A stretch of DNA of 64,000 nucleotides, taken from assembly GCA_004297985.1 (NCBI GenBank), contig SCRA01000055.1, forward strand, positions 1 to 64,000, read 5' to 3'. Under the pieces are notes generated by a model that did no database searches, was not told the DNA's origin, and saw nothing but the letters and a program-made list of their open reading frames with translations. Shown here in pieces: positions 1 through 64,000 of the stretch. Each line of letters begins with the position of its first letter. Positions within the stretch are counted from its first letter, which is position 1. The position numbers and the translations under genes were made by a program. The DNA is from a bacterium (lineage in GTDB: Bacteria > Vulcanimicrobiota > Vulcanimicrobiia > Vulcanimicrobiales > SCRA01).

Positions 1-1
1 C

Positions 2-1357
2 GACGACATCGCTGCTGTCAAGAAGCTCGTCGACGAATATGGGTCCGATATCAAGGACCTGCAGAAGGATGTCGCCGGCCTGAAGGATCAGGTCGCGAAG
101 AACAGCTCGACGCTCAAGCGCCAGCAGTTCCACCTCTACTACTTCATGCGCGCTCCCGGTTTCTACCGTGAGAACGTCTCGGCGTACGACCCGGCCGGCA
201 ACGGCCTGCCGGCGAACACCGCGATCAACGGACTGAAGCCGACCAACGCGGCCGGTACGTTCGTCGCTCCCGGCGGGCTGCAGACGAACGTGAGCTACGG
301 CAACCTGGGTGCGAACAACCAGCAGTCCGGCACGTACGCGCATGGTACCGGCTACCAGACGATCCGCCTGATCTTCAGCGGCGCTCTGGATGAAAAGACG
401 TCGTACGCGATCCGCCTCGAGGATCGCAACTACTTCGCCAACCAGGCGCAGGAGAGCACGGCGACCGCGCTCTCGAAGAGCTACTTCTACAACCAGGTCT
501 TCCGCCTGAACTACGCCTACATCACGTATAAGGACCCGTCGGGTCTCTATGCGAAGGCGGGTCGGTTCGTCGAGGGTGGTGGCCCGCTGGGCCTTGCCTT
601 CGCCGACTACTTCCAGGGCGCGGAGCTTGGCTATAGCAAGAACGGCGTAACGGCTTGGGGCGCGTACAGCTTCAACCAGACCAACGGCGCCGCGGCGAAC
701 CCCGCTGCCGGCGGCTACAACCAGACGATTCTGGCACATGCGGACTATGACGTCACGTCGAAGCTGAACGTCGGCGGCAACTTCGTCATCGACCGCGGTG
801 TCGCCGGTGCGAACTTCTGGAATCCGTCGGTCAACCCGTACGCTCCCGGCACGAACTGCACGCCGGGCTTCTGCGGTGCCTACGTCGCGGGTGCCTATCC
901 CGTGTCGATTGGCTCGATCAACGCCTCCTACCAGTTCTCTCCCGAATTCTCGCTCGTTGCGGAGGCGCTCTCGCGCTTCGGTAACGACCCGGCCACGGGG
1001 AGCCGCTGGAAGGACAACGGCGCGTTCTGGGTTGCCGGCACCTACGGCCAGCCCAGCGGTCATCTCGGGCACAACTACTCCGACTTCGGGTTCGTCTCGT
1101 CGGGCTTCAACTCGAACGGGCCGCACACCGAGCTCGAGGGTACCCCGGACTACCAGCAGTTCTACTTCAGCAACCCCAACGGCTACAACATCGCGTACAT
1201 CGGCCTGCACCACTGGTTCAGCGATTACGCGCGCGTTGGCGTCGTGTATCAGCACTACGGTGTGAAGAACGGCATCAACATCCCGCTGGGTGGTGGCTAC
1301 TACATCAGCAAGGATAGCGGTGACGGCCTCTACCTCCAAACGCTGGTCTCGTTCTAA
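2..1357 (+). CDS. Outer-membrane porin-like protein, 5' end outside the window
   Basis: The frame is open from the first bases, so the true start lies upstream. The first ~45 visible residues are charged and coiled-coil-like (heptad pattern with many K, D and V), as in the linker between an SLH domain and the barrel of SLH-type porins; no SLH domain is visible here. The remaining ~400 residues alternate aromatic and polar residues, are rich in Gly, Asn and Tyr, and end in a C-terminal Phe (…LVSF), the usual signal for the outer-membrane barrel assembly machinery. A strong hairpin follows the stop codon, so the gene seems to end its transcript. Substrate is unknown. The barrel call is fairly sure; the SLH link is inferred from family knowledge. 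Confidence 0.75.
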   Translation, partial: DDIAAVKKLVDEYGSDIKDLQKDVAGLKDQVAKNSSTLKRQQFHLYYFMRAPGFYRENVSAYDPAGNGLPANTAINGLKPTNAAGTFVAPGGLQTNVSYGNLGANNQQSGTYAHGTGYQTIRLIFSGALDEKTSYAIRLEDRNYFANQAQESTATALSKSYFYNQVFRLNYAYITYKDPSGLYAKAGRFVEGGGPLGLAFADYFQGAELGYSKNGVTAWGAYSFNQTNGAAANPAAGGYNQTILAHADYDVTSKLNVGGNFVIDRGVAGANFWNPSVNPYAPGTNCTPGFCGAYVAGAYPVSIGSINASYQFSPEFSLVAEALSRFGNDPATGSRWKDNGAFWVAGTYGQPSGHLGHNYSDFGFVSSGFNSNGPHTELEGTPDYQQFYFSNPNGYNIAYIGLHHWFSDYARVGVVYQHYGVKNGINIPLGGGYYISKDSGDGLYLQTLVSF

Positions 1358-1381
1358 CGAGCGGACTCGGGTAACGGAGCA

Positions 1382-1412
1382 ACGAGACCCCCGGCAATGC
1401 CGGGGGTCTCGT
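1382..1412 (+). terminator. Hairpin terminator after the porin gene
   Basis: A 14-bp perfect stem (1382-1395 with 1399-1412, very GC-rich) closes a 3-base loop 25 bases after the porin stop. There is no clear T-run, so it may act with Rho or simply stabilise the 3' end. Confidence 0.7.
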
Positions 1413-1456
1413 CGTCTCTGCTATACTGATCTTGTGGTGAGGCCCAGCGCGCAGCG

Positions 1457-2086
1457 ATGACTCCGGCCGAGCTCGTGACCGCCTTCGTCGCGCTCTTCAC
1501 GCTGCTCAATCCCGTGGGCGGGATCCCCGTCTTCCTCGCGCTCACCGAGACGGAATCGCGAGAGGGGCGTAACGGCGTTGCGTTCGTCGCCTCCGTGGCT
1601 GTGGCCGTAATTCTGCTGGTCGCGATGTTCCTGGGCAGCGCTATCCTCGCCGTGATGCACATCGAGTTGGACGCCTTTCGTCTGGCGGGGATGGTGGTCA
1701 TCATCGGCATGGCGCTCTCGATGCTCAACGCTTCGCCCAGTGGCGTGAAGCAGGCTCCCGGGGAGCATCAGGAGGCGATCGACCGCAGCTCCGTGGCCGT
1801 CGTCCCGCTCGCGCTTCCCGTCTTGGCCGGGCCGGGCTCGATCAGCGCCGTCATCATCGTGGCGACGCGCACCTCCGGGTGGAGGGAGTGGATCCTCGAG
1901 GTCGTCATCATCCTGCTGAACGCCGCCGCCGCCTACGGTATCCTGCGCATTGCCCCGCGTCTGGGGCGCATGCTCGGCACCACGGGAATGAACGTGCTCA
2001 CGCGGCTCTTCGGGTTGCTGCTGCTGGCCATCGGTCTAGGCGGCGCCGCCGAAGCGCTCAAGGCGCTCTTCCCCGGTCTGGGCTAG
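1457..2086 (+). CDS. MarC family integral membrane protein
   Basis: This 209-residue protein has about six hydrophobic segments. It shows the MarC/UPF0056 hallmarks: an N-terminal segment containing LLNPVGGIPVF, a central VPLALPVLAGPGSISAVI, and a C-terminal LTRLFGLLLLAIG segment. Length is normal for the family (200-220). MarC proteins sit in the inner membrane; the old multiple-drug-resistance role is not supported and their real function is unknown. The PhzF-like gene begins 8 bases after the stop, with a shared AGGAGG, so the two are probably co-transcribed. Confidence 0.85.
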   Translation: MTPAELVTAFVALFTLLNPVGGIPVFLALTETESREGRNGVAFVASVAVAVILLVAMFLGSAILAVMHIELDAFRLAGMVVIIGMALSMLNASPSGVKQAPGEHQEAIDRSSVAVVPLALPVLAGPGSISAVIIVATRTSGWREWILEVVIILLNAAAAYGILRIAPRLGRMLGTTGMNVLTRLFGLLLLAIGLGGAAEALKALFPGLG

Positions 2087-2094
2087 GAGGAACG

Positions 2095-2997
2095 ATGCTC
2101 CATTTCACTCAGGTCGACGTCTTCACCGATCGCCTCTTCGAAGGCAACCAGCTCGCGGTCTTCCCCGATTCGCAGAGCCTCACCGAGCAGCAGATGCAGC
2201 AGATCGCCCGCGAGATGAATCTCTCGGAGACGGCGTTCGTCATGCCCACGCAGCGCGCCGGCTGCGACGTGCGCGTGCGCATCTTCACGCCGGCGTACGA
2301 GATGCTCTTCGCCGGTCACCCCACGATCGGCACGGCCTTTGTCTTGGCGCGTCTCGGCCGCGTTCCCAAAGGGGCGCAGCGGATCGTCTTCGAGGAGGGC
2401 GTGGGTCCCGTGCCCGTGACGCTCGAGGGCCCGTCCGAAGCGCCGACGCGCGCCTGGCTGACCACGCCGCCGATCACCTTCGGGCCCACGTTCGACGATC
2501 GTGCCGCGGGCGCCGCGCTCGCAGGCCTAACGCCGGGCGATCTGCTGGATGGCGTGCCGTTGGAGGTCGCCGGCGCCGGGCCGCGCTTTCTCTACATCCC
2601 CGTGCGCGATCGCGACGCCGTCGATCGAGCCCAACCCGACGTGGCGGCGATCGACCGGCACCTCACCGCGCACGTGTTGATCGGCATCTTCGTCTTTGCC
2701 GTCGAGTCGGCTGAGCGCGCCGCGCTCTACTCGCGCATGTTCGCCCCCGGCGCCGGTATCTTCGAGGATCCCGCCACGGGATCGGCGACAGGGCCGCTGG
2801 CCGCCTACGTGATACGCCATGGCCTGGTCGAGGTGCCGCGCGAGGGGAGCCTGCGCCTGCTGAGCGAGCAAGGGACGAAGATGGGGCGGCGTAGTCTTCT
2901 CCACGTGCGCGCCGAGATGCACAACGGTGAGCCGCAACGTATCGAGGTCGGCGGAGGAAGCGTGCACGTCTTCGATGGGGAGCTGGCGCTCCAGTAA
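2095..2997 (+). CDS. PhzF family isomerase/epimerase-like protein
   Basis: This is a 300-residue protein of the PhzF/diaminopimelate-epimerase fold. The N-terminus has the typical QVDVFTDRLFEGNQLAV, followed by EMNLSETAFV with the conserved Glu that acts as catalytic acid/base in PhzF. The second half carries FAGHPTIGTAFVL and a matching DPATGSATGPLAAY motif, so both halves of the two-domain fold are present. The ATG at 2095 is chosen because AGGAGG lies directly before it, overlapping the marC stop; the open frame extends upstream into marC but that part is only a shadow. No phenazine genes are nearby, so the substrate cannot be named. Confidence 0.85.
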   Translation: MLHFTQVDVFTDRLFEGNQLAVFPDSQSLTEQQMQQIAREMNLSETAFVMPTQRAGCDVRVRIFTPAYEMLFAGHPTIGTAFVLARLGRVPKGAQRIVFEEGVGPVPVTLEGPSEAPTRAWLTTPPITFGPTFDDRAAGAALAGLTPGDLLDGVPLEVAGAGPRFLYIPVRDRDAVDRAQPDVAAIDRHLTAHVLIGIFVFAVESAERAALYSRMFAPGAGIFEDPATGSATGPLAAYVIRHGLVEVPREGSLRLLSEQGTKMGRRSLLHVRAEMHNGEPQRIEVGGGSVHVFDGELALQ

Positions 2998-3011
2998 CGA
3001 AAGAGGCCGCC

Positions 3012-4136
3012 ATGGAAGGCGACGTCGTCATCATCGGAGCGGGTTTGATCGGGCTAGCGCTGGCACGGGAGCTGGCGCAGCGCGGAGCATCGGTACGGAT
3101 GCTCGAGACGGGGGAGCCGGGGCGCGCCGCCTCGTGGGCCGCTGCCGGCATGTTGGCGCCGTCGTCTGAAGGACTCGATGGTGCCTTCTACGAGCTCTGC
3201 TTGGCCAGCCTCGAGCGCTATCCCGCCTTCGCCGCGGCGTTGCTCGAGGAGACCGGCCTCGATGTCCATCTGCGCCGCGAAGGCTTCATCTCGCCCGCCT
3301 ACGACGACGCCGGGCTCGCCTTCATCGAGCGCCGTGCCGCCGAGGCGCGCGAGCGCGGCTTCCACGCCCGGATGCTGACGATGGCCCAGACGCTCCAGCT
3401 CGAGCCGGTGCTGGCCCCCGTGCATGCCGCCGTGCTCTTCGAGCATGAGGCCTCCGTCGATAACCGGCGGCTGGGGCGTGCGCTGCGCGCCGCCGTTGAG
3501 CGGCTGGGCGTTTGCATCGACGAGGGGCTTCCGTGGGTGCGCGTAGCCGCCACGCATCGCCGCATCAATGGCGTCGAGACCGCCTCCGGCTTCGTTCCGG
3601 CGCCCATCGTGGTGAACGCCGCCGGGGCTTGGGCCGGCAGCCTCGAGGGGGTGCCGGAGCAGGCGCGCGTCCCGGTGGAGCCGGTGAAGGGGCAGATGCT
3701 GGCGCTGGCGATGCCGTCGAACCTCGTGCGCCATACGATCTATGCGCGCCACGGCACCTACCTGGTGCCGCGCGACGACGGGCGGCTGATCGTCGGGGCG
3801 ACGGGGGAACGCGTGGGCTTCGACACGCGCGTCACAGCCGCCGGCGTGCAACGGCTGTTGGAGCGCGCGCTGCGCATCGCTCCCGGGCTGAAGGACCTGG
3901 CCCTCGTGGAGACCTGGGCGGGCTTGCGCCCCGGGACCCCGGACAGCCTGCCGTACTTAGGTGCCGGCGCGATCGAAGGCTACTTCCTAGCCACGGGCCA
4001 CTTACGCAACGGCGTGCTGCTCACGCCCATCACCGCGGAAGTTGTGGCCGATACGATCGAGGGACGCGCGCCGCGTGTTTGCCTCGATCCCTTCTCACCG
4101 GAGCGTGTGCGTCCGGCGTCGAACGTGGCGTCATGA
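3012..4136 (+). CDS. thiO: Glycine oxidase ThiO
   Basis: This FAD-dependent amine oxidase has 374 residues. The N-terminal Rossmann motif [14 protein letters not shown] binds FAD, and [13 protein letters not shown] matches the flavin-contact segment of ThiO and DadA-type oxidases. The C-terminal part contains [16 protein letters not shown] and [13 protein letters not shown], which are typical of ThiO. It oxidises glycine to iminoglycine (dehydroglycine), the C2-N building block for the thiamin thiazole ring. The stop overlaps the thiS start as ATGA, and thiG follows, which fixes its pathway. AAGAGG precedes the ATG. Confidence 0.92.
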
Positions 4137-4342
4137 CGGCGGAGATCATCGTAGTGAACGGAGAGGCCCGCGCGCTCGAGCGCGAAGTGACGCTAGGCGA
4201 ACTGTTGGCCTCCCTCGGCGTCGCGCGAGAGGGATCGGCGGTGGCGCTCAACGACGCCGTGATCCCCAAGGGGCGCATCGATGCGCAACCGGTCCGGCCG
4301 GGGGATCGCGTCGAGATCATTCGAGCCGTGGCCGGAGGATAG
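4133..4342 (+). CDS. thiS: Sulfur carrier protein ThiS
   Basis: This 69-residue ubiquitin-fold protein ends in the required Gly-Gly (…AVAGG). The C-terminal glycine is adenylated by a ThiF-type enzyme and turned into a thiocarboxylate that donates sulfur to ThiG. The N-terminal IIVNGE strand and the ALNDAVIPK segment fit the family. The start overlaps the thiO stop (ATGA), so translation is coupled. No thiF is seen in the window; it must be elsewhere. Confidence 0.93.
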
Positions 4343-4353
4343 AGAAGATCAGC

Positions 4354-5136
4354 GTGCAGAGTGACTCATTCGTTCTGGGCGGGCGAGAGTACCGTTCCCG
4401 TCTGCTGGTTGGCACCGGAAAGTTCTCGTCGATGGAGGCTATGCAGCAAGCGCATGAAGCCAGCGGCGCCGAGATCGTGACCGTGGCGATTCGTCGCATC
4501 CATATCGACGATCCCAGCGGCAAGACGATGCTGGACTTCATCGACCGCTCGCGCTACCATCTGCTGCCGAACACCGCCGGCTGCTACACGGCGAAGGACG
4601 CCGTGCTGACGGCGAAGCTGGCGCGCGAGGCACTGGAGACGAATCTCATCAAGCTCGAGGTGATCGGCGATCAGCAGACGCTCTACCCGAACGTGGTGGA
4701 GTTGATCGGTGCAGCGGAAGAGTTGGTACGCGACGGCTTCACGGTGCTTCCGTACACGACCGACGATCCCGTGGTCTGCCAGCGTCTGGAGGCCGTAGGC
4801 TGCGCCGCCGTGATGCCGCTCGCCGCGCCGATCGGCAGCGGCTTGGGCGTCTGCAATCCGTATACGATCCGCATCATCAAGGAGCAGGCCAAGGTCCCTG
4901 TGATCGTCGATGCCGGCGTGGGCACGGCCAGCGACGCCGCCTTTGCGATGGAGCTGGGTGCCGATGCCGTGCTGATGAACACGGGCATTGCCTTGGCGCG
5001 CGATCCCGTTCTGATGGCAGAGGCGATGCGCGGCGCGATCGAGGCGGGGCGCGCGGCGTTCCGCGCGGGGCGCATGCCCAAGCGCCTCTATGCCTCGGCT
5101 TCCTCGCCGATGCAGGATCTGATCTCCACCACCTGA
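4354..5136 (+). CDS. thiG: Thiazole synthase ThiG
   Basis: This 260-residue TIM-barrel enzyme joins deoxyxylulose-5-phosphate, iminoglycine and ThiS-thiocarboxylate sulfur into the thiazole carboxylate. Clear motifs are [10 protein letters not shown] near the start, the Schiff-base lysine in [22 protein letters not shown] and [21 protein letters not shown] for phosphate binding. GTG 4354 is chosen, 11 bases after thiS and close to the usual N-terminus; the longer open frame upstream covers thiO/thiS and is spurious. It completes a thiO-thiS-thiG block. Confidence 0.95.
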
Positions 5137-5146
5137 TCGCCGCGAC

Positions 5147-5839
5147 GTGCTGCGCTGGGTCTTCTTCGACGTCGGCGGTACGCTGGTCGACGATCGCGCC
5201 TACGTCTCCTATCTGGGGAACGTGGTGCGCCACGAGCTGGCCGCGGCCGGCGTGGCCACGAAGGCTGAGGAGTTCGCCGCGGCGCGCCGGCGGCTGTTGC
5301 GCAAGAACCCGCCGTCGCTGGCGCGTGCGCTGATCGAGCATTACCTGCCGGGCGATCCGGAGCGTGCCGCCGCCGTGGCCGAGCGCGTCTTCCAACCGCG
5401 CCTGGAGCACGGCGCGACGCAGAGCCGGCTCCTCCCCGGCGCGCTGGATGCGTTGGAGGAGCTCTCGCTGCGCTATCGGCTGGGCGTGATCGCGAACTAC
5501 GACAGCTTCATCCGCGACGTGCTGCGCGATGCGCACGCGCTGCGCTTCTTCAGCGACCTCGTCATCTCGAGCGAGGTCCAGGTGGTGAAGCCGGCTCCGG
5601 CGATCTTCACCGCCGCGCTCGAGCGGGCCGGAATCGAGGCGGCGGAGGCCGCGATGGTAGGCGACCGGCCGGACAACGACGTCGTCACGCCCAAGGCGAT
5701 GGGCATGCGTACCGTGCGCGTCTTGCGCCCGTATCGTAGCCGCACCGTGCCGGGATCCGAGGTCGCGCGCATCGAGCCCGACGTGACGGTTGCCTCCGTG
5801 GCCGAAGTGCCCGCCGCGATCGCCCTGCTCGATTCGTAA
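5147..5839 (+). CDS. HAD superfamily hydrolase
   Basis: This 230-residue protein has a HAD core. Motif I is FFDVGGTLVDD, in which the first Asp is present but the second Asp of the usual DxD is replaced by Gly. Motif II is the Asn/Tyr region of VIANYDS, motif III the Lys in VVKPAPAIF, and motif IV MVGDRPDNDV. Replacement of the second Asp weakens the case for an ordinary phosphatase mechanism. It starts with GTG 10 bases after thiG and probably belongs to the same transcript; a role in thiamin or deoxyxylulose phosphate turnover is only a guess from position. Confidence 0.8.
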   Translation: MLRWVFFDVGGTLVDDRAYVSYLGNVVRHELAAAGVATKAEEFAAARRRLLRKNPPSLARALIEHYLPGDPERAAAVAERVFQPRLEHGATQSRLLPGALDALEELSLRYRLGVIANYDSFIRDVLRDAHALRFFSDLVISSEVQVVKPAPAIFTAALERAGIEAAEAAMVGDRPDNDVVTPKAMGMRTVRVLRPYRSRTVPGSEVARIEPDVTVASVAEVPAAIALLDS

Positions 5840-6076
5840 TCAGCGCCCCGTTGGCGGCCCGATGTATGCCTCGTGCGGCGAGCCTCGAATCCTCCTGCTC
5901 GCGTTTGATATCTTTACGAAGTGTTAACGAGTGATGCCACCCACAGGGGATGACATCGCTTAGCGGTCCCTTTACACTGTAGGGGTCGGGTGGATTGCAT
6001 CGCTGGGTAAGCATACGCTGGCCCTTCGCCGCACCCTCCCGCCGGATCGGCAAGGACGCCGATCGTCGCGCTATAC
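5840..6076 (+). other. Non-coding leader region with local hairpins
   Basis: No protein-coding frame was found here. One 7-bp stem (6045-6051 with 6058-6064, loop of 6) lies just before the Shine-Dalgarno of the following small ORF. No match to the thiamin, SAM, cobalamin, c-di-GMP or c-di-AMP riboswitch consensus was recognised by eye. The stretch may be the promoter and 5' leader of a short transcript ending at the hairpin near 6176. Confidence 0.35.
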
Positions 6077-6090
6077 AGGAGGTGTTCGCG

Positions 6091-6141
6091 ATGCGTTACT
6101 CAACGCGCCTTGCCGCCAGGCCGAGGCAGGCCGGCTTCTAA
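6091..6141 (+). CDS. Candidate 16-residue leader-type small ORF
   Basis: An ATG is preceded by a full AGGAGG (6077-6082) at an ideal 8-base spacing. The frame runs 16 sense codons to TAA; the peptide is basic with four Arg (begins MRYSTR, ends RQAGF). A strong 12-bp hairpin starts 3 bases after the stop, and the giant repeat gene starts 109 bases further on. This is the layout of a leader peptide with an attenuator, or of a short independent mRNA. The peptide matches nothing I recognise. Translation is inferred from the ribosome site alone. Confidence 0.4.
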   Translation: MRYSTRLAARPRQAGF

Positions 6142-6143
6142 CA

Positions 6144-6176
6144 ACAGGGACGACGCCCTTATATCGTCGTCCTTGT
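6144..6176 (+). terminator. Strong hairpin between the small ORF and the repeat-protein gene
   Basis: The stem pairs 6144-6155 with 6165-6176 (12 bp, one G-U) around a 9-base loop. It is followed by a mildly T-rich run (CTTGACCATTTTCT). It is either the terminator of a short transcript or an attenuator ahead of the gene at 6250. Confidence 0.6.
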
Positions 6177-6249
6177 CTTGACCATTTTCTGCGCCGGCCA
6201 AAGCGGCGCCAACTGCGTCCGTATCGCTATTATCTCGAGGAGGTTGGGA

Positions 6250-9200
6250 GTGGACCTTCGCGTTTCTCTTCACCACAGTTCAGAGCTCGTCCCCACGGCG
6301 GACAACACGATGGGGCCCAGGCTCTACGGTATTCAGACCTACCTTGGTACCGGCGGTCTCGCCGGACGTCTGGTGGACGCGAGCGGGACCGACGTGTTGG
6401 ACCACCTCGGCGGCCAGCAGCGCGAGAATGCTCGGCGTCTGGGCAGTCTCTACCTGAGCGGACTCGGTGGCCCCAACGGCTACGCCGCGCCTCGCGAAAG
6501 CGCAGCGGATGCCTACATCCTCTCGGTAAGCACGGAAGCTGCGGTGACGTACTTGCCGGACGGTTCTGCGGTATCCATCATGAGCGATGGGCAAATTCAG
6601 GAGCGTGTCAGCGAGACCACACCGGCGTTCACGAACGAGGAAGTCGAGAATCTGACGCCAACGCAGATCCAAGGCCTAACGCAGGTGCAGATCCAGAGCC
6701 TGACCGGTCACCAGATCCGGATGCTCTCTGCAACGCAACTGCAAGCCTTCTCTGCGACTCAAGTGGCGTATTTTACGGATCGCCAGGTGCGCGATTTCCG
6801 TCCGGACCAGATCGCCGAGCTCGCGCCCGGGCAGATTTCGGCGCTCACCGCTGGTCAGATGCAGGCCCTCTCCGAGGAACAGCTCCGAGCTCTAACGTCC
6901 ACCCAACTCGCTGCACTCTCGCCCGGCCAGATTTCCGCCCTTCGCCCTCGGCAGATACGCGATCTGCGGCCGTCGCAAGTCTCGAGCCTGACGAGCGCGC
7001 AATTGCAGGCGCTCGGTGAGGAACAGATCGAGGCCCTGTCCGCCGCACAGCTGCAGGCGCTTAGCGTCAACCAATTGCAGTCTTTGAGCGATCAACAGAT
7101 CGCGGAACTCAGCCCACACCAGATTCGCGAGCTGACACCTACGCAGATTGCCGGTCTCACAACGGCGCAAGTTCAGTCGCTGACACTCAAGCAACTTGAT
7201 GCGTTGAGCAATCGCCAAGTACTCGCGTTGACGATCGACCAATTCAAGGCATTCTCCGAAGCGCAACTGCGAGCGCTCGTCAAGAGCCACCAGCAGGAAC
7301 TCGCGGTCCACAATATCCAGAAGCTATCCCCGGAACAGATCAGCCAGTTGTGGTACGGGAAGATCGCCTCGCTGACCCAGGGCCAGATTCAAGAACTCTC
7401 CACGGCGCAGATCCAGGCGCTCACCCCGCTGCAGATATCCGCCTTGCGTACAGACGAAATTGCGGCGTTCCTACCGCAGCAGATGGGCGCGTTCACGGCC
7501 CAGCAGATCCAAGCCTTCACGAATGCCGACGTCAGTACGCTGTCGGTGGCACAGTTACAAGCCATGCGCCCGGACCAAATCGCCGACTTCACACCGGCTC
7601 AGATCCCGGCGCTCTCCTCGACGCAGATCGCCGCTCTCTTACCGGATCAGATCGCGGCGCTGACTGGTCCGCAGCTCCAGGCCCTGTCGAGCTCCCAGAT
7701 CCAGGCCCTCACCCCAGTGCAGTTGCAGGCACTCTCCGCGAACCAGCTGCAAGCGTTCACTGCCGCCCAGATACCTTCATTTACAGCCACACAGATCAAG
7801 GCATTCCTGCCCTCACAGATTGCGGCGTTCTCAGGTGCCCAGATAGCAGCCTTCACGACGACTCAGATCCAGGCGTTGCAGCCGGACCAAATTCAGGCTC
7901 TCACTGCCGTTCAGATCCAGTCGCTGACGACGGGCCAGATCCAGGCCCTCACCGGCTCGCAGATACAGGCCTTTACGACCAGCCAAATCCAAGACTTCAC
8001 GCCTGGCCAGATCCAGGCGTTCACGGCAGCCCAGATCCCTTCGTTCACGGACGCTCAGATCGCGGCGCTGACCACTGCGCAGGTGGGTGCGCTCACCGGA
8101 AGTCAATTGCAGGCGCTGACGGGCGACCAGATCCAGTCGCTGGTGGCTCCGCAGCTTCAGACGCTCTCGAACACGCAGCTGCAGGCCTTCACGGCCGCGC
8201 AGATTCCTTCGTTCACGGCAAGTCAGCTCCAGGCGCTTACTCCGAGCCAGGTCAGGGCGTTCACCGCCAACCAGATCCAAGCGTTCACCGAGACGCAGGT
8301 GCAGGCATTCGCGCCCGACCAGATGGCGGCATTCACGACCGGCCAGATTCAGGCGTTCACCACGACGCAGATCGCCGAGTTCACCGCGCCGCAGATCGAA
8401 GCCCTGACGCAGAGCCAGATCCAGGCGCTCACCGACGCTCAGGTGGCCTCGTTCACCACGGGCGAGATTCAGGCGCTGACGACTACCCAAGACCAGTACT
8501 TCAACCGGGACCAGATCCAGTCGCTGACGACCACCGAGATTCAGGCCTTCACCCCACAGCAGGTCGCATCGTTCACGGCAACTGAGCTTCAGGCATTTAC
8601 TCCAACGCAGCTGCAGGAATTCACAGGGCCGCAAATTCAAGCGTTTACGACCGGTCAAATCTCCGAGTTCTCGATCGGGCAGATCCAATCGTTTACTTCC
8701 ACGCAGATCGCCGGGTTCACCGCCTCGCAGATCCCTGGCTTTACCGATGCCCAGATCGCTGGCCTGACGACGGTCCAAGTTACGGCGTTGACGCCCTCGC
8801 AGCTTCAAGCCCTCTCAAGCAATCAGATCGCCGCGCTTACGGCACCGCAGGTCGGCGTGCTGTCAGCCGGCCAAATCCAGGCCTTCACAACCGGTCAGAT
8901 CCCGTCGTTTACGGTAGCCCAGATCCAGGCTTTCTCGCCGTCGCAGATCGCAGAGTTCACACCGCGACAGGTTGCGGCGTTCACACCGGATCAGATCGCG
9001 GCTCTCTCGCCGGACCAGATCACAGCGCTGACACCGGACCAGCTCCAGGCGCTGACGCCAGCGCAACTCCAGGCCCTGTCGCCGTCTCAACTGCAAGCTT
9101 TCACCGTGGGCCAGATTCCCGCGTTTACGGCGAGTCAGGTCCAGGCCTTCCAGCCCTCGCAGATCGCGGCGTTCACCGACAGCCAGATCGCCGCGTTTAC

Positions 9201-11868
9201 GACACCGCAGATCCAAGCCCTGACATTCAGCCAGATTCAGGCCCTGACGCCGGATCAGATTCGAGCGTTTACGCCGGATCAGATCGCCCAGTTCACGGCC
9301 GCGCAGATTCCAGGCTTCACGGATGCGCAGATGGCCGATCTTAGCACGGACCAGGTTGCGGCACTGACAGGCTCGCAACTGCAGGCCCTCTCGAGCAACC
9401 AGATCGCCGCGCTTACGGCATCGCAAATTGGTGTACTGGCAGCTGGCCAGATCCAGGCCTTCACAACCGGTCAGATCCCGTCGTTTACGGTAGCCCAGAT
9501 CCAGGCTTTCTCGCCGTCACAGATCGCCGAGTTCACGCCACAACAGATTGCGGCGTTCATACCAGGTCAGATTGCAGCTTTGTCCCCGGACCAGATAGGG
9601 GCGCTGACCGCAACGCAGTTCGCTTTCCTGTCACTAGAGGACCTCAATTCACTCGATACTGCGCAAGTGGCGGCCATATCGGCCGCCCAACTGAATGGAT
9701 TGACAGTAGACCAGATCTCGGGTTTGGGAGCCGGTCAGGTTCAGGCGCTGAACAGTGTGCAGCTAAACGCTTTGTCTCCGAGTCAACTAAACGCCCTCAC
9801 GTTGAGCCAGATGCAGGTGCTAACAATTGGCCAGTTGACAAGTCTCAACCCGAGTCAAGTATCGAATCTTGCTCCAGGTCAGGTACGTGCGCTACTATCC
9901 AACCAAATTGCAGCCCTGACCCCCAATCAGATCGAAGCACTAACCGTAAACCAGGTCTTGGCACTGAAGTCTGATCAGGAACTCGCTGAATTCGGGCCAC
10001 TTGACGCAGCTATCCGCGACCTCACATCAGTCCAAATCGCCGACTTGCCGGTGGGAGATTTCGCTGCGCTTCGAGCGGACCAGGTGGCATCGCTAACTGG
10101 TGACCAGATCGCGGCGGTGACGACCTCGGAGACATCGAGTCTTTCAGGAGAGCAGATTGCCTCGATCCAGCCACGCGCGATACAAGAACTAGCCATTGCC
10201 GATCTGCAAGTACTGTCGCAGACACAGTTGACGTCCCTGACCGTCGATCAGATACGCTCTCTGAATAGTACGGAAGTCAGCTCACTCAGGCCCAGTCAAA
10301 TCGGCGCCTTACAACCAGGGCAGGTACAGGCCCTCAGTGTTGCTGATGTGTCGAGCCTTACGTCACAGCAGATGCAATCGTTGCGAGCGGCAGAACTTAG
10401 TGCGCTCTTGCCAGACCAACTAAATAGCCTCTCGGGCAGTCAATTGGCCGCGATGAGCGGCCCACAACTTCGCGATTTCAGTGGCGAACAGCTTCGTCTC
10501 GTCTCTCCCGCTACCAGGTCGCTCATTTCGAACGGCTTCCAGCAAGTACTAACGGCACAGCAAATCTTGGCATTGAATGGTGGAGCAGGAACAGCTTCTC
10601 CGACCGTAACTCTCAGCGCGACGATGCGCGATGGTGCAACAGCCAATTACGCTTATGATGCTTCCAGCGAAACAATGTCTCTCAACCTTCAGGCCGCAGA
10701 TGGTTCGTTCCAATATGGGGACATCCACTACGCGAACGGTAATGAGAAGCAATCAGGTATCGCGCCTGATGGATCGATGGTAAACGTAACCTCCACGGCA
10801 GACGGGCAAAAGATAGTAACGAGCAAAAGCCCGGATGGCGAGACGTCCGTCTGGGTAACCGATGGCGAAGGCAACGTCACGAAGACCGTGACCGATAGTA
10901 ATGGGATTCAGCTGTACTCGATCACGTATAACTCACCAGCGTTCAATGCTGCGGAAGGTTATGACGCCTATGATATCGTCGAGCAGGCGATGCCCCAGCT
11001 TGAAGCGCAATTCAAGGCGGTTGTGGGGAATGCCGAGGAGGAGGGTGGTGGCTCCTGGCAGGGAGAGGCGGCCGCGTTCGCTGCCGGCCTCTTCGCCGGG
11101 GCGGGAGGAATTAGTGATAGCGCTCGGGACATCAAGATTACTACGCCCTACTATTCCGTGGAACTTAACAAGAGTGATAGCTTCGAGAACGACACAATCA
11201 CATACAATGCTGGCGATATAGCAACACAGACTGTCTATAAGGACGTTACGTCTGGCTTCGAGATAGATACCACGAACTATGTAAATGGGGATACATCAAA
11301 GACGTATTATGGAGTATACAATAATATCACACGGACGGTTTTGACCTCGGCGACGGATGGAAGTACCGAAACCATAGACGTGAGCACAATTGATGGCAGT
11401 AAGTCCGAAACCTCGAGAGATGGGAACGGCAATATTATCGGGAGGACAACGATAGACGCAAACGGCAAGATGAGTGAGACTCTGTATGATAATAACGGTG
11501 GGAGCCAAACCATCGACACGGTCTTAGACCCGACAACTGGCGCGACAATTACCACGCTGTACTCAAACGGCGTACTCATGGGATCCTCGTATACAGACAG
11601 TTCTGGACATACTACGGATTATGACGCGTATGGCAATCCGGTGACGAGCTGGAATCAGATCGGATCGTCTGCGACGGGTCCTTCTTCGGGCGGTCAAGTC
11701 GGCGGCTCGTCCCCTGCTGGCCAAACAGGCGCCACGGCGCCGCCAGGTAACGTCGGTTCGGTAGGCACGGGAACGCTTGGCAACGGCCTGAACGCGAATT
11801 TCGCAGAAAACGTCGCTAATCTCGAGTCGTTTATGGGTGGCGGGGGCGACACAATCTACATCATGTAG
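6250..11868 (+). CDS. Giant octapeptide-repeat protein
   Basis: This protein has 1872 residues. GTG 6250 is chosen because GAGGAGG (6237-6243) sits 6 bases before it; the frame upstream to 6178 lacks a ribosome site. Residues ~1-125 are non-repetitive with no signal peptide. Residues ~127-1417 are about 161 tandem octads of the form L/F-T-x-x-Q-I/L/V-x-A. Residues ~1418-1872 form a Gly/Asn/Asp/Thr-rich tail with YD/RHS-like phrases such as DANGKMSETLYDNNG and DAYGNPVTSW, ending in a GGGGDTIYIM tail. The later part is visibly AT-richer than neighbouring genes. Similar Q-I octads occur, as far as I recall, in large surface or RTX-like proteins of Proteobacteria. Role is unknown; adhesion or matrix function is a guess. 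No secretion gene is adjacent. Confidence 0.85.
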   Translation: MDLRVSLHHSSELVPTADNTMGPRLYGIQTYLGTGGLAGRLVDASGTDVLDHLGGQQRENARRLGSLYLSGLGGPNGYAAPRESAADAYILSVSTEAAVTYLPDGSAVSIMSDGQIQERVSETTPAFTNEEVENLTPTQIQGLTQVQIQSLTGHQIRMLSATQLQAFSATQVAYFTDRQVRDFRPDQIAELAPGQISALTAGQMQALSEEQLRALTSTQLAALSPGQISALRPRQIRDLRPSQVSSLTSAQLQALGEEQIEALSAAQLQALSVNQLQSLSDQQIAELSPHQIRELTPTQIAGLTTAQVQSLTLKQLDALSNRQVLALTIDQFKAFSEAQLRALVKSHQQELAVHNIQKLSPEQISQLWYGKIASLTQGQIQELSTAQIQALTPLQISALRTDEIAAFLPQQMGAFTAQQIQAFTNADVSTLSVAQLQAMRPDQIADFTPAQIPALSSTQIAALLPDQIAALTGPQLQALSSSQIQALTPVQLQALSANQLQAFTAAQIPSFTATQIKAFLPSQIAAFSGAQIAAFTTTQIQALQPDQIQALTAVQIQSLTTGQIQALTGSQIQAFTTSQIQDFTPGQIQAFTAAQIPSFTDAQIAALTTAQVGALTGSQLQALTGDQIQSLVAPQLQTLSNTQLQAFTAAQIPSFTASQLQALTPSQVRAFTANQIQAFTETQVQAFAPDQMAAFTTGQIQAFTTTQIAEFTAPQIEALTQSQIQALTDAQVASFTTGEIQALTTTQDQYFNRDQIQSLTTTEIQAFTPQQVASFTATELQAFTPTQLQEFTGPQIQAFTTGQISEFSIGQIQSFTSTQIAGFTASQIPGFTDAQIAGLTTVQVTALTPSQLQALSSNQIAALTAPQVGVLSAGQIQAFTTGQIPSFTVAQIQAFSPSQIAEFTPRQVAAFTPDQIAALSPDQITALTPDQLQALTPAQLQALSPSQLQAFTVGQIPAFTASQVQAFQPSQIAAFTDSQIAAFTTPQIQALTFSQIQALTPDQIRAFTPDQIAQFTAAQIPGFTDAQMADLSTDQVAALTGSQLQALSSNQIAALTASQIGVLAAGQIQAFTTGQIPSFTVAQIQAFSPSQIAEFTPQQIAAFIPGQIAALSPDQIGALTATQFAFLSLEDLNSLDTAQVAAISAAQLNGLTVDQISGLGAGQVQALNSVQLNALSPSQLNALTLSQMQVLTIGQLTSLNPSQVSNLAPGQVRALLSNQIAALTPNQIEALTVNQVLALKSDQELAEFGPLDAAIRDLTSVQIADLPVGDFAALRADQVASLTGDQIAAVTTSETSSLSGEQIASIQPRAIQELAIADLQVLSQTQLTSLTVDQIRSLNSTEVSSLRPSQIGALQPGQVQALSVADVSSLTSQQMQSLRAAELSALLPDQLNSLSGSQLAAMSGPQLRDFSGEQLRLVSPATRSLISNGFQQVLTAQQILALNGGAGTASPTVTLSATMRDGATANYAYDASSETMSLNLQAADGSFQYGDIHYANGNEKQSGIAPDGSMVNVTSTADGQKIVTSKSPDGETSVWVTDGEGNVTKTVTDSNGIQLYSITYNSPAFNAAEGYDAYDIVEQAMPQLEAQFKAVVGNAEEEGGGSWQGEAAAFAAGLFAGAGGISDSARDIKITTPYYSVELNKSDSFENDTITYNAGDIATQTVYKDVTSGFEIDTTNYVNGDTSKTYYGVYNNITRTVLTSATDGSTETIDVSTIDGSKSETSRDGNGNIIGRTTIDANGKMSETLYDNNGGSQTIDTVLDPTTGATITTLYSNGVLMGSSYTDSSGHTTDYDAYGNPVTSWNQIGSSATGPSSGGQVGGSSPAGQTGATAPPGNVGSVGTGTLGNGLNANFAENVANLESFMGGGGDTIYIM
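6628..10500 (+). repeat. 24-bp coding tandem repeat, about 161 units
   Basis: Each 24-bp unit encodes one octad, typically starting TTC/CTG-ACG and carrying CAG-ATC in the second half. From the Phe codon at 6628 to the last octad ending at 10500 the length equals 161 units plus 9 bases, and an 11-residue unit is visible near 9985-10020. Units are diverged at DNA level, except for recent copies such as ~8811-8990 versus ~9387-9566. The conserved residues are Thr/Ser at position 2, Gln at 5 and Ile/Leu/Val at 6. Confidence 0.9.
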
Positions 11869-11944
11869 TCCGGTGAAAAGATCGTCGGCGATTGTCGCAG
11901 CAGTGACGTCAGCCTGATGTGTGGAAGACTCTAAAGGCGAAAAA

Positions 11945-12994
11945 GTGAATTACCGGCATTCGGAAACGAGGGTGCATTTGCGGTTGAAAATCGGGCTAAC
12001 TAGCATCGTGGCTATGCTCGCGCTTGTTATGGGTACAGCACGCCTTGGCGCCTCTGCGTCCGAGACTGCGACGACGTCCGCGCAAGATACGTTCGTGCCC
12101 CAAGCCTCGATTCGCAAAGACTGGGTGAAAGAGGATTCAACGCTCTCTTGGGTTGCGACATCCGGTACGGGCGATCCGGCATCCTATCCGTCGCGGGCCA
12201 TTTTTTTGATCACGCACTCTGAATTTTCCGATCAAGTGAATATTATTGATCATATCGACTCTTTCAAATTGTGTGGGCACCCGGCTTGGCTGGTTGCGTA
12301 TCATATAATGATCGACGATTACTGGTATAAGAACTACAATGTCGTCTACACTGGATGGAACCATATCGCCTATACGCTGGAGTACTCGTGGCCCGCAGAG
12401 CAGGGAGACGCTGGTGCTCCAACAGGCTCACTCTGGGAGAGCCTTTGCCAGCTCCCAGAGGTAAGAGCACGAAAACAGGTCACATACTCACCGCCTGCCG
12501 GCTGGCGACCGGCTTCGTTCCCCACGCTACCATCGCTCACGAGCCGCCATGTGTCCCCTTTCCTTTCGAGAAGTTTCCGTTGGAGCGACGCGGCACACGA
12601 GCAATATCTGACGCTTGCGATTAAGCCGTACGATAACGGCATGAGCAATTACTATCCCTATTACTTGATTGAATCGTTCAAGAAGAGCCAAGGCCCAGGA
12701 AATTCGTTGGCGATCGATTCGGTTGTGAAACTGACGATTTGTGGATCGCAGCCTGCGTGGTTGCTAACGTTTGACACAAGGCCGGGTAATCTGCATTCGG
12801 AGTATGTCACGACTGACTGGAACGGGTTCGGGTATATACTAGCCTATGTCCGTCGGTCATATAATCCGCCTATCTCCAGCGTCCTAGAGGCACGCAAGCG
12901 ACTATGCGTACTCGCGAACGACCGCTCAGGCACTGGCGCGGGTTTTTCCGCTCCGTCAGACTGGTACAGGAGTCGCTCCCCAAGTGGTCGTTGA
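11945..12994 (+). CDS. Secreted protein with two copies of an unknown domain
   Basis: This is a 349-residue protein whose N-terminus has a basic stretch and a hydrophobic core ending GASASE, consistent with a Sec signal peptide. The mature part holds two related ~120-residue units. Each contains a cysteine followed by PAWL (KLCGHPAWLVAY near residue 95; TICGSQPAWLLTF in the second), then a W-N-x-I/F-x-Y segment (WNHIAYTLEY, WNGFGYILAY), and ends with a Leu-Cys. The paired cysteines could form one disulfide per unit. GTG 11945 follows AAAGG; GTG 11921 is possible. Base composition is AT-richer than the flanking core genes. It lies 76 bases after the repeat protein. I do not recognise the family. 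Confidence 0.7.
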   Translation: MNYRHSETRVHLRLKIGLTSIVAMLALVMGTARLGASASETATTSAQDTFVPQASIRKDWVKEDSTLSWVATSGTGDPASYPSRAIFLITHSEFSDQVNIIDHIDSFKLCGHPAWLVAYHIMIDDYWYKNYNVVYTGWNHIAYTLEYSWPAEQGDAGAPTGSLWESLCQLPEVRARKQVTYSPPAGWRPASFPTLPSLTSRHVSPFLSRSFRWSDAAHEQYLTLAIKPYDNGMSNYYPYYLIESFKKSQGPGNSLAIDSVVKLTICGSQPAWLLTFDTRPGNLHSEYVTTDWNGFGYILAYVRRSYNPPISSVLEARKRLCVLANDRSGTGAGFSAPSDWYRSRSPSGR

Positions 12995-13313
12995 TGGCTT
13001 TCGCCGTAGCGTTGTTAGAGGTGTGGAGGCACCCTGATAGCGTGTCACGATAGAAGCGCCGCGGGCTTCTTACGAGCCGCGAGATGCCACCGCTCTTGGG
13101 GATTGACTATTTGATCGGACACTGTCCCTAGCGCCCGATCTTGACCGCTCTCATGTACGAGCACAAGTAACAAGCGCGCCCTTATTGAGGCAGCGCGATA
13201 GCCGTGGCAGGTGATGGCACGATCTACGTAGCGGAGCAGAAGTATGGTGCTCTAGCCGTATTTGTCGGTGACGGTCTAAAAATACCGCAGTAGGCGCGGT
13301 TGGTGGAGGGCGA
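12995..13313 (+). other. Intergenic stretch with a beta-propeller gene relic
   Basis: No intact gene was found between the secreted protein and the methyltransferase. Part of it (13189-13293) reads as a propeller-blade fragment, listed separately. An imperfect hairpin sits near 13058-13082. The stretch looks like decayed sequence at the right edge of the accessory region. Confidence 0.5.
13189..13293 (+). pseudogene. Relic of an NHL/beta-propeller-type protein
   Basis: The frame between an upstream TGA (13186) and TAG (13291) encodes 34 residues that read like one propeller blade: AIAVAGDGTIYVAE, then ALAVFVGDG. This is the A-V-D-x-x-G-x-I-Y-V-A pattern of NHL or SBBP repeats. There is no start codon with a ribosome site and no further blades, so it is interpreted as the 3' remnant of a lost gene. 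Confidence 0.4.
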
Positions 13314-13943
13314 TCAGCGGCGGCGGGCCTGGACGAGCCAGTGACGCCGCCCGCTGGGTGCCGCGCCTTGGCCGTGGGCCCAGCGGCCGACGAGGGCATC
13401 GACGTCGACCTGGCGCTGGGACTCTACGGTGAACTGGGGCCCTAAGAGCTCTGGGACGCCGGCGGCGTCGACGTAGAGGTGGGGTACGCCCTCCTCCTCG
13501 CCGGAGCTGGGCGCGAAGACATCCATCTCGATCATCGTCCCCTCCCCGTAGCGCTCATCCCCTACTGAGGCGAGGGTGAGGAAGAAGGGTGCGCCGTGCT
13601 TCAGCACGCGCGCCACTTCGGCGATCGCTAGGCGCACCTTCGAGCGCGTGCCGTGGAGCAGGGCATGCGTCGAGAGCACCCCGGCGAAGCGAGCGCGGCC
13701 GAGCGGAAGCTGCGTGTAGGACGCGGCGTGCACCTCCACCGAAAGGCCTTCGGCGCGGAGCGCTGCCTCGACACCCCGGGCGCGGTCCCCGTCGTCGTCG
13801 ACGCCCACCGCGTCGTGCGTGGCCGCGAGGAAGCGCAGATTGCGTCCGCCGCCGGTGCCGAGGTCCAGGAGCTCGCCGTGCGGCTCGACCAACGCTACGA
13901 GGCGCTCCGCCAGCGGGTGCGGCGGTTCGTGTGCTGTTGCCAT
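13314..13943 (-). CDS. Class I SAM-dependent methyltransferase
   Basis: This is a 209-residue protein with a Rossmann SAM-binding core: motif I ELLDLGTGGGRNLRFLA, an acidic residue after strand 2 (VGVDDDGD), motif IV around FAGVLSTHALLHG, and a following EVARVLKHGAPFFLTL segment typical of methyltransferase_11/25 domains. Start ATG 13943 is used; GTG 13961 is in frame upstream and neither has a clear ribosome site. It is transcribed away from the Sec peroxiredoxin gene. The substrate cannot be told. Confidence 0.8.
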   Translation of the reverse strand: MATAHEPPHPLAERLVALVEPHGELLDLGTGGGRNLRFLAATHDAVGVDDDGDRARGVEAALRAEGLSVEVHAASYTQLPLGRARFAGVLSTHALLHGTRSKVRLAIAEVARVLKHGAPFFLTLASVGDERYGEGTMIEMDVFAPSSGEEEGVPHLYVDAAGVPELLGPQFTVESQRQVDVDALVGRWAHGQGAAPSGRRHWLVQARRR

Positions 13944-14068
13944 GATCGGCGCGGATTTCACCGCGCCGCATCGCTGCCCTTGGTGCCGTCGTTGGAGCGA
14001 TGGCGATCAGCGTCACTAGGAGCGCCCGCTGAGGGGTGCGAACCAACCGGGCCTAGAGGGGGGCGAAC

Positions 14069-14539
14069 GTGGTGCTAGCTGTGAGTGACCGGATCCCGGC
14101 GTTCACCGCCGCGGACGATACGGGTGCGACACGGAGCTCTCAGGAACTGCTGGGACGGCCGTTCGCGCTGTGGTTCTACCCGAAAGATGCCACGCCGGGG
14201 TGAACGGACGAAGCGTCGCAGTTTCGCGATGCATATCCCGCCTTCGAGAAGAAGGGCATTGAGATCGTGGGCGTGAGCAAAGACAGCGTGGCCTCGCATC
14301 GGCGCTTCAAAGCCGCGCACGCACTTCCGTTCATCTTGCTTGCCGACGAAGAGCGGCAACTCTGCGAAGCCTTCGGCGTGCTGGTCGAGAAGACGATGTA
14401 CGGCAAGAAGACGATCGGCGTCGCGCGCTCGACGTTCCTGATCGGCGCGCAAGGCGTCCTCCGTGCCGTCTGGCCCAAGGTCACCGTGGAGGGGCACGCC
14501 GCCGACGTTCTAGCGAAAGCCGGCGCCGCGCTGACGTGA
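14069..14539 (+). CDS. bcp: Selenocysteine-containing peroxiredoxin (Bcp/PrxQ family)
   Basis: The frame reads through one TGA at 14201-14203 (residue 45) and then runs to 14539, giving 156 residues. Before the TGA is FALWFYPKDATPG and after it TDEASQFRD; Bcp proteins have FYPKDxTPGCTxEA, so UGA replaces the peroxidatic cysteine. Downstream features also fit Bcp: IVGVSKDSVASHRRF, PFILLADEE, the YGKK segment and RSTFLIG. The GTG start follows GAGGGG. A hairpin with SECIS spacing follows the UGA. The enzyme would reduce hydroperoxides with a selenolate. selA/B/C/D are not in this window and must be elsewhere. The alternative, a nonsense mutation, is unlikely because a second Prx-type gene at 48458 has the same substitution. 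Confidence 0.88.
14213..14232 (+). promoter_or_regulatory. Putative bacterial SECIS hairpin in the bcp gene
   Basis: A 7-bp stem with one G-U (14213-14219 with 14226-14232) carries a 6-base loop AGTTTC. The loop is 17-22 bases after the UGA, within the spacing known for bacterial SECIS elements, and has a G at its second position as expected for SelB binding. Confidence 0.6.
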
Positions 14540-14541
14540 GC

Positions 14542-15324
14542 ATGAACGGGGCGGCGTTGAGATTGACGGTCCTCGGCGCCAGCCCCGCGGTGCCCAACCC
14601 CGGACGCGCATGCTCCTCGTACCTCGTCGAGTCGGGAGAGCATCGCCTAGTACTCGATCTCGGCACCGGCGCGTTTGCCAACCTGCGCTGTCACGCCTCG
14701 TACACGGCGATATCGGCGGTGGTGATCTCCCACATGCACGCCGACCACTTCATCGACGTGGTGCCCTATCGCTACGCGCTCAAGTACGGCGACGAGCGGC
14801 GAGCGGAGCCGCTGCCGTTACTGTTGCCGCCCGACGGCGAGCGACTGCTGCGCGCGATGGTGAGTGCCTTCGCACGCGAGGGGGATGCGGGCGACTTCCT
14901 CGACGAGTCCTTCGCTGTGCAGACGTATGACCCGGCACGCCCCCAGCGCATCGGCAACCTCGAAGTACGCTTCGCGCTCACGTGCCACTATATCCCCGCC
15001 TACGCGATGCGTGTCTCAGACGGCCATCGTGCGCTGGTGTTCTCGGCCGACACTGCCCCCGCGCCGGAGATCGTCGCGCTCGCGAAAGGGGCCGACGTCC
15101 TGCTCTGCGAGGCGACGCTCGAACCCGGCTGCGTGGAACAAGGGGAGCGGGGCCATTCGACGCCCGCGGAAGCCGGTGCGATGGCACGCGACGCCGGCGT
15201 GTCGCGTCTGGTGTTGACGCACTACCCGCTGAGTATCGAAGGCGAGGCGATTCGCGCCGATGCCGCGCGCGCCTTCGCAGGCGAGATCATCCTCGCCCAC
15301 GACCACCTTACGCTCGAGATCTAG
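14542..15324 (+). CDS. MBL-fold metal-dependent hydrolase
   Basis: This 260-residue protein has a metallo-beta-lactamase fold of the RNase Z/phosphodiesterase-like type. The zinc-binding signature is SHMHADHFID. Further metal ligands are in LTCHYIPAYAM, FSADTAP, RLVLTHY and ILAHDH. The N-terminus LTVLGASPAVPNPGRACSSYLV is typical of this group. It follows the Sec peroxiredoxin directly; GTG 14536 would even overlap that stop codon, so the pair is probably one transcript. The substrate is unknown. Confidence 0.82.
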   Translation: MNGAALRLTVLGASPAVPNPGRACSSYLVESGEHRLVLDLGTGAFANLRCHASYTAISAVVISHMHADHFIDVVPYRYALKYGDERRAEPLPLLLPPDGERLLRAMVSAFAREGDAGDFLDESFAVQTYDPARPQRIGNLEVRFALTCHYIPAYAMRVSDGHRALVFSADTAPAPEIVALAKGADVLLCEATLEPGCVEQGERGHSTPAEAGAMARDAGVSRLVLTHYPLSIEGEAIRADAARAFAGEIILAHDHLTLEI

Positions 15325-15331
15325 CGTACCG

Positions 15332-15877
15332 CTAGTTATCGGTTCGGGGGCTCCCCGAGGGCAGCGTGAACTGCAGCAGCGCCTTCACGGGGGCCAGGCC
15401 GCGGTTGACCATCGCGCGCATCTCGACTTCCAGGCCCATCTCTTCCAGACGCGCCTTCGAAGTCATCAGATCGCGTGCCGAAGTGACGATGTCCTCCAGC
15501 AGCAGCACGCGCTGCCCCTCCTGAAAGGCGCCCTCGACATACTCGTTGGCGAATGCACCGTAGACCTTGGGCTGCTTGCGCACGACGATCATGGGAAGGC
15601 CGGCCATCTGCGAGACGGCCGTCGCGAGGATCACACCGCCGATCTCCGTTCCGGCGATGAGGTCCGGCGAGACTTCGGCCACCGACGGCGCGAACATGCG
15701 CGCGATGCGCCGCAGAACGGTGGGATCGGAGAAGAGACGGAACTTGTCGATGTAGTAGTCCGTCTTGTGGCCGCCCGCCGTGGTGTAGTTGCCGCGAACG
15801 ATCGCACGCTCGATGATGAGCTTCTGCAGCCACATGATATCGGGAACGCGCCCGACGCCGCTCTCGAACTCCGACAT
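15332..15877 (-). CDS. pyrE: Orotate phosphoribosyltransferase
   Basis: This 181-residue type I phosphoribosyltransferase contains the PRPP-binding loop RVLLLEDIVTSA. It also has the GHKTDYYIDKF segment and the flexible-loop lysine region VVRKQPKVYG seen in PyrE. PyrE makes orotidine 5'-phosphate from orotate and PRPP in pyrimidine synthesis. It ends 8 bases from the convergent MBL gene. ATG 15877 is used after a GGGGTGG stretch; two in-frame GTGs lie just upstream. Confidence 0.87.
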   Translation of the reverse strand: MSEFESGVGRVPDIMWLQKLIIERAIVRGNYTTAGGHKTDYYIDKFRLFSDPTVLRRIARMFAPSVAEVSPDLIAGTEIGGVILATAVSQMAGLPMIVVRKQPKVYGAFANEYVEGAFQEGQRVLLLEDIVTSARDLMTSKARLEEMGLEVEMRAMVNRGLAPVKALLQFTLPSGSPRTDN

Positions 15878-15899
15878 CACCACCCCGTTTCGCTTGCGA

Positions 15900-17525
15900 C
15901 TAGATCTTCCATTGCCAGGCGTTCCATGCCTCGTTCACCGGATTCGGCTTGAAGTTCAGGAAGTCCGTATTGATGCCTTGGACTTGATTGCGCCAGTCGT
16001 AGAAGTCTTGCGGCATCTGCTCGGCGAGGATCTGCTCGATCTTGGCATAGGCCCGCTTGCGCGTGGCGAGATCGTAGTTGGTCAGCGCGTCGTGCTGTGC
16101 TACATCCATCGCCGGGTCGCAGAAGCGCGTGTAGTTGTAACCCGCGGGAGGGATGGTCGAGCAGAGGAACTGTGAGCTGTTGTCCGGATCGATGCCGGCG
16201 ACCCAGCCGGAGAGGCTGAGATCGAACTTACCGCGCGCCAAGATGCCCCCCATACCGTACGGCGCGAAATAGACGTCGCCGGGATAGACCTTGACGTCGC
16301 CGGCGATGCCGATCTGCTTGAGCCAGGCTTGCAGAAGGACGCCCACCGTCTTCCCGGTGGACGAGGAGCTCTGGTAGGTGATCGCCAGCGCAAGCCGCTG
16401 TCCGTTCTTGGAGCGGTAGCCATCGGCGCCGAGCTTCCAGCCCGCCGCATCGAGCAGCGCGGCCGCCTTCTTGGGGTCGAACGCGTAGGTCTTCACGTTG
16501 GGGTTGTACGCCCACATCCAGTGCGGAAGATCCTCGGTGGCGACGTCGACGCTGCCTTTCCCGACCTTCTGCGCCAACGCGTGCTTGTCGACCACGTAGG
16601 CGATGGCCTGCCGCACCCGCACGTCCCTCAGGAAGGGGCTCTGCGTGTTCATCAGCACGGAGTCGTAGCCGTTGGTCGGTACGACCAGCGTCTTGATATC
16701 GGGCAGCGCCTTGACCTGGAAATACATGTCCGGCGTGGCTTCGAAGTACCAGTCGATCTCGTGGGTCCGGAGCTGCGTCAGCAGCGTGTTCTCGTCGGGG
16801 ATGATGCGCAGGCGGATCGCTTTGAGACCCGGCTCCCCCCGGAAGTAGTGGGGGTTGGCCTTGAGATCGATGCCGATGCCCCGCTCCCACTTCACGAACT
16901 CGAACGGTCCGTCGCCGATGGGATGGCTGTTGAACGCCAGCTCGTTGATGTTCTTGTACTGCGCGAGCAGGTGCGCCGGAAGGATCGGCGTGGGGCTGTC
17001 GCTATCGGCGAAGAAGGTGTTGACGAACGGCGCATAGCGCTGCTTGAGGTGGACGACCGCCGTGTAATCGTCGGGGGTGTCGATGGCGGTGACGTCGTCG
17101 TAGCCGCGGCGCGAGATCACGTTGTTGGCGTCGTTGATCATCGCCCGCCAGGACCAGACGACGTCCTTGGCCGTGAACGGGACGCCGTCGTGCCACCGCA
17201 CGTCCTTGCGGAGATGATACGTGACGGTGAGCCCGTCCTTGCTGATTCCGCCGTTCTCGACGCTGGGCACTTGTGCCGCCAGGTCCGGGATCGGCTGCCC
17301 CTTCTCATCGGCGTCGACGAGCATCTCGAACATCAGGCGGCCGACGAAGGCGTCGGTGGTGTCGCCGGCCAGCATCGGGTTCAGCGTCTTGAAGTCCGTC
17401 TGGAGGCCGACGCGGAGGATGCCTGAGTTGGTCCAAGGATGCTCGCCGCCGGAGGTGGAGCCGACTTTGGTGCACCCGGCGGCGACGGCCAACGTCAGTG
17501 CGAGCGTGAGAAAGCGTCGAAGCAT
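15900..17525 (-). CDS. Peptide-type ABC transporter substrate-binding lipoprotein
   Basis: This is a 541-residue SBP_bac_5 (DppA/OppA) family protein. Residues 1-19 form a lipoprotein signal with lipobox VAAGC. Then come the family hallmarks ILRVGLQTDFKTLNPM, LTVTYHLRKDVRWHDGVPFTAKDVVWSW, and repeated Trp/Asp-rich segments to the C-terminal WNAWQWKI. It would sit in the periplasm and bind peptides, nickel or similar ligands for an ABC importer; no permease or ATPase genes of that type are adjacent. ATG 17525 is chosen because the signal peptide starts there; the longer open frame up to 18221 is spurious. Confidence 0.9.
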   Translation of the reverse strand: MLRRFLTLALTLAVAAGCTKVGSTSGGEHPWTNSGILRVGLQTDFKTLNPMLAGDTTDAFVGRLMFEMLVDADEKGQPIPDLAAQVPSVENGGISKDGLTVTYHLRKDVRWHDGVPFTAKDVVWSWRAMINDANNVISRRGYDDVTAIDTPDDYTAVVHLKQRYAPFVNTFFADSDSPTPILPAHLLAQYKNINELAFNSHPIGDGPFEFVKWERGIGIDLKANPHYFRGEPGLKAIRLRIIPDENTLLTQLRTHEIDWYFEATPDMYFQVKALPDIKTLVVPTNGYDSVLMNTQSPFLRDVRVRQAIAYVVDKHALAQKVGKGSVDVATEDLPHWMWAYNPNVKTYAFDPKKAAALLDAAGWKLGADGYRSKNGQRLALAITYQSSSSTGKTVGVLLQAWLKQIGIAGDVKVYPGDVYFAPYGMGGILARGKFDLSLSGWVAGIDPDNSSQFLCSTIPPAGYNYTRFCDPAMDVAQHDALTNYDLATRKRAYAKIEQILAEQMPQDFYDWRNQVQGINTDFLNFKPNPVNEAWNAWQWKI

Positions 17526-17607
17526 GCCGATGGGCCGACCTCCAGGACGGTGCGAGAGCAAACTCGCCGATATTCGTCGTCCGAAAGGTCGGCCCTGGCG
17601 TACGGCG

Positions 17608-19668
17608 TCAAGTTGTCGAGACGGTCGTCTCCGCGACCTGCTGTGCCAGTTTGGGCGGCACCACTTCGAAGTGATCGTGCTCCCAACGATACGTGCCCAG
17701 CCCTTGGGTGAGCGTGCGCAGCTCCGTGATGTAGCGCGCGATCTCTCCGTGGGGAACCAGTGCCAAGACCACGTCGTAACCCGTCTTCTCCGCGCCGTTG
17801 AAGCTGAGGATGTGGCCGCGCTTGGCCGTGAGCTGCGAGAGCACCCCCGAGGTGTATTGCGTGGGAACCGTGACGGCGACCTTGACGATCGGCTCCAGGA
17901 GCACCGGCTGACACTTCGGAACGCCTTCGCGGATCGCCAGCGATCCCGCGGTCTTGAACGACTGCTCGCTCGAGTCGACTGCGTGGTACTGACCGTCGTA
18001 GAGCACGACGTCGATATCGATGACGGGATAGCCCGCCAGCGGTCCGCGCTCGAGCGCCTCACGCACGCCCTTCTCGACGGCCGGGATGAACTGGCGCGGC
18101 ACCACGCCGCCGACGACCTTCTCGCCGAAGGTAACGCCGTGACCACGCTCGCGCGGCTCGATGCGCAGCCAGACATCGCCGAACTGACCATGGCCGCCCG
18201 TCTGGTGCTTGTATCGGCCATGCACCTCGATGCCGCTTTGAATCGCTTCGCGATAGGGCACCGTGGGCACGTGCGTCTCGAGCTTGACGTTGTACTTGCG
18301 CGAGAGGCGCTCGCAGGCTACCTGCACATGCTGCTCGCCGTGACCGAGGATCTCGAGCTCGTTGGTAAACCGGGCACGCTCCAGACGCAGTGTGGGATCC
18401 TCGTCGAGCAGGCGCTGGAGCGCTTGAGAGAGCTTCGCTTCGTCGAGCCGCTCCTTGGGGCGGATGGCCACGGCGAAGACCTGCTCGGCCATCTTCACCG
18501 CGGGGAGGAGCACCTTCGTTCCTTCGGAGGCCAGTGTGTCGCCCGTGCGCGCGTGTTCCAAGCGCGCGATGGCAATCAGTGAGCCCGGCGCCGCCTGCTC
18601 GATGGGGGTCTGTCGTTTCCCCATCAGCCGGAAGAGACCGCCGGGGCGCTCCTTGGGCGTCCCGCGTGTAAGGTCGACGAGTGCGCGATCGGACGTGACC
18701 GTCCCCGAGATGACGCGTACGACGGAGAGCTTGCCCGACTGCGGGTGAATCGTGGTCTTGCAGACCAGCGCGATCACCGGACCCTTGGGATCGGGATCGA
18801 TGGCGCGCCCTTCGGCGTCGACATGCGGCGCCTCATCCGACGCAGGGCAAAGGCGAAGAATTGCATCGAGCAGCGGCTCCGCGCCGAAGCCTAGCATGCC
18901 CGCCGCTACCAGCACGGGGGCGACGAGATCCTCATGGGTCTCATGGGAGAGATCAAGCTCTACCTCGTCTAGCGGCGGCTCGATGCCCTCGATCAACTCC
19001 TCGAGGAGATGATCGTCGAAATCGCCGAGCGCCTCTAGGAGCGTTGCATGTTCCTCGCGCACCAGCGTCACCAACTCGTCGGGGAGCGTGATCTCGGCGG
19101 CACCGCCGCTTTGATCGTAGGCGTAGGCGCTCTGATTGACGAGGTCGACGTAGCCGGAGAAGCGCTCTCCGAGCCCGATGGGCAGATGCTCCGCAACGAC
19201 GTGATTGCCGAACTGTTCGCGCAGCGCGTGCAGCGTCGCGGTGAAGTTCGCCTCGGGGCGGTCGAGCTTGTTGACGACGAAGAGGTGCGGCAGCTTGCGC
19301 GCCTGGAGGGCCTCGACCAACGCCGTCACTTGAGCCACGCGGCCCGGGATGCCCTCGATCACCACGATGGCGGCGTCGGCGCCCAGGAGCGCGAGCTTTG
19401 TCTCCTCGAGGAAGTCTACGAAGCCGGGGGTGTCGATGAACGTGATCTCGTTGTCGTGATAGGGCGTCCATGCGAACGAGACCGCGCAGGACTGCTGGCG
19501 GGTGATCGACTCGGGGTCGCAGTCTGTCGTGGTAGAGCCCTCGGCGATTGTACCGCGCCGCGGAACCGCGCCGGTGCGCGCGAGGAGGGCTTCGATCAAG
19601 GTGGTCTTACCGGAGTGATGCGGGCCGATAACGGCCACATTCCTCAGGGGGGAGGTTGACTGTCCCAC
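17608..19668 (-). CDS. Elongation factor G-like translational GTPase
   Basis: This 686-residue protein has the length and domain order of EF-G. GTPase motifs are G1 GPHHSGKTT (residues ~13-21), G3 DTPGFVDF and G4 NKLD. The C-terminal part contains the domain IV/V segments GVLSQLTAKRGHILSF and LTQGLGTYRWEHDHFEVVP. The G1 sequence differs from the AHIDAGKTT of canonical EF-G, as in FusA2/EF-G2 paralogues, so this is probably not the main translocase. GTG 19668 follows GGAGG by 5 bases; the open frame continuing upstream to 20352 is antisense to the lysine-rich tail of the PHP gene. Confidence 0.88.
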   Translation of the reverse strand: MGQSTSPLRNVAVIGPHHSGKTTLIEALLARTGAVPRRGTIAEGSTTTDCDPESITRQQSCAVSFAWTPYHDNEITFIDTPGFVDFLEETKLALLGADAAIVVIEGIPGRVAQVTALVEALQARKLPHLFVVNKLDRPEANFTATLHALREQFGNHVVAEHLPIGLGERFSGYVDLVNQSAYAYDQSGGAAEITLPDELVTLVREEHATLLEALGDFDDHLLEELIEGIEPPLDEVELDLSHETHEDLVAPVLVAAGMLGFGAEPLLDAILRLCPASDEAPHVDAEGRAIDPDPKGPVIALVCKTTIHPQSGKLSVVRVISGTVTSDRALVDLTRGTPKERPGGLFRLMGKRQTPIEQAAPGSLIAIARLEHARTGDTLASEGTKVLLPAVKMAEQVFAVAIRPKERLDEAKLSQALQRLLDEDPTLRLERARFTNELEILGHGEQHVQVACERLSRKYNVKLETHVPTVPYREAIQSGIEVHGRYKHQTGGHGQFGDVWLRIEPRERGHGVTFGEKVVGGVVPRQFIPAVEKGVREALERGPLAGYPVIDIDVVLYDGQYHAVDSSEQSFKTAGSLAIREGVPKCQPVLLEPIVKVAVTVPTQYTSGVLSQLTAKRGHILSFNGAEKTGYDVVLALVPHGEIARYITELRTLTQGLGTYRWEHDHFEVVPPKLAQQVAETTVSTT

Positions 19669-19819
19669 ACGTACCTCCGTCTTCGAGCATGACGCTGAGA
19701 CCAAGAGGGCGTCGTGCCGGCTCGCCGCTCGTCCGGCGGCGATGTGCGAGAGACGAGTGAGCCGCTCGCGGCGTCCAGAGGGACGGCGATTTTTCGCGGA
19801 CGGAGAAGCGGCGACCTGG

Positions 19820-21469
19820 CTACCGGCGGCGCTTGGTGGGCACGGCCTTTTTGGCGGGTGCGGCCTTTTTGGCGGGCACGGCCTTTTTGGCGGGTGCGGC
19901 CTTCTTGGCGGGCGCGGCCCTTTTGGCGGGCGCGGCCTTTTTGGCGGGCGCGGCCTTTTTGGCGGGCGCGGCCTTTTTGGCGGGCGCGGCCTTTTTGGCG
20001 GGCGCGGCCTTCTTGGCGGGAGCGGCCTTCTTGGCGGGCGCGGCCTTCTTGGCGGGCGCGGCCTTCTTGGCGGGCGCGGCCTTCTTGACGGGGGTGGCCT
20101 TCTTGACGGGCACGGCCTTCTTGACGGGGGCGGCCTTCTTGACGGGCACGGCCTTCTTGACGGGCACGGTCTTCTTGGCGGGGGCGGCCTGCTTGGCCGG
20201 GGCCGTCTTCTTTGCCGGCGTCTCCTTCGGCGGTGCAGCCGATCTCTTTGGCGCCTTGGCGGGCCGCTCAGCGGCTGGTTTGGCGCGCTCCTTCCCTGTC
20301 GGGCGCGTGGGCTTGGTGGCCGCGGGGCGCTCGGGCGTCGTGCGGACCGCACGCGTCACGCGGCGACGTGTGCGGCGCCCCTCCTCGCGGGCACCGGCGG
20401 CAGCCTCCGGCTCTTCCGGCAGGCCGAGCTCCTTGCGGCCTAGACCGCTGATGCTCGAGCCGGGAAGCGGGACCACGGGTTGCACGGTCTGGGCGATCAG
20501 CTCCTCGGTAGCACGTAAGGCGACACGTGCGAGGCGCCCGGCGACGGGAAAGACCAGCTCGTTGATCTCCAGCTCATCGAGCATCGCAAGCACGCGATCG
20601 AAGGCAGCGCCTTGGTGGATGGGGCTGTGCGCGTCGGAGCCGACGGCGATGCCCACGTCGGCCGCCTTGGCCTTGCGCAACAGCCGTTTGTTGGCTGCGA
20701 GCCAAGCCTCGACGAGTTCGGGATTGTCGACATCTCGATAGAGCACGCGCGTATTGAACTCGATCGCCATACCACGCTCTTTGCAAACGGCGATGACACG
20801 GTCCTCATACTCCTCGAGCTTTGCCTGCGAGGGCCAGAAGCCGAACTTCCCAGGCACGAAGAAGTGACCTAAAATGTTGCCCGGCAGCTTCTCGGCAGCC
20901 TCGATGACGCTGGTGACATAGAGTTCCCACGTCTGCTCGATCCCTACGTGGAGATAGAGATCCTTGAACTCCGGATTGTCGAACGGCCACATCCACCCTT
21001 CGCCGTGCTCGGGGTGCGTGATGGGCAGGAAGTGCACGCTGCGGATCAGCCCGTCGGGGCGCATGGCTTCAACGATGTTCTGGGCGTCGGGACGATTGCG
21101 TGGATCGTTATCGGCTTCGACCCCGATGGAAAAACGGAAGCCCCGGCGCAGAGCCGCTCCGACCGCCTCCGCCACGGGATACGAGACGTTCGCCGTCTCC
21201 GCGGCGCCGTAGTGGTCGCCGGCGAAGGCCAGCTTTAACGCCCGCCGGCAGAGGTTGACTGCCGCCGGATCCTCGAATGTGAGGTAGTTCATGTGGTCCG
21301 CAACCATCAAGAATCGCGGCGAGCCACGCCGCGAGGCGTGGTAGAACCACTGGAAGAGCATCCGGGCCGTATAGGCGATCGGACGCTCCTCTGTATATGG
21401 TCGGTGTTCGCCCTTCGCGTGCCCGTGCGAGTCAGGGATTGCGGCGAGTCTAGGATCTGCCGTCGTCAC
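19820..21469 (-). CDS. PHP-domain protein with a histone-H1-like C-terminal tail
   Basis: This is a 549-residue protein. Residues ~12-335 form a PHP (polymerase and histidinol phosphatase) metal-dependent phosphoesterase-like domain, with HGHAKGEH, VADHMNYL, FSIGVEAD, ITHPEHGEG, AIEFNTR and VGSDAHSP as likely metal-binding segments. From ~375 on it becomes Pro/Arg/Lys-rich, and the last ~120 residues are near-perfect repeats of K-K-A-A-P-A ending in TKRRR, like the DNA-binding tail of histone H1. It starts with GTG 21469. A phosphatase joined to a polycationic tail suggests action on nucleic acid, polyphosphate or another polyanion, but the substrate is not known. Confidence 0.8.
   Translation of the reverse strand: MTTADPRLAAIPDSHGHAKGEHRPYTEERPIAYTARMLFQWFYHASRRGSPRFLMVADHMNYLTFEDPAAVNLCRRALKLAFAGDHYGAAETANVSYPVAEAVGAALRRGFRFSIGVEADNDPRNRPDAQNIVEAMRPDGLIRSVHFLPITHPEHGEGWMWPFDNPEFKDLYLHVGIEQTWELYVTSVIEAAEKLPGNILGHFFVPGKFGFWPSQAKLEEYEDRVIAVCKERGMAIEFNTRVLYRDVDNPELVEAWLAANKRLLRKAKAADVGIAVGSDAHSPIHQGAAFDRVLAMLDELEINELVFPVAGRLARVALRATEELIAQTVQPVVPLPGSSISGLGRKELGLPEEPEAAAGAREEGRRTRRRVTRAVRTTPERPAATKPTRPTGKERAKPAAERPAKAPKRSAAPPKETPAKKTAPAKQAAPAKKTVPVKKAVPVKKAAPVKKAVPVKKATPVKKAAPAKKAAPAKKAAPAKKAAPAKKAAPAKKAAPAKKAAPAKKAAPAKKAAPAKRAAPAKKAAPAKKAVPAKKAAPAKKAVPTKRRR
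19824..20220 (-). repeat. 18-bp tandem repeat encoding KKAAPA hexapeptides
   Basis: About twenty 18-bp units (coding strand reads roughly GCC AAA AAG GCC GCG CCC) make up the 3' end of the PHP gene. Units nearest the stop are almost identical; farther ones vary (V for A, T for A, AAG for AAA). Such repeats change copy number readily by slippage. Confidence 0.88.
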
Positions 21470-21508
21470 TAAGCGCTTTCAGTTCGGCTGGCCAAGGAAG
21501 GCGGTTCT

Positions 21509-22207
21509 CTATCGACCGCGCGGTATCCAGAGTTCGCCTTTCGTACGCTTTGGCTCCTCCGCCCCCTTCGATGCTTCCTCCACGCGGCGCCTTTGGTTGG
21601 CGATGATCGTCTCGATCGCGAGCTCAACGCCCTTCTTCATCGTATCGAGCGCCATGCTGGGCGTCCGCGCGGGATCGTGCTCCGCGGCTTGCCCCGGCAG
21701 GTAGGGAAGGTGAATGAAGCCGACGGGGAGCGCCTTGTCGCGCTCGCGTGCCCACGCCAGCGTCTCGTAGAGTCCCTGATTGCAGCAGAAGGTCCCTGCC
21801 GAGTTCGAGAGATATCCCGGAATCGCGCTCGCCCGCCAATGCTCGAGGATCTCCGTCGCGGGGAGGGTGGAGAGGAGCCCTGCCGGGCCCTCCTCGCGGA
21901 TCGCCTCCCCTTTCCCCTGATAGCCCTGATTGTCGGGAATGGTCGACTCCAAGACGTTGACGGCGATGCGCTCGACCGCCAGGGAAGGGGATCCCCCCGC
22001 CTGCCCTAGGCCGAGGATGGCCGTGGGAGGTTCTGACTGGAGTATCCCCTGGAGGCGCGCCGGCAATGATCCGGTTTCGACGGGCAGGACATGCCCCACG
22101 ATCTGGGCGCCGCCGATCTGCGCCCCATCTAGGGCGCGTGCCACGAGTTGCGACGGGTTGATTGCCTCTCCGCCGAACGGTTCGAAGCCATAGAGCACAA
22201 TGCGCAT
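21509..22207 (-). CDS. pcp: Pyroglutamyl-peptidase I (pyrrolidone-carboxylate peptidase)
   Basis: This 232-residue C15 cysteine peptidase removes N-terminal pyroglutamate from peptides in the cytoplasm. The catalytic triad regions are visible: Glu in LAVERIAVN, Cys in NSAGTFCCNQGLY, and His in GFIHLPYLPGQ. The N-terminus GFEPFGGEAINPS is diagnostic. A charged ~25-residue C-terminal extension is unusual. A strong terminator hairpin with a T-run ends only 26 bases before the start codon, leaving no room for an independent promoter. Expression may therefore depend on read-through from the upstream sigma/ogt transcript. Confidence 0.92.
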   Translation of the reverse strand: MRIVLYGFEPFGGEAINPSQLVARALDGAQIGGAQIVGHVLPVETGSLPARLQGILQSEPPTAILGLGQAGGSPSLAVERIAVNVLESTIPDNQGYQGKGEAIREEGPAGLLSTLPATEILEHWRASAIPGYLSNSAGTFCCNQGLYETLAWARERDKALPVGFIHLPYLPGQAAEHDPARTPSMALDTMKKGVELAIETIIANQRRRVEEASKGAEEPKRTKGELWIPRGR

Positions 22208-22233
22208 GCTCTTCGGTTATCGTGCGGCTCGGG

Positions 22234-22263
22234 AAAAAAAGAAGCCGGCCACGCGGGGCCGGC
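22234..22263 (-). terminator. Intrinsic terminator between the sigma/ogt operon and pcp
   Basis: On the minus strand a 7-bp GC stem (22263-22257 with 22250-22244, loop of 6) is followed by TTCTTTTTTT. It is a classic Rho-independent terminator placed directly before pcp, so it may be the end of the upstream operon or an attenuator controlling pcp. Confidence 0.8.
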
Positions 22264-22291
22264 GAGGGGCGATCAACGTTGGTACGTTCTC

Positions 22292-22369
22292 TTAGGAACG
22301 CAGCCCTCCGATCATCGTGGACTGCGTGGAATGGAAACTACTCTCACTGGTAACGATGATCACCTCCTT
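22292..22369 (-). other. Perfect 12-base Shine-Dalgarno-like element with a small ORF
   Basis: The minus strand carries AAGGAGGTGATC (22369-22358), fully complementary to the 16S rRNA 3' tail. A frame containing it reads from GTG 22363 to TAA 22292-22294 (23 residues, ending in MIGGLRS). That GTG overlaps the element and so is too close to be its start. Other candidates are an ATC at 22357 with correct spacing, the internal ATG 22315, and an out-of-frame GTG 22347. It lies between ogt and the terminator. Whether a peptide is made or ribosomes are simply captured cannot be told from sequence. Confidence 0.4.
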
Positions 22370-22429
22370 CGTCCGGCTGTTATCCTTCGTTTCGTCTCGT
22401 CTCTGAAGGAACCGCGGACCTGTTATGGA

Positions 22430-23200
22430 TCAGGAGGTTCGCACGTCCGCGGGCGTCTCCTCTTGCCGATAGCCTTCGAGCTCCAGGAGACGGCGCTTCA
22501 GCTCGACGCCGTAGACGTAGCGGTGGAGGCGCCCCTTGCAATCGATCACGCGGTGACAGGGGATCAGCAGCGGGATGGGATTGTTGGCCAGTGCCTGGCC
22601 GACTGCGCGTGCCGCGTTGGGCCTGCCGACTTCGCGCGCCAGCCAGCCGTAGGAACGGACTTCGCCTCTGGGGATCCGTGCCGCCGCTCCGAAGACCTCA
22701 CGCTCGAAGTCGGTGAGGTCGCTGAGATCGATCACGGCGTCGGCAGTTTGCTCGCCGGAGAAGAAGAGCGCGATCGCCTCGCGCACCCAGGCCGGCGGCT
22801 CGCCGTGCGCGGGGAGAGCCGAGGTGTGGAGGCGGTGTTCGAGCGCTGCGGAGACATCGTGCATCTCCTCGCCGCGATCGACGCGGAGATAGACGATCCC
22901 GGCATCGCGGTAGCCCACGAACAGCCGTCCGATCGGCGCCTCCAGCACCGTTACGAACACGGTGCGGTGTACGTGCACCTGCTCGCATTGCTCGCGGATA
23001 TGCGCCATGATGCGGGGTACGAGCGACTGGGGCGGCGGAGCCACGGGCAGGCATGAGAGACAGTACGCGACGCCTTCGAACTCTGCGTAGGCCGCCTGAC
23101 AGTCGGTGCATGCGCGCAGATGGACGAGGACGTCCTCGCGGCGCGGCTCAGCACCGGAGCGCATGTCGTCCCAGCACGCGACGACCTCACGGCAACGCAT
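22430..23200 (-). CDS. Fusion of anti-sigma zinc finger and O6-alkylguanine-DNA methyltransferase
   Basis: This protein has 256 residues. The first ~60 form a ZAS/zf-HC2 anti-sigma domain: Cys3 and Cys9, then His27-x3-Cys31-x2-Cys34, followed by a Cys-containing helix region (VAYCLSCLP) and a short linker. Residues ~77-250 are a complete Ogt/MGMT: an N-terminal strand region (LEAPIGRLFVGY), DFEREVFGAAARIPRGEVRSYGWLA, NAARAVGQALANNPIPLLIPCHRV with the alkyl-acceptor Cys215, then YVYGVELKRRLLELE. The start lies 14 bases inside the ECF sigma gene, so both are made together, as is usual for sigma/anti-sigma pairs. Known function: Ogt moves alkyl groups from guanine to its own cysteine, irreversibly. 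Inference: alkylation could change the anti-sigma module and release the sigma factor. Confidence 0.88.
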   Translation of the reverse strand: MRCREVVACWDDMRSGAEPRREDVLVHLRACTDCQAAYAEFEGVAYCLSCLPVAPPPQSLVPRIMAHIREQCEQVHVHRTVFVTVLEAPIGRLFVGYRDAGIVYLRVDRGEEMHDVSAALEHRLHTSALPAHGEPPAWVREAIALFFSGEQTADAVIDLSDLTDFEREVFGAAARIPRGEVRSYGWLAREVGRPNAARAVGQALANNPIPLLIPCHRVIDCKGRLHRYVYGVELKRRLLELEGYRQEETPADVRTS

Positions 23201-23849
23201 GGGCGGCGTCTCCCTCGTGGACCAGGCGGCCGACTTGCGGTCCTAGCACGCGGCGCAGGATGCGCACCGCACGGTGGACGTGGCTTTTAACCGTCCCTAT
23301 CGGCTGTTGGAGGATCTCCGCGATCTCCGGATGCGAGCGCCCCTCGATGAAGCGCAGCGTTGCCGCGGCGCGCAGGTGGACGGGGAGGTCGAGGAGCGCG
23401 CGCTCCACCAGCGCCATGTCAGCGGAGCGCTCCACGACTTGCTCGGGGGTCTCCGAAGGGAGATTGTTCTGATGCAGGAGCGCATCCGGATCGGCCAGCG
23501 CGTCGAGCGCGACGTTTGTCGGTTTCTTCGAACGCAAGCGGTTGCGCGTGACGTTCAGCGTGATGGTATAGAGCCAAGGCTGCAGCTTGAGCTCGGCTCG
23601 ATGCTCGGCCGGCATCTTGGCGAGCGCTCGATAGGCGCGCACGAAGGCGTCCTGTACGATCTCCTCGGCGTCCTCTCGGTTGCCCGTCATACGCAAGGCG
23701 AACCCGAAGAGGCGCCGTTCGTAATCCTCGACGATGCGCTCGAAGCGCTCAGCGCTGGGGATGGCCCTCCGCAGTATCTCGGGGCGCGCGACGTTCGCCA
23801 CCAGGATCTCCTCTAGAGCCGGTGGGGCCTCCAGCAATAGTGCGGTCAT
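23187..23849 (-). CDS. ECF-type RNA polymerase sigma factor
   Basis: This 220-residue sigma-70 family member has only regions 2 and 4. Region 2 is at residues ~36-100: FERIVEDYERRLFGFALRMTG, then NREDAEEIVQDAFVRAYRAL and a WLYTITLNVTRNRLR segment. Region 4 is at ~150-205: LLDLPVHLRAAATLRF, then a helix-turn-helix IAEILQQPIGTVKSHVHRAVRIL. The ~35-residue N-terminal extension has no known role. The stop lies inside the start of the anti-sigma/Ogt gene. Such sigma factors commonly drive their own operon; no promoter could be fixed confidently in the 280 bases upstream. Confidence 0.93.
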   Translation of the reverse strand: MTALLLEAPPALEEILVANVARPEILRRAIPSAERFERIVEDYERRLFGFALRMTGNREDAEEIVQDAFVRAYRALAKMPAEHRAELKLQPWLYTITLNVTRNRLRSKKPTNVALDALADPDALLHQNNLPSETPEQVVERSADMALVERALLDLPVHLRAAATLRFIEGRSHPEIAEILQQPIGTVKSHVHRAVRILRRVLGPQVGRLVHEGDAAHALP

Positions 23850-24054
23850 CGTTCATCCACAACCCCCACGGCGTCGCTGGAGTTTCGCCCGGACGCGACA
23901 GGGCCCCCTTCGGCGGCGCCGAACTTGCCTGTCATGGCTCTGCCTACCGATCCGCTCCCCCACCGTCGCGCCCCGCGGGCTCTCGGCAGGGGTGCCCCGC
24001 ATCCAGGAGTGGTGCGCGTGTGAGCACCGGTGAGCGGAGAGGCCAATCGATGTA

Positions 24055-24084
24055 CGACCGCACTGCCGTTATGGCGTGCGGTCG
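24055..24084 (+). other. Hairpin upstream of the gene at 24132
   Basis: A 9-bp perfect stem (24055-24063 with 24076-24084) is extended by a 3-bp inner stem across a one-base bulge. It lies about 50 bases before the start of the next gene and may be a leader structure. The rest of 23850-24131 holds no recognisable gene. Confidence 0.4.
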
Positions 24085-24131
24085 CGTGTTTCCGTAACTC
24101 CCTGCAAAGGGGGTTGGTGGAGGTGTCGCCC

Positions 24132-24530
24132 GTGAGTCACGTGATCGATCCCCAGGAGCTGGACCTCGACGCCTATACCCTGTGCAGCTTCGTGCCCTCG
24201 CTCGGCGAGAAGCGCGCTGTGCCGTTGGTGCTCATCGGCTACCGTGAAGGCGAGCAGCCGAAACTCGTCTGGCTCGTTCCCAAGGGGGGTATGGACGCCG
24301 GCGCGCTGACGGCTGATCCGTATTACCAAAAGCTGCTGCGCGATCCCCACGCGTACTTCACGAGAAAGTTGAACAAGTACGTCGAGGAGTACGGCTGTGT
24401 GCGCCGCGGGATCGAAGCATTCATCGCCTGTCATCAGCAACATCTCGCGTTTACGCCGCTGCGCGACCTCCATCGCGCTGACGCGCACCCGATGGAGGTC
24501 GAGCTGCCGCGCGAGATGGTGGCTATCTGA
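24132..24530 (+). CDS. Hypothetical 132-residue protein
   Basis: GTG 24132 is chosen because GGAGG (24119-24123) lies 8 bases before it; the frame is open further upstream but without a ribosome site. The protein is soluble and mixed in composition, with a strand-like PLVLIGYREGEQPKLVWLVP and a helical middle rich in Tyr and Lys. It has two cysteines in the middle (GCVRRGI and IACHQQ) and one near the start. It ends 8 bases inside the convergent gene on the other strand. I do not recognise the family. Confidence 0.6.
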   Translation: MSHVIDPQELDLDAYTLCSFVPSLGEKRAVPLVLIGYREGEQPKLVWLVPKGGMDAGALTADPYYQKLLRDPHAYFTRKLNKYVEEYGCVRRGIEAFIACHQQHLAFTPLRDLHRADAHPMEVELPREMVAI

Positions 24531-25578
24531 AGTAGACGCTCGGGGTGTACCAGATGCCGGGAGCATGGAAAGGGGCATGCTTCCCTGCGCGTTCGTACCA
24601 GTCGTCGTGCGTGGCGAAGCTCGCCGCGATCTCCTCGTCGCAGGCGCACAACCCCGTGAACGTTCCGAGATAGTACGTCGATCGCATAACGCGGTAGCCG
24701 AAGCCCGTGTGGAACGGGTTGAGCGCGCCGGCATCGGCGAGCGCTGCGGGGTCGATCCTCTCCGGATAGGTGCCGTGCGCGTCGTGGTAGTTCCTGAGCC
24801 AGTCGATCAGCACGGTGAATGCGCGCGCCAACTGCTCGGCAGCCGGGGAAGTAGTGACCGCCGCGGTCTGGGGGCTCGCGTGTGTGGCCGGTGGTGCGGC
24901 CTGTCCCTGCGTTCCTGCAGGCGAAGGCACATGCGACGGCGCGGCGGCCGGAGCTGGGCTTCCACCACGGCATTGCGCGAGGTAGGCGCTCTGCGCATCG
25001 CGTTCGGCGGTCAGCTCGGCATCGATCTTTGCGACGGTTCCCGCGAGCTTGGTGACGTCTTGCTGCACCGTGCTCCATGTCTGGAGCTCGGCTTCGGGGG
25101 CACCGGCGGCTGGAGAGGCGATGCGCGTCGGCTCGGAACCGCTAACGGTGGCGACTTCGTCGACGTACGTCTGAAGGTCGGAGGCATACTGCGTCACCAG
25201 ATCGTCGAGCGGGTCGGCAGCGGCGTAGAGTTGTTGAAGCGCCTGCTGCGCCTGTTGCACGGGCCCGGGGGCGGGCTGCGCGATGGATCCGCGCGCCGCA
25301 TTGAAGGCATCGGTGGTCTGCTGCTGCAGCGCCCCCGGCATCGTGGGCGTGCCGCTCTTGGTGAGTAAGGCGACGGCGTTGCGGTAGGCCACAACCGTCT
25401 CGGTCTGCTTGCGCAGCCGATCGTAGTCGGGGCGACACGTATCGGGGATCGTGCCCATCTCGCTGGGGGGGATCGCGGGAGTCACCGCGAGCACCGGGGC
25501 CGAGAGCGAGAGGGCGAGCGCGAGTGCGTGAAGCATGCGGGGGCTTTCGCGCCGCCAGGCGAGGAGCCTGTTGCGCAT
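24523..25578 (-). CDS. Hypothetical secreted protein with coiled-coil region
   Basis: This is a 351-residue protein with a Sec-type signal peptide (hydrophobic MLHALALALSLSAPVLA; the true start may be this inner Met at residue 15). Residues ~40-205 are Gln/Ala-rich and predicted helical or coiled-coil. A Pro/Ala-rich linker follows (~205-245). The C-terminal ~100 residues contain WLRNYHDAHGTYPERIDPAAL, NPFHTGFGYRVM and CACDEEIAAS. The YP-x-NPF arrangement recalls the C-terminal part of type II secretion pseudopilins, but there is no prepilin helix. Function is unknown. Confidence 0.65.
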   Translation of the reverse strand: MRNRLLAWRRESPRMLHALALALSLSAPVLAVTPAIPPSEMGTIPDTCRPDYDRLRKQTETVVAYRNAVALLTKSGTPTMPGALQQQTTDAFNAARGSIAQPAPGPVQQAQQALQQLYAAADPLDDLVTQYASDLQTYVDEVATVSGSEPTRIASPAAGAPEAELQTWSTVQQDVTKLAGTVAKIDAELTAERDAQSAYLAQCRGGSPAPAAAPSHVPSPAGTQGQAAPPATHASPQTAAVTTSPAAEQLARAFTVLIDWLRNYHDAHGTYPERIDPAALADAGALNPFHTGFGYRVMRSTYYLGTFTGLCACDEEIAASFATHDDWYERAGKHAPFHAPGIWYTPSVYFR

Positions 25579-25595
25579 ACCCCGAAGCGGCGCAC

Positions 25596-26777
25596 ATGAG
25601 ACGCGGGTTCAGTGTGCTTCCGCTCCTGCTCTTTGCCGTCGTCGCCGGCTGCAACGGAGGCGTAGGCTCGGGAACACCGCCGGCTCCCGGTACGGTGAAC
25701 GGTCAGAGCCAAGTAAACTCCGCGTCGAACGTAAGCGACGAGCAGGCCGCCGGGGACGTGGTCGATTACTACTTGCAGCGTATGACGTACGCAGCGCCGA
25801 GCCGACAGATGGAGAGCCGCATCGTCGCGCTGCACGCGTTTGCCGCGCGTGCCGCGGGCGCCACGCCTTCACCGGTGCCGAGCAATGCCGACGCAGCGTT
25901 GCCCGCGGCGGACGTTCCGCTGCCCAGCGCGCCACCGTCGTTCGTACCGCAGCGGCTCGAGCCGCCCAGCTTTCCGAGCGACGACGGCCCCGCAAAGCGG
26001 TTGGCCGAGCAGGGCGCGGCAACTCTTGCCCACCGCGTCGCCGACGCGAAGAGCCCGACGCAGGCGCCCGTCGATCGTATCGACGTCACGCGTGGTGCCG
26101 TGCAGTGGCATATCGAGCTCCTCACAGGTCGCATCTCGTATGCGCGAGAGCACACCGCGGGTGTGATCGAAAGCGGTGCCGAGCGTGCGCACGAGATTGC
26201 GGAGGCGTTCGTAACGCGTCACGGCGGGCTCCCGGACGACGCGATGGAAGTCGGCCCGGTCTACACCATGACGCAGGGCGACAACTCCTCCGCCCCCAAG
26301 CCGACGAGCATCACGTTCGTGTGGCGCCACGGGGATCCATCGATCATCGGTGCGGACGCGATCACCGCGACGGTGACGCCTACCGCGACGAGTCTCTCGG
26401 CCTCGCCCAGTCCTTCGTCGGGCCTCGAGGTGACTGCGTACACGCGCCTCTGGCGCAAGGCCGGAAAGACGCTCGACGCAGGGGGTATTCCGCCCATGCC
26501 CGCCGCGCGCGCGCTGGCGGCTCTGGCGCACAGCGTCGCGCTTCCGGCGAACGAAAAAGTAAAAGCGGTTGTTTTTGGCGGCCTACGCGGCCCCGCGTCG
26601 GCCGCGCCGCCGTCGACCGTGCCGGCGTGGGCCTTCGAAGTCGGAGATTCCTGGTACGCCGTCAATGCGCTCGACGGAGTCGTGAGCGGGAGTACGGTGC
26701 TAGGCGTCCCCTCGGATGCCATCGCGATGGTTGCGGCGCCGAAGCCGAAGACCGCCACCGCGGCGCCCACACGCTGA
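25596..26777 (+). CDS. Hypothetical lipoprotein
   Basis: This 393-residue protein has a lipoprotein signal peptide with lipobox VVAGC at residues ~14-18. A Ser/Pro/Ala-rich region follows, then a mixed domain (~150-380) containing RIDVTRGAVQWHIELLTGRISYA and the closing WAFEVGDSWYAVNALDGVV. These resemble PepSY-type or similar secreted inhibitory modules only weakly. The gene diverges from the minus-strand secreted protein with 17 bases between starts, so the two promoters must overlap the coding ends. Function is unknown. Confidence 0.65.
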   Translation: MRRGFSVLPLLLFAVVAGCNGGVGSGTPPAPGTVNGQSQVNSASNVSDEQAAGDVVDYYLQRMTYAAPSRQMESRIVALHAFAARAAGATPSPVPSNADAALPAADVPLPSAPPSFVPQRLEPPSFPSDDGPAKRLAEQGAATLAHRVADAKSPTQAPVDRIDVTRGAVQWHIELLTGRISYAREHTAGVIESGAERAHEIAEAFVTRHGGLPDDAMEVGPVYTMTQGDNSSAPKPTSITFVWRHGDPSIIGADAITATVTPTATSLSASPSPSSGLEVTAYTRLWRKAGKTLDAGGIPPMPAARALAALAHSVALPANEKVKAVVFGGLRGPASAAPPSTVPAWAFEVGDSWYAVNALDGVVSGSTVLGVPSDAIAMVAAPKPKTATAAPTR

Positions 26778-26804
26778 CCCTACGCTACGGCATGGAGTGA
26801 TGGA

Positions 26805-27932
26805 ATGAAGACGCATGCGGCCGTCTTGGTCGCCACTGGGCGCGGGCGCCCCTTTGCCGGCTCGTTGCCCGTTGAGGTCGCCGAGCTCGACCTCGCCGAT
26901 CCTGGTGCCGGCGAGGTGCTGGTCCGTATCGCCAGCGCCGGGCTCTGCCACTCGGACCTCTCGGCGGTCGACGGCACGCGGCCGCGTCCGCTGCCGATCG
27001 TGCTCGGGCACGAGGCCGCGGGCGTCGTCGAGCGCGTGGGGCCGGACGTGACGCGCGTGCGCGAGGGCCAGCGCGTCGTCTGCTCGTATGTGCCGATCTG
27101 CGGTTACTGCGAGTTCTGCGTCACGGGGCGCCCGGCGCTCTGCATCAATGGTACGCGAGCCAATGGCGCAGGGACGCTGCTCTCCGGTGCGGTGCGCTTT
27201 GCGCGGGGTGGCGAGCGCGTCCTCCACCACCTCGGCGTCAGCGCCTTCAGCGAGTATACGGTCTGCGCACAGGAGTCGCTGATTCCCGTGCCCGACGATG
27301 CACCGCTCGAGATCGCCGCACTCTTCGGCTGCGCCGCGCTCACCGGCATCGGCGCCGTGCTCAATACGGCGCACCTCCCTACGGGCTCGACGGTGGCCAT
27401 CTTTGGAGCCGGAGGCGTGGGCCTGATGGGGGTGCTGGGCGCCAATGCCGCCGGCGCGTTACGGATCGTCGTCGTCGATCCCGTTGCCGCCAAGCGCGAG
27501 CTGGCGCGTACGCTCGGCGCCACCGACGTGGTCGATCCCGCCGCCGGAGATCCGGCGCGGCAGGTGCGCGAGCTGCTCGACGGCGGTGCGGAGTACGCCT
27601 TCGAGATGGCCGGCAACGCTAGCGTGCTCGAGCAGGCGATCACGGCCACGCGACGCGGCGGGACGACCGTCACCGTCGGCCTCCCGAGCGCTGCGGCGAG
27701 AGCGTCATTCGGCCATAGCGCCTTGGTAGGCGAAGAGCGCACGATCAAAGGGAGCTACATGGGCTCCGCAGTGCCGCAGCGCGATGTCCCGCGCTATCTC
27801 GCACTCTGGCGCGCGGGCCGCCTGCCCATCGAGCGTTTGGTGAGCGGTGAGTTCGCGCTGAGCGCGATCAATACCGCGCTCGATGCGCTGGCCTCAGGAA
27901 CCGTTGCGCGGACGATCTGCCGGCTCTCGTAG
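26805..27932 (+). CDS. Zinc-dependent alcohol dehydrogenase (class III-like MDR)
   Basis: This is a 375-residue medium-chain dehydrogenase. Catalytic zinc ligands are in GLCHSDLS and VLGHEAAG plus the later Cys in LFGCAALTG. The structural zinc site is complete, with four cysteines in CGYCEFCVTGRPALC. The NAD-binding fold is VAIFGAGGVGLMGV with the Asp of IVVVDP, which favours NAD over NADP. It is likely to oxidise an alcohol to aldehyde, or the S-(hydroxymethyl) adduct of a thiol, but the substrate is not given by sequence. It overlaps the convergent 3-hydroxyacyl-CoA dehydrogenase gene by 39 bases. Confidence 0.88.
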   Translation: MKTHAAVLVATGRGRPFAGSLPVEVAELDLADPGAGEVLVRIASAGLCHSDLSAVDGTRPRPLPIVLGHEAAGVVERVGPDVTRVREGQRVVCSYVPICGYCEFCVTGRPALCINGTRANGAGTLLSGAVRFARGGERVLHHLGVSAFSEYTVCAQESLIPVPDDAPLEIAALFGCAALTGIGAVLNTAHLPTGSTVAIFGAGGVGLMGVLGANAAGALRIVVVDPVAAKRELARTLGATDVVDPAAGDPARQVRELLDGGAEYAFEMAGNASVLEQAITATRRGGTTVTVGLPSAAARASFGHSALVGEERTIKGSYMGSAVPQRDVPRYLALWRAGRLPIERLVSGEFALSAINTALDALASGTVARTICRLS

Positions 27933-28805
27933 GCGTTCGGCCGCCTCGTAGGCACGGCCGCGCCGCGCGCGCGCGGCGGCAACCTGCTCCGGCGTCCACG
28001 TGAAGAATCCGCGTCCGCTCTTAGCGCCGCGATGGCCGCGCCGGACGAGATCTGCCAGCGCCGTGGGCACCTCCGTACTGCGATCGAGCGCGGGGAGCAA
28101 CGCGGCCGCCACGTCGGCAAAGGTGGCGAGGCCGCCGAGATCGGCCGACTCGATGGGTCCCGTTGCCATCCAACGCGGTGCCAGACCTTCGCGCACGACG
28201 GCCTCGACATCCTCGACGTCCGCTCCACCGCTTGCGACGATGTGGAGCGCCTCGCGCAGCAAGGCGAACTGCAGCCGGTTGACGATGAAGCCGGGGAGCG
28301 GCTTGCGCACCTGGATGGCGCGCATGCCGATCGCACGCAGCCAGGCTTCCAGGCGCGCCGTGGCGTCGGCGTCATGGGGGTCGGGCCGGCAGACTTCCGC
28401 CAGCGGCACGCGCGCCGCCGGATGGATGAAATGCGCCACGAAGATACGCTCGGGGTGCGCGCAGCGCTCGCCCAGGCGGTCGGGGGCAAAGCTCGAAGTC
28501 TGCGAGGCAACGGGAATGCCGAGCGGCACGATCGCGTCGAGCAGCGCGAGCAGATACTGCTTCTCGGGTAGGCTCTCGGGAATCGACTCCAGCACGACAT
28601 CGCCGCGCACCGCAGCCGCGTAGTCGACGGCCACCTCGACGCGCGAGGCCAGTCGTTGATCTCCGGCCTCGAGCGCGCCGTCTTCCAAGCTCTTGTGCGC
28701 GCGTTGCTCGTCGCGGCCGACGAGCGTAGTCTCGATGCCGTGCGCGGCGGAAAGCAGAGCTAAGCGGGATCCCATCAGGCCGGCGCCCACGCAGACGATG
28801 TGCAT
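27894..28805 (-). CDS. 3-hydroxyacyl-CoA dehydrogenase family protein
   Basis: This 303-residue protein has an N-terminal NAD-binding motif VCVGAGLMGSRLA and the 3HCDH signature ESIPESLPEKQYLL, then SQTSSFAP, the catalytic His/Glu region AHFIHPAARVPLAEV, and a C-terminal GFIVNRLQFALLREAL with GHRGAKSGRGFFTW. These match FadB/PaaH-type enzymes that oxidise 3-hydroxyacyl-CoA with NAD, with a normal length near 290-310. The ATG at 28805 begins the Rossmann motif; the far longer open frame upstream is antisense to metY. Confidence 0.86.
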   Translation of the reverse strand: MHIVCVGAGLMGSRLALLSAAHGIETTLVGRDEQRAHKSLEDGALEAGDQRLASRVEVAVDYAAAVRGDVVLESIPESLPEKQYLLALLDAIVPLGIPVASQTSSFAPDRLGERCAHPERIFVAHFIHPAARVPLAEVCRPDPHDADATARLEAWLRAIGMRAIQVRKPLPGFIVNRLQFALLREALHIVASGGADVEDVEAVVREGLAPRWMATGPIESADLGGLATFADVAAALLPALDRSTEVPTALADLVRRGHRGAKSGRGFFTWTPEQVAAARARRGRAYEAAERLREPADRPRNGS

Positions 28806-28874
28806 CGGGATCGAATCCTCCGGACGAGGGTGGCGTTCCCAGGGTTTCGCAGCCGGGGACGACAAACACCTTGC

Positions 28875-30185
28875 ATGTCCGCCGATCGTACCTTTGGTTT
28901 TCGCACTCGCGCGCTCCACGCGGGGACGCCGCCTGATCCCACGACGGGTTCGCGGGCGCAGCCGATCTACTTCAGCTCGAGCTTCGTCTTCGACTCGACC
29001 GAGCATGCTGCCGAGCTCTTCGCGCTGCGAACCTACGGAAACATCTACAGCCGCATCGCCAATCCGACGGTGGCCGCCTTCGAGGAGAAGATGGCCAATC
29101 TCGAGGGTGGTCTTGGGGCGGTCGCGACCGCGTCGGGGCAGGCGGCGCAGCTCATCGCGGTGCTCTCGCTGGCGCAGGCCGGCGATCACCTCGTCGCCTC
29201 GGCGAACCTCTACGGCGGCACGATCACGCAGTTCGCGGTTACGCTCAAGCGCATGGGCATCGACGTTACGTTCGTGGCGGAGTCCAACCCCCTCGGGATG
29301 GAGGCGGCGATCCGCGAGAACACCAAGGCGCTCTACGTCGAGACGATCGGCAATCCGCTGGGCAACGTGGCCGATCTGCGTGCCCTCGCCGACGCCGCCC
29401 ACGCGAACGGTATCCCGCTGGTCGTCGATAACACGTTTGCGACGCCGTATCTCTGCCGCCCCATCGAGCACGGCGCCGATATCGTCGTGCAGTCGGCCAC
29501 GAAGTTCATCAGCGGTCACGGCACCGCCATCGCGGGAGTCATGGTGGAGTCGGGAACCTTTCCATGGGGGCAGCGCCACCCGTTGATCGCTGCGCCGAGC
29601 CCCGGCTACCACGGCATGAACTTCGCCGAGACGTTCGGTGAGTTCGCCTATCTGATGCGCGCGCGCGCCGAGGTGATGCGCGACGTGGGGGCCTGTCTCT
29701 CGCCGATGAACGCCTGGCTCTTGATTCAGGGACTGGAGACGCTCGCGCTGCGCATGGAGGAGCACGTGCGTAATGCCGGGCGCGTGGCGGCCTTCCTCGA
29801 AGGCCACAAGGCGGTAGCGTGGGTGAAGTATCCTGGGCTGCCCTCCAATCCGTACCGCGCACTTGCGCAGCGCTACCTGCCGCGTGGCTCGGGCTCGATC
29901 TTCACCTTCGGGCTGCGCGGCGGGCGAGAGGCCGGCGCGCGCTTCATCGAGGCGCTGGAGCTGTGGAGCCACTTGGCCAACGTCGGCGATGCCAAGTCGC
30001 TGGTGATTCATCCGGCATCCACGACGCACCAGCAACTCACCGACGAAGAGATGGCCGCTGGGGGTGTCACGCCCGATATGGTCCGCCTCTCCGTGGGTTT
30101 GGAAGACGTAGAGGACCTGCTCTGGGATCTCGAGCAGGGGTTGGCGGCAGCCCAGAGTGCCACGGCAAGCGAGGTGGGAGCATGA
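28875..30185 (+). CDS. metY: O-acetylhomoserine sulfhydrylase (Cys/Met metabolism PLP enzyme)
   Basis: This is a 436-residue PLP enzyme of the Cys/Met metabolism family, with a length typical of MetY. Motifs are GFRTRALHAG at the start, RIANPTVAAFEEKMANLE, VVDNTFATPYLCRP, the PLP lysine in VVQSATKFISGHG, and the C-terminal MVRLSVGLEDVEDLLWDLEQ. It would join O-acetylhomoserine with sulfide or methanethiol in methionine synthesis. ATG 28875 is chosen over an earlier in-frame start because the family N-terminus begins there. The stop overlaps the next gene as ATGA. No SAM riboswitch was seen in the short leader. Confidence 0.9.
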   Translation: MSADRTFGFRTRALHAGTPPDPTTGSRAQPIYFSSSFVFDSTEHAAELFALRTYGNIYSRIANPTVAAFEEKMANLEGGLGAVATASGQAAQLIAVLSLAQAGDHLVASANLYGGTITQFAVTLKRMGIDVTFVAESNPLGMEAAIRENTKALYVETIGNPLGNVADLRALADAAHANGIPLVVDNTFATPYLCRPIEHGADIVVQSATKFISGHGTAIAGVMVESGTFPWGQRHPLIAAPSPGYHGMNFAETFGEFAYLMRARAEVMRDVGACLSPMNAWLLIQGLETLALRMEEHVRNAGRVAAFLEGHKAVAWVKYPGLPSNPYRALAQRYLPRGSGSIFTFGLRGGREAGARFIEALELWSHLANVGDAKSLVIHPASTTHQQLTDEEMAAGGVTPDMVRLSVGLEDVEDLLWDLEQGLAAAQSATASEVGA

Positions 30186-30664
30186 GACTCGAGACTCCGT
30201 TGAAGCGGCGCGATCTGCTCGATCGCAGCCAGCGCGTGGCGATGGTCGGAGCGAGCGCCAACGTGTTGCGCCCCAGCTACTTCGTCTTCCGCTACTTGCA
30301 GACGCACGGCTTCGAGGTCACGCCGATCAATCCGGGCTATCCGGAGATCGAGGGGAGGCGCTGCTACCCGACGCTCGAGGCCTACGCGCACGAGCACGGC
30401 GCGCCGGACATCGTCGACGTCTTCCGCAAGCCGCACGATTGCCCGCAGGTGGTCCGCGAGGCGATCGCGGTCGGTGCGAAAGCCGTTTGGTTCCAGTACG
30501 GCGTGATCAATGACGAGGCGATCCGCCTGGCCGAAGAGGCCGACCTGGACGTGGTCGTCGACCGCTGCATGAAGGTCGAGCACGCGCGCTTCGACGGCGG
30601 CCTCAGCATCGCAGGCTTCGACTCCGGGGTGCTCAGCTCGCGGCGGCGGCGATCGGTGCGATAA
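30182..30664 (+). CDS. CoA-binding domain protein (YccU-like)
   Basis: This 160-residue single-domain Rossmann protein of the CoA_binding_2 type contains VAMVGASANVLRPSYFVFRYL near the N-terminus, then VTPINPGYPEIEGRRCYPTL, DIVDVFRKPHD and AVWFQYGVINDEAI. This order is standard for YccU/YneT-like proteins. The biological role is not established. It is translationally coupled to metY (ATGA overlap), which in several genomes, as I recall, is a recurrent pairing with sulfur amino acid genes. Confidence 0.85.
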   Translation: MRLETPLKRRDLLDRSQRVAMVGASANVLRPSYFVFRYLQTHGFEVTPINPGYPEIEGRRCYPTLEAYAHEHGAPDIVDVFRKPHDCPQVVREAIAVGAKAVWFQYGVINDEAIRLAEEADLDVVVDRCMKVEHARFDGGLSIAGFDSGVLSSRRRRSVR

Positions 30665-30756
30665 GCCCAGGCGCGGCCTGACTGTGGCGCACGTCACGCT
30701 CGCACCGTGAGATCTCGGAACGCCGCCGCCGTTCGCCGATGCTTTGAGATGTAGCA

Positions 30757-31911
30757 GTGGATAACGCGGCTCCGTCCCTCCCCGCTCTCGTGCGCGCCGG
30801 CGGACGCGCTCAGCTTCAGTTACCCAGGGGGCACGTCAGCGCGACACTCGTGCCGCTTGCGCTGCATCGGCGCAGGCGCTCCGCCACCTACGAATTGCGT
30901 GTGGTCAACGAGACGGGACAGGATCTCTCGTCGCGGGCCTATGTTGTCGGCGGGCGTCGTGGCCGCGAGTCGGTCTCCTGGGTCGAGCTCCAGGTTCCGG
31001 CAGCCTCCGCCGTGGCGATGGAACTGGATATCCCCACACCCGAAAGCGGGCGCTTCGAGCGCGCGCTCGTCGAGCTCGACGCTCCGGGTACCCATCTTAC
31101 ACTGTTCGCCCTCCCCCCCTCCGCCAGATACAGCGGCACGGCGTTATCCGCGATCGTGGCGTTGGTATCGGTATGCGCGCTCATAATCGCGTTGGGGTCG
31201 TGGTGGCTCTGGGAGAGACCGCGGATGCTGGCGCTGGCCGCAGACGTCGATGCACTGCGCGTGCAAGTCCAGCACATGGCGCAGGTGCCCCGGGCGCCCA
31301 TCGCCGCCGTTCCACGCCCGCTCGCACCGGCGCAGATCTTGGACTTCTCGGCGCGCCGCATCGAGACGCCCAGCGGGCAGCGCATCGTCGCCGACTACCG
31401 TGCCGTGGGACGGGAAGGCGTGCTGCACGTGACCGATCGCACGGGTCGCCTGCTCGACGAAAGCGTCTTCAGCCGGAGCGGCCATACCGTGTTCCAGGTG
31501 CCGCAGGCGCAAGAGCGCAGCGATCTGTCGTTGAGCTTTACCGTCACGCGCGGCACGTCGCGCGCGAAAACCGCGATCTCGCTCCCCCCGCCGCTGGCGG
31601 CGGCTCTGGTCGATCGCGCCGGGAGTGCCGTGCCGCCGGGCGCCCCGTTTGCGCTGGGCTCCAGCGTCGTGCGCGGCGGCGGCCCACTGCACGTCTCCGT
31701 GCTCCGCTACGAGCCCGACCTCCATCTTGCGCTCGTCTCCGACGATAACCGCGAAATCGACGGCGAAGATGTCGACGCCGGCGTCAGGGACGTGGCGCTC
31801 GAGGTACCGGCCGTGGCGGTGCCGGCGCGCTTCACCATCGTCGCCACCTATGCGCGCGGCACGGCGCAAGAGACGGTCGTCGCCCCCTTGAGCGTGCTGC
31901 CCCCGCAGTAG
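30757..31911 (+). CDS. Hypothetical single-pass membrane protein
   Basis: This is a 384-residue protein. An N-terminal ~125-residue beta-rich domain precedes one transmembrane helix (about residues 130-152, ALSAIVALVSVCALIIALG). A short coiled stretch and a Pro-rich linker follow, then a ~190-residue beta-rich C-terminal part with two immunoglobulin-like patterns. No catalytic motif was recognised. The start codon is the first with a plausible distance from the preceding gene; no clean ribosome site was found, so the exact N-terminus is uncertain. Confidence 0.6.
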   Translation: MDNAAPSLPALVRAGGRAQLQLPRGHVSATLVPLALHRRRRSATYELRVVNETGQDLSSRAYVVGGRRGRESVSWVELQVPAASAVAMELDIPTPESGRFERALVELDAPGTHLTLFALPPSARYSGTALSAIVALVSVCALIIALGSWWLWERPRMLALAADVDALRVQVQHMAQVPRAPIAAVPRPLAPAQILDFSARRIETPSGQRIVADYRAVGREGVLHVTDRTGRLLDESVFSRSGHTVFQVPQAQERSDLSLSFTVTRGTSRAKTAISLPPPLAAALVDRAGSAVPPGAPFALGSSVVRGGGPLHVSVLRYEPDLHLALVSDDNREIDGEDVDAGVRDVALEVPAVAVPARFTIVATYARGTAQETVVAPLSVLPPQ

Positions 31912-32014
31912 CGTCTCTCGCCCTGCAACCACCTCCCGGGCCATGGTGTTTCGTTCGATTATTCGATCTGCGCAAGGGCGATCTCGACCGCCGCTTCCCG
32001 AGAAGTCTTAGCAG

Positions 32015-32758
32015 TTAGACCCAACGGAAGATGCGGGCGCTGAGCAACATTCCGCCCAGCGCCCAGCAGAGCAGAAAGGCGATCCACACCGTGAAGTGTG
32101 CGAGCGGCTCGCCGCCTGTCGTCACGCCGCGCAACGCGTCGATGAACTGCGTGGAGGGGAGCAGGTGGAGCGGTGCGCTCACCGCGCTGGGGAAGCGGTC
32201 GAGTGGGATGTAGGCGTCGCTGAGGAACGCCAAAGGCACGGTGAGAACCGAGGCGAGGTTGTTGGCGCTCTCCGCCGTCCTGGTCACGGCGCCCACGACC
32301 GTGCCGAGCGAGACGAACGTCAGCGCACCGATAGCGAGCATGACGATCATATCGAGCGGATGTCCCGTGAAACGCACGTGGAAAAGGATGCTCCCCGCAA
32401 GCGCCAGGACCGATGCCTGAAAGGCCAGCAGGGAGAGCCGATAGAGGACCAGCGCGGCGAAGAAGACCCACGGCGGAAGCGGCGTGAGATAGATGCGCCG
32501 CAGGACCTTCTGCTCGCGGAACTGCGCCAGCATGACGCCCACGCCGAAGAAGCCCAGCGTCAACACTTGCGCTCCGATCAGCCCCGGCACGAGGAAGGCC
32601 GAAGCCTGCGTCGTGTTGCCGAAGCCGAACGCGAACGAGAAGAGCACCAAGAAGAAGATCGGCATAGCCAGGGCCCAGAACATCATCTCGCCGTCGCGGA
32701 AGAGATACCAGACGAAGTTCATCTTCGTCTGCGCCAACAGCATGCGCAGTGTGCTCAC
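32015..32758 (-). CDS. ABC-2 type transporter permease
   Basis: This 247-residue membrane protein has six hydrophobic segments and the ABC-2 signature around FLVPGLIGAQVLTLGFFGVGVMLAQFREQKVLRRIYLTPLPP. It starts with GTG, overlapping the stop of the ATPase gene (GTGA). Together they form an exporter of the drug or Nod-factor (DrrB/NodJ-like) type in the inner membrane. The exported substrate is unknown. Confidence 0.87.
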   Translation of the reverse strand: MSTLRMLLAQTKMNFVWYLFRDGEMMFWALAMPIFFLVLFSFAFGFGNTTQASAFLVPGLIGAQVLTLGFFGVGVMLAQFREQKVLRRIYLTPLPPWVFFAALVLYRLSLLAFQASVLALAGSILFHVRFTGHPLDMIVMLAIGALTFVSLGTVVGAVTRTAESANNLASVLTVPLAFLSDAYIPLDRFPSAVSAPLHLLPSTQFIDALRGVTTGGEPLAHFTVWIAFLLCWALGGMLLSARIFRWV

Positions 32759-33717
32759 GCGGCTCCAGCTTCGCGCTCGTCGGCGATGCGCTCGCCCGTG
32801 AGGTTGAGGAAGGCGTCCTCCAGCGTCGCGCGCCGCATGTCCAGGGCGCGCAACTGCGCGCCCTGCTCGTCGACGGCGCGCACCACCTCAGCGAGCACGG
32901 GACCGGGATCGTGCTCCGTTGCCAGTACCCAGTGCCCGCCGTCGCTCCCGCCCGCGGGTGGCTCGTGGTGCCAGCGGCCGGCGCGCGCCACGCCGTCGCT
33001 CGGCACGAATCCTACCGCCTCCACCGTGACCGTCGAGCCGCCGCCCGCTCTGGCGATCAGCCGCGCCGGCGTGTCGCGCGCGACGATTCTGCCCTGCTGC
33101 ACGATGCAGATCTCGTCGCAGAGGCGCTCCGCCTCTTCGATGTAGTGCGTGGTGAGGATCACCGTCTTGCCCGCCTGCCGCAGATGCTCGACTTCGCCCC
33201 AGAGCACGCGGCGCCCGTAGGCATCCATACCCGCCGTAGGCTCGTCGAGGAAGGCAACTTCGGGATCGTGCTGGATAGCCAGCGCCAGCGCGAGGCGTTG
33301 ACGTTCGCCTCCGGAGAGGCCGCCGACCGGCTGGCGCTCCTTGCCGCCCAAACCGACGCGCTCGCAGAGCGCCGCGACTGCCGGACGCAGGCCGTAGTAG
33401 CGCGCGTAGAGCTCGAGTACCTCGCCGATGCGCGCCTTCTCTGGTAGAGACGTCGTCTGAAGTTGAGCACCGAAGCGCGGGCGCAGCAACCCGAGGTCGT
33501 GCGGTTTGGAGGGATCGAGCCCCAACATGCGCACCGAGCCGGAAGTCGGCTTGGTGAGGCCGATGCAGCACTCCAGCGTGGTGGTCTTCCCGGCGCCGTT
33601 ACGCCCGAGGAGTCCGAAGATCGTGCCGCGCCGGATCTCGAAGTCGATGCCGCGCACCGCCTCGACCTCGCCGAAGCGCTTGACGAGGTGCGCGACCGCG
33701 ATGCTCACGTCGGTCAT
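32755..33717 (-). CDS. ABC transporter ATP-binding protein (DrrA-like)
   Basis: This 320-residue ATPase has all nucleotide-binding motifs: Walker A GLLGRNGAGKTTTLE, the Q-loop region LQTTSLPE, signature GGLSGGERQRLALA, Walker B VAFLDEPTAGMD, and the H-loop TTHYIEEAE. The ~80-residue C-terminal extension matches the regulatory tail of DrrA/CcmA-type exporters. ATG 33717 is the natural N-terminus; the frame upstream is not coding. Its partner permease follows immediately. Confidence 0.9.
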   Translation of the reverse strand: MTDVSIAVAHLVKRFGEVEAVRGIDFEIRRGTIFGLLGRNGAGKTTTLECCIGLTKPTSGSVRMLGLDPSKPHDLGLLRPRFGAQLQTTSLPEKARIGEVLELYARYYGLRPAVAALCERVGLGGKERQPVGGLSGGERQRLALALAIQHDPEVAFLDEPTAGMDAYGRRVLWGEVEHLRQAGKTVILTTHYIEEAERLCDEICIVQQGRIVARDTPARLIARAGGGSTVTVEAVGFVPSDGVARAGRWHHEPPAGGSDGGHWVLATEHDPGPVLAEVVRAVDEQGAQLRALDMRRATLEDAFLNLTGERIADEREAGAA

Positions 33718-33773
33718 GGCCGCGCCCCTTCGCCGGGCAGGAGCACTCCACCCCGCGAGCGGATACGGGGGCG

Positions 33774-34583
33774 ATGCCAACCAGTCGTCGACGACCCGTT
33801 CGCCAGCGTCCTCCAAGCCGATTCACGTGGCGGGGAGCGCCGATCATCGCGCTGCTGATCGGTGCGGGACTCGCGATCGGCGGCGGCACTGCGTTGATCG
33901 CCAATCGCATCGTCTCTCGACCCGCGTCCACTCCGACGGTGGTGGTGGCGATGACCCCACCGCCGGTTGGATCCTATCAAACGCCGCGGCCGGCGACGCC
34001 TATTCCCGTCGATCGCCGCTTCAGCACGGCCAGGCCGGCGCAGATGACTCCCGAACCCGCGCCGCCGCCGACTCCATTGCCGGCTCCAGCGCCTACGCCG
34101 AGGGAGACTCCGACGGCGGCGCCGACGATCGCCGAGGAGACGTCCGCTCCACAGGCGCCGCTCGTGGAAGTGAGTGCTGCCGGGGCGCGCCCGGCGAGTA
34201 CGCGCGCCGCACGCACGATTGCGCAGACCGCAGCGATCGCTCAGATGACGTCCGCGCCGACGCCCTCGATCGTCGTCGTGGCAGAGCAGTTCGTCCGCGC
34301 ATACCTGCGAGCACTCGACCGCGGTGATACGGCGGCCGCCTATACCTATTTGGGGGGAAAGCCCGGCGAGCCCGGGATCGTGGCCCAGGAGGCGCCGCTG
34401 GCGAAGGGCGGCGGCCTCCACGTGCTCTCCCTGGAGGCTACCCCTGACGGCACCGCCAGCGCGATCGTCCGCGCTCGACTGGAGAGCCGGGGGCTGCGCT
34501 ACCAGGCCACCTACTACATCGAGCCGTTCATGCACGGCCCGCACGACCTGGTCATCGAGCATGTGGACCTGCAGAAGGAGTAG
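33774..34583 (+). CDS. Hypothetical membrane-anchored protein with Pro-rich linker
   Basis: This is a 269-residue protein. A basic N-terminus is followed by one transmembrane helix (~22-44, APIIALLIGAGLAIGGG). Residues ~50-165 are very rich in Pro, Thr and Ala, as in an extracytoplasmic spacer. The last ~100 residues form a compact domain starting VVVAEQFVRAYLRALDRGDTAAAYTYL, an N-terminal helix pattern typical of NTF2-like or DUF4878-type lipoprotein domains. Function is unknown. It is divergent from the ABC exporter operon. Confidence 0.62.
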   Translation: MPTSRRRPVRQRPPSRFTWRGAPIIALLIGAGLAIGGGTALIANRIVSRPASTPTVVVAMTPPPVGSYQTPRPATPIPVDRRFSTARPAQMTPEPAPPPTPLPAPAPTPRETPTAAPTIAEETSAPQAPLVEVSAAGARPASTRAARTIAQTAAIAQMTSAPTPSIVVVAEQFVRAYLRALDRGDTAAAYTYLGGKPGEPGIVAQEAPLAKGGGLHVLSLEATPDGTASAIVRARLESRGLRYQATYYIEPFMHGPHDLVIEHVDLQKE

Positions 34584-34677
34584 GCCGTAGGACCATCGGG
34601 GTAGGCAAGGCCTCGGCGCTGGTCGTGGCTAATTTGGTACCTAGGCAAAGAAACGCATCGCTGAGGGGAGTCGAGGG

Positions 34678-37455
34678 GTGAGGCTCAACATCAGTTTAGG
34701 CCAGCGTCTGCTGGTCCTCATCGCGATTCCGCTCGCGATGGTCGTCATGCTCGTGCTCGTGTTCTGGGACTTGCAACGCAGCGTCGCAAGCGCGAACGCT
34801 TGGGAGAGCCACTCGTACGCCGTTCTGGCGCAGTCGGCGAGCGCGGACGCATCGCTGCAAGAGGCGCAATCCGGCGTACGCACCTACCTGCTCACCGGAG
34901 ACGCACGCTTCACGCAAGCCTATGGCGTTGCGGTTCGCGATCTCCCGGGCTCGCTCCGCGGCTTGCAGGCCATGGTCAGCGACAACGTGGGGCAAACCGA
35001 GCGGGCGCAACGCATCGCGTCCTTGGCCTACCTCGAGCTGGCATGCCTGCGTCGGGAACTCGATCTGCGGCGCCATGGTGCATCGCAGCAACAGCTGGCG
35101 GCGGCGATTAGGGGGGCATGCACCGGCGCCGCGGAGCAGTTCGGTGACGGTTTGCGCGCCTTCAACGCCGAAGAGCTGGTGCTCAAGGCCAACCGCGAGG
35201 CGTCGCTGCAAACGGCACGCGACCACCTCGTGATCGCCGTTGCCCTCGCCGCGATCGCCGTCGTCCTCGTGACCCTGCTGTTGGGCATGCTCTTCATGCG
35301 CAGCGTGGTGCGGCGCCTCACGCGCGTCGCCGAGAAGGCGCGGGAGCTTGCCAGCGGCGAGAGCGCACCGCATGTGCACGAGACGCACGATGAGGTCGCC
35401 TTGCTCGAAGCCATCGTCGACGCCGCGGTGCAGGCTGTGCGCGAGCGCGAAGCTCTCTCCGTGCGCTACCGGCTGCTCGTCGAGCAGGCGCGCGACTTGA
35501 TCATCTTTGTCGGGCGCTCGGATGGGCGCATCCGCGACGTGAATCCCGCCGCAGTCGCGGAATACGGTTACGCGCGCGACGAGTTCCTTCGACTCACCAT
35601 CCGTGATCTGCGGACTGCGGAGGCGGAGAAGGCGCTGGGACCGTTCGCCAGCCTCAGCGAGGAGTATATCCAACTCTACGAGAGCGAGCACCGCAGAAAA
35701 GACGGCAGCACCTTCCCCGTCGAGAGCAGGTCGCACATCGTGGAGATCGACGGCGAGAGCGTCGTACTGAGCATCAACCGCGACATCACGGAGCGCAACC
35801 GGGCCGCCAAGGCATTGGCGAACGCACGCGATAAGGCTCTCGAGGCCTCGCGGCTGAAGTCGGAGTTCGTGGCGACGATGAGCCACGAGATCCGCACGCC
35901 GATGAACGGCGTGATCGCCATGGCGGAGCTGCTGGCGGGAACGGATCTCGACGTCGAGCAGCAAGAGTACGCGCGCACGATCAAGGAGTCGGGCGAAGCG
36001 CTGCTGCGGATCATCAACGAGATCCTCGACTTCTCGAAAGTGGAGGCCGGGAAGCTGGATCTCGACATCCAGACGTGCTCGCTGGCTCGCGTCGTGGAGG
36101 GGACGGCCCAACTGGTGGCCTCGGCGGGCAGCGCCAAGGGCCTCGAAGTCGTGAGCTACGTGGATCCCGCGATACCGCCCGCCGTCAACGGCGATGCGGG
36201 ACGTCTGCGGCAGGTGCTCATCAACATGGTCGGCAACGCGATAAAGTTTACCGAGCAAGGATACGTCGTCGTCCGCGCGGTCCGTATCGGCGAACGGCAT
36301 CGGGTCGTCGAGGTGCGCTTCGAGGTCGAGGATACCGGGATCGGCATTCCCCCACATCTGCGCGAGCGGCTCTTCGAGCCCTTCGCGCAGGCGGACGGCT
36401 CGACCACGCGACGCTACGGCGGCACTGGACTTGGTCTGGCGATCTCTAAGCGCCTCGTCGAGTTGATGGGTGGGGAGATCGGCGTTCGCAGCGAGCCCGG
36501 ACGGGGCTCGACCTTCTGGTTTTGCCTGCCGCTCGAGCGAGCGAGCGACGAGGGCGCACCGTTGCGCCTCGCGGCGTTCCACGAAGTTGGCGCGCTGGTC
36601 ACCGGCATCGACGGTCCGGCGCTGTCGATCATCGAGCGCTACCTTGCATCGTGGGGCGTGGAGTGCCGGCGGGATCCCGACGTTGGCCGCGCGTCCGTCG
36701 AGGCGGCCGAGCTCTCCCGTGCCGGAAGGCCGTTTGATCTCGCCGTCCTTGACATCGGACTCGCGCGCCCGGACGAAGAGTGGGTTCGCGGAGCGATCGC
36801 GGCGCTGCGCCGCGAGGTTCGCGACGTGATCCTCGTGGCGCAGCCCGACATGGCCGGCGAGGGCCCAGACTTGGCGCGCATCGGCCTCGCGGCGTACCTG
36901 ACCAAGCCGCTGCGGCAATCCGCGCTCTTCGACTGTCTGGCTTCGCTGCTCGTGGAGCACGATAGCGAGACGCCCCACGCGTATCGCTCGCCTGCCGCAC
37001 CGAGCGCTGGATCCGTCTCCCAGACCATGCCGATCGTCCAGCACGAGGCTGTCGTATTATTGGCCGAAGACAATGCGATCAACCAGCGCGTGGCGCTCAA
37101 TCAGCTGCGCAAAATTGGCGTCGCGGCGGTCGTCGTGGAGAACGGGCGCCAAGCCGTCGATGCCGCCGCCGGCGGTGGGTTCGCCGCCGTGCTGATGGAT
37201 TGCCAGATGCCGGAGATGGACGGCTTCGAGGCAACGCGCGCGATTCGGCGGATGGAGACGCGCACGGGAGGCCATATCCCCATCATCGCGATGACGGCGA
37301 ACGCGCTCGAAGAGGACCGCCGCGCGTGCATCGCCGCCGGCATGGACGACTATATCTCGAAGCCGGTGGCCTTCAGCGACCTGCACGTCGTTCTGCAGCG
37401 CTGGCTCCCCGGCGGCGCCACGCGCGCAGCCGTGGAGGGCAGCGAGCATGGCTAG
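34678..37455 (+). CDS. Hybrid sensor histidine kinase with two receiver domains
   Basis: This is a 925-residue protein starting with GTG after GAGGGG. Domain order: TM1 (~10-31), an extracytoplasmic helical CHASE3-like domain, TM2 (~182-206), HAMP (~207-258), PAS (~262-380), HisKA with His403 in [11 protein letters not shown], HATPase ([28 protein letters not shown]), a degenerate receiver (~615-760) and a full receiver with phospho-acceptor Asp841 ([11 protein letters not shown]). The first receiver keeps an Asp and a TKP lysine but lacks the acidic pair at its start. The next two genes encode Hpt and HD-GYP regulator, so a His-Asp-His-Asp relay is likely. The signal sensed is unknown. Confidence 0.92.
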
Positions 37456-37801
37456 CGATGCGGCGTTCGATGCCGATCGCTTGCGCGAGCTCTTCGGTGA
37501 GGACGAGGGGGAGCTGGTCGCGTTTCTAGGCTTCGCGCTCTGCTCGATACGCGAAGTGATCGAAGGCCTCGCGACCGCTGTTGCGCGCCGTGACGGCGAG
37601 GCTACAGAACGTTTGGGTCACGAACTCAAGGGTGCATGCGCCAACGCCGGGGCACGCTCGCTCGAGGCGCTCGGCCAGCGCTTGGAGGAGGCGGGGAGTG
37701 CGCACTCGTGGGCCTACGCCGAGCAGTTGATCGAGGATGCCGAAATGGCGCTCGCCGAGGTCGCGGCCTACGTGACGGCGCGCGCAAGCAATCGACGTTG
37801 A
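37448..37801 (+). CDS. Hpt-domain phosphotransfer protein
   Basis: This 117-residue all-helical protein has the Hpt signature around His58 (RLGHELKGACANAGA), the site that takes phosphate from a receiver Asp. It overlaps the kinase gene by 8 bases, so it is translated together with it. It would carry phosphate from Asp841 of the kinase to the receiver of the next gene. Confidence 0.9.
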   Translation: MASDAAFDADRLRELFGEDEGELVAFLGFALCSIREVIEGLATAVARRDGEATERLGHELKGACANAGARSLEALGQRLEEAGSAHSWAYAEQLIEDAEMALAEVAAYVTARASNRR

Positions 37802-37835
37802 ACGAGAGATCACAGATCACGGAGGAAGGCGATCT

Positions 37836-38897
37836 ATGATGACGATTGCGATCATCGACGACAATGAAGTGAACCTGGCCCTCTATCAACGCGTCGTGGC
37901 GGAGATGAGCGGGTGCGCGGCCAAGACGTTTACTTCCTCGAAGGCGGCGCTCGGATGGTTGGCGACCAACGCCGTCGACCTGGTGGTTGTCGACTACCGT
38001 ATGCCGGAGCCGGACGGCCTGGAGATGATTCGCCGACTCCGCTCGATGAACGGTTTTCGCGACGTGCCGATCGTCATGTTGACGGGCACCAAGGAGCGGG
38101 AGACGCGGCTTGCGGCGCTCGATCTCGGAGCCAACGACTTTCTCACCAAGCCGGTGGACAAAGTCGAGTTCCAAGTGCGGGCGCGCAACCTCTTGGCGCT
38201 CCACCAGAGCAGGAGGCAGCTGGCGGATCGCGCCGCGTGGCTGGCCGAGGAAGTCCGTAAGGCGACGGAGCAAATACGGGCGCGCGAGCGGGAGACGATC
38301 CACCGGCTATCGCGTTTGGCGGAATACCGCGACGATGAGACGGCTTCTCACACCGTGCGGATGGCCAACTTCTGCGCGGTGGTGGCGAAGCACCTCGGCT
38401 TCTCCGAGCAGGAGCAAGAGCGAGTCTTGCTTGCCTCGCCGATGCACGATATCGGTAAAGTCGGCATCCCGGACGATATCCTGCTCAAGCCCGGCAAGCT
38501 CACGCCCGAGGAGTGGGAGGTGATGAAGCGGCACGCCGAGATCGGCGCGACGATCCTGGAGGGCAGCCCCTCGGATATCTTGCGCGAGGCGGCGACGATC
38601 GCGATCTCGCATCACGAGAAGTACGACGGCACGGGCTATCCAAAGGGCTTGAAAGGGGAACAGATTCCGATCGAAGGGCGCATCTGCGCCATCAGCGACG
38701 TCTTCGATGCATTGACCACAAAGCGCCCCTATAAGCCGGCCTGGCCGGTCGATCGGGCGCTGCGAACCATCGACGAGGGCAACGGTGCCCATTTCGATCC
38801 AATGGTGGTGCGCGCATTCAAGCAGGGTCTCGACGAGATCTTGGAACTGAAAGTGCGCTACGCGGACGAGCGCGCTAACGCCGATCGCGGCCGTTGA
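37836..38897 (+). CDS. Response regulator with HD-GYP c-di-GMP phosphodiesterase domain
   Basis: This is a 353-residue protein. The receiver (1-120) has the acidic pair in IIDDNEVN, Asp53 in VVVDYRMPEPDG and Lys in FLTKPVD. After a ~40-residue coiled linker comes an HD-GYP domain: His204-Asp205 in SPMHDIGKVGIPDD, then MKRHAEIGATIL, SHHEKYDGTGYPKGLKGEQIP with an intact GYP, and ISDVFDALTTKRPYK. All catalytic residues are present, so it should hydrolyse cyclic di-GMP when phosphorylated by the upstream kinase and Hpt. AGGAAGG precedes the start. Confidence 0.93.
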   Translation: MMTIAIIDDNEVNLALYQRVVAEMSGCAAKTFTSSKAALGWLATNAVDLVVVDYRMPEPDGLEMIRRLRSMNGFRDVPIVMLTGTKERETRLAALDLGANDFLTKPVDKVEFQVRARNLLALHQSRRQLADRAAWLAEEVRKATEQIRARERETIHRLSRLAEYRDDETASHTVRMANFCAVVAKHLGFSEQEQERVLLASPMHDIGKVGIPDDILLKPGKLTPEEWEVMKRHAEIGATILEGSPSDILREAATIAISHHEKYDGTGYPKGLKGEQIPIEGRICAISDVFDALTTKRPYKPAWPVDRALRTIDEGNGAHFDPMVVRAFKQGLDEILELKVRYADERANADRGR

Positions 38898-39219
38898 AGA
38901 GCACTGGAACGCGGCTGCGGACCTCGCCGCCCACGAGGTGCTCCACAAGGATTGCCGCCAGGAAGACGATCAGCGAGATGGGGACGAGATCGGGATCGGA
39001 GGACGGGACGACCTCGAGAACGGCGAGCGTGCCGCCGAGCACGGCCGTGAAGCCGAGCGCGATGCGGACGATCGCAAGCGACGCATGGCCGCGAAGCGAG
39101 GCTCGCAGCGAGGCGAGAGCCTGCAGCGGCGGCGCGCTCCCGATGTTCCAGAGCGTCAATGCCGCGCTGAAGGCCAGGATCGAGACGGCAAGCGCGAGTG
39201 CATCGCCGGCGGGCGTCAG
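38875..39219 (-). CDS. Small three-helix membrane protein downstream of sufU
   Basis: This is a ~114-residue protein with three hydrophobic helices (ALALAVSILAFSAALTL; LAIVRIALGFTAVLGGTLAVL; LVPISLIVFLAAILVEHLV) and an Arg-rich C-terminus. The start is unclear: no ATG or GTG with a ribosome site exists, and a CTG at 39219 overlapping the sufU stop (CTGA) is the best guess by analogy with other coupled junctions here. It ends 23 bases inside the convergent HD-GYP gene. Function is unknown; its position suggests co-expression with suf. Confidence 0.5.
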   Translation of the reverse strand: MTPAGDALALAVSILAFSAALTLWNIGSAPPLQALASLRASLRGHASLAIVRIALGFTAVLGGTLAVLEVVPSSDPDLVPISLIVFLAAILVEHLVGGEVRSRVPVLFNGRDRR

Positions 39220-39623
39220 GGGTGTTGCTCCTCGGCCTCCGCCGCGCGCTCCAGCGCGCGCATGGCGGCGGCCTTCAGCACCTTGAGGCCGAGCGTGGCG
39301 CACTTGATACGCGCTGCCGCGAGCGTCTCGGCGCCGAGATTCTCCATGATCTCGTCTTTACCCAAACGCAGCGTGTCATGCAGCGTCATGCCTTTGACGA
39401 CGTCGGTCAACATGGAGGCTGAGGCCTGCGAGATGGCGCAACCCTTGCCTTCGAAACGTACGTCGGCGATACGCCCGTCTTCGACTTTCAAGTCGACTCG
39501 AATGCGATCTCCGCACAGGGGGTTGTCGTCCTCGGCCGAGATGTCGGGGTTCTCGAGATGGCCGTAGTTGTGCGGGCTGCGGTAGTGCTCGAGGATGTAT
39601 TCGCGGTAGAAGAGTTCGTCCAC
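39216..39623 (-). CDS. sufU: Fe-S cluster assembly / sulfur-transfer protein SufU
   Basis: This 135-residue IscU-fold protein contains the three expected cysteines: NPLCGDRIRV, FEGKGCAISQASASM and IKCATLGLKVL. The longer insert before GKGC and the GDR motif mark it as SufU, the zinc-dependent partner that takes persulfide sulfur from SufS, rather than IscU. GTG 39623 is chosen, 5 bases after AAGG and 11 bases past the sufS stop. It is last of the Suf proteins in the sufC-D-S-U order. Confidence 0.92.
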   Translation of the reverse strand: MDELFYREYILEHYRSPHNYGHLENPDISAEDDNPLCGDRIRVDLKVEDGRIADVRFEGKGCAISQASASMLTDVVKGMTLHDTLRLGKDEIMENLGAETLAAARIKCATLGLKVLKAAAMRALERAAEAEEQHP

Positions 39624-39634
39624 AGAGACCTTGC

Positions 39635-40888
39635 TTACAACTTGAAGATGCGGGCGGCCTTCTCGAGAGCCTCGATCAGGGCGTCGACGTCGGCGAACGT
39701 GGTGTAGACATAGAACGAGGCACGAGCGGTCGCCGTCAGCCCAAGCCGCTCGTGGAGAGGCATGGTGCAGTGGTGGCCGGCGCGGATGCAGACACCCTCG
39801 GCGTCCAGGATGGAGGCGAGATCGTGCGGGTGGGCGTCGCCCATGGTGAACGCCGCCACCCCGCCACGCTCCTCGGCGCGCTTGGGACCGTAGACGGTCA
39901 GGTGCGGCACCTCGGCCAAGCGTTCGAGCGCGTAGGCCGTCAGCGCGACTTCGTGCTCGCGTACCCAAGCCATGTCGAGCCCCTCGAGGTATTCGACGGC
40001 GGCGCCTAGGCCGATCCCCCCTGCGATGTTGCTGGTGCCCGCCTCGAACTTCCACGGCAGCTCATTGTAGGTGGTGCGATCGTAGGTGACGCGGCGGATC
40101 ATATCCCCGCCGGCTAGGAAGGGCGGCATCGCCTCGAGCAGGGCGCGCTTGCCGTAGAGGATGCCGATGCCCGTGGGGGCGAGCATCTTGTGGCCGCTCA
40201 CGGCGTAGAAATCGACATCGAGCGCCTGCACGTCCACGCTCATGTGGGGGGCCGCCTGCGCGCCGTCCACCAGGACGGTGGCTCCGGCGGCGTGGGCCGC
40301 GGGAACGATCTGCTCGAGCGGTACGATCGTCCCTAGCGTGTTGCTGACCTGCGTGATCGCGACGAGCTTCGTCCCTTGGAGCTTCTGCTCCAAGTCGTCG
40401 AGGGCCACACGCCCCTGTTCGTCTAGTTCCAGGAAGCGCAGCTCGGCGCCCGTCTTGGCCGCCAGGAGCTGCCATGGCACGATGTTCGAGTGGTGCTCCA
40501 GGCGCGTGAGCAGGATCCCGTCACCGGCGCCCAGGTGTTCGAATCCCCACGTGTAGCAAACGAGATTGATCGACTCTGTCGCGTTGCGCGTGAAGATGAT
40601 CTCATCGGTCGATGCAGCATTGAAGAAGACGGCCGCGCGCTTGCGCGCCGCTTCGTAGGCATCGGTCGCACGTTCCGCGATCTCGTAGACGCCCCGGTGG
40701 ATATTGGCGTTGTAGTCCTCGTAGTAGTGCGAGATGGCATCGATGACGCTACGCGGCTTCTGCGAGGTGGCTGCGGAGTCGAGGTAGACCAGAGGCTTCC
40801 CCTTGCTCGTCCTCGTGGCGAGGATGGGGAAGTCGGCGCGAACGCGCTCGACCTTGTCGCCGGTGGCGTGGGGTATCCCTGCGATCAT
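39635..40888 (-). CDS. sufS: Cysteine desulfurase SufS
   Basis: This is a 417-residue group II cysteine desulfurase. It has the N-terminal YLDSAATSQKP, RNATESINLV, ITQVSNTLGT, VDGAQAAPHM, the PLP lysine in VSGHKMLAPTGIG, and the catalytic Cys in RAGHHCTMPLH. It removes sulfur from cysteine as an enzyme-bound persulfide for cluster building. AAGGAG lies 6 bases before the ATG. It sits between sufD and sufU. Confidence 0.95.
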   Translation of the reverse strand: MIAGIPHATGDKVERVRADFPILATRTSKGKPLVYLDSAATSQKPRSVIDAISHYYEDYNANIHRGVYEIAERATDAYEAARKRAAVFFNAASTDEIIFTRNATESINLVCYTWGFEHLGAGDGILLTRLEHHSNIVPWQLLAAKTGAELRFLELDEQGRVALDDLEQKLQGTKLVAITQVSNTLGTIVPLEQIVPAAHAAGATVLVDGAQAAPHMSVDVQALDVDFYAVSGHKMLAPTGIGILYGKRALLEAMPPFLAGGDMIRRVTYDRTTYNELPWKFEAGTSNIAGGIGLGAAVEYLEGLDMAWVREHEVALTAYALERLAEVPHLTVYGPKRAEERGGVAAFTMGDAHPHDLASILDAEGVCIRAGHHCTMPLHERLGLTATARASFYVYTTFADVDALIEALEKAARIFKL

Positions 40889-40899
40889 CTACAGGCTCC

Positions 40900-42189
40900 T
40901 TACAGCTTGGCTTCGATACGCTGTTGCACCCAGATGCGCGCCTGCGTCGAGGGTATGGCGTCGACTACGGTAGAGAAGAATCCCGCGACGATCATCCTGC
41001 GCGCCTCGTCGGGATCGATGCCGCGCGACTGACAGAAGAAGAGCGTCTCGGGATCGATCTCGCCGATCGTCGCCCCGTGATACGCCTTGACGTCGTTGTT
41101 CGCGATCTCCATGCCCGGCACCGAGTCGATGTGTGCCTTCGGGGCCAGCAGCAGCGAGAGGCTTCTGAGGTTGGAGAGGGAGCCCGCACCGGACTCGAGG
41201 ATCGCGATCATGCCGTCGAAGGCCGCCTGCCCGGCGCCGTTCGCCGCCCCCAGGAGGAGCGCGTCGCTGGTCGTATGGGGAGCGGCGTGCGTGATGCGGG
41301 CGGAGAGATCGAACGCCTCGCGTCCTGCCGGGAAGAAGAGCCCGTGAGCGCCGCCCGTGGCTCCCTCGCCCTCGAGGTTGGCCTCGTACACGCTCTTGAC
41401 GATGTCTCCGCCGAGGGTGATGGGTGCGAATTCGACGTTCGCGTCGCGGCCGACGCTGGCACGGCGCATCGCAATCTCCGGAACGTCCTCACCGAGCTGC
41501 TGCAGTGCCGCATAGGTCACGCGCGCCCCGGCGTTGGCGACGATCTCCGTCACGGAGCAGACTACCCGCACACCCTCGCCTGTGGCGGGGCGGCTCTCGA
41601 TGCGCTCGAGCACTTGCACGGACGCGTGCTCCTCGGCCACGATGAGCAGCCGCGGGAAGGCGGAGGCATGCTCCACGATCGTATGCAGTTCGATCGCCTC
41701 GCGCAACTCCACGCCGCGCGGCACGTGGACGAAGAGGCCGCCGCGGTGGAGCGCGGCATTGAGAGCCGTGAGCCGGTTGGTCTCGGGATCCACGATGCGC
41801 CCAAAGTGCGGGCGCACCAACTCTGGGCGCTCGCGCAACGCCGTCTCGAATGGCGCCACGTAGGTGCCGGTTGCAGCGATCTCCGGGGCCAGACGCAAAG
41901 AGATGGCTTCGCCGTCGAGGTTGACGATGCGCGTTGCCGCGCCGGTGTCCGCGACATCGCCCGCCGGCGTCTGGGCGGCAAATGGCACGATGCGCGAGAA
42001 GTCGACGGTCGTCAGGTTCCGCCGCTGCGTGCGGGAGAGACGCCAAGCGGGGAGGGGCAGTCGCTCGTAGGCGTCGAGGGCCGCTAGGCGCGCTGCGCGC
42101 TCCTGCTCGCCCTCACCCAATCGAGCCGAGAGGCCCTCGACGGCAACCCTGCTGACGCCGGCCTCCATGACGAGATCAGGCGACGCCAC
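40900..42189 (-). CDS. sufD: Fe-S cluster assembly protein SufD
   Basis: This 429-residue SufBD-family protein has a right-handed beta-helix core and the C-terminal family block AYHGATIGEIDPETLFFCQSRG followed by EARRMIVAGFF. It lacks the cysteine-rich features I expect for SufB and aligns better with SufD. GTG 42189 is chosen because GGAGG (42200-42196) lies 6 bases before it, overlapping the sufC stop by 14 bases. SufD normally pairs with SufB and SufC in a BC2D scaffold; no sufB is in this window. Confidence 0.88.
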   Translation of the reverse strand: MASPDLVMEAGVSRVAVEGLSARLGEGEQERAARLAALDAYERLPLPAWRLSRTQRRNLTTVDFSRIVPFAAQTPAGDVADTGAATRIVNLDGEAISLRLAPEIAATGTYVAPFETALRERPELVRPHFGRIVDPETNRLTALNAALHRGGLFVHVPRGVELREAIELHTIVEHASAFPRLLIVAEEHASVQVLERIESRPATGEGVRVVCSVTEIVANAGARVTYAALQQLGEDVPEIAMRRASVGRDANVEFAPITLGGDIVKSVYEANLEGEGATGGAHGLFFPAGREAFDLSARITHAAPHTTSDALLLGAANGAGQAAFDGMIAILESGAGSLSNLRSLSLLLAPKAHIDSVPGMEIANNDVKAYHGATIGEIDPETLFFCQSRGIDPDEARRMIVAGFFSTVVDAIPSTQARIWVQQRIEAKL

Positions 42190-42943
42190 CGGCAACCTCC
42201 TCGCGGATCGGATCGTAGCCGTCGCGCTCGATGCGCTCGGCGAGGTCGGCTCCGCCTTGCTTGACGATGCGCCCGTCCATCATGACGTGGACGGTGTCGG
42301 GGTGCAGATACTGGAGGATGCGCGGATAGTGCGTGATGACCAGCAGGCCCGTCTCGGAATTCGCGGAGCGTACAGCGTTCACGCTCTCGCCGACGGCCCG
42401 CAGGGCATCGACGTCGAGACCCGAGTCGGTTTCGTCGAGGATGGCATACTTCGGCTGGAAGACGGCCATCTGCAGCATCTCTAAACGCTTCTTCTCGCCG
42501 CCGGAGAAACCGTCGTTGACGTAGCGCGACACCACCGAGCTGTCCATGCCTAGGAGCTGCATCTTCTCAGTGACCAGCTTCTTGAACTTGGCCGGCGGGA
42601 GCACGTCGCCGGGCCGCAGCGCCGTGCGCGCGCCGCGCAGGAAGTTCGCTACGCTCACGCCGGGGATCGCCGCGGGATACTGGAACGAGAGGAAGAGCCC
42701 GGCGCGCGCCCGCTCGTGGGGGCGCAGGGCCAACAAGTCGCTGCCGTCGAGCGTGGCGCTCCCGCCGGTGACGGTGTACTTGGGATGACCCGTCAAGGCG
42801 AACGACAGGGTGGATTTCCCCGAGCCGTTGGGGCCCATCAGGGCATGCACCCGGCCGGGTTCGACCGTGAGGTCGATCCCCTTTAGAATCTCTATCGATT
42901 CGACCGAGACCCGCAGGCCGCGGACGATCAAGCCCTTCTCCAA
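42176..42943 (-). CDS. sufC: Fe-S cluster assembly ATPase SufC
   Basis: This ~255-residue ABC-type ATPase has Walker A ALMGPNGSGKSTLSFAL, SufC-specific FLSFQYPAAIPGVSVANFLR, signature FSGGEKKRLEMLQ, Walker B AILDETDSGLDVDAL and VITHYPRIL. It powers structural change in the SufB-D scaffold. The start is not certain: TTG 42943 has GAGAGG nine bases before it and is used here; TTG 42931 is possible. It is the first gene of the minus-strand suf operon and diverges from sufR. Confidence 0.92.
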   Translation of the reverse strand: MEKGLIVRGLRVSVESIEILKGIDLTVEPGRVHALMGPNGSGKSTLSFALTGHPKYTVTGGSATLDGSDLLALRPHERARAGLFLSFQYPAAIPGVSVANFLRGARTALRPGDVLPPAKFKKLVTEKMQLLGMDSSVVSRYVNDGFSGGEKKRLEMLQMAVFQPKYAILDETDSGLDVDALRAVGESVNAVRSANSETGLLVITHYPRILQYLHPDTVHVMMDGRIVKQGGADLAERIERDGYDPIREEVAGGVA

Positions 42944-43031
42944 CTCAGGAATCCTCTCGCGTGACAGACAACGATGTGGGATATGCGCCTCCAAGTCTAC
43001 CGATGGGCCTAGGGAAAGTCAAGAAGACCCT

Positions 43032-43060
43032 GGTTTTTCTTCCAACGGCTATGGTATACT
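43032..43060 (+). promoter_or_regulatory. Probable promoter of sufR in the sufC-sufR divergent region
   Basis: A near-consensus -10 TATACT at 43055-43060, preceded by TGG, lies about 40 bases before the sufR start. The -35 region at 17-base spacing is only a weak GGTTTT. The 157-base divergent region is the natural place for a SufR operator; a CAAC-type half site occurs at ~43042 but no full palindrome was seen. Confidence 0.5.
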
Positions 43061-43100
43061 GCGCTCGGGGACGCGCCGCGACCGCGCGTGAGAGATTATC

Positions 43101-43778
43101 GTGGAATCCGAAGGGCATTTTTTTCAAACTACCCGCGGGAAGATCGTCGAGAGCCTCGGGCGTACCGGGGGCGCGACGGCCCGCGAGATCGCTGCCGAGC
43201 TCGGGCTGACACCCAACGCGGTGCGGCAGCAGTTGTCGGCGCTCGCCACAGAGAGCCTGGTCCAGACGCGCCCGACCCGCCGCGGCCCCACCAAACCCAC
43301 GCTGCTCTACCACTTGACGCAGAAGGCCGAGCGGCTCTTCCCGCAACGCACGGACCAGCTTCTCCACCTGGTGCTCAACCAGATCGCCGACGACGACGGG
43401 GGCGAGCGCATCAACGACCTCTTCCGCAGCATCGGCAAGCGTTCTGCGGAGAAGTTTCGTCACCGCCTCGAGGGGAAAGACTACGCGGGGAAGGTCCATG
43501 AGTTGGCGGCGATCTTGCGCGAGCAGGGTGTCATCGCCGACGTCGAGCAACGCGCCGACGGGAAGCTCGTGCTTCGTGAGCACAACTGCCCCTTCGCGGG
43601 TTCGGTGAGGAATCACCCCGAAGTCTGCACGCTGATCCATACGGTCATGGACGAGCTGCTCCCCGGGGAGCAGAACCATACCACCTCCTTCGCCAAGGGG
43701 AACGACGTCTGCACCTTCGAGCTCACCGCCGATGTAGCCGAAACGGCTGCCGAGGCCGTCAAGATGGGACGATCATGA
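43101..43778 (+). CDS. sufR: SufR-type Fe-S cluster-sensing transcriptional regulator
   Basis: This is a 225-residue DNA-binding protein. An N-terminal winged helix-turn-helix (ATAREIAAELGLTPNAVRQQLSAL, residues ~26-50) resembles DeoR/ArsR types. The C-terminal half carries conserved cysteines in EHNCPFAGSV, PEVCTLIH and NDVCTFEL, the likely ligands of a Fe-S cluster. SufR proteins repress the suf operon when they hold their cluster. It diverges from sufC, exactly where the regulator is expected, and it overlaps the next gene by 4 bases (ATGA). Confidence 0.9.
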   Translation: MESEGHFFQTTRGKIVESLGRTGGATAREIAAELGLTPNAVRQQLSALATESLVQTRPTRRGPTKPTLLYHLTQKAERLFPQRTDQLLHLVLNQIADDDGGERINDLFRSIGKRSAEKFRHRLEGKDYAGKVHELAAILREQGVIADVEQRADGKLVLREHNCPFAGSVRNHPEVCTLIHTVMDELLPGEQNHTTSFAKGNDVCTFELTADVAETAAEAVKMGRS

Positions 43779-44293
43779 ACTACGCCAAGTTCCAGGAACT
43801 CGTGACCGCCCGCGAAGGCTTCCGCGCGATGGACGACGCCACCGCGACGGGAGAGTATTTCAGCGACTCTTGCGGTGATCTCTACACGTTCTATCTGAAG
43901 GTAGGGCGCGGCGAGGTCATCGAGGACATCTCCTATTTCACTACTGGCTGCGGCTTCGGCACGGCCACCTGTAGTCTGCTGGTGGAGATGGCGCGCGGCA
44001 AGACCGTAGCCGAAGCGGCGCAGATCGACGAGAGCACGCTCAGCGCGGCGCTGGGCGGCTACCCCGAGAAGAAGAAGGACTATCCCGAGCGCTCGATCGC
44101 TGCGCTGCGCAACGCGATCGAGAACTATCGCGCGAAGTGCGGCGCGCCGGTCACCAGTGCGCCGGCGGACTGGACGACGCCGCTCCCCGCCGCCGTTCCG
44201 CCAACGCCGGCGACCACCGAGGAACTCAAGAACGGGGCGCGTGTCTTCCACGACGACGGGAAGCTCACCATCAAACTAGGCTCGATCACCTAA
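43775..44293 (+). CDS. IscU/NifU-N-like Fe-S scaffold protein
   Basis: This 172-residue protein has the U-type scaffold fold: SDSCGDLYTFYLKV with the first ligand Cys, YFTTGCGFGTATCSLLVEMARGKT with the second, and ALGGYPEKKK with SIAALRNAIENY. The third cluster-ligand cysteine, normally just before the last helix, is absent, replaced around YPERS. A Pro/Ala/Thr linker and a ~25-residue tail follow. It is coupled to sufR by ATGA. It may be a specialised partner of the regulator or a delivery protein; a normal scaffold role is less likely with one ligand missing. Confidence 0.8.
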   Translation: MNYAKFQELVTAREGFRAMDDATATGEYFSDSCGDLYTFYLKVGRGEVIEDISYFTTGCGFGTATCSLLVEMARGKTVAEAAQIDESTLSAALGGYPEKKKDYPERSIAALRNAIENYRAKCGAPVTSAPADWTTPLPAAVPPTPATTEELKNGARVFHDDGKLTIKLGSIT

Positions 44294-44708
44294 GCAGGGC
44301 GGCGTTGCCCTCCGCGCGGTGGTAGCCGACGTCGGAGAAGAGCGGCGAGGAGATCAGCAGATCGGCCGAGCGGCGATTGCAGGCGATCGGGATGTCGTGC
44401 AGCACCGCCAGGCGCAGCAGCATCTTCACGTCCACGTCGTGGGGCTGCGGCGTCAGCGGATCCCAGAAGAAGAAGACGACGTCGATGCGCCGCTCGGCGA
44501 TCAACGCTCCTACTTGGGCGTCGCCGCCCATCGGCCCCGAGAGCAGCAGAGTGATCGGCAGATCGAGATGCTTGAGCACGGTCTGTCCGGTCGTGGCTGT
44601 AGCGAAGAGCGTGCATTGCGCCAGCGTCCCGCGATTGAAGGAGGCCCATTGGGCCATTTCCTCCTTGCAACGGTCATGAGCGATCAAGACGACGGATAAG
44701 CGTTCCAT
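44286..44708 (-). CDS. mgsA: Methylglyoxal synthase
   Basis: This ~140-residue enzyme turns dihydroxyacetone phosphate into methylglyoxal and phosphate. It shows the N-terminal LIAHDRCKEEM, the phosphate site GTLAQCTLFATATTG, LLSGPMGGDAQVGALI with the catalytic Asp, and FFWDPLTPQPHDVDVKMLLRLA. All are hallmark MgsA motifs. ATG 44708 is used; two ATGs 9 and 18 bases upstream are in frame. It is the last gene of a minus-strand group with a glyoxalase-II-like hydrolase and an O-methyltransferase, and its end overlaps the convergent scaffold gene. Confidence 0.93.
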   Translation of the reverse strand: MERLSVVLIAHDRCKEEMAQWASFNRGTLAQCTLFATATTGQTVLKHLDLPITLLLSGPMGGDAQVGALIAERRIDVVFFFWDPLTPQPHDVDVKMLLRLAVLHDIPIACNRRSADLLISSPLFSDVGYHRAEGNAALLR

Positions 44709-44754
44709 AGGCACCATCCTACCCACGTTCGCTTACCATCGCCTTAACCGTGCA

Positions 44755-45393
44755 TCACAGTCCTTGGAGAAAGGGGTTCAGCGCTCGCTCGCGCGCGATC
44801 GTGGTCTTCGGACCGTGCCCGGGATGGACGATCGTCGCATCGGGGAGCGCCAACACGCGATCGCGCAGCGATGCGAGGATGCGCTCCGTGTCGCCGCCCG
44901 GCAGATCGGTGCGCCCGATGCTTCCGAAGAAGAGCGTGTCGCCCGTGAAGGCCAGGTGCTCGCCGTCTCGCTGCGCTAGGAAGGTACAACTGCCGGGCGT
45001 GTGCCCCGGGGTGTGGAGGACCTCGAGCGCTACGTTTCCCGCGCGGATCACATCGCCGTCGGCGAGCTCGCGGTCGATGGCGATCACGCGCGGCCCCTCG
45101 ATGCCGAGCCACGCCGCTTGCATCGCCAGCTCGCGATAGAGCGGGAGATCGTGGGGATGGAGCGCGCCTTCTGCGCCCGTGCGCTCCTTGAGATCCGCGA
45201 ATGCACCGATGTGATCGATATGAGCGTGCGTGTGGAGCAGAATGCGCGCTCGAAGCCCGTGACGCGCGAGCGCGGCGACGATGCGTTCGCTCTCGTCGCC
45301 GCCGTCGATCACGATCGCCTCACCACCGGCTTCGTCGCCGAGAATCGTACAGTTGCACTGCAACGGCCCGACCACGAGCTGTTCGAAGATCAT
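44755..45393 (-). CDS. Glyoxalase II-like MBL-fold hydrolase
   Basis: This is a 212-residue MBL-fold protein of the YcbL/hydroxyacylglutathione-hydrolase-like group. Metal ligands are in LLHTHAHIDHIG, HTPGHTPGS, FTGDTLFFGSIGRTDLP and IVHPGHGP. The start VVGPLQCNCTILGDE is typical of the group. It is too short for the glutathione-binding domain of true GloB. The ATG overlaps the O-methyltransferase stop (ATGA), and mgsA follows 47 bases downstream, so it may act on thioesters from methylglyoxal detoxification; that link is inferred from position. Confidence 0.88.
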   Translation of the reverse strand: MIFEQLVVGPLQCNCTILGDEAGGEAIVIDGGDESERIVAALARHGLRARILLHTHAHIDHIGAFADLKERTGAEGALHPHDLPLYRELAMQAAWLGIEGPRVIAIDRELADGDVIRAGNVALEVLHTPGHTPGSCTFLAQRDGEHLAFTGDTLFFGSIGRTDLPGGDTERILASLRDRVLALPDATIVHPGHGPKTTIARERALNPFLQGL

Positions 45394-46022
45394 CAGTCGA
45401 TGCGTGCGGCGACGCCTACGCCGTCGCCGACGGGCAGGATGGTCGCGTCGAGCTGCGGGTGATTGAGAAAGACGTGGTTGAAGCGGCGAATAGCCTTCGT
45501 CGACGCGTCGTCGTCCGGACGCTCGGCCGCTCCTGCGCGTCCGTGCCACAGCAGATTGTCGACGACTACCAGACCCGAGAGCTTCAGCAAGGGCACGGCG
45601 TAGTGAAGGTAGCCCTCGTACTCCTCTTTGACGGCATCGATGAAGACGATGTCGAGATTACGCTGCTGAAATGCCGGCAACACCTCCAGTGCCGGCTGGT
45701 TGATGATCTCGACGCGTTCGCTCACGCCCGCTCGCTCGAGGAAGGAGACCGCGAGCTTCGTGCGTTCGATATCCGGGTCGACGGTCCAGATCTTTCCCGC
45801 CGGCGGCATAGCCTGAGCCATCCATAGCGTGGAGAAGCCGTATGCCGTTCCCAGCTCCAAGATGCGATTGGCCTGCATGCAGTGAACGAGCGTCGAGAGC
45901 AAGCGTGCCGAAGCGCGGTCCAGGATGGGTACACCGTCAGCATGGCCCCGCTGCTCGAGCTCGAGCAGCAGCGCGGGGGGCTCGCTGTGCAGGCGTTGGA
46001 GGTAGGCGAGATCGTCCGACAC
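45393..46022 (-). CDS. Family 3 O-methyltransferase
   Basis: This 209-residue SAM-dependent methyltransferase is related to catechol/caffeoyl-CoA O-methyltransferases. It contains RILELGTAYGFSTLWMA for SAM, KIWTVDPDIERTKLA, LDIVFIDAVKEEYEGYL with metal-binding acids, and VVVDNLLWHGRA. This order is diagnostic for the bacterial group. GTG 46022 is the likely start. It heads the three-gene minus-strand group with the glyoxalase-like hydrolase and mgsA. The substrate is unknown. Confidence 0.9.
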   Translation of the reverse strand: MSDDLAYLQRLHSEPPALLLELEQRGHADGVPILDRASARLLSTLVHCMQANRILELGTAYGFSTLWMAQAMPPAGKIWTVDPDIERTKLAVSFLERAGVSERVEIINQPALEVLPAFQQRNLDIVFIDAVKEEYEGYLHYAVPLLKLSGLVVVDNLLWHGRAGAAERPDDDASTKAIRRFNHVFLNHPQLDATILPVGDGVGVAARID

Positions 46023-46152
46023 GTCACACTCCTTTGTTGCGTACCGCCCGGCGTTGGCGTATGAACGGGAGAAATCCTGGCGGCGCAGGAAGGGCGCGCG
46101 AGCGGCGAGTAGGAGACTTCCACGTCATAATGAGAGCAAGAGAGGACGGCAT

Positions 46153-46755
46153 ATGGCACTGCTGACAAAAGAAACCTATACAGCGAAGAAGTGGTCGTAC
46201 ACAGAGTTGCACGGTATGTCTGAGAAGACGATCGGTATGCACTTCGGATTGTACGAAGGGTACGTCAAGAACACAAACCTGCTCAACGAGCAGCTCTCCG
46301 AGCTGATCGCTGCGAGCGGCAGCAAGGGCTCCGATCCCAAGTTCGCGGAGCTCCAGCGGCGTCTCGGCTTCGAATACAGCGGTATGCGTCTCCACGAGTA
46401 CTACTTCGACAACCTCACGCCCAACGGCTCGGGGAAGCCCGGGAGCAAGCTCTCCGCGGCAATTACCTCGAGCTTCGGCGACGCCGAGAAGTGGAAGTCC
46501 GAGTTCTTCGCGATCGGCGGCATGCGCGGTGTCGGCTGGGCGATTCTCTACCAGGATCCCACCAACGGCTGGCTCACCAACGCCTGGGTCACCCTGCATC
46601 AGGAGGATGCCCTCGTCGGCTTCAACCCGGTGCTGGTCATGGACGTCTGGGAGCATGCATATCTCCTGGACTACAAGCCGTCGGAGCGCGGCAAGTACAT
46701 CGAGGCGTTCTACGCCAACATCGACTGGAACGCGGTCGAGCGGCGCCTGAAGTAA
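46153..46755 (+). CDS. Fe/Mn-type superoxide dismutase
   Basis: This 200-residue protein shows metal ligands in the expected order: His in GMHFGLYEGYVKN, His in RLHEYYFDNL, then Asp and His in VMDVWEHAYLLDYKP. GGMRGVGWAILYQD fits the C-terminal alpha/beta domain. The usual Gln or His near the active site (GGSW..) is altered to RGVGWA, so metal preference and even full dismutase activity are less certain. It has no signal peptide and would be cytoplasmic. ATG 46153 follows GAGAGGA. Confidence 0.87.
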   Translation: MALLTKETYTAKKWSYTELHGMSEKTIGMHFGLYEGYVKNTNLLNEQLSELIAASGSKGSDPKFAELQRRLGFEYSGMRLHEYYFDNLTPNGSGKPGSKLSAAITSSFGDAEKWKSEFFAIGGMRGVGWAILYQDPTNGWLTNAWVTLHQEDALVGFNPVLVMDVWEHAYLLDYKPSERGKYIEAFYANIDWNAVERRLK

Positions 46756-46761
46756 GCGTGG

Positions 46762-46783
46762 GGGCGGCGCTCCGGCGCCGCCC
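46762..46783 (+). terminator. GC hairpin after the SOD gene
   Basis: A 9-bp GC stem (46762-46770 with 46775-46783) with a 4-base loop begins 7 bases after the SOD stop. No T-run follows. It may partly terminate or protect the SOD message before the LON-domain gene. Confidence 0.55.
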
Positions 46784-46811
46784 TTCGCCCGCCGTCGCAA
46801 GGAGGACGATC

Positions 46812-47513
46812 GTGAATACGCTACGCCTCTTCCCCCTGGGTTCCGTTTTCTTTCCGGGTGCGGCGATGAACATTCACGTCTTCGAAGAGCGCTACCGCCG
46901 CATGGTGCGCGAGTGTATCGAAGACGACGCCCGATTCGGTATCGCGCTGGTTCGCGAAGGCGCGGAGGTAAGCGACCCGTCCTGCAGCCCCCACTCGATC
47001 GGTACGGAGGCGCGCATCATGCGATGCGACCCGTTGCCCGAAGGACGCTTCTTGTTGGACGTGCGTGGAGAGCGGCGCTTCAGCATCGTGCGCCTACTCT
47101 CGCGCGAACCGTATCTGTTGGCTGAAGTGGAGTACTTGGCCGAGCCGCCGCCCACGGCTGCCGCCGGAGAGCTGGTGGCGCGAGCGCGTGCGGGCTTGCC
47201 CGCCTACGTGGATCTGCTGGCGAAGATGGCCAACGTACAGCTCGACATGCCCGATCTCCCGGACGATCCCGTCGTCGCTTCCTACGTCATCGCGCAGACG
47301 CTCCAGACCAACGACGCCGCCAAACAGCGCCTGCTCGAAGTCTCGCGCGCCGACGAGCGGCTGCGTGCCGAGTTGGCCGTGCTGCAGCGCGCCACGGCGG
47401 CGCTGGAGCGCATCGCCGCGCAGCGCGAGAGCGCGGCGCGCGGCGAGCCGGCCACCAGCGGTGAGCGCAAGGATCAAGAGCGGCTGTTCGGCGTCTACTT
47501 TTCCTTGAATTAG
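46812..47513 (+). CDS. LON substrate-binding domain protein
   Basis: This 233-residue protein consists of the N-terminal (PUA-like) domain of Lon protease alone. The start LRLFPLGSVFFPGAAMNIHVFEERYRRMV is the classical pattern, followed by GIALVREG, GTEARIM and GRFLLDVRGERRFSIVRL. There is no ATPase or protease part. Such stand-alone proteins are common, but their role is not settled. GTG 46812 is preceded by AAGGAGG at the right distance. The C-terminus is a coiled, charged tail. Confidence 0.87.
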   Translation: MNTLRLFPLGSVFFPGAAMNIHVFEERYRRMVRECIEDDARFGIALVREGAEVSDPSCSPHSIGTEARIMRCDPLPEGRFLLDVRGERRFSIVRLLSREPYLLAEVEYLAEPPPTAAAGELVARARAGLPAYVDLLAKMANVQLDMPDLPDDPVVASYVIAQTLQTNDAAKQRLLEVSRADERLRAELAVLQRATAALERIAAQRESAARGEPATSGERKDQERLFGVYFSLN

Positions 47514-47517
47514 GCTC

Positions 47518-48378
47518 CTAGGTACGTTCGGCGGCGGCGATCACGTTGCGCATCAGCGCCACGTTGGTCACGGGCCCGACGCCGCCAGGAACGGGCGTGA
47601 TTGCCGCGGCGATGCGCGCGACCTCCTCATAGGCGACGTCGCCTTTGAGCACGCTTTTGACGACGGTGGTTCCGACGTCGACGACCGTCACCCCCGGCGA
47701 AACCATCTGCGCGGTGATCAGGCCGGGAACGCCGGCCGCCACCACCAGCACCTCCGCTTCGCGTGTGTGCCGCGCGAGATCCGTCGTGGCGATGTGGCAG
47801 GTCGTCACCGTGGCGTCGGCGGCCAGCAGCAGCAGCGAGACGGGGAGTCCCACCACCACCGAGCGTCCGACCACCACGGCGCGCTTCCCGCGCACGGGCC
47901 AGGCGGGCGAAGCCTCCAGCAGCAGCATCACCGCTTGTGGCGTCGCGGGCACGAAGAGCGGATCGTGACCGTATGCGAGCCGCCCCTGGTTGGCGGGGTT
48001 GGTGGCGTCGACGTCCTTCTGCTCCGAAATGGACGGTGCGATACGTTCGATGCGCAGGTGGCGCGGCAGCGGCTGATGCAGGAGGACGCCGTGGATCGAG
48101 GGATCCTCGCCCAAGACCCGCAGGCGCCGTTTCAAGCGCTCCTCGGTGGCATCGGCCGACATCTGCTCGAGATCGACCTCGATGCCGATCTTCGCGCCCA
48201 GCTTCAAGAGCGAGCGTGCGTAGGCCAAGCTGGACTCGTCCTCGCCCACCATCTCTACCACCAGACGCGGCGCGTTGCCCGCTTCTCGCAGGCGCTCGGC
48301 ACGTCGTGTGAGGTCGGCGGTCAGCTCGCGCGCCAGGGCGCGACCGTCCAGGAGGGTGGCGGTGGTCTCCAACTGCAT
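47518..48378 (-). CDS. folD: Bifunctional methylenetetrahydrofolate dehydrogenase/cyclohydrolase
   Basis: This is a 286-residue FolD. It has the catalytic tyrosine and lysine region [48 protein letters not shown], the NADP-binding [18 protein letters not shown], and the C-terminal [17 protein letters not shown]. It interconverts one-carbon forms of tetrahydrofolate. YARS with Lys seven residues on is the active-site spacing; usual SxxYxxxK becomes [11 protein letters not shown]. The start at 48378 is the family N-terminus. The gene is divergent from the Sec redoxin. Confidence 0.93.
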
Positions 48379-48457
48379 ACTCCGAGGGGTGCGAGGGCGG
48401 CACTGCCTTCTTGAGCATGCGGGCGGGACCCTGGCCGATTGGGAAGAAGGCTGGATC

Positions 48458-48952
48458 ATGGAGACGACGCTCGTTGGACGGGCTGCCCCGGCGTTCACCC
48501 TTCCCGCCAGTGACGGTACGGAGATAGCGCTGGGGAGCTTGCGGGGCAAGCCTGTGGTGCTGGCGTTCTTCCGGGGCACCTGGTGACCGCGCTGTCGTAA
48601 GCAGCTCGTCGAGCTGCAGCAAGCCGCACAGGAGTGGGAGACGCGCGGTATCGGGGTCCTAGGTGTGGTGGGTCAGCGTTCTGAGCCGGTCCAGCGCCTA
48701 CGCACCAAGCGGGGCATCGCCTTCCCGATCCTCATCGACGCCGACCGCGCGGTGATCAAGCGCTTCGGCGTCTATCACCGGTTGGGGATCGATGCGGTCA
48801 ACATCGCGCGCCCGGCCGTCTTCGTGCTCGACGCGCAGGGTGTCGTGCGCTGGCAGCATGTCGCGCGCAATCAATTCGACCGCCCATCGGTTGCACAGAT
48901 CGACGCCGCCCTCGCGCTCGCGGCGGAAGGCCAACGCGCTCAGGTGCGATAG
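48458..48952 (+). CDS. Selenocysteine-containing AhpC/TSA-type redoxin
   Basis: The frame from ATG 48458 reads through one TGA at 48584-48586 (residue 43) to 48952, giving 164 residues. Around the TGA the text is [20 protein letters not shown]; related redoxins have RGTWCPxCRxQL, so UGA stands at the first, peroxidatic cysteine, and the second becomes U-x-x-C. Upstream [26 protein letters not shown] and downstream [20 protein letters not shown] and [12 protein letters not shown] match the family. A perfect hairpin with SECIS spacing follows. It would be a cytoplasmic thiol/selenol peroxidase. Its end overlaps the convergent M48 protease gene by 13 bases. Confidence 0.88.
48601..48617 (+). promoter_or_regulatory. 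Putative bacterial SECIS hairpin in the redoxin gene
   Basis: A perfect 7-bp stem (48601-48607 with 48611-48617) closes a GTC loop 22-24 bases after the UGA, with G as first loop base. Spacing and loop agree with bacterial SECIS elements recognised by SelB. Confidence 0.6.
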
Positions 48953-50865
48953 GCGGCCCAGATCAGTCCGAGTGCGAGTTGGAGCGTCTCGCCGCGCATC
49001 CCCGCCGATGCCGCGGCGTCGATGGGATCGTGCGCGCGAAAGGCGAGCAGGTTCCCAGCGGGCGTTCCGTGGTGCTCGGCTGCTAGGGCGCAGGCGACTG
49101 CCACCGTCGCAGGCGTCGCGTTCGCGGAGCGCATCTGCGCCAGCGTGGGCGCCGTCACGCCGAACTGGCGCTCCAAGAGGGCCTGGTAGTCGGCAAAGCG
49201 CGCCGGCGTCGCATCGGGCAGCAGCATTGCGATGCGCCCCAGCAACGTGCGGGCCTGGGCCTGGTTGACGAGGTCTGCGGATTCGTCTGCGGCGCGAGCC
49301 GAGGAGACGAACGCGATCTGCGCGGCGCGGGCCAGCGGTAGAAGGCGATCGAGATCGCTTTGCGCGAGATCGCCGTGCGGATAGTGCTTGACGTCGCCGA
49401 AGGCCTGCATGTAGCGGTCGATGGCCGCCGAGTTCTCGTAGGCAACGGCAAGCGAGCCGCGCGCGGCGTCAACGGCGCGCAGGAGTCCGCCTGTACCGGC
49501 CGCCACGCCGTCGACGATGCCCTGCGCGCGCGAGAGCACGAGGCCGCTGTCGGAGTTTGGGTGCGCGATCTGGTCGCGCAGATCGTCGAGCACCTTGAGA
49601 TTGTCTTCCAGGATCGCGGGTGCCTGATCGAACGTGTCGGTGGCTTCGTCGAAGAGGTGGTTGGTGTCGCGCACGAGCTTCAACTGTTCGTAGAGCAGCG
49701 TGGCTAAGCGCGAGCCGTCGCTCACCCCGGCGATGCCGCCCGCCTCGTCCATCGGGATATCGTAGTCGAGCTCGCCGAGATGCGCGTCGAGCGCGTCGGC
49801 GTCCCTGCGCCCGTCCTTGATGCGCGCCTTTACGTCGTCTTCAGCCGCCTTCAGGCGCGCCTGGGCGGCGTCGAGCCGCACGACGAGCGCGGCCGTGTCG
49901 ACGCGCGGAGAGGCGACGGGGGCGGCGTTGGCTAGGGCCAGCGCCTGCGCGCGCGGATCGTCGCCCAGCGGAGCCAGCGTCTGCTGGACGAGGCCGGAGT
50001 AGCCCAACGCTATCTGCGATCGTGCCAGGCCCAGGCGCGCGGAGACGCTGGCGGGATCGCTCGCGACGATGTGCGCGAGGGCGCCCTGCGCGTAGGCATA
50101 GCGCCCTTCGTCGAGATCGTGGAGTGCAGCCCGCGTGGCCTGGGCGGTGCTGCGCTTGTCGATCTGCGGGTAGCCCTCGAGGTGGGCGACGCGGTCGGCC
50201 GAGCCGGGGTGCGTCTCGAAGTAGCGCGAGAAGATGCCGCCGGACTTCTCCTCGATGGACCCTAGGCGCGCCATGAAGTCCACCATGGTCTGCGGATCGT
50301 AGCCGGCCTCTGCCATCAGCTTCAGGCCGTACTCGTCGGCCTTGAGCTCGTGATAGCGGCTGACCTTGAGCAGGTAGAGGCCGGCGGCGATATCCCCGAA
50401 GCGGCTGACCAGGGGCGAGAAAAACTTGAAGATCGTGAGCAGCGTATTTGCACCCTTGACCTCTTCGTACATCTTGGTGATGTGGTACTGCTCTTCGTGC
50501 CCCAGCTCGTGTCCCAGGACGGCGGCCATCTCGTCGTCGTCTTGCACGAAGTTGAGCATCCCCTTGGTGATGTAGATCGCGCCGCCGGGGAGCGAGAAAG
50601 CATTGGGCGTCTCGCTATCGAGGATGCGCACGCGGTAGGGAATGTCGCGCCGTACGGTGTGCGGCGTAAGGGTCACGAAGACGCGCTCGACCCACGCCGT
50701 CAAGAGCGGGTCGTCGTTGACGCTGCCGATCTGCTCTTCGATCGCGCGCTCGATACGCTGCCCGAACTGCACCTCTCGCTGCGAGCTCATCGCGGCGGCG
50801 GGCAGCGGAGCCAGCAGCGCCGCCGTGAGCATGAGCGCGTAGATGCGCGCCGTCACCTTTCCCAT
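48940..50865 (-). CDS. Secreted M48-family zinc metalloprotease with long C-terminal region
   Basis: This is a 641-residue protein. The signal peptide is MGKVTARIYALMLTAALLAPLPAAA. The M48 domain (~30-250) has NAFSLPGGAIYITKGML, the zinc motif GHELGHEEQYH and the third ligand in HELKADEYGLKLM, with ETHPGSADRVAHL. This is the BepA/Oma1-type periplasmic quality-control architecture. After ~260 it has a TPR-like helical stretch and then ~350 residues of helical, coiled-coil sequence not typical of BepA. The true start is ATG 50865; the frame upstream to 51318 is antisense to the TlpA gene. Confidence 0.87.
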   Translation of the reverse strand: MGKVTARIYALMLTAALLAPLPAAAMSSQREVQFGQRIERAIEEQIGSVNDDPLLTAWVERVFVTLTPHTVRRDIPYRVRILDSETPNAFSLPGGAIYITKGMLNFVQDDDEMAAVLGHELGHEEQYHITKMYEEVKGANTLLTIFKFFSPLVSRFGDIAAGLYLLKVSRYHELKADEYGLKLMAEAGYDPQTMVDFMARLGSIEEKSGGIFSRYFETHPGSADRVAHLEGYPQIDKRSTAQATRAALHDLDEGRYAYAQGALAHIVASDPASVSARLGLARSQIALGYSGLVQQTLAPLGDDPRAQALALANAAPVASPRVDTAALVVRLDAAQARLKAAEDDVKARIKDGRRDADALDAHLGELDYDIPMDEAGGIAGVSDGSRLATLLYEQLKLVRDTNHLFDEATDTFDQAPAILEDNLKVLDDLRDQIAHPNSDSGLVLSRAQGIVDGVAAGTGGLLRAVDAARGSLAVAYENSAAIDRYMQAFGDVKHYPHGDLAQSDLDRLLPLARAAQIAFVSSARAADESADLVNQAQARTLLGRIAMLLPDATPARFADYQALLERQFGVTAPTLAQMRSANATPATVAVACALAAEHHGTPAGNLLAFRAHDPIDAAASAGMRGETLQLALGLIWAAYRT

Positions 50866-50950
50866 GGCCTGCGCGAGAATTCGTCGCCGCTTCGGAGCGA
50901 CCTTGGTCGCATGCGTGTGCGGCGATAGGCCTTCAGCGTATCGACGCGTA

Positions 50951-51481
50951 ATGCTCGCCCCCGTGAATCGAAGAATCTGGATCGCCATCGCGGCCGGGGT
51001 CGTGCTGGCGGGCTGCGGAGGCGGGGGCAAGGCGGCTTCGAGCGCGGGCCCCGGATCGCTGGCGGGAGCGCCTGTCGAGAGCTTCACCGTCGCGCGTCTG
51101 GGCGGAGGCAACGCGGGTGTCACCGATTTCCACGGGAAGGTGCTGCTGGTGAACCTCTGGGCATCGTGGTGCCCGCCTTGCCGGCAGGAGATGCCCGATT
51201 TGGAACGGTTCTCGCGCAACGCCGCCAAAGATGGGGTGGAAGTGGTGGGCGTCAACGAAGGTGAGTCGGCGCAGACGGCGGCCGCCTTCGCCAAGACGGT
51301 GGGCGTGACGTTCCCCATCCTGCTCGATCAGGAGCAGCGCTACGGCGCCGCTTATGGGGCGCTGGGCCTGCCGACCACCGTCTTCGTGCGGCGCGACGGC
51401 ACCGTCTCGGAAGCCGTCGACGGTCCGCTCACGTACGATCAAATGCAGGCCAAGGCCAAGCGCGCGGAGGGGACGAGATGA
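50951..51481 (+). CDS. TlpA/ResA-like thioredoxin-fold lipoprotein
   Basis: This 176-residue protein has a lipoprotein signal with lipobox VLAGC (residues ~16-20) and a Gly-rich spacer. The thioredoxin-fold domain follows, with active site WASWCPPCRQEMPDLE, VVGVNEGES, TFPILLDQEQ and a GLPTTVFV cis-proline region. It is outside the inner membrane and would reduce disulfides, for instance in cytochrome c maturation. Its stop overlaps the next gene as ATGA. Unlike the two cytoplasmic redoxins it keeps both cysteines. Confidence 0.9.
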   Translation: MLAPVNRRIWIAIAAGVVLAGCGGGGKAASSAGPGSLAGAPVESFTVARLGGGNAGVTDFHGKVLLVNLWASWCPPCRQEMPDLERFSRNAAKDGVEVVGVNEGESAQTAAAFAKTVGVTFPILLDQEQRYGAAYGALGLPTTVFVRRDGTVSEAVDGPLTYDQMQAKAKRAEGTR

Positions 51482-52392
51482 GCGAGGTGATGGTGGCGGG
51501 GATAGCGGCGCTGGCCGTCGTGCTGCTCTCGTTCGCGCAGGACGCCTTTCCTGGCTTGGCCTTCTACCATACATGGCAGTACGCACTCGCGCTGGCGGTA
51601 GGCATCGTGCTCGCCGCCAACTACGCGATGCGCCGGCGCCGCTATCGCTTGGCGATGCTGGGCATCGCCGCAGTCGGCCTGGCCGGACTCTACGCGGGCT
51701 TGGCGGGTGCCGACACCGCGCTGCTGATGCGCGGCCCCGGGCAGACCGTCCACGCCGCCGGCGGGGCCGTCGTGCATTTTCCCATTACCGATGCCCAGCA
51801 GGTGCGCGCGGGGACGGCGGTACTCGACGTGGCGGGGCGCGGTCCCCTGCGCCCGGGGGGGCGCAGCTACGCCGACTCCTCCGTGCTGATCTCGCAGATG
51901 CATCCTGCCGCCTACATCGACGCCTACGACGCCGCGGGACGCCACCTCACGATCACCCAGCCGCAGGGGACCTCCTTCCTCTCGCCGCTCCTGCTCTTCC
52001 CATCGCAGGCGCGGCTGCGCGATCGCACCTACGCCATCGACGTCTTCGCGCTCCCTGCGCTCTCGCAGACGGTGCAGGCGTTCTATTTCACCCCGGCCGA
52101 CATCGCCGCCGTGCAGCATGTCGCGCCTCCCCGTGACGCGGCTGTCCTCGTGGCGTTGACCGGCCGCAACCGCGCACTCGTGCCCCACGGCATCGCATTC
52201 CTGCGCCAGGGCGCAGCCAGCGACGTGGGCGGCGTGCATCTCACCGCCTCCATCGGCCATTACCCCGTGCTGGTGGTGGCCTCGGCGCCGTGGCCACCGC
52301 TGTTGATCGGGGGTGCGCTGCTGGCGATCGCTGGGGTGCTGATGCGCCGGCGCAAGGAGAACGGAGCGCTCTCCGCCGACGGCGCGGCCTAG
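51478..52392 (+). CDS. Membrane protein coupled to the TlpA-like lipoprotein (possibly ResB-like)
   Basis: This is a 304-residue protein. Two or three N-terminal hydrophobic helices (to ~80) precede a ~170-residue beta-rich extracytoplasmic domain, and one helix (~270-290, PPLLIGGALLAIAGVLM) comes before a basic C-terminus. The layout, helices flanking a large outside domain and a final helix ending in RRRK, recalls ResB/Ccs1 of cytochrome c assembly, and a ResA-like partner is coupled to it, but no conserved ResB histidine could be confirmed. Treat the ResB link as a guess. Confidence 0.6.
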   Translation: MSEVMVAGIAALAVVLLSFAQDAFPGLAFYHTWQYALALAVGIVLAANYAMRRRRYRLAMLGIAAVGLAGLYAGLAGADTALLMRGPGQTVHAAGGAVVHFPITDAQQVRAGTAVLDVAGRGPLRPGGRSYADSSVLISQMHPAAYIDAYDAAGRHLTITQPQGTSFLSPLLLFPSQARLRDRTYAIDVFALPALSQTVQAFYFTPADIAAVQHVAPPRDAAVLVALTGRNRALVPHGIAFLRQGAASDVGGVHLTASIGHYPVLVVASAPWPPLLIGGALLAIAGVLMRRRKENGALSADGAA

Positions 52393-52438
52393 GAGCCTGT
52401 CGGGCAGGTCGCCGACGACCCGCCCGCTTCGTGGTACA

Positions 52439-55096
52439 ATGGCGCGAGCAGGCATGGCACTTCGACGCTTGGCTGGCGTCCCTACCACTGCGCCGGCCCC
52501 TGGGGCGTTCGGAACGATCGCGCGGCCCAGGCTGTACGAGCGACTCGACAACGCGCTCACCATGCACGTCGCCTGTGTCGTCGCGCCCGCCGGCTACGGC
52601 AAGACTACTCTCGTGCGCCAGTACGTCGAACGCGCAAGGCGCCCGTCGGCCGCCGTGGCGGTACCCACGGGGGGCGGTCTGTTTCCGTTCGCCGGTGCCG
52701 TCGCGCAAGGGCTGCGAGAGATCGTTCCACACGCGGCGGACGACTTCGGCGGAGCGGCCGAGAGTGCGCGACGCGCCCCGCACCCCGAAGCGGTGCTGGC
52801 CGACTGGTTTGCGCATCTGCTGGCCGGGCAGGCGCCGCTGCTGGTCATCGACGACGTGGACCACCTCCGCGACGGCAGCGGAGCAGCCTTTCTGTGCGAG
52901 CTGATCGAGCGCGCGACCGATGCGCGCTTCTTGATTCTCTCGCGCTCCACGCCGCCGTTGCCGCTGACGCGTTGGCTGGCCTACGGCGAGATCGACTTTC
53001 CTATCGACCTCGCGGAGCTCCGCTTCCGCGACGAAGAGGTGCGCGCGTACGTGCACGGCAGCGGCCTCGTGCTCCCGGCGCAGACGCTCGAGCGCGTGGT
53101 CCAGCTTGCCGGCGGCTGGCCGATGGCCGCGGCGCTGGCAGCGCGCGCGGCTGCGCGTACGGGCGGCGACCTGCGCCAGATCGAGGGGGCGACGCGCGAG
53201 ATCCTCTTCGACTTCTTTGCCGACGAGATCTTCGCCTCACTACGGCCCGAGGTGCGCCGCTTCGTGGTCGACACCAGCATCTTCGAAGTGCTCGATATCC
53301 CGCTTCTGGAGGTGCACGTTCGCTATGCGCAGGCGCGGGCGATCCTGGAGCAGCTCCTCCACGACGGGATCTTCGTCTTCCGCGAGAGCAACGACGTCTA
53401 TCGCTACCAGAGCCTCTTCCGCGCCTTCGCGCGACACGAGCTGCAGCGCCGTCCTGCGGCGGAGCGCCGCGAAGCCTACCTTGCCGCCGCCGAGACGCTG
53501 GTGGCGGGGGAGCGGGATGCCGAGGCGCTGATGCTGCTGACCGAGGCGGGGGAGCGTGCGCGCCTGCAGCACCTCGCCGGCGAGCGCTTTCGCGAGATCT
53601 TCCGCGCTGGGCGTGCCGACGCGCTGCTGGGCGCCCTGGATGCCTTGGACGAACCCAACGACCCCGAGGTGCTGGCGTTGCGCGCATTGGTCTTGGTGCG
53701 CACGGAGCGCGCGAGCGAAGTTCCGGAGCTGGCGCGCCGCGTCGAGGCGAACCGGGAGAAGGGCATCGCGCGTCTGCAGGCACGTCTCGCGCTGGCTACC
53801 TATCTCTCGCACGAGATGCGCTACGCCGAGGCGATGGAGGTGGTGCGCACGGAGACGGCGGCGAGCCTGCTGCCGCGTGCCATCGCTTTCGACTTCTACG
53901 CCCTGGCCGTCGACGCCCTGACGGAGCTAGGCGAGAGCGGAGAGGCGCAGCGCTACCTCCAACAGATGTCCCCGCTGGCCACGCCCGCGCAACGCTACCG
54001 CGTCGCCTACGCCAATCTCGTGCTCTCGTTCAGCCGCAGCGATCTGAGTTTGGTGGAGCGCTTCGCCGAGGAACTCCTGGCCGAGGCGGAAGCTGAGCGC
54101 GATCTCCAGACTGCGGCACGGGCGCGCATCGGCTTGGCGAGGATAGCGATGCAGCGCGGTGAGAGTGCGGAAACTCAACGCCTATCGCGTGAGGCGGCTG
54201 ATGCGTTCCGCCGAGCCGGCGACGCCCACAGCGAGACTTTCGCGTTGATGCCGTTGGTCCACGCAGCAAGTGAGGCGGGGCAGTTCGAACACATGCGTGA
54301 GGGCATCGCTCGTCTCGAGGCGTTGGGGGCTCTGGGGATAGGACGCTGGGCCTACGATGTCTGCGTCCCGCCGGCACAGGCGATCGAGCGTGCGGCGCAG
54401 GGCGACCTTAGCAGCGCATTCGAGACTCTCAACGCGCGGCCGACGCTTCCGGCGCGGAACTACACCACCTTGCGCCTGGCGGAGATCGCCTTCTACGCCG
54501 CAGGGGCCGCGCGTCGCGAGGAGGCCGAGGCGCGGGTGGCCGAGTGTCTCGAACGGCTGCGGGAGGCGACGCCGTCGAGCGTTGAGGTTTCGCAACGCAT
54601 GGTGCTGGCGTTGGTCTATCTAGCCCATGCCAATTTAGTGCTCGGTAGGCTGGAGCGCGCTCATAGCCTCCTCGAACAGTTGGGGCGAGCCAAGGGAGCC
54701 TTGGAGCGTAAAGCGCATCTCCTCTTCGACGTCGCCTGGGCGACCTATCTGCAAGCCAGCGGCCACGGTGCGGGAGAAGAGCGACGCGCCGTCGCCCTCG
54801 AGCGCATGGCTCAGGCCGGGTTCCAGGGGTTGGCGGCGGTTTTCCAGCACCTCGGTGTGCTGCCGGTCGAGGCTGCAGAGGAGTCGGCGGGCGGCGTGCT
54901 GGGCAGCTTGACAAAGACGGAACTCGCTCTGCTGGTCATGGCAGCCGAAGGTTTGGCCTCCAAGCAGATCGCCGAGCGCCTGGGGCGCAGTCCTCAGACG
55001 GTGGACAAGCACCTCTCCAACGCGTTGCGCAAGCTGAACTGCCGCTCGAGAGCCGAGGCCGTGGCCCTAGCGCGTCGCCATGGCTTCCTGGACTAG
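52439..55096 (+). CDS. MalT-like LuxR-family ATP-dependent regulator
   Basis: This is an 885-residue protein of the LAL/STAND type. The N-terminal ATPase has Walker A VAPAGYGKTTLVRQ (~45-58) and Walker B PLLVIDDVDHL. A winged region and a long helical, TPR-like array (~330-800) follow. The C-terminal ~65 residues form a LuxR helix-turn-helix: LTKTELALLVMAAEG, then ASKQIAERLGRSPQTVDKHLSNALRKLNCRSRAEAV. Such proteins bind an inducer in the repeat region and activate transcription on oligomerisation. The inducer is unknown. ATG 52439 lacks a strong ribosome site. Confidence 0.9.
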   Translation: MARAGMALRRLAGVPTTAPAPGAFGTIARPRLYERLDNALTMHVACVVAPAGYGKTTLVRQYVERARRPSAAVAVPTGGGLFPFAGAVAQGLREIVPHAADDFGGAAESARRAPHPEAVLADWFAHLLAGQAPLLVIDDVDHLRDGSGAAFLCELIERATDARFLILSRSTPPLPLTRWLAYGEIDFPIDLAELRFRDEEVRAYVHGSGLVLPAQTLERVVQLAGGWPMAAALAARAAARTGGDLRQIEGATREILFDFFADEIFASLRPEVRRFVVDTSIFEVLDIPLLEVHVRYAQARAILEQLLHDGIFVFRESNDVYRYQSLFRAFARHELQRRPAAERREAYLAAAETLVAGERDAEALMLLTEAGERARLQHLAGERFREIFRAGRADALLGALDALDEPNDPEVLALRALVLVRTERASEVPELARRVEANREKGIARLQARLALATYLSHEMRYAEAMEVVRTETAASLLPRAIAFDFYALAVDALTELGESGEAQRYLQQMSPLATPAQRYRVAYANLVLSFSRSDLSLVERFAEELLAEAEAERDLQTAARARIGLARIAMQRGESAETQRLSREAADAFRRAGDAHSETFALMPLVHAASEAGQFEHMREGIARLEALGALGIGRWAYDVCVPPAQAIERAAQGDLSSAFETLNARPTLPARNYTTLRLAEIAFYAAGAARREEAEARVAECLERLREATPSSVEVSQRMVLALVYLAHANLVLGRLERAHSLLEQLGRAKGALERKAHLLFDVAWATYLQASGHGAGEERRAVALERMAQAGFQGLAAVFQHLGVLPVEAAEESAGGVLGSLTKTELALLVMAAEGLASKQIAERLGRSPQTVDKHLSNALRKLNCRSRAEAVALARRHGFLD

Positions 55097-55192
55097 CTGC
55101 GGTCTACCCAATTTTTGGTAGAGTTTTCCATCTGCTCGGAGCACTACGATAGGTCCAAGGTACTACTGCTTCTTCACCTTGGAGGCTATTGC

Positions 55193-55348
55193 ATGACCCG
55201 CGTTTTCGCCGCCCTCGTTCTCGGTGCCAGCATCCTCGGCCTCGCGGCCTGCTCGGGCGGCGGCTCGAGTTCGATGACCCCCGCCACGCAGAGTATCGCG
55301 CAGGGCCAGACGAGCCCCGATAGCGGCGGAATGCCGCCGAACCACTAG
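55193..55348 (+). CDS. Small lipoprotein
   Basis: This 51-residue protein consists of a lipoprotein signal (MTRVFAALVLGASILGLAAC) followed by ~30 residues rich in Gly, Ser, Thr and Gln. The lipid-modified Cys would be residue 20. GGAGG lies 8 bases before the ATG, so translation is well supported. It stands alone between the LuxR regulator and the HD-like protein. Function is unknown; such short lipoproteins are frequent in this kind of genome. Confidence 0.7.
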   Translation: MTRVFAALVLGASILGLAACSGGGSSSMTPATQSIAQGQTSPDSGGMPPNH

Positions 55349-55402
55349 TTCGACTCCGTTCTCCTACCGGGTGTGAAGCAGTAAGGAAGTCGAGAGCTAA
55401 TC

Positions 55403-56398
55403 ATGGTCGCCACCGCTTGGGATATTCAACTGGGCCACGAGTTCGGCGAGCCGTTCACGATCCACGGGATCGGAACGGTTCACGGCGGCAGCATGGCCGG
55501 TCACGGCATCGTCGACCGTCTACGCGCCGATCTCGCCGCCCTGTTGAGTTCCCGCAAGGAGGCGATCGTCGAGGCCATCTACGATCGGGCCGGCTTCGCA
55601 TCCGCCCATCAGGTGACCATTCGACCCGATAACCTCGCCGTGCGGTTCGTCGAGCGCGTCATCGAAGGGCTTCGAGACGACGATTTCGCTCCGCTCATGG
55701 ACTGGGTGCGCGAGCTCCATCACCTCGCCGACCGGCGCATGCTGGCGGAGATCGACATCCCGCGCATGCTCGACGCCGGCTGTGCCCTAGCGATCAGCGC
55801 CGCGGCCTCTATTCGCGACGAGATCACCGACATCGCGCTCTTCTTCGCCGAGCTCCGCCAGGAGCTGCAAGGCGCCTACGTACGCTCCGCAATCCGTGCC
55901 GCCGAGCGCGCGAAACCGGCAACACCCCCGGCGCGAGCGCCTCGACCCCGCGGCGCGCACTTCGACAATCTCGCCGCGGAGATCGCGCGCGAGCTGGGAC
56001 TCCATGAGCGCTCCTGCTCGTTCATGGCGCACTTCGATCGGCTCCGCGCCGCCGGCATCCCCGGCGTTCCCGCGGAGCTGTTGGGTGATGAGACCCCTCT
56101 CACCCGCACCGAGCTCGAGCTTGTCGCGGGTCATGCTTCGATGGGGGCGGAGTCGGTGGCGCGCCTGGAGGCATGGCGCGCGCTCGCAACGGTTGAGCTC
56201 CATCGCGACGAGCGTTGGGAGGCGCACGAGCGCCATACTCCGCTCGCTTCGCGCATCATCGCCGTCGTCGACGCGTACGGCGGGATGCTGGCGAGGCACC
56301 GCTCCCCGCAGCGCGCGCTGGCAGCGCTCGAGGGCGAGGCGGGGAAGCGGTGGGATCCGGAAGTCGTTGCCGCCGCGGTGCGCCTGCTGCGGGAGTAG
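55403..56398 (+). CDS. Protein with a degenerate HD-GYP-like C-terminal domain
   Basis: This is a 331-residue protein. Residues ~30-175 are helical and resemble the N-terminal domain of some regulators (GLRDDDFAPLMDWVRELHHLADRRM). Residues ~190-331 line up with an HD-GYP domain: MAHFDRLRAAGIPG stands where MHDIGKVGIPD is expected, LTRTELELVAGHASMGAESVARLE where the post-HD helix lies, HRDERWEAHERHTPLASRIIAVVDAYGGML where the GYP loop and IxDVFDAL helix lie, and WDPEVVAA matches FDPxVV. The HD pair and GYP motif are lost, so it should be inactive as phosphodiesterase and could be a binding or HDOD-like protein. The alignment is by eye. Confidence 0.65.
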   Translation: MVATAWDIQLGHEFGEPFTIHGIGTVHGGSMAGHGIVDRLRADLAALLSSRKEAIVEAIYDRAGFASAHQVTIRPDNLAVRFVERVIEGLRDDDFAPLMDWVRELHHLADRRMLAEIDIPRMLDAGCALAISAAASIRDEITDIALFFAELRQELQGAYVRSAIRAAERAKPATPPARAPRPRGAHFDNLAAEIARELGLHERSCSFMAHFDRLRAAGIPGVPAELLGDETPLTRTELELVAGHASMGAESVARLEAWRALATVELHRDERWEAHERHTPLASRIIAVVDAYGGMLARHRSPQRALAALEGEAGKRWDPEVVAAAVRLLRE

Positions 56399-56504
56399 AG
56401 CATAGGCGAGAAAAGATGTAGCGCGCGCTTCACAAGCGGTGTGGGCGGCGCGCGCTGGGGTTGAGGCTCGAGACCGCGAGGTTTCGCCTCCCCGCTGCCA
56501 GCGG

Positions 56505-56527
56505 GCCGGCATTCCCCCAATGCCGGC
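56505..56527. terminator. Bidirectional hairpin between convergent genes
   Basis: A 9-bp perfect stem (56505-56513 with 56519-56527) around CCCCC lies between the gene ending at 56398 and the convergent tldE ending at 56568. It can fold on either strand. Confidence 0.65.
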
Positions 56528-56567
56528 TCGTTGAATGAGGGGGTCCTGAACGTAGATCGGCGATTCC

Positions 56568-57899
56568 CTAGAATTCGGTTCCGCTGGAGAAGTGAAACCG
56601 TTCGACCTTGACGGCGGGGACGACGCACTGGTAGGCGTAACCGCCCGTGCGCATCAGCTCGCGGGCGGGCTCGCAGGCACGTAGAACACCCAGGATCGAC
56701 TGATTGAAGCGCATGTTGCGCACGCCTCCGGCGATGCGCCCGTTCTCGATCAAGAACGTGCCGTCGCGCGTCATTCCCGTGACGATCGTCTGACGCTGGT
56801 CCACGGGGCGAATGTACCAAAAACGCGTGATCAGCAGGCCGCGCTTGGTCTGCGCGATCAGCTCCTCGCGGCTCTTGGTTCCCGGCTCCAGGATCAGCGT
56901 GCGCGGCTGGGGGCCGTAGGCGTTGGGCGCGGGCAAGGCATGTCCCGTGTTCGCGACGCCCAAACGCGCGGCGTAGTACGCGTCGGTGACCACGTGCCTG
57001 CCGACGCCGCGGTCGATCAGGGTCACAGGCCGAGTAAGGCTGCCCTCGAAATCGAAAGGCATCCCCAGCACCTCGGGATGGGCGTAGTCATCGCGGATGG
57101 TGACGTTGTCTCCGGCGTACGTGCGATCGAGGCCGTCGCTGAGAAAACTGGATCCGTCGACGTAGGACTGAGCACTGAAGTGCTGGGCTAGATAGCTGAG
57201 CAGTTCGCCGAAGGCAGCCGGCTCGATGATCACCGTCCAATCGCCTACGTCTACGGCCTGCGGATCGCTGCCCAGGCGCGCCTTCTCCGCTGCGCGTCCC
57301 GCTACGGCCCGACCGTCGAGCGCGCGCTGATCGCGTACGTGCTGCTCGGCGAAGCCGGTGGAGTTGCCGGCGTTGGCCTTGACGTTGATCCCCGCGTCGG
57401 TGGCGTCGTAGGAGGCCAGCAACCCCGCGCTGGTAGCGAGCGTGACACCGCTCGAGGCGGTGGTCACGAAGCCCGCGCCCCACTGGTTGTGGCCCTCCAT
57501 CTGCGCGAAGATCGTCTCGGTGACGTCGGCGCGGCGTTGCGCGCCTGCCTGTGCCGTGGCCGAGACGAAGGCTCCCTGCGGCGTAGTGAAGGTGCCGCCG
57601 CCTGCCAGCGGCGACATCTCCGCATCCTCCGGCGAGAGGCGCGCGATCTCGAGAGCGCGCTCCGCGGTGCGCCGCAATCCGGGCTCATCGAGCGCGTCGC
57701 AGGAAGCCACGCCCTGCCGCTTGCCGTCGACGGCGCGAATGCGCACGGTAAGGTTGCGCTGCGCCACGTTCTGGTGAATCGAGTTGTGGGTGAAGCGCGT
57801 CAGCGCCGAGTCGTCGTCGAAGACACAGACTTCCGTAGCCGGAGCGGGCGAGAGATTCAAGACCCGGCGCGCCAGCGCCTCGCGTTCGCTAACCTGCAT
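56568..57899 (-). CDS. tldE: TldE/PmbA-family protease subunit
   Basis: This 443-residue member of the TldD/PmbA family lacks the HExxxH metal site, as TldE does. It has the N-terminal DxxL pattern with TRFTHNSIHQNVAQRNLTVRIRA, VGDWTVIIEPAAFGELLSYL in the middle, and NGRIAGGVRNMRFNQSIL near the end. TldE forms a heterodimer with TldD and helps to unfold or place peptide substrates. Its start lies 11 bases inside tldD, so expression is coupled. Confidence 0.9.
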   Translation of the reverse strand: MQVSEREALARRVLNLSPAPATEVCVFDDDSALTRFTHNSIHQNVAQRNLTVRIRAVDGKRQGVASCDALDEPGLRRTAERALEIARLSPEDAEMSPLAGGGTFTTPQGAFVSATAQAGAQRRADVTETIFAQMEGHNQWGAGFVTTASSGVTLATSAGLLASYDATDAGINVKANAGNSTGFAEQHVRDQRALDGRAVAGRAAEKARLGSDPQAVDVGDWTVIIEPAAFGELLSYLAQHFSAQSYVDGSSFLSDGLDRTYAGDNVTIRDDYAHPEVLGMPFDFEGSLTRPVTLIDRGVGRHVVTDAYYAARLGVANTGHALPAPNAYGPQPRTLILEPGTKSREELIAQTKRGLLITRFWYIRPVDQRQTIVTGMTRDGTFLIENGRIAGGVRNMRFNQSILGVLRACEPARELMRTGGYAYQCVVPAVKVERFHFSSGTEF

Positions 57900-59340
57900 A
57901 GCCCACCCCCACCTCGATGTCGCGGAAGCGTGCCGGCGCGGCGCACTGCGAGGTGCGCCCCGTCTGCATCGGCTCGCCCTTCCCGCAATTGGGCGTTCCC
58001 CACGCTTCCCACGAGTTGGCGTCGGCGACGGCGTCGCAGGAGTTCCAGAAGCGCGGCGTCATGCCGCCGTACGTCGGGTTCTTCACCATGCGCGTGCGCT
58101 TTCCGTCGACGATCTCCCAGCCGATCTGGCAGCCGAACTGAAAGTTCAGCCGCCGGTCGTCGATCGACCACGAGCGGTTCGACTCCATGTAGATGCCGTG
58201 CTTGATCCCTTCGAAGAGCTGCTCGAACGGCGTCGCGCCCGGAAGCAGATTCAGATTACACATGCGGATCATCGGCACGTGCATCCAGGACTCGGCGCGC
58301 ACGCAGGCGTTGGTCGCGCGGCCGATGCGCCGCGCGGTATCGCGCGACATCAAGTAGCCGCGCAGGACCCCTTCGCGAATGATATCGGAGCGCACGCTCT
58401 TGGCGCCCTCGTCGTCGTAGCCGCAGGTGGCGAAGCCCAGTGGGAGCGTGTTGTCGACCACGATGGTGACCAGCGGCGAGCCGTACTGCAGACGATCCAG
58501 TTGATCGATCTCGAGAAACGACGTGCCGGAGAAGTTCGCCTCCCAGCCCATCACGCGGTCGAGCTCCGCGGGATGGCCGCAGGACTCGTGGATCTGAAGC
58601 GAGACTTGCGAGCCGCCGAGCACCACGTCCATCGTTCCCTGGGGGCACTGCGGTGCGGAGAGGAGGGCCACCGCCTCTTCACCGATGCGCTGCGCGTTCT
58701 CACGCAGCGCGGCCTTGCGGATGATCTCGTAGCCGCCGCCTTGGTAGAGGCCGTTGTCACCGGGCCACGTGCGGTCCTGGGCATCGCCGCCGTCGACGGC
58801 CAGCGCCTCGATCCCGCTCCCGCTCTGCGCGGTCTCCTGGGCGATGCGGCTGCCGATGCTGGAGTAGAACTCGGACTCCTTGCGCCAGAGATCCATCCAG
58901 GCACGCCCCACGCGGATCCGCGGCGCGACGTGGAGCAGCCGCTCCGCGTCGAGCAAGAGTCCGACACGCTCGGCGAGCGGGACGCTGCGCGGATCCTCCT
59001 CCATCGGGGTGGCGTAGCGATCGACATAAGCCTCGCTCGGCGCCTCTCCGAAACGCTCGCGCGCGATCGCGGAACCGGCTTTAGCGATCTCCACGGCACG
59101 CGCCGCCGTCTGATCGATACCGCGGTCCGAGGTATCCGGAGAGGCGGCAAAGCCCCATGCGCCCTCGTAGAAGGCGCGGATACCGTAACCGATGCTCTCG
59201 TCGTCGGAGAGCGTGGCGACGCGTCCGTTGCGGACCTCGATGTTCTCACTGCGGTCGCGCTCGAATCGCACGTCCGCGTACTGTGCGCCGCGTGCCGCGG
59301 CCGTGTCCAGCGCGCGCTGCGCCGCCGACTCGTACGTCAA
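57889..59340 (-). CDS. tldD: TldD-family metalloprotease
   Basis: This is a 483-residue catalytic subunit of the TldD/E pair. The zinc motif is SLQIHESCGHPAELDR (HExxGH type). It also has YADVRFERDRSENIEVRNGRV, GTSFLEIDQLDRLQYGSP and VRAESWMHVPMIRMCNL. TldD/E cleaves unfolded peptides and is known for maturing some ribosomally made peptides (microcin B17, CcdA removal). No obvious peptide precursor lies next to the pair, so a general peptidase role is likely. Confidence 0.92.
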   Translation of the reverse strand: MTYESAAQRALDTAAARGAQYADVRFERDRSENIEVRNGRVATLSDDESIGYGIRAFYEGAWGFAASPDTSDRGIDQTAARAVEIAKAGSAIARERFGEAPSEAYVDRYATPMEEDPRSVPLAERVGLLLDAERLLHVAPRIRVGRAWMDLWRKESEFYSSIGSRIAQETAQSGSGIEALAVDGGDAQDRTWPGDNGLYQGGGYEIIRKAALRENAQRIGEEAVALLSAPQCPQGTMDVVLGGSQVSLQIHESCGHPAELDRVMGWEANFSGTSFLEIDQLDRLQYGSPLVTIVVDNTLPLGFATCGYDDEGAKSVRSDIIREGVLRGYLMSRDTARRIGRATNACVRAESWMHVPMIRMCNLNLLPGATPFEQLFEGIKHGIYMESNRSWSIDDRRLNFQFGCQIGWEIVDGKRTRMVKNPTYGGMTPRFWNSCDAVADANSWEAWGTPNCGKGEPMQTGRTSQCAAPARFRDIEVGVGYAG

Positions 59341-59393
59341 ACCCCAGCCTCCTCGTTGATCGTTTGCAAGGGACAGACCGCCCGGTCGCTTCG

Positions 59394-61229
59394 TTAACGC
59401 GTCTGAGGCGGCCTGGCGATGACGGGCGAGGGCGTTATCGTGCCGGGATAGGTGAGCGCGGGGTCACGCAGGCGCAGCGTGCCGGAGCGCATCCCGTCGC
59501 GAGCGACGAGGTAGACGTCCTCGATGGTGAGCGGGACGAGGGCGCCGGCGGGAAGGGGCGTCTGGACGCGGCGCCAGCCGCTCCAGTTGATGTGCTGCGC
59601 GAGCGTCAAGGCATACTGCCGGCCGCGGGCGTCGGCCACGCGCAGGCGCAGCCATCCGTCGCCCGCGTCGCCTTCCACTTCGAGCGAGAACGCGACGGGG
59701 TGGCCGCCAAGCGCGATGGCCGTTCGCGCGTACGCCGCGCGCTCCCCTTGCGTGAAGTCGTAATGGAGCGCGAGGCAGGCGCACTCGTCGTCCTGCGTGA
59801 GACTGCCGGCGCCCGCGGGGTAGCTGGCGAAGGTGAACCACGCGGGCTGCCAAGGCAACGCCACGCGATGCTCTCCCGTGCCCAGCTCGAGGCGCGCCTG
59901 CGCCCCTTCGGCCTGGGCCGTCACCACGGCGCTCGCCGGCGTCTCGGGCGCCGTATAGACGCCTCCCTCCAGGTTGCCGCCTCCTGCCACATTCCAGCGT
60001 ACGGCACCGTCCACGACCACCCGCCGGCCGGCCTCGTCGTAGCCGGCAGCCTCGAGGGGGACCGCCGCGCCGGGAGACGGGTTGATCGTGGGGGCCTGGA
60101 TCTCCAGGCGCTGGAGTCGCGGCGCGACCTCAATCGGCGTCTCGGTGTGAAGCATGCCGGAGGCGACTTCCAGCATCCCGGTGCCCACCGCCGTCGCTGA
60201 GAGCTGCAGGCTCACTCCATCGACGGCTCCCAGATCTGCCGGCGCGGCGGTCAGGATGGGCGGCGCCGGCAGCGGCGCGGGGTGATCACCCCCGTCGACG
60301 GCCGCCACGCGCAAGGAAACGCGCGCCCCCGGGAGAGCGAAAATGCTCCGCGGCCGCACCACCAGGCGCGCCGCCGGCCCCTCAGGGGCTGAGCTCAGCA
60401 CCTCGAGAGCGTCGGCTACTGGGCGCTCGCGGCCATCGGAGGGGCGATTGAGCAGAGCGGCGCCGGCATCGCCAAGGGGCCGGGCGACGATCGTGGCGCT
60501 GCCGCCCGAGTCGAGGCCCATGGCATCGCGCGCGCCGAGCCCCTGGAAGAGGGCGGCGAACTCGTTGCGCAACAGGCCCACGGAGTAGCCGGGCTGATGG
60601 CCGTCTACCTCCACCAAGAGCAGCGTGGACGGCAACTCGGTCCCCACGCCGGCCATCGGGAAGCGCACCTTGTCGGTCCCATTGTCCGGAGCGGTGGGGT
60701 CGTCGACGGGCTGGCCGTCCCGCAGCAGCATGGGGCCCCCGCCGACGGCCTGAACGACGGGCGAGCCGTCGATCGTAACTGCGGGGGGCGCGCCGGACGC
60801 GGGGTCGAGGGCGGGTATGCCGATCACCGCGGTCCCCGTGGGGAGGATGCCGAGTGCCGGGCGCCCGTACCCCGGCGGATGGAGGACCACGCCGTCCTGC
60901 ACGAGCACGTTGGTCGGCGCGTTGCTGCGATCGATGTCGAAGAAGTCGCCGTTGACGGCGGCCACGGCGCCGGTGCGCAGCGCCATCGAGCGCACCGTCT
61001 CCGCTTGCGAGCCGGTAAGCAGCCCTTGGGAGAGCGCCGTACGCACGTGGACCGTGGGATCGGAGAGGTCGGCAACGACGATATGGATCACCAGCGGCCC
61101 CGAGCTCGTACGCAGGTCGTACTCGGCGCGTACCACGCCTGGAGCGACGTCCTCGTAGCGGCGCTGCTCCGCTTGCACGGCGGGGAACGGAGGCGGCGGC
61201 GCGAGCGTCGCAGGCAATGCGAGCATCAC
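59394..61229 (-). CDS. Secreted phosphodiester glycosidase (NAGPA/DUF2233 domain)
   Basis: This is a 611-residue protein. A short N-terminal hydrophobic stretch (LALPATLAPPPPFPA) may be a weak signal peptide. Residues ~60-280 form a phosphodiester glycosidase domain: AAVNGDFFDI, AVGGGPMLLRDG, LLVEVDGHQPGYSVGLLRNEFAAL and GARDAMGLDSGGSATIV with the conserved DGGGS-like acid. The remainder (~290-611) is beta-rich, with Ig-like and carbohydrate-binding-like modules. Enzymes of this family release sugars from phosphodiester-linked glycans. GTG 61229 overlaps the preceding stop; ATG 61226 is also possible. Confidence 0.85.
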   Translation of the reverse strand: MMLALPATLAPPPPFPAVQAEQRRYEDVAPGVVRAEYDLRTSSGPLVIHIVVADLSDPTVHVRTALSQGLLTGSQAETVRSMALRTGAVAAVNGDFFDIDRSNAPTNVLVQDGVVLHPPGYGRPALGILPTGTAVIGIPALDPASGAPPAVTIDGSPVVQAVGGGPMLLRDGQPVDDPTAPDNGTDKVRFPMAGVGTELPSTLLLVEVDGHQPGYSVGLLRNEFAALFQGLGARDAMGLDSGGSATIVARPLGDAGAALLNRPSDGRERPVADALEVLSSAPEGPAARLVVRPRSIFALPGARVSLRVAAVDGGDHPAPLPAPPILTAAPADLGAVDGVSLQLSATAVGTGMLEVASGMLHTETPIEVAPRLQRLEIQAPTINPSPGAAVPLEAAGYDEAGRRVVVDGAVRWNVAGGGNLEGGVYTAPETPASAVVTAQAEGAQARLELGTGEHRVALPWQPAWFTFASYPAGAGSLTQDDECACLALHYDFTQGERAAYARTAIALGGHPVAFSLEVEGDAGDGWLRLRVADARGRQYALTLAQHINWSGWRRVQTPLPAGALVPLTIEDVYLVARDGMRSGTLRLRDPALTYPGTITPSPVIARPPQTR

Positions 61230-62437
61230 GGCAGCACCACGCGCAGCGGGTAGGGTGACGTCTTCATGCGCGCCACCTCACGCAGCGTGCGCAGGTCGTA
61301 GACGACCACACGATCCTCGCGCGGACAGGGTATGAAGAGGTGCTGCGCGTCGAGGTCGACGCTCGGGAGCCACGGCAGCTCACACGGGTGCAAAGCAACC
61401 CGTAAGGGGCGGAGCTCCTCATCCAGCACGAGCACCGAACCTAGCTCCTCCGTCACAAAGATGCGGCGCCGCGCGGGGTCGACGGCCACGCCCAGCGCGA
61501 GCCCGGCGTCGTGGCGCACGCGTCGCACGCGCCAGCGGCGCAGGTCCACGACCGCCACACCGCCTGCTGTCGACGCGCGCATGCCGGCCACGGCGTTGAG
61601 CGCGACGAATGCCAAGCCGCGCGCGGTGTCGGCGGCGACGCCGAAGGGCCGCTCGCCGACGCGCAGCGTGCGCACCGCCCAATCGGCACGCGGGTCCACC
61701 TCCGAGAGCGTACCCCCGTTGACGGCGGTCACCAGCACGGAACCGGCGGCGTCGCCCGTCAGCGCGAGACCTTCGGGGGTCTCGCCAACGGGCAGCCTTC
61801 GCGGAGGCGTACGGGGATCGTCGGCGATGATGGTCACCGCACCGCTGCCAGGGGGCGTGTCACGGTTCGCCTGCACGAGCACGTGCGCCGGACGGTCGTC
61901 GAGAAGCGCCGAGGTGTCGGGACCCAGCGCCAGCGGCGAGATGCCCGCCTGCGGCACGTAGCGCGTCGCGCTCGAGCCGCTCGACGGTGCCCAGATCAAA
62001 GCGTTGCCGGAGTAGGCGGCATCCGCTGGTGAGCCATCCGTGACGAACGTTCCCAGCGGCGTGAGCGAGGCGCGATCGTAGAGCGTGATCCCGCAGTCGG
62101 CATCGACCGAAGCCAGCGTATTCGTCAACGCCGGCGCGGGGAGCAGGGTCACGCGGCGCGCCCCCGCAACGCCGTTCCGCTCCGCGATCACCAGCGTCTC
62201 GGCGGGCGCATCGAGGTGCGCGGGGGTGGCTAAATGCGCCCCCTCGATGCTTCCGGGACCCAGCAGCGCGGCGGTGGCGCCGTTCGGCAGATGCAATGGA
62301 ACGACGCTGCCGGCGAAGATCCGCTGGGCGCAGAGATGGGGTTGGGGATGGAGTGGTCCCGCGCGGGGAAGGGAGACGCCTCCCGCGTCGAGCGCGAGCC
62401 AGAGCGTTGCGAGGAGCGTGATGCCGATCTCAGTCAC
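61226..62437 (-). CDS. Secreted YVTN-like beta-propeller protein
   Basis: This is a 403-residue protein. The N-terminus MTEIGITLLATLWLALDAGG is a signal peptide. Repeated ~40-residue blades follow, such as GSVLVTAVNGGTLSEVDPRADW, RGLAFVALNAVAGM, RRRIFVTEELGSVLVLDEEL and QHLFIPCPREDRVVVYDLRT. These fit a seven-bladed YncE/YVTN propeller. It may bind a polymer or protein outside the cell. The stop overlaps the glycosidase start (GTGA), so the two are coupled and probably act together. Confidence 0.82.
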   Translation of the reverse strand: MTEIGITLLATLWLALDAGGVSLPRAGPLHPQPHLCAQRIFAGSVVPLHLPNGATAALLGPGSIEGAHLATPAHLDAPAETLVIAERNGVAGARRVTLLPAPALTNTLASVDADCGITLYDRASLTPLGTFVTDGSPADAAYSGNALIWAPSSGSSATRYVPQAGISPLALGPDTSALLDDRPAHVLVQANRDTPPGSGAVTIIADDPRTPPRRLPVGETPEGLALTGDAAGSVLVTAVNGGTLSEVDPRADWAVRTLRVGERPFGVAADTARGLAFVALNAVAGMRASTAGGVAVVDLRRWRVRRVRHDAGLALGVAVDPARRRIFVTEELGSVLVLDEELRPLRVALHPCELPWLPSVDLDAQHLFIPCPREDRVVVYDLRTLREVARMKTSPYPLRVVLP

Positions 62438-62569
62438 GATGGTACAAGCTCACTCCTCGACGATCAGGGGTTTGCGGTGACGAGAAGTATGATCGCCTCG
62501 GGGGAGGCCGATACCTGTTGCTGTGCCAATGTTCGTGGACGGATTGGCGCGAGAGGATAATCGACGACG

Positions 62570-63085
62570 GTGAAACGTTTGGTGATCGTGGCCTTGGCTT
62601 TGGCTTGCGCTTCGGCGGCGCTTGCTGCCCCACCAGCGAAGCAGGCCGCCCAGCGGGCGGACCCGCCACGCCTGGCCCCCGCCGACGAGTACTTCGGACG
62701 TATGAAGATGTCGCCCATCGGCATCGGCAACGAGATTCACGATATCGGCCTGCTCTTGAAGTACGATCCTGCCAACTCCTCGCGCTTGGTGGGCCGTGCG
62801 CGGCTGACCGAGGACGCGCTGCTGGATTGGCGCGCGCGCTATCCCTCGGATACGTGGCTTGCGAAGGATACGTACATGATGGCGCGCGTGGATGCAATGT
62901 TCTACGACCGTGAATCCCACGCGCGTGCTTGGAGCCTCATGATGTGGGTCGCGCAGCGCTTCCCGCGCACGCCGTTTGGCGCCAATGCCAACGGCGAGGT
63001 ACGCCGCGGCCACGTCGTACCGCTCTACGCCATGCCGCCCGCTCCGACGCCGGCGCCGACGATCGCACCGACGCCCGCGCCCTGA
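62570..63085 (+). CDS. Hypothetical secreted protein with Pro/Thr tail
   Basis: This is a 171-residue protein. The first ~20 residues (KRLVIVALALACASAALAA) are a Sec signal peptide. The middle part contains GIGNEIHDIGLLLKYDP and DTWLAKDTYMMARVDAMFYD and looks helical. The last ~18 residues repeat PTPAP. The GTG start has only a weak ribosome site. Its stop codon forms part of a 46-base perfect inverted repeat. No family recognised. Confidence 0.65.
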   Translation: MKRLVIVALALACASAALAAPPAKQAAQRADPPRLAPADEYFGRMKMSPIGIGNEIHDIGLLLKYDPANSSRLVGRARLTEDALLDWRARYPSDTWLAKDTYMMARVDAMFYDRESHARAWSLMMWVAQRFPRTPFGANANGEVRRGHVVPLYAMPPAPTPAPTIAPTPAP

Positions 63086-63128
63086 ACGATGAGGGCCTGG
63101 GAGCGCGCTCCCAGGCCCTCATCGTTCA
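63083..63128. terminator. Perfect 23-bp inverted repeat, bidirectional terminator
   Basis: Positions 63083-63105 pair perfectly with 63106-63128, starting at the TGA of the plus-strand gene and ending 13 bases before the end of the convergent minus-strand gene. It can terminate both transcripts. Confidence 0.8.
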
Positions 63129-63140
63129 CGCGCTTGCGGA

Positions 63141-64000
63141 TTAGAACTTCACGCCCAAGCCGACATACGCACCGTTGTGCGAGAAGTCGCTGGGGGCGTT
63201 GGTCTTTTTGGTTCCCCGGTCACCCAGGAATCCGAAGTCCAAGAAGACCGGGCTGCTGCCGAAGTTGTACGTGCCGCCGATCTGGTAGGTGACGATGTGG
63301 TACCCCAGCGTCAGCGAGCCGCCCGCGTTGGGATCGGGGCAAGCCGGTGTTCCGGGAGTTGCCCCCGTGGGGCAGCCCGGTACCGTAAAGTTCCCCTTCA
63401 CGTTGGGGTAGTAGTACACGCTGCCGTAGACCGAGAACGGCGTGTCCAAGTCGGGCAGTTTCTCGGCGCCGAAGCCGAACCCGTCCTGACGCGGATACCC
63501 GTAGTTGGTCGTGCGGTTCATCCAGGCGACGCCCACGTAGATGCGCGGGTCGGCGACCTTCAGTCCAAACCGGCCCTCCACGTCGTAGTCGCGCGCGGTG
63601 AACGCTGGAACGAACGTCTGACCGTACCCGCCGACCACGGTTACACAGCCTTGCTCACCCGGGCTTGGGCACAGCGTCGGCGTTGCGCTGTTCTGCTTGT
63701 GATCGTAGGCATATTGGCGGAAGTCGCCCTCCACCATCCACGGGAGGCCGAAGGCCGGGAACTCGACTGCGCCCCGTACGGCGTAGGAGCCCTTACTGTC
63801 GCTGTTGCCGGGCGAGAACTCGTTGTAGGTCTTCCCGCCGAAGAGGTAGTCAGCGGCGACGAAGTGCTCGAACGGGCTGACGGCCGCGGGAGCGGGAGTC
63901 GGCGTGGGAGCTATCGTCGGCTGCGGTGTCGGCGGCGGCGGCAGTGCCGGAGCCTCCGTCGGGGCCGCGGTGGGCGCCGGCGTCGGCACGACGGGGGCGT
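63141..64000 (-). CDS. Outer-membrane beta-barrel protein, 5' end beyond the window
   Basis: The frame stays open to the window edge, so the true start is not seen. The visible N-terminal ~35 residues are a Pro/Thr/Ala linker (PTPAPTAAPTEAP type). Then ~250 residues alternate aromatic and small or polar residues with turns rich in Gly, Asn and Asp, such as YDVEGRFGLKVADPRIYVGVAWM and TYQIGGTYNFGSSPVFLDFGFLGD, and end GLGVKF. The C-terminal Phe and beta pattern indicate an outer-membrane barrel of about ten to twelve strands. Any domain before the linker lies outside the window. Confidence 0.75.
   Translation of the reverse strand, partial: APVVPTPAPTAAPTEAPALPPPPTPQPTIAPTPTPAPAAVSPFEHFVAADYLFGGKTYNEFSPGNSDSKGSYAVRGAVEFPAFGLPWMVEGDFRQYAYDHKQNSATPTLCPSPGEQGCVTVVGGYGQTFVPAFTARDYDVEGRFGLKVADPRIYVGVAWMNRTTNYGYPRQDGFGFGAEKLPDLDTPFSVYGSVYYYPNVKGNFTVPGCPTGATPGTPACPDPNAGGSLTLGYHIVTYQIGGTYNFGSSPVFLDFGFLGDRGTKKTNAPSDFSHNGAYVGLGVKF

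Follow-up and report, generated by a model that had tools for sequence, protein, structure and literature searches.

The locus lies in a window of 64,000 nucleotides, the whole stretch of DNA that was analyzed, on contig C44 of a 3.19-Mb genome (90 contigs, 96% complete). Judging from its sequence, the gene at positions 14069 to 14539 almost certainly encodes a selenocysteine (Sec)-containing Bcp/PrxQ-type peroxiredoxin (Sec-Bcp) of a Candidatus Eremiobacterota bacterium. The phylum was assigned from named relatives. The features, all on the forward strand, are as follows.

14055..14063, +, purine-rich Shine-Dalgarno-like sequence AGAGGGGGG, retained in the leaders of sister genomes G029 and G030; putative role
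14069..14539, +, predicted Sec-Bcp (PrxQ-type peroxiredoxin) gene, 156 residues with Sec45, plus TGA stop
14201..14203, +, putative Sec-encoding TGA, peroxidatic residue U45, placed by U/C alignment of homologues
14213..14232, +, bSECIS-type hairpin, stem 14213-14219 / 14226-14232, loop 14220-14225 (AGTTTC)
14536..15324, +, metallo-beta-lactamase-fold hydrolase, GTG start overlapping the Bcp stop (GTGA)

The peroxiredoxin frame and its surroundings

The frame contains one internal stop codon, the TGA at 14201-14203, and ends at the TGA at 14537-14539. Translated with U, it reads VVLAVSDRIP...FYPKDATPG-U-TDEASQF.... The first-pass annotation had placed a single TGA exactly where TPGCT has its cysteine, and the sequence bears this out (DATPG-U-TDEA). 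Its remark that gene callers would split the gene or miss its N-terminal half fits the mechanical list of open reading frames (minimum 80 amino acids), in which the frame is represented only by a 90-residue fragment at 14267-14539. The annotation is corrected here for a gene that standard callers would cut short. The start codon is uncertain, with GTG codons at 14069, 14072, and 14081. G029 has CAG aligned to 14069 but retains the GTG at 14072, which favors a start at 14072 or 14081.

Rfam, tRNA, and promoter scans of the locus returned no Rfam match, no tRNA, and no sigma-70-like site. One terminator-like site was found, inside the downstream gene, versus 0.7 expected. All matches in the phage search (20 records) were below 60% identity. 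The overlap of the Bcp stop with the GTG of the hydrolase suggests that the two genes may be cotranslated. The top NCBIfam match of the hydrolase scored 149.9 against a cutoff of 400, and the protein has no clear link to peroxide. Elsewhere in the window, a 1,896-residue frame (6178-11868, +) consists mostly of short LTxxQIQAL-type repeats, and the C terminus of a 549-residue frame (19820-21469, −) is a long lysine/alanine/proline repeat (KKAAPA).

Sec-Bcp passes the curated cutoff for PF00578 (AhpC-TSA) with 115.3 bits against 26. It carries the PxxxTxxC/U motif and the conserved arginine (P38, T42, U45, R120), and both T42 and R120 are present in every one of the 70 homologous loci read. The closest solved chain is PDB 5enu (5.7e-44), followed by the BCP/PrxQ series 5iph, 5iox, 5iiz, and 3gkk, which we take to be Xanthomonas PrxQ. 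Residues 5 to 151 form an unbroken match to a solved PrxQ-like chain. Sec-Bcp is PrxQ-like but lies outside the curated NCBIfam equivalogs, scoring under the cutoff of every NCBIfam model matched, including the best match, the PrxQ equivalog NF053650 (131.3 of 260), and the thiol peroxidase/PrxQ model NF006960 (113.8 of 140).

Selenocysteine machinery and the SECIS hairpin

The first-pass annotation had made its reading depend on selenocysteine machinery in the genome, and selA, selB, selD, and tRNA-Sec are all present. SelA was matched at 7.8e-145, the N- and C-terminal parts of the SelB model fall within one 641-residue frame, SelD itself contains one in-frame TGA (SSCAG-U-ASK), and tRNA-Sec scored 71.7 bits with a UCA anticodon. 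The selA, selB, and tRNA-Sec genes are clustered within 12 kb on contig C72. Across the phylum, SelA was matched in 122 of 149 genomes, one of these matches being weak (G012, 1.8e-4).

A 7-bp hairpin with an AGTTTC loop follows the TGA, as had been claimed, but its stem begins after 9 bases rather than 10. Its loop (AGUUUC) lies 16 nt from the UGA, and its folding energy is −12 kcal/mol. The proposed check of 14201-14240 for a SECIS element came out in favor of one: the hairpin agrees with the bSECIS constraints given in the available part of PMC13188914, with a 6-nt loop and G then U at loop positions 2 and 3. Compared with 200 shuffles, the 26-nt hairpin is the better folder in 199 cases (z = −3.35). 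The advantage of the 48-nt stretch beginning at the TGA is only moderate (z = −1.53), with 13 of 200 shuffles folding equally well.

From the machinery, the codon, the hairpin, and the catalytic residues, all read directly in the DNA, we infer that Sec is inserted and that the product acts as a peroxidase. SelA and SelD would produce Sec-tRNA(UCA), and SelB, bound to the hairpin just past the codon, would deliver Sec at UGA 14201-14203, as the known pathway suggests. By analogy with the family, Sec45 would attack the peroxide together with Thr42 and Arg120 and become a selenenic acid. A resolving cysteine is absent both at +5 (S50) and at the position of the XcPrxQ resolving residue C84 (K81), so recycling would have to rely on C99 or, in a direct reaction, on an external thiol. 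C99, the only other cysteine of Sec-Bcp, is Cys in 53 of 70 homologues. One-Cys members exist among the Bcp/PrxQ peroxiredoxins.

Fifteen PF00578 matches were found in the genome, five of them with one TGA, each at the active-site position. Together with SelD and a formate dehydrogenase-like protein, these five Prx/AhpC-TSA proteins bring the number of selenoprotein candidates predicted from the genome sequence to at least seven.

The window-wide TGA scan yielded 138 frames, of which the Sec-Bcp gene and one other were analyzed further. This second candidate in the window is an AhpC-TSA protein at 48275-48952 (+), with the TGA at 48584-48586 (FFRGTW-U-PRC); its match to a SelL-related redox family, 58.9 of 120 bits, is under the cutoff. 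Three further AhpC-TSA frames of the same genome each have one in-frame TGA: L031:4881-5261 (−; FTPV-U-TS), L032:3906-4277 (+; GAY-U-PFC), and L033:3369-3749 (−; FTPD-U-TIE). The formate dehydrogenase-like molybdopterin oxidoreductase (L193, G000:C38:15980-17386, −) has its TGA in NQARI-U-HSST, which resembles what we take to be the E. coli FdnG motif. G029, G030, and G031 share with the genome of the window a pair of PF00578 matches ~2.6 kb apart, one containing a single TGA and the other none.

Sec/Cys exchange and loss among relatives

Of the 149 genomes examined from the phylum, 125 yielded homologues of Sec-Bcp. Seventy loci were read at the codon aligned with U45, and it was TGA in 35, TGC or TGT in 35, and nothing else; the loci comprised the 30 top matches and 40 picked ones, enriched for rows with stops rather than drawn at random, and this ratio is therefore not a frequency. 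Alignment with Bcp proteins, the comparison proposed in the first-pass annotation, thus gave a clean U/C swap. In one TGA locus (L180), the alignment is gapped at the site, and the TGA itself was taken as position 45. The “one TGA” column of the homologue search overcounts, since 12 loci so marked have Cys at 45 (L038, L042, L043, L048, L049, L052, L053, L148, L154, L167, L168, and L169); wherever the printed alignment of these loci shows the TGA, it is near the C terminus. TAG or TAA was also considered as a Sec codon, as one such codon occurs per match in G095, G130, and G045. The corresponding loci (L055, L153, and L159) have a Cys codon at 45 and give no sign of an alternative Sec codon.

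By-eye comparison placed 33 of the 35 TGA loci in SelA-positive genomes; the Cys loci were divided between 30 in SelA-positive and 5 in SelA-negative genomes. In the two TGA-bearing exceptions, G071 (63% complete) and G024 (96%), neither SelA nor an above-cutoff tRNA-Sec was found. A single missing contig could explain this, because selA, selB, and tRNA-Sec lie within 12 kb of one another in the genome studied here. Of 366 named GTDB-contig loci, the best 80 were compared: two have TGA at the aligned codon, one from an Eremiobacteria metagenome-assembled genome (MAG) (L065) and the other from a Blastocatellia MAG (L072), and the remaining 78 have Cys.

In a tree of 70 proteins, Sec-Bcp clusters with Sec-containing proteins from class-level relatives (support, 86/93); the support values were still unsettled, and Sec-Bcp sits on a long branch. 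At least four changes between Sec and Cys are required on this tree (bootstrap range, 3 to 7).

With ten far rows omitted (nine far TGA loci and L181), 26 close TGA genes and 34 close Cys genes were compared for the hairpin. Twelve of the former have the full 7-bp stem and 16 have at least 6 of its 7 pairs, whereas none of the latter has the full stem. Paired cells make up 82.4% in TGA genes, a value reached by 10 of 500 shuffles, and 70.1% in Cys genes, a value reached by 469 of 500. Since Cys genes share the inner pairs, part of the hairpin reflects coding constraint. A simple rule detects no hairpin in four of the 26 close TGA genes (L145, L063, L064, and L151), so the SECIS varies among them. 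Family f3 (L172 to L180), the nine far TGA genes, has a different layout, with a (G)GTC-loop hairpin 28 to 29 nt past the TGA, whereas the near clade has an AGTTYC hairpin at 16 nt.

Two of three congeners lack the gene or carry it in broken form. In G030 (L190, C35), it is almost wholly gone, while the leader and both flanks, including the downstream hydrolase, remain. G029 (L192, C51) retains the leader and the hydrolase around a relic that lacks 252 bp holding the TGA and the hairpin and has a second gap. The match in G031 was confined to the upstream gene, near a contig end, making this genome uninformative on the loss. The two losses suggest that Sec-Bcp is dispensable in the genus, although errors in the draft assemblies could still account for them.

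Such decay within the genus, and the derivation of the sequence from a single draft genome, might suggest that the gene is dead, a Cys codon having been mutated or miscalled to TGA. We consider this very improbable, as the TGA occupies the identical position in 34 more loci, the rest of the frame is intact and includes T42 and R120, the genome encodes the Sec machinery, and other genes of the genome show a like pattern. Decoding of the TGA as an amino acid other than Sec, through a genome-wide code change or near-cognate read-through, would also leave the frame open on both sides of the codon. It is still harder to credit, given that all 35 loci read without the TGA have Cys at the aligned residue, that a dedicated tRNA-Sec with a UCA anticodon is present, and that TGA also serves as a normal stop, ending 17 of 42 long window frames in the mechanical set and the Sec-Bcp gene itself. 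Nor is there any realistic prospect that the locus holds two short genes, a 44-residue N-terminal peptide and a C-terminal fragment from the GTG at 14267: the latter does appear in the mechanical list as a 90-residue frame, but it would have no active site, and the match to the solved PrxQ-like chain is continuous over residues 5 to 151, as it likewise is in relatives. A selenocysteine-containing peroxiredoxin is by far the favored reading.

Sec-Bcp among known selenoproteins and peroxiredoxins

The available part of PMC9312934 lists Sec-Prx as an experimentally verified selenoprotein family, in agreement with the earlier claim that selenocysteine Bcp proteins are known in bacteria. The family also figures in the available parts of a 2006 survey (PMC1794560) and of the 2022 (PMC9312934) and 2026 (PMC13188914) reviews. 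Sec-Bcp is thus an addition to an already known selenoprotein family. Literature searches on selenoproteins and selenium found no study of selenocysteine use in Ca. Eremiobacterota, and a text search of PMC13188914 for “Eremio” returned nothing. Use of Sec-Bcp across this little-studied phylum seems to be undescribed so far.

Aerobic bacteria rarely retain selenoproteins, according to the available part of PMC13188914, and the first isolate of the phylum is described in the available part of PMC9758169 as an aerobic anoxygenic phototroph. We see the case as evenly balanced for a broader proposal, namely, that Ca. Eremiobacterota is a phylum whose use of Sec has been overlooked, with a selenoproteome that leans on peroxide-reducing enzymes despite its aerobic first isolate (PMC9758169), contrary to the rule for aerobes (PMC13188914, both as available in part), and with a Sec-Bcp marked by at least four Sec/Cys swaps, two SECIS layouts (16 nt and 28 to 29 nt), and ongoing loss in sister species. 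Sec-Bcp points to widespread selenocysteine use in the phylum. The Sec/Cys pairs, and a genus in which one member keeps the gene while its sisters are losing it, would form a natural series for studying the benefit of Sec to a peroxiredoxin under oxygen, and the series also suits the origin, movement, and disappearance of SECIS elements. The interest lies in the phylum and the loss series rather than in the Sec-Bcp gene itself.

The selenoprotein Prx listed in the available parts of PMC9312934 and PMC13188914 (COG1225 Bcp) is of the AhpC-TSA type, like Sec-Bcp, and the two share the TxxU and PxxxTxxU motifs with Sec at the peroxidatic position. These sources, as far as available, stress anaerobes; the host of Sec-Bcp belongs to Ca. 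Eremiobacterota. The Ca. Eremiobacteria MAG protein (L065), which has TGA at the aligned codon, is 57% identical to Sec-Bcp. The Blastocatellia MAG protein (L072), also with TGA at this codon, is 47% identical and has a cysteine five residues past the Sec that Sec-Bcp lacks. In Xanthomonas PrxQ/BCP (3gkk, 5iiz, and 5iph) and in 5enu, the peroxidatic residue aligned with U45 is Cys instead of Sec, a further Cys aligns with C99, and C84 of XcPrxQ corresponds to K81. PrxU (NCBIfam NF040737) is a thioredoxin-dependent peroxiredoxin, and its type protein, from Eubacterium acidaminophilum, likewise contains Sec. Sec-Bcp scores 39.2 bits against this model versus a cutoff of 270, which places it outside the PrxU subfamily.

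Follow-up and report, generated by a model that had tools for sequence, protein, structure and literature searches.

A DNA alkyltransferase fused to an anti-sigma domain forms a candidate self-activating alkylation-response switch in Candidatus Eremiobacterota

We found that an ECF sigma factor gene overlaps a gene whose product combines an anti-sigma domain with a complete O6-alkylguanine-DNA alkyltransferase (Ogt) in a 64,000-nucleotide stretch of DNA (the window) from a member of Candidatus Eremiobacterota. In our judgment it is reasonably probable that the two genes form a self-activating switch for the response to alkylation damage, in which the Ogt protein is both a repair enzyme and the inhibitor of the sigma factor.

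Organization of the two-gene unit

The genes of the unit are located as follows.

23187 to 23849, minus strand: ECF sigma factor gene, 220 amino acids, with regions 2 and 4 (PF04542 and PF08281)
22430 to 23200, minus strand: gene for the fusion of a ZAS-type anti-sigma domain with Ogt (ZAS-Ogt), 256 amino acids (domain and profile matches, orthologues)
23187 to 23200, minus strand: 14-base overlap of the sigma and fusion genes (read from the sequence)

An earlier note on this DNA had described both open reading frames, their minus-strand orientation, and the 14-base overlap, and a rereading of the sequence returned the same arrangement. The overlap likely couples translation of the two genes. 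The sigma-to-fusion offset among orthologues was +14, +11, -2, or -5 bases. The sigma protein matched Sigma70_r2 (PF04542; E value, 2.8e-15) and Sigma70_r4_2 (PF08281; 3.1e-12) in Pfam, and its top NCBIfam model by E value was SigW (3.8e-33), at a score under the equivalog cutoff. In the fusion protein PF01035 was the sole significant Pfam domain, with no Ada zinc domain and no AraC helix-turn-helix. The gene downstream of the unit encodes a pyroglutamyl peptidase and is not a repair gene. Elsewhere in the window (19820 to 21469, minus strand) is a gene for a PHP-domain protein whose long C-terminal tail, made up of AAPAKK-type repeats of lysine, alanine, and proline, resembles a histone-H1-type tail.

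The alkyltransferase domain

The C-terminal part of the fusion protein has the following features.

22460 to 22963, minus strand: O6-alkylguanine-DNA alkyltransferase, N- and C-terminal domains, residues 80 to 247 (PF01035, 1SFE, Foldseek)
22556 to 22558, minus strand: codon of the acceptor Cys215, in PCHRV (Cys in 79 of 79 distinct orthologues)

The Ogt DNA-binding domain was recognized with an E value of 4.9e-30 (PF01035), and a profile match to the C-terminal part of Escherichia coli Ada (1SFE; 7.6e-27) spanned both domains. Foldseek returned Mycobacterium tuberculosis OGT (8e-13) and 1SFE (9.5e-11). All hallmarks of Ogt proteins were present, namely the PCHR acceptor cysteine, the Arg finger, the Asn hinge, the catalytic Tyr, and the Glu. 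The catalytic set was nearly invariant, with PCHRV, Y184, N207, and E242 in 79/79 orthologues and R198 in 78/79. Judged by its sequence, the fused domain is a complete alkyltransferase with intact catalytic residues, as the earlier note had proposed when it pointed to a full Ogt domain with acceptor Cys215. The invariant acceptor cysteine rules out an inactive alkyltransferase-like (ATL) domain. A stand-alone Ogt (L003) is encoded separately in this genome, so that repair need not depend on the fused copy alone. Locus L004 (G000:C24, 1495 to 2352, minus strand) encodes an Ogt-like protein in which PAHRV replaces PCHRV, as in ATL damage-recognition proteins.

The anti-sigma domain

The N-terminal part of the fusion protein comprises a single feature.

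22973 to 23200, minus strand: class I anti-sigma domain, residues 1 to 76 (RsiW profile match, zf-HC2 in relatives, AF2 helices)

The window sequence by itself scored under the curated anti-sigma cutoffs; for example, its match to the NCBIfam 'antisigma' model NF052375 (7.4e-6) was subthreshold at 26 bits against a cutoff of 100. A profile of 31 relatives matched the solved structure of RsiW (5WUQ; 2.3e-6) over residues 12 to 72, helix 4 included, and 17 of the 31 matched zf-HC2 individually. These matches identify a class I zinc anti-sigma domain at the N terminus, where a ZAS domain had been proposed. A first AF2 model was weak at the N terminus, and a second, better one, with an N-terminal pLDDT of about 59 to 75, placed helices at residues 4 to 14, 21 to 30, 32 to 40, and 60 to 76. 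In a Foldseek search with the whole model, significant scores came from Ogt structures only, without a separate anti-sigma match.

The motif His27-x3-Cys31-x2-Cys34 and the PCHRV motif around Cys215 were both present, as the earlier note had reported. Its three zinc ligands were correct, but it had overlooked a fourth, Cys3. The resulting CHCC motif (C3, H27, C31, and C34) was invariant in 79/79 distinct orthologues, and its residues correspond to the RsiW zinc ligands C3, H30, C34, and C37 (PMC5358783). Two extra cysteines, C47 and C50, varied among the 79. In the helix-1 motif W10-D11-x2-R14, residues W10, D11, and R14 were invariant in the same 79 sequences. The invariant Asp fits the published contact of RseA D11 between helix 1 and sigma-4 (PMC7406223), the two positions being presumably equivalent. 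In a mirror-tree comparison of the sigma factor with the anti-sigma part, distance correlations of 0.6 to 0.8 were obtained for all segments, which is within the background expected from shared phylogeny. By analogy with RsiW, we infer that the N terminus binds and inhibits the sigma factor.

Conservation within the order

The earlier note had suggested a search for ZAS-Ogt proteins across genomes and a check on whether an ECF sigma gene always precedes them. The fusion was found order-wide, in 79 distinct orthologues. A survey of the phylum listed at least 103 genomes of the window's order (Candidatus Eremiobacterota), of which 95 had the fusion; the eight listed genomes that lacked it were 61 to 88% complete. 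No ZAS-Ogt fusion was found in other orders of the phylum in this survey at an E value of 1e-40. When the window's own genome and 60 relatives were considered, 60 of the 61 had a fusion match, including all 53 with a completeness of 90% or more and a contamination of 5% or less. The named fusion-bearing relatives are Candidatus Eremiobacterota metagenome-assembled genomes. An ECF gene was directly upstream of the fusion in every orthologous locus with a long enough contig, so that the predicted gene order held wherever the DNA sufficed to see it. The argument in the earlier note that the fusion is neither a chance joining nor an assembly artifact was borne out by the retention of C3, H27, C31, C34, and C215 in all 79 orthologues. 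Both explanations are ruled out by the presence of the fusion in 95 genomes of the order and in 79 distinct sequences.

Promoter, terminator, and regulon

The unit is flanked by two putative transcription signals.

23861 to 23886, minus strand: ECF-type promoter, ending 11 bases upstream of the sigma ATG
22244 to 22263, minus strand: intrinsic-terminator-like hairpin followed by TTCTTTTTTT, closing the unit (strongest stem plus T-run)

The candidate promoter consists of a -35 element GAAAC (23882 to 23886), a 16-base spacer, and a -10 element GGGTT (23861 to 23865). The relaxed pattern GAAACYN{14,17}GGKGTT had a single match in the 3.19-Mb genome, at this unit, and a reversed-pattern control also had one match. 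Of 75 distinct regions upstream of orthologues, 57 contained GAAAC-spacer-GG[TG]; a control window located farther upstream had it in 2 of 73, and shuffled sequences averaged 0.7. A search for a sigma-70-type promoter near the sigma gene found none. The element looks like an ECF promoter that is read by the unit's own sigma factor. Because an ECF-type promoter precedes the sigma gene and its relaxed pattern is unique in the genome, the unit probably activates itself. Three terminator-like sites were found in the 2 kb scanned (shuffle mean, 1.1; standard deviation, 1.3).

When 61 genomes were scanned with strict promoter patterns for a wider regulon, the matches close to start codons were nearly all the sigma unit itself, and in the window's own genome the unit was the sole match to the relaxed pattern. 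With no clear regulon beyond the unit in the strict scans, a wider repair regulon is unsupported. A more degenerate regulon is possible. One relative contains, in addition to the full-length unit, a truncated ZAS copy (G040:C22:17760-18089; promoter in L152) that has the same GTGAAACC promoter and comprises residues 1 to 111 within a 145-amino-acid frame.

Related units in the same genome and in other phyla

The genome that contains the window has a second unit (L002; G000:C36, 981 to 3068), comprised of an ECF gene, a gene for Ogt with an Ada-type zinc domain [Ogt-Ada(Zn)], and an Oxygenase-NA gene. The Ada zinc domain is C-terminal (PF02805; 5.9e-12), and the Oxygenase-NA product (PF09859; 3.9e-75) is predicted to be a DNA-repair oxygenase. 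A TGTAAC-N15-GGTGTT-like promoter lies ahead of the sigma start. Within the order, an ECF gene adjoined 10/10 Ogt-Ada(Zn) genes, a few of which had an Ada zinc motif that was unmatched by regular expression, versus 0/10 genes for classical stand-alone Ogt or AraC-type Ada.

The family reaches at least three phyla beyond the window's own. Of the 297 Acidobacteriota genomes sampled, 11 encoded ZAS-Ogt-Ada(Zn) proteins; each of these was behind an ECF gene and had the zinc motif, which read HIxxC in two of them. Short Ogt-Ada(Zn) proteins were found in 18 of 199 Actinobacteriota genomes, always behind an ECF gene (18/18), and in 57 of 301 Chloroflexota genomes, with an ECF gene ahead in 27 of the 28 examined. 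In a pooled nonredundant family set (n = 88), PCHR was present in every protein, the four Ada(Zn) cysteines in 82, and an adjacent ECF gene in 80. The exceptions were mostly of three types, namely stand-alone Ogt, AraC-type Ada, and fusion to sigma itself; L115 and L251 fall outside these types. Many relatives have TGAAAC or TGCAAC and then GTGTT just ahead of the sigma start. The AraC domain was absent from all ECF-linked relatives scanned with Pfam. On a plasmid of Streptomyces sp. NBC_00212 (L124, 3350 to 4696), sigma region 4, Ogt, and Ada(Zn) are joined in one polypeptide in which Pfam did not detect sigma region 2. A stand-alone Ogt gene follows L124. The Ada-type zinc domain of the relatives is probably a second sensor, for methylphosphotriesters.

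In a tree of sigma factors the ZAS-linked sigmas formed one group (support, 100/100) that joined the sigmas of the short Ogt-Ada(Zn) units, L002 included (98/82), and the other ECFs of this genome lay apart from both. Three Ogt-type sensors (L110, L112, and L142) are paired with ECF sigmas from another lineage, suggesting that sensor and sigma were brought together, or were rewired, on more than one occasion. The zinc bundle is absent from the short proteins, which have a segment that aligns with the anti-sigma linker and helix 4 (hhalign, 67%; E value, 5e-5). Helix 4 lies over the face of sigma-2 that binds polymerase (PMC7406223). Most relatives with sister sigmas are missing the zinc bundle and retain helix 4 and a catalytically intact Ogt. 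Since these two parts are common to all forms, Ogt, and not the zinc site, is indicated as the input. The helix-4 segment before Ogt may be the oldest signaling part, and the zinc bundle may have been added later or as an alternative.

Proposed mechanism and alternatives

In the undamaged cell the anti-sigma domain would wrap the sigma factor as RsiW wraps SigW; RsiW-type domains keep sigma off (PMC5358783). By homology, helices 1 to 3 would lie on region sigma-4 and helix 4 on region sigma-2. On removing the alkyl group from an O6-alkylguanine, Ogt would become irreversibly alkylated at Cys215. The alkylated domain is expected to be unstable and prone to degradation, as has been established for other transferases: alkylation destabilizes them, leading to degradation (PMC10779285), and methylation of SsOGT lowered its melting temperature from 80 to 60°C and was followed by degradation in vivo (PMC4605297). 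The Ogt domain starts only a few residues past anti-sigma helix 4, and its loss or distortion would release or destroy the anti-sigma domain and free the sigma factor. Free sigma could then transcribe from its own promoter, supplying new sigma and a replacement for the consumed enzyme, until unalkylated enzyme recaptured the sigma factor and the loop stopped. Because the enzyme works only once, a self-replacing loop is sensible.

An unlikely alternative is that the protein is a redox-sensing anti-sigma factor in which the CHCC zinc center answers thiol oxidation or electrophiles, as in RsrA, with Ogt as a co-regulated passenger. The invariance of the CHCC ligands (79/79) is consistent with this, as is the frequent association of cytoplasmic class I anti-sigma factors with redox sensing (PMC7406223), about 72% of the soluble class I factors having the zinc motif (PMC7406223). 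However, RsiW, the nearest relative in sequence, has CHCC yet is not under redox control (PMC5358783), and thus redox sensing cannot be deduced from the motif alone. C47 and C50 vary among the orthologues, and the input shared with most sister-sigma relatives, which keep helix 4 and Ogt without a zinc bundle, is Ogt.

An Ogt input might also work without covalent alkylation, if binding of the domain to alkylated or distorted DNA pulled the anti-sigma domain off sigma. Cysteine-less alkyltransferase-like proteins are generally known to signal damage through binding (PMC10779285), and Y184, R198, and N207, which serve in DNA binding, are conserved. We nevertheless consider such occupancy sensing very improbable, because a binding-only sensor needs neither Cys215, which was found in 79/79 orthologues, nor the PCHR motif, which was found in 88/88 other family proteins. 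We give equally little credence to positive control, in which the sensor would be a sigma partner or DNA-bound coactivator that becomes active once alkylated, as Ada does, with no anti-sigma factor involved. Relatives carry Ada(Zn), the domain whose methylation turns E. coli Ada into an activator, and sigma-r4, Ogt, and Ada(Zn) occur naturally in one polypeptide. Yet the window protein lacks Ada(Zn) and its class I anti-sigma domain is complete, and the short relatives keep the helix-4 segment, a blocker of the binding of sigma-2 to RNA polymerase (PMC7406223).

The preferred reading, release of sigma upon alkylation of Ogt, can be put more strictly: the repair enzyme doubles as the anti-sigma factor, with every repair of an O6-alkylguanine using up a single inhibitor and setting a single sigma free, and this wiring evolved independently of Ada and extends over at least four phyla. 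We see an even chance that this holds in full. If it does, the cell counts lesions stoichiometrically while replacing spent enzyme, and O6-alkylguanine sensing is explained in phyla in which DNA repair is poorly studied. The unit would also be a compact sensor that O6-benzylguanine (SNAP-tag chemistry) could trigger without DNA damage.

Comparison with known systems

The closest entry among classified ECF groups is ECF122, which has 6-O-methylguanine DNA methyltransferase neighbors and is listed without an anti-sigma factor and with its mechanism uncharacterized (PMC8999054). In both cases an ECF sigma gene adjoins an O6-methylguanine DNA methyltransferase gene; the description of ECF122 does not mention an anti-sigma domain within the methyltransferase, where it lies here (PMC8999054). 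ECF122 and the sigma/ZAS-Ogt unit may belong to the same family, and the mechanism proposed here, if true, would then apply to an ECF group currently listed without an anti-sigma factor. The fusion had been called unfamiliar in the earlier note. This stands insofar as no description of an anti-sigma/DNA alkyltransferase fusion was found in the openly available literature, and a 2023 review of alkyltransferases (PMC10779285) mentions neither sigma nor anti-sigma factors; however, the association of ECF122 with a methyltransferase was already on record (PMC8999054).

SigW promoters have a TGAAAC-type -35 element, and the unit is similar in this respect. It further resembles Bacillus subtilis SigW-RsiW (5WUQ/5WUR; PMC5358783) in its CHCC ligands and helix 4, with RsiW the best anti-sigma match and SigW the best-scoring model for the sigma factor. 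In contrast to RsiW, a membrane protein that is released by proteolysis, the attached domain here is a cytosolic suicide DNA-repair enzyme. A cytosolic zinc anti-sigma domain is also found in Streptomyces coelicolor RsrA (CHCC) and Rhodobacter sphaeroides ChrR (HHCC). RsrA responds to thiol oxidation at its zinc site and ChrR to singlet oxygen, and neither is fused to a repair enzyme as the domain is here.

Bacterial alkylation responses are taught through Ada. As in E. coli Ada, suicidal acceptance of an alkyl group would be tied to the protein's own transcription, and the likeness to Ada drawn in the earlier note is stronger than it could know, because the relatives from other phyla have an Ada-type zinc domain in addition. 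Whereas E. coli Ada is an AraC-type DNA-binding activator, release of an ECF sigma from a fused anti-sigma domain is proposed here, and the window protein has neither Ada(Zn) nor an AraC domain. If the proposal is right, a suicide enzyme that inhibits a dedicated sigma factor provides a second wiring of the alkylation response, unrelated to Ada. We class the unit as an ECF/anti-sigma system with a putative DNA-repair sensor and not as a member of the Ada family.
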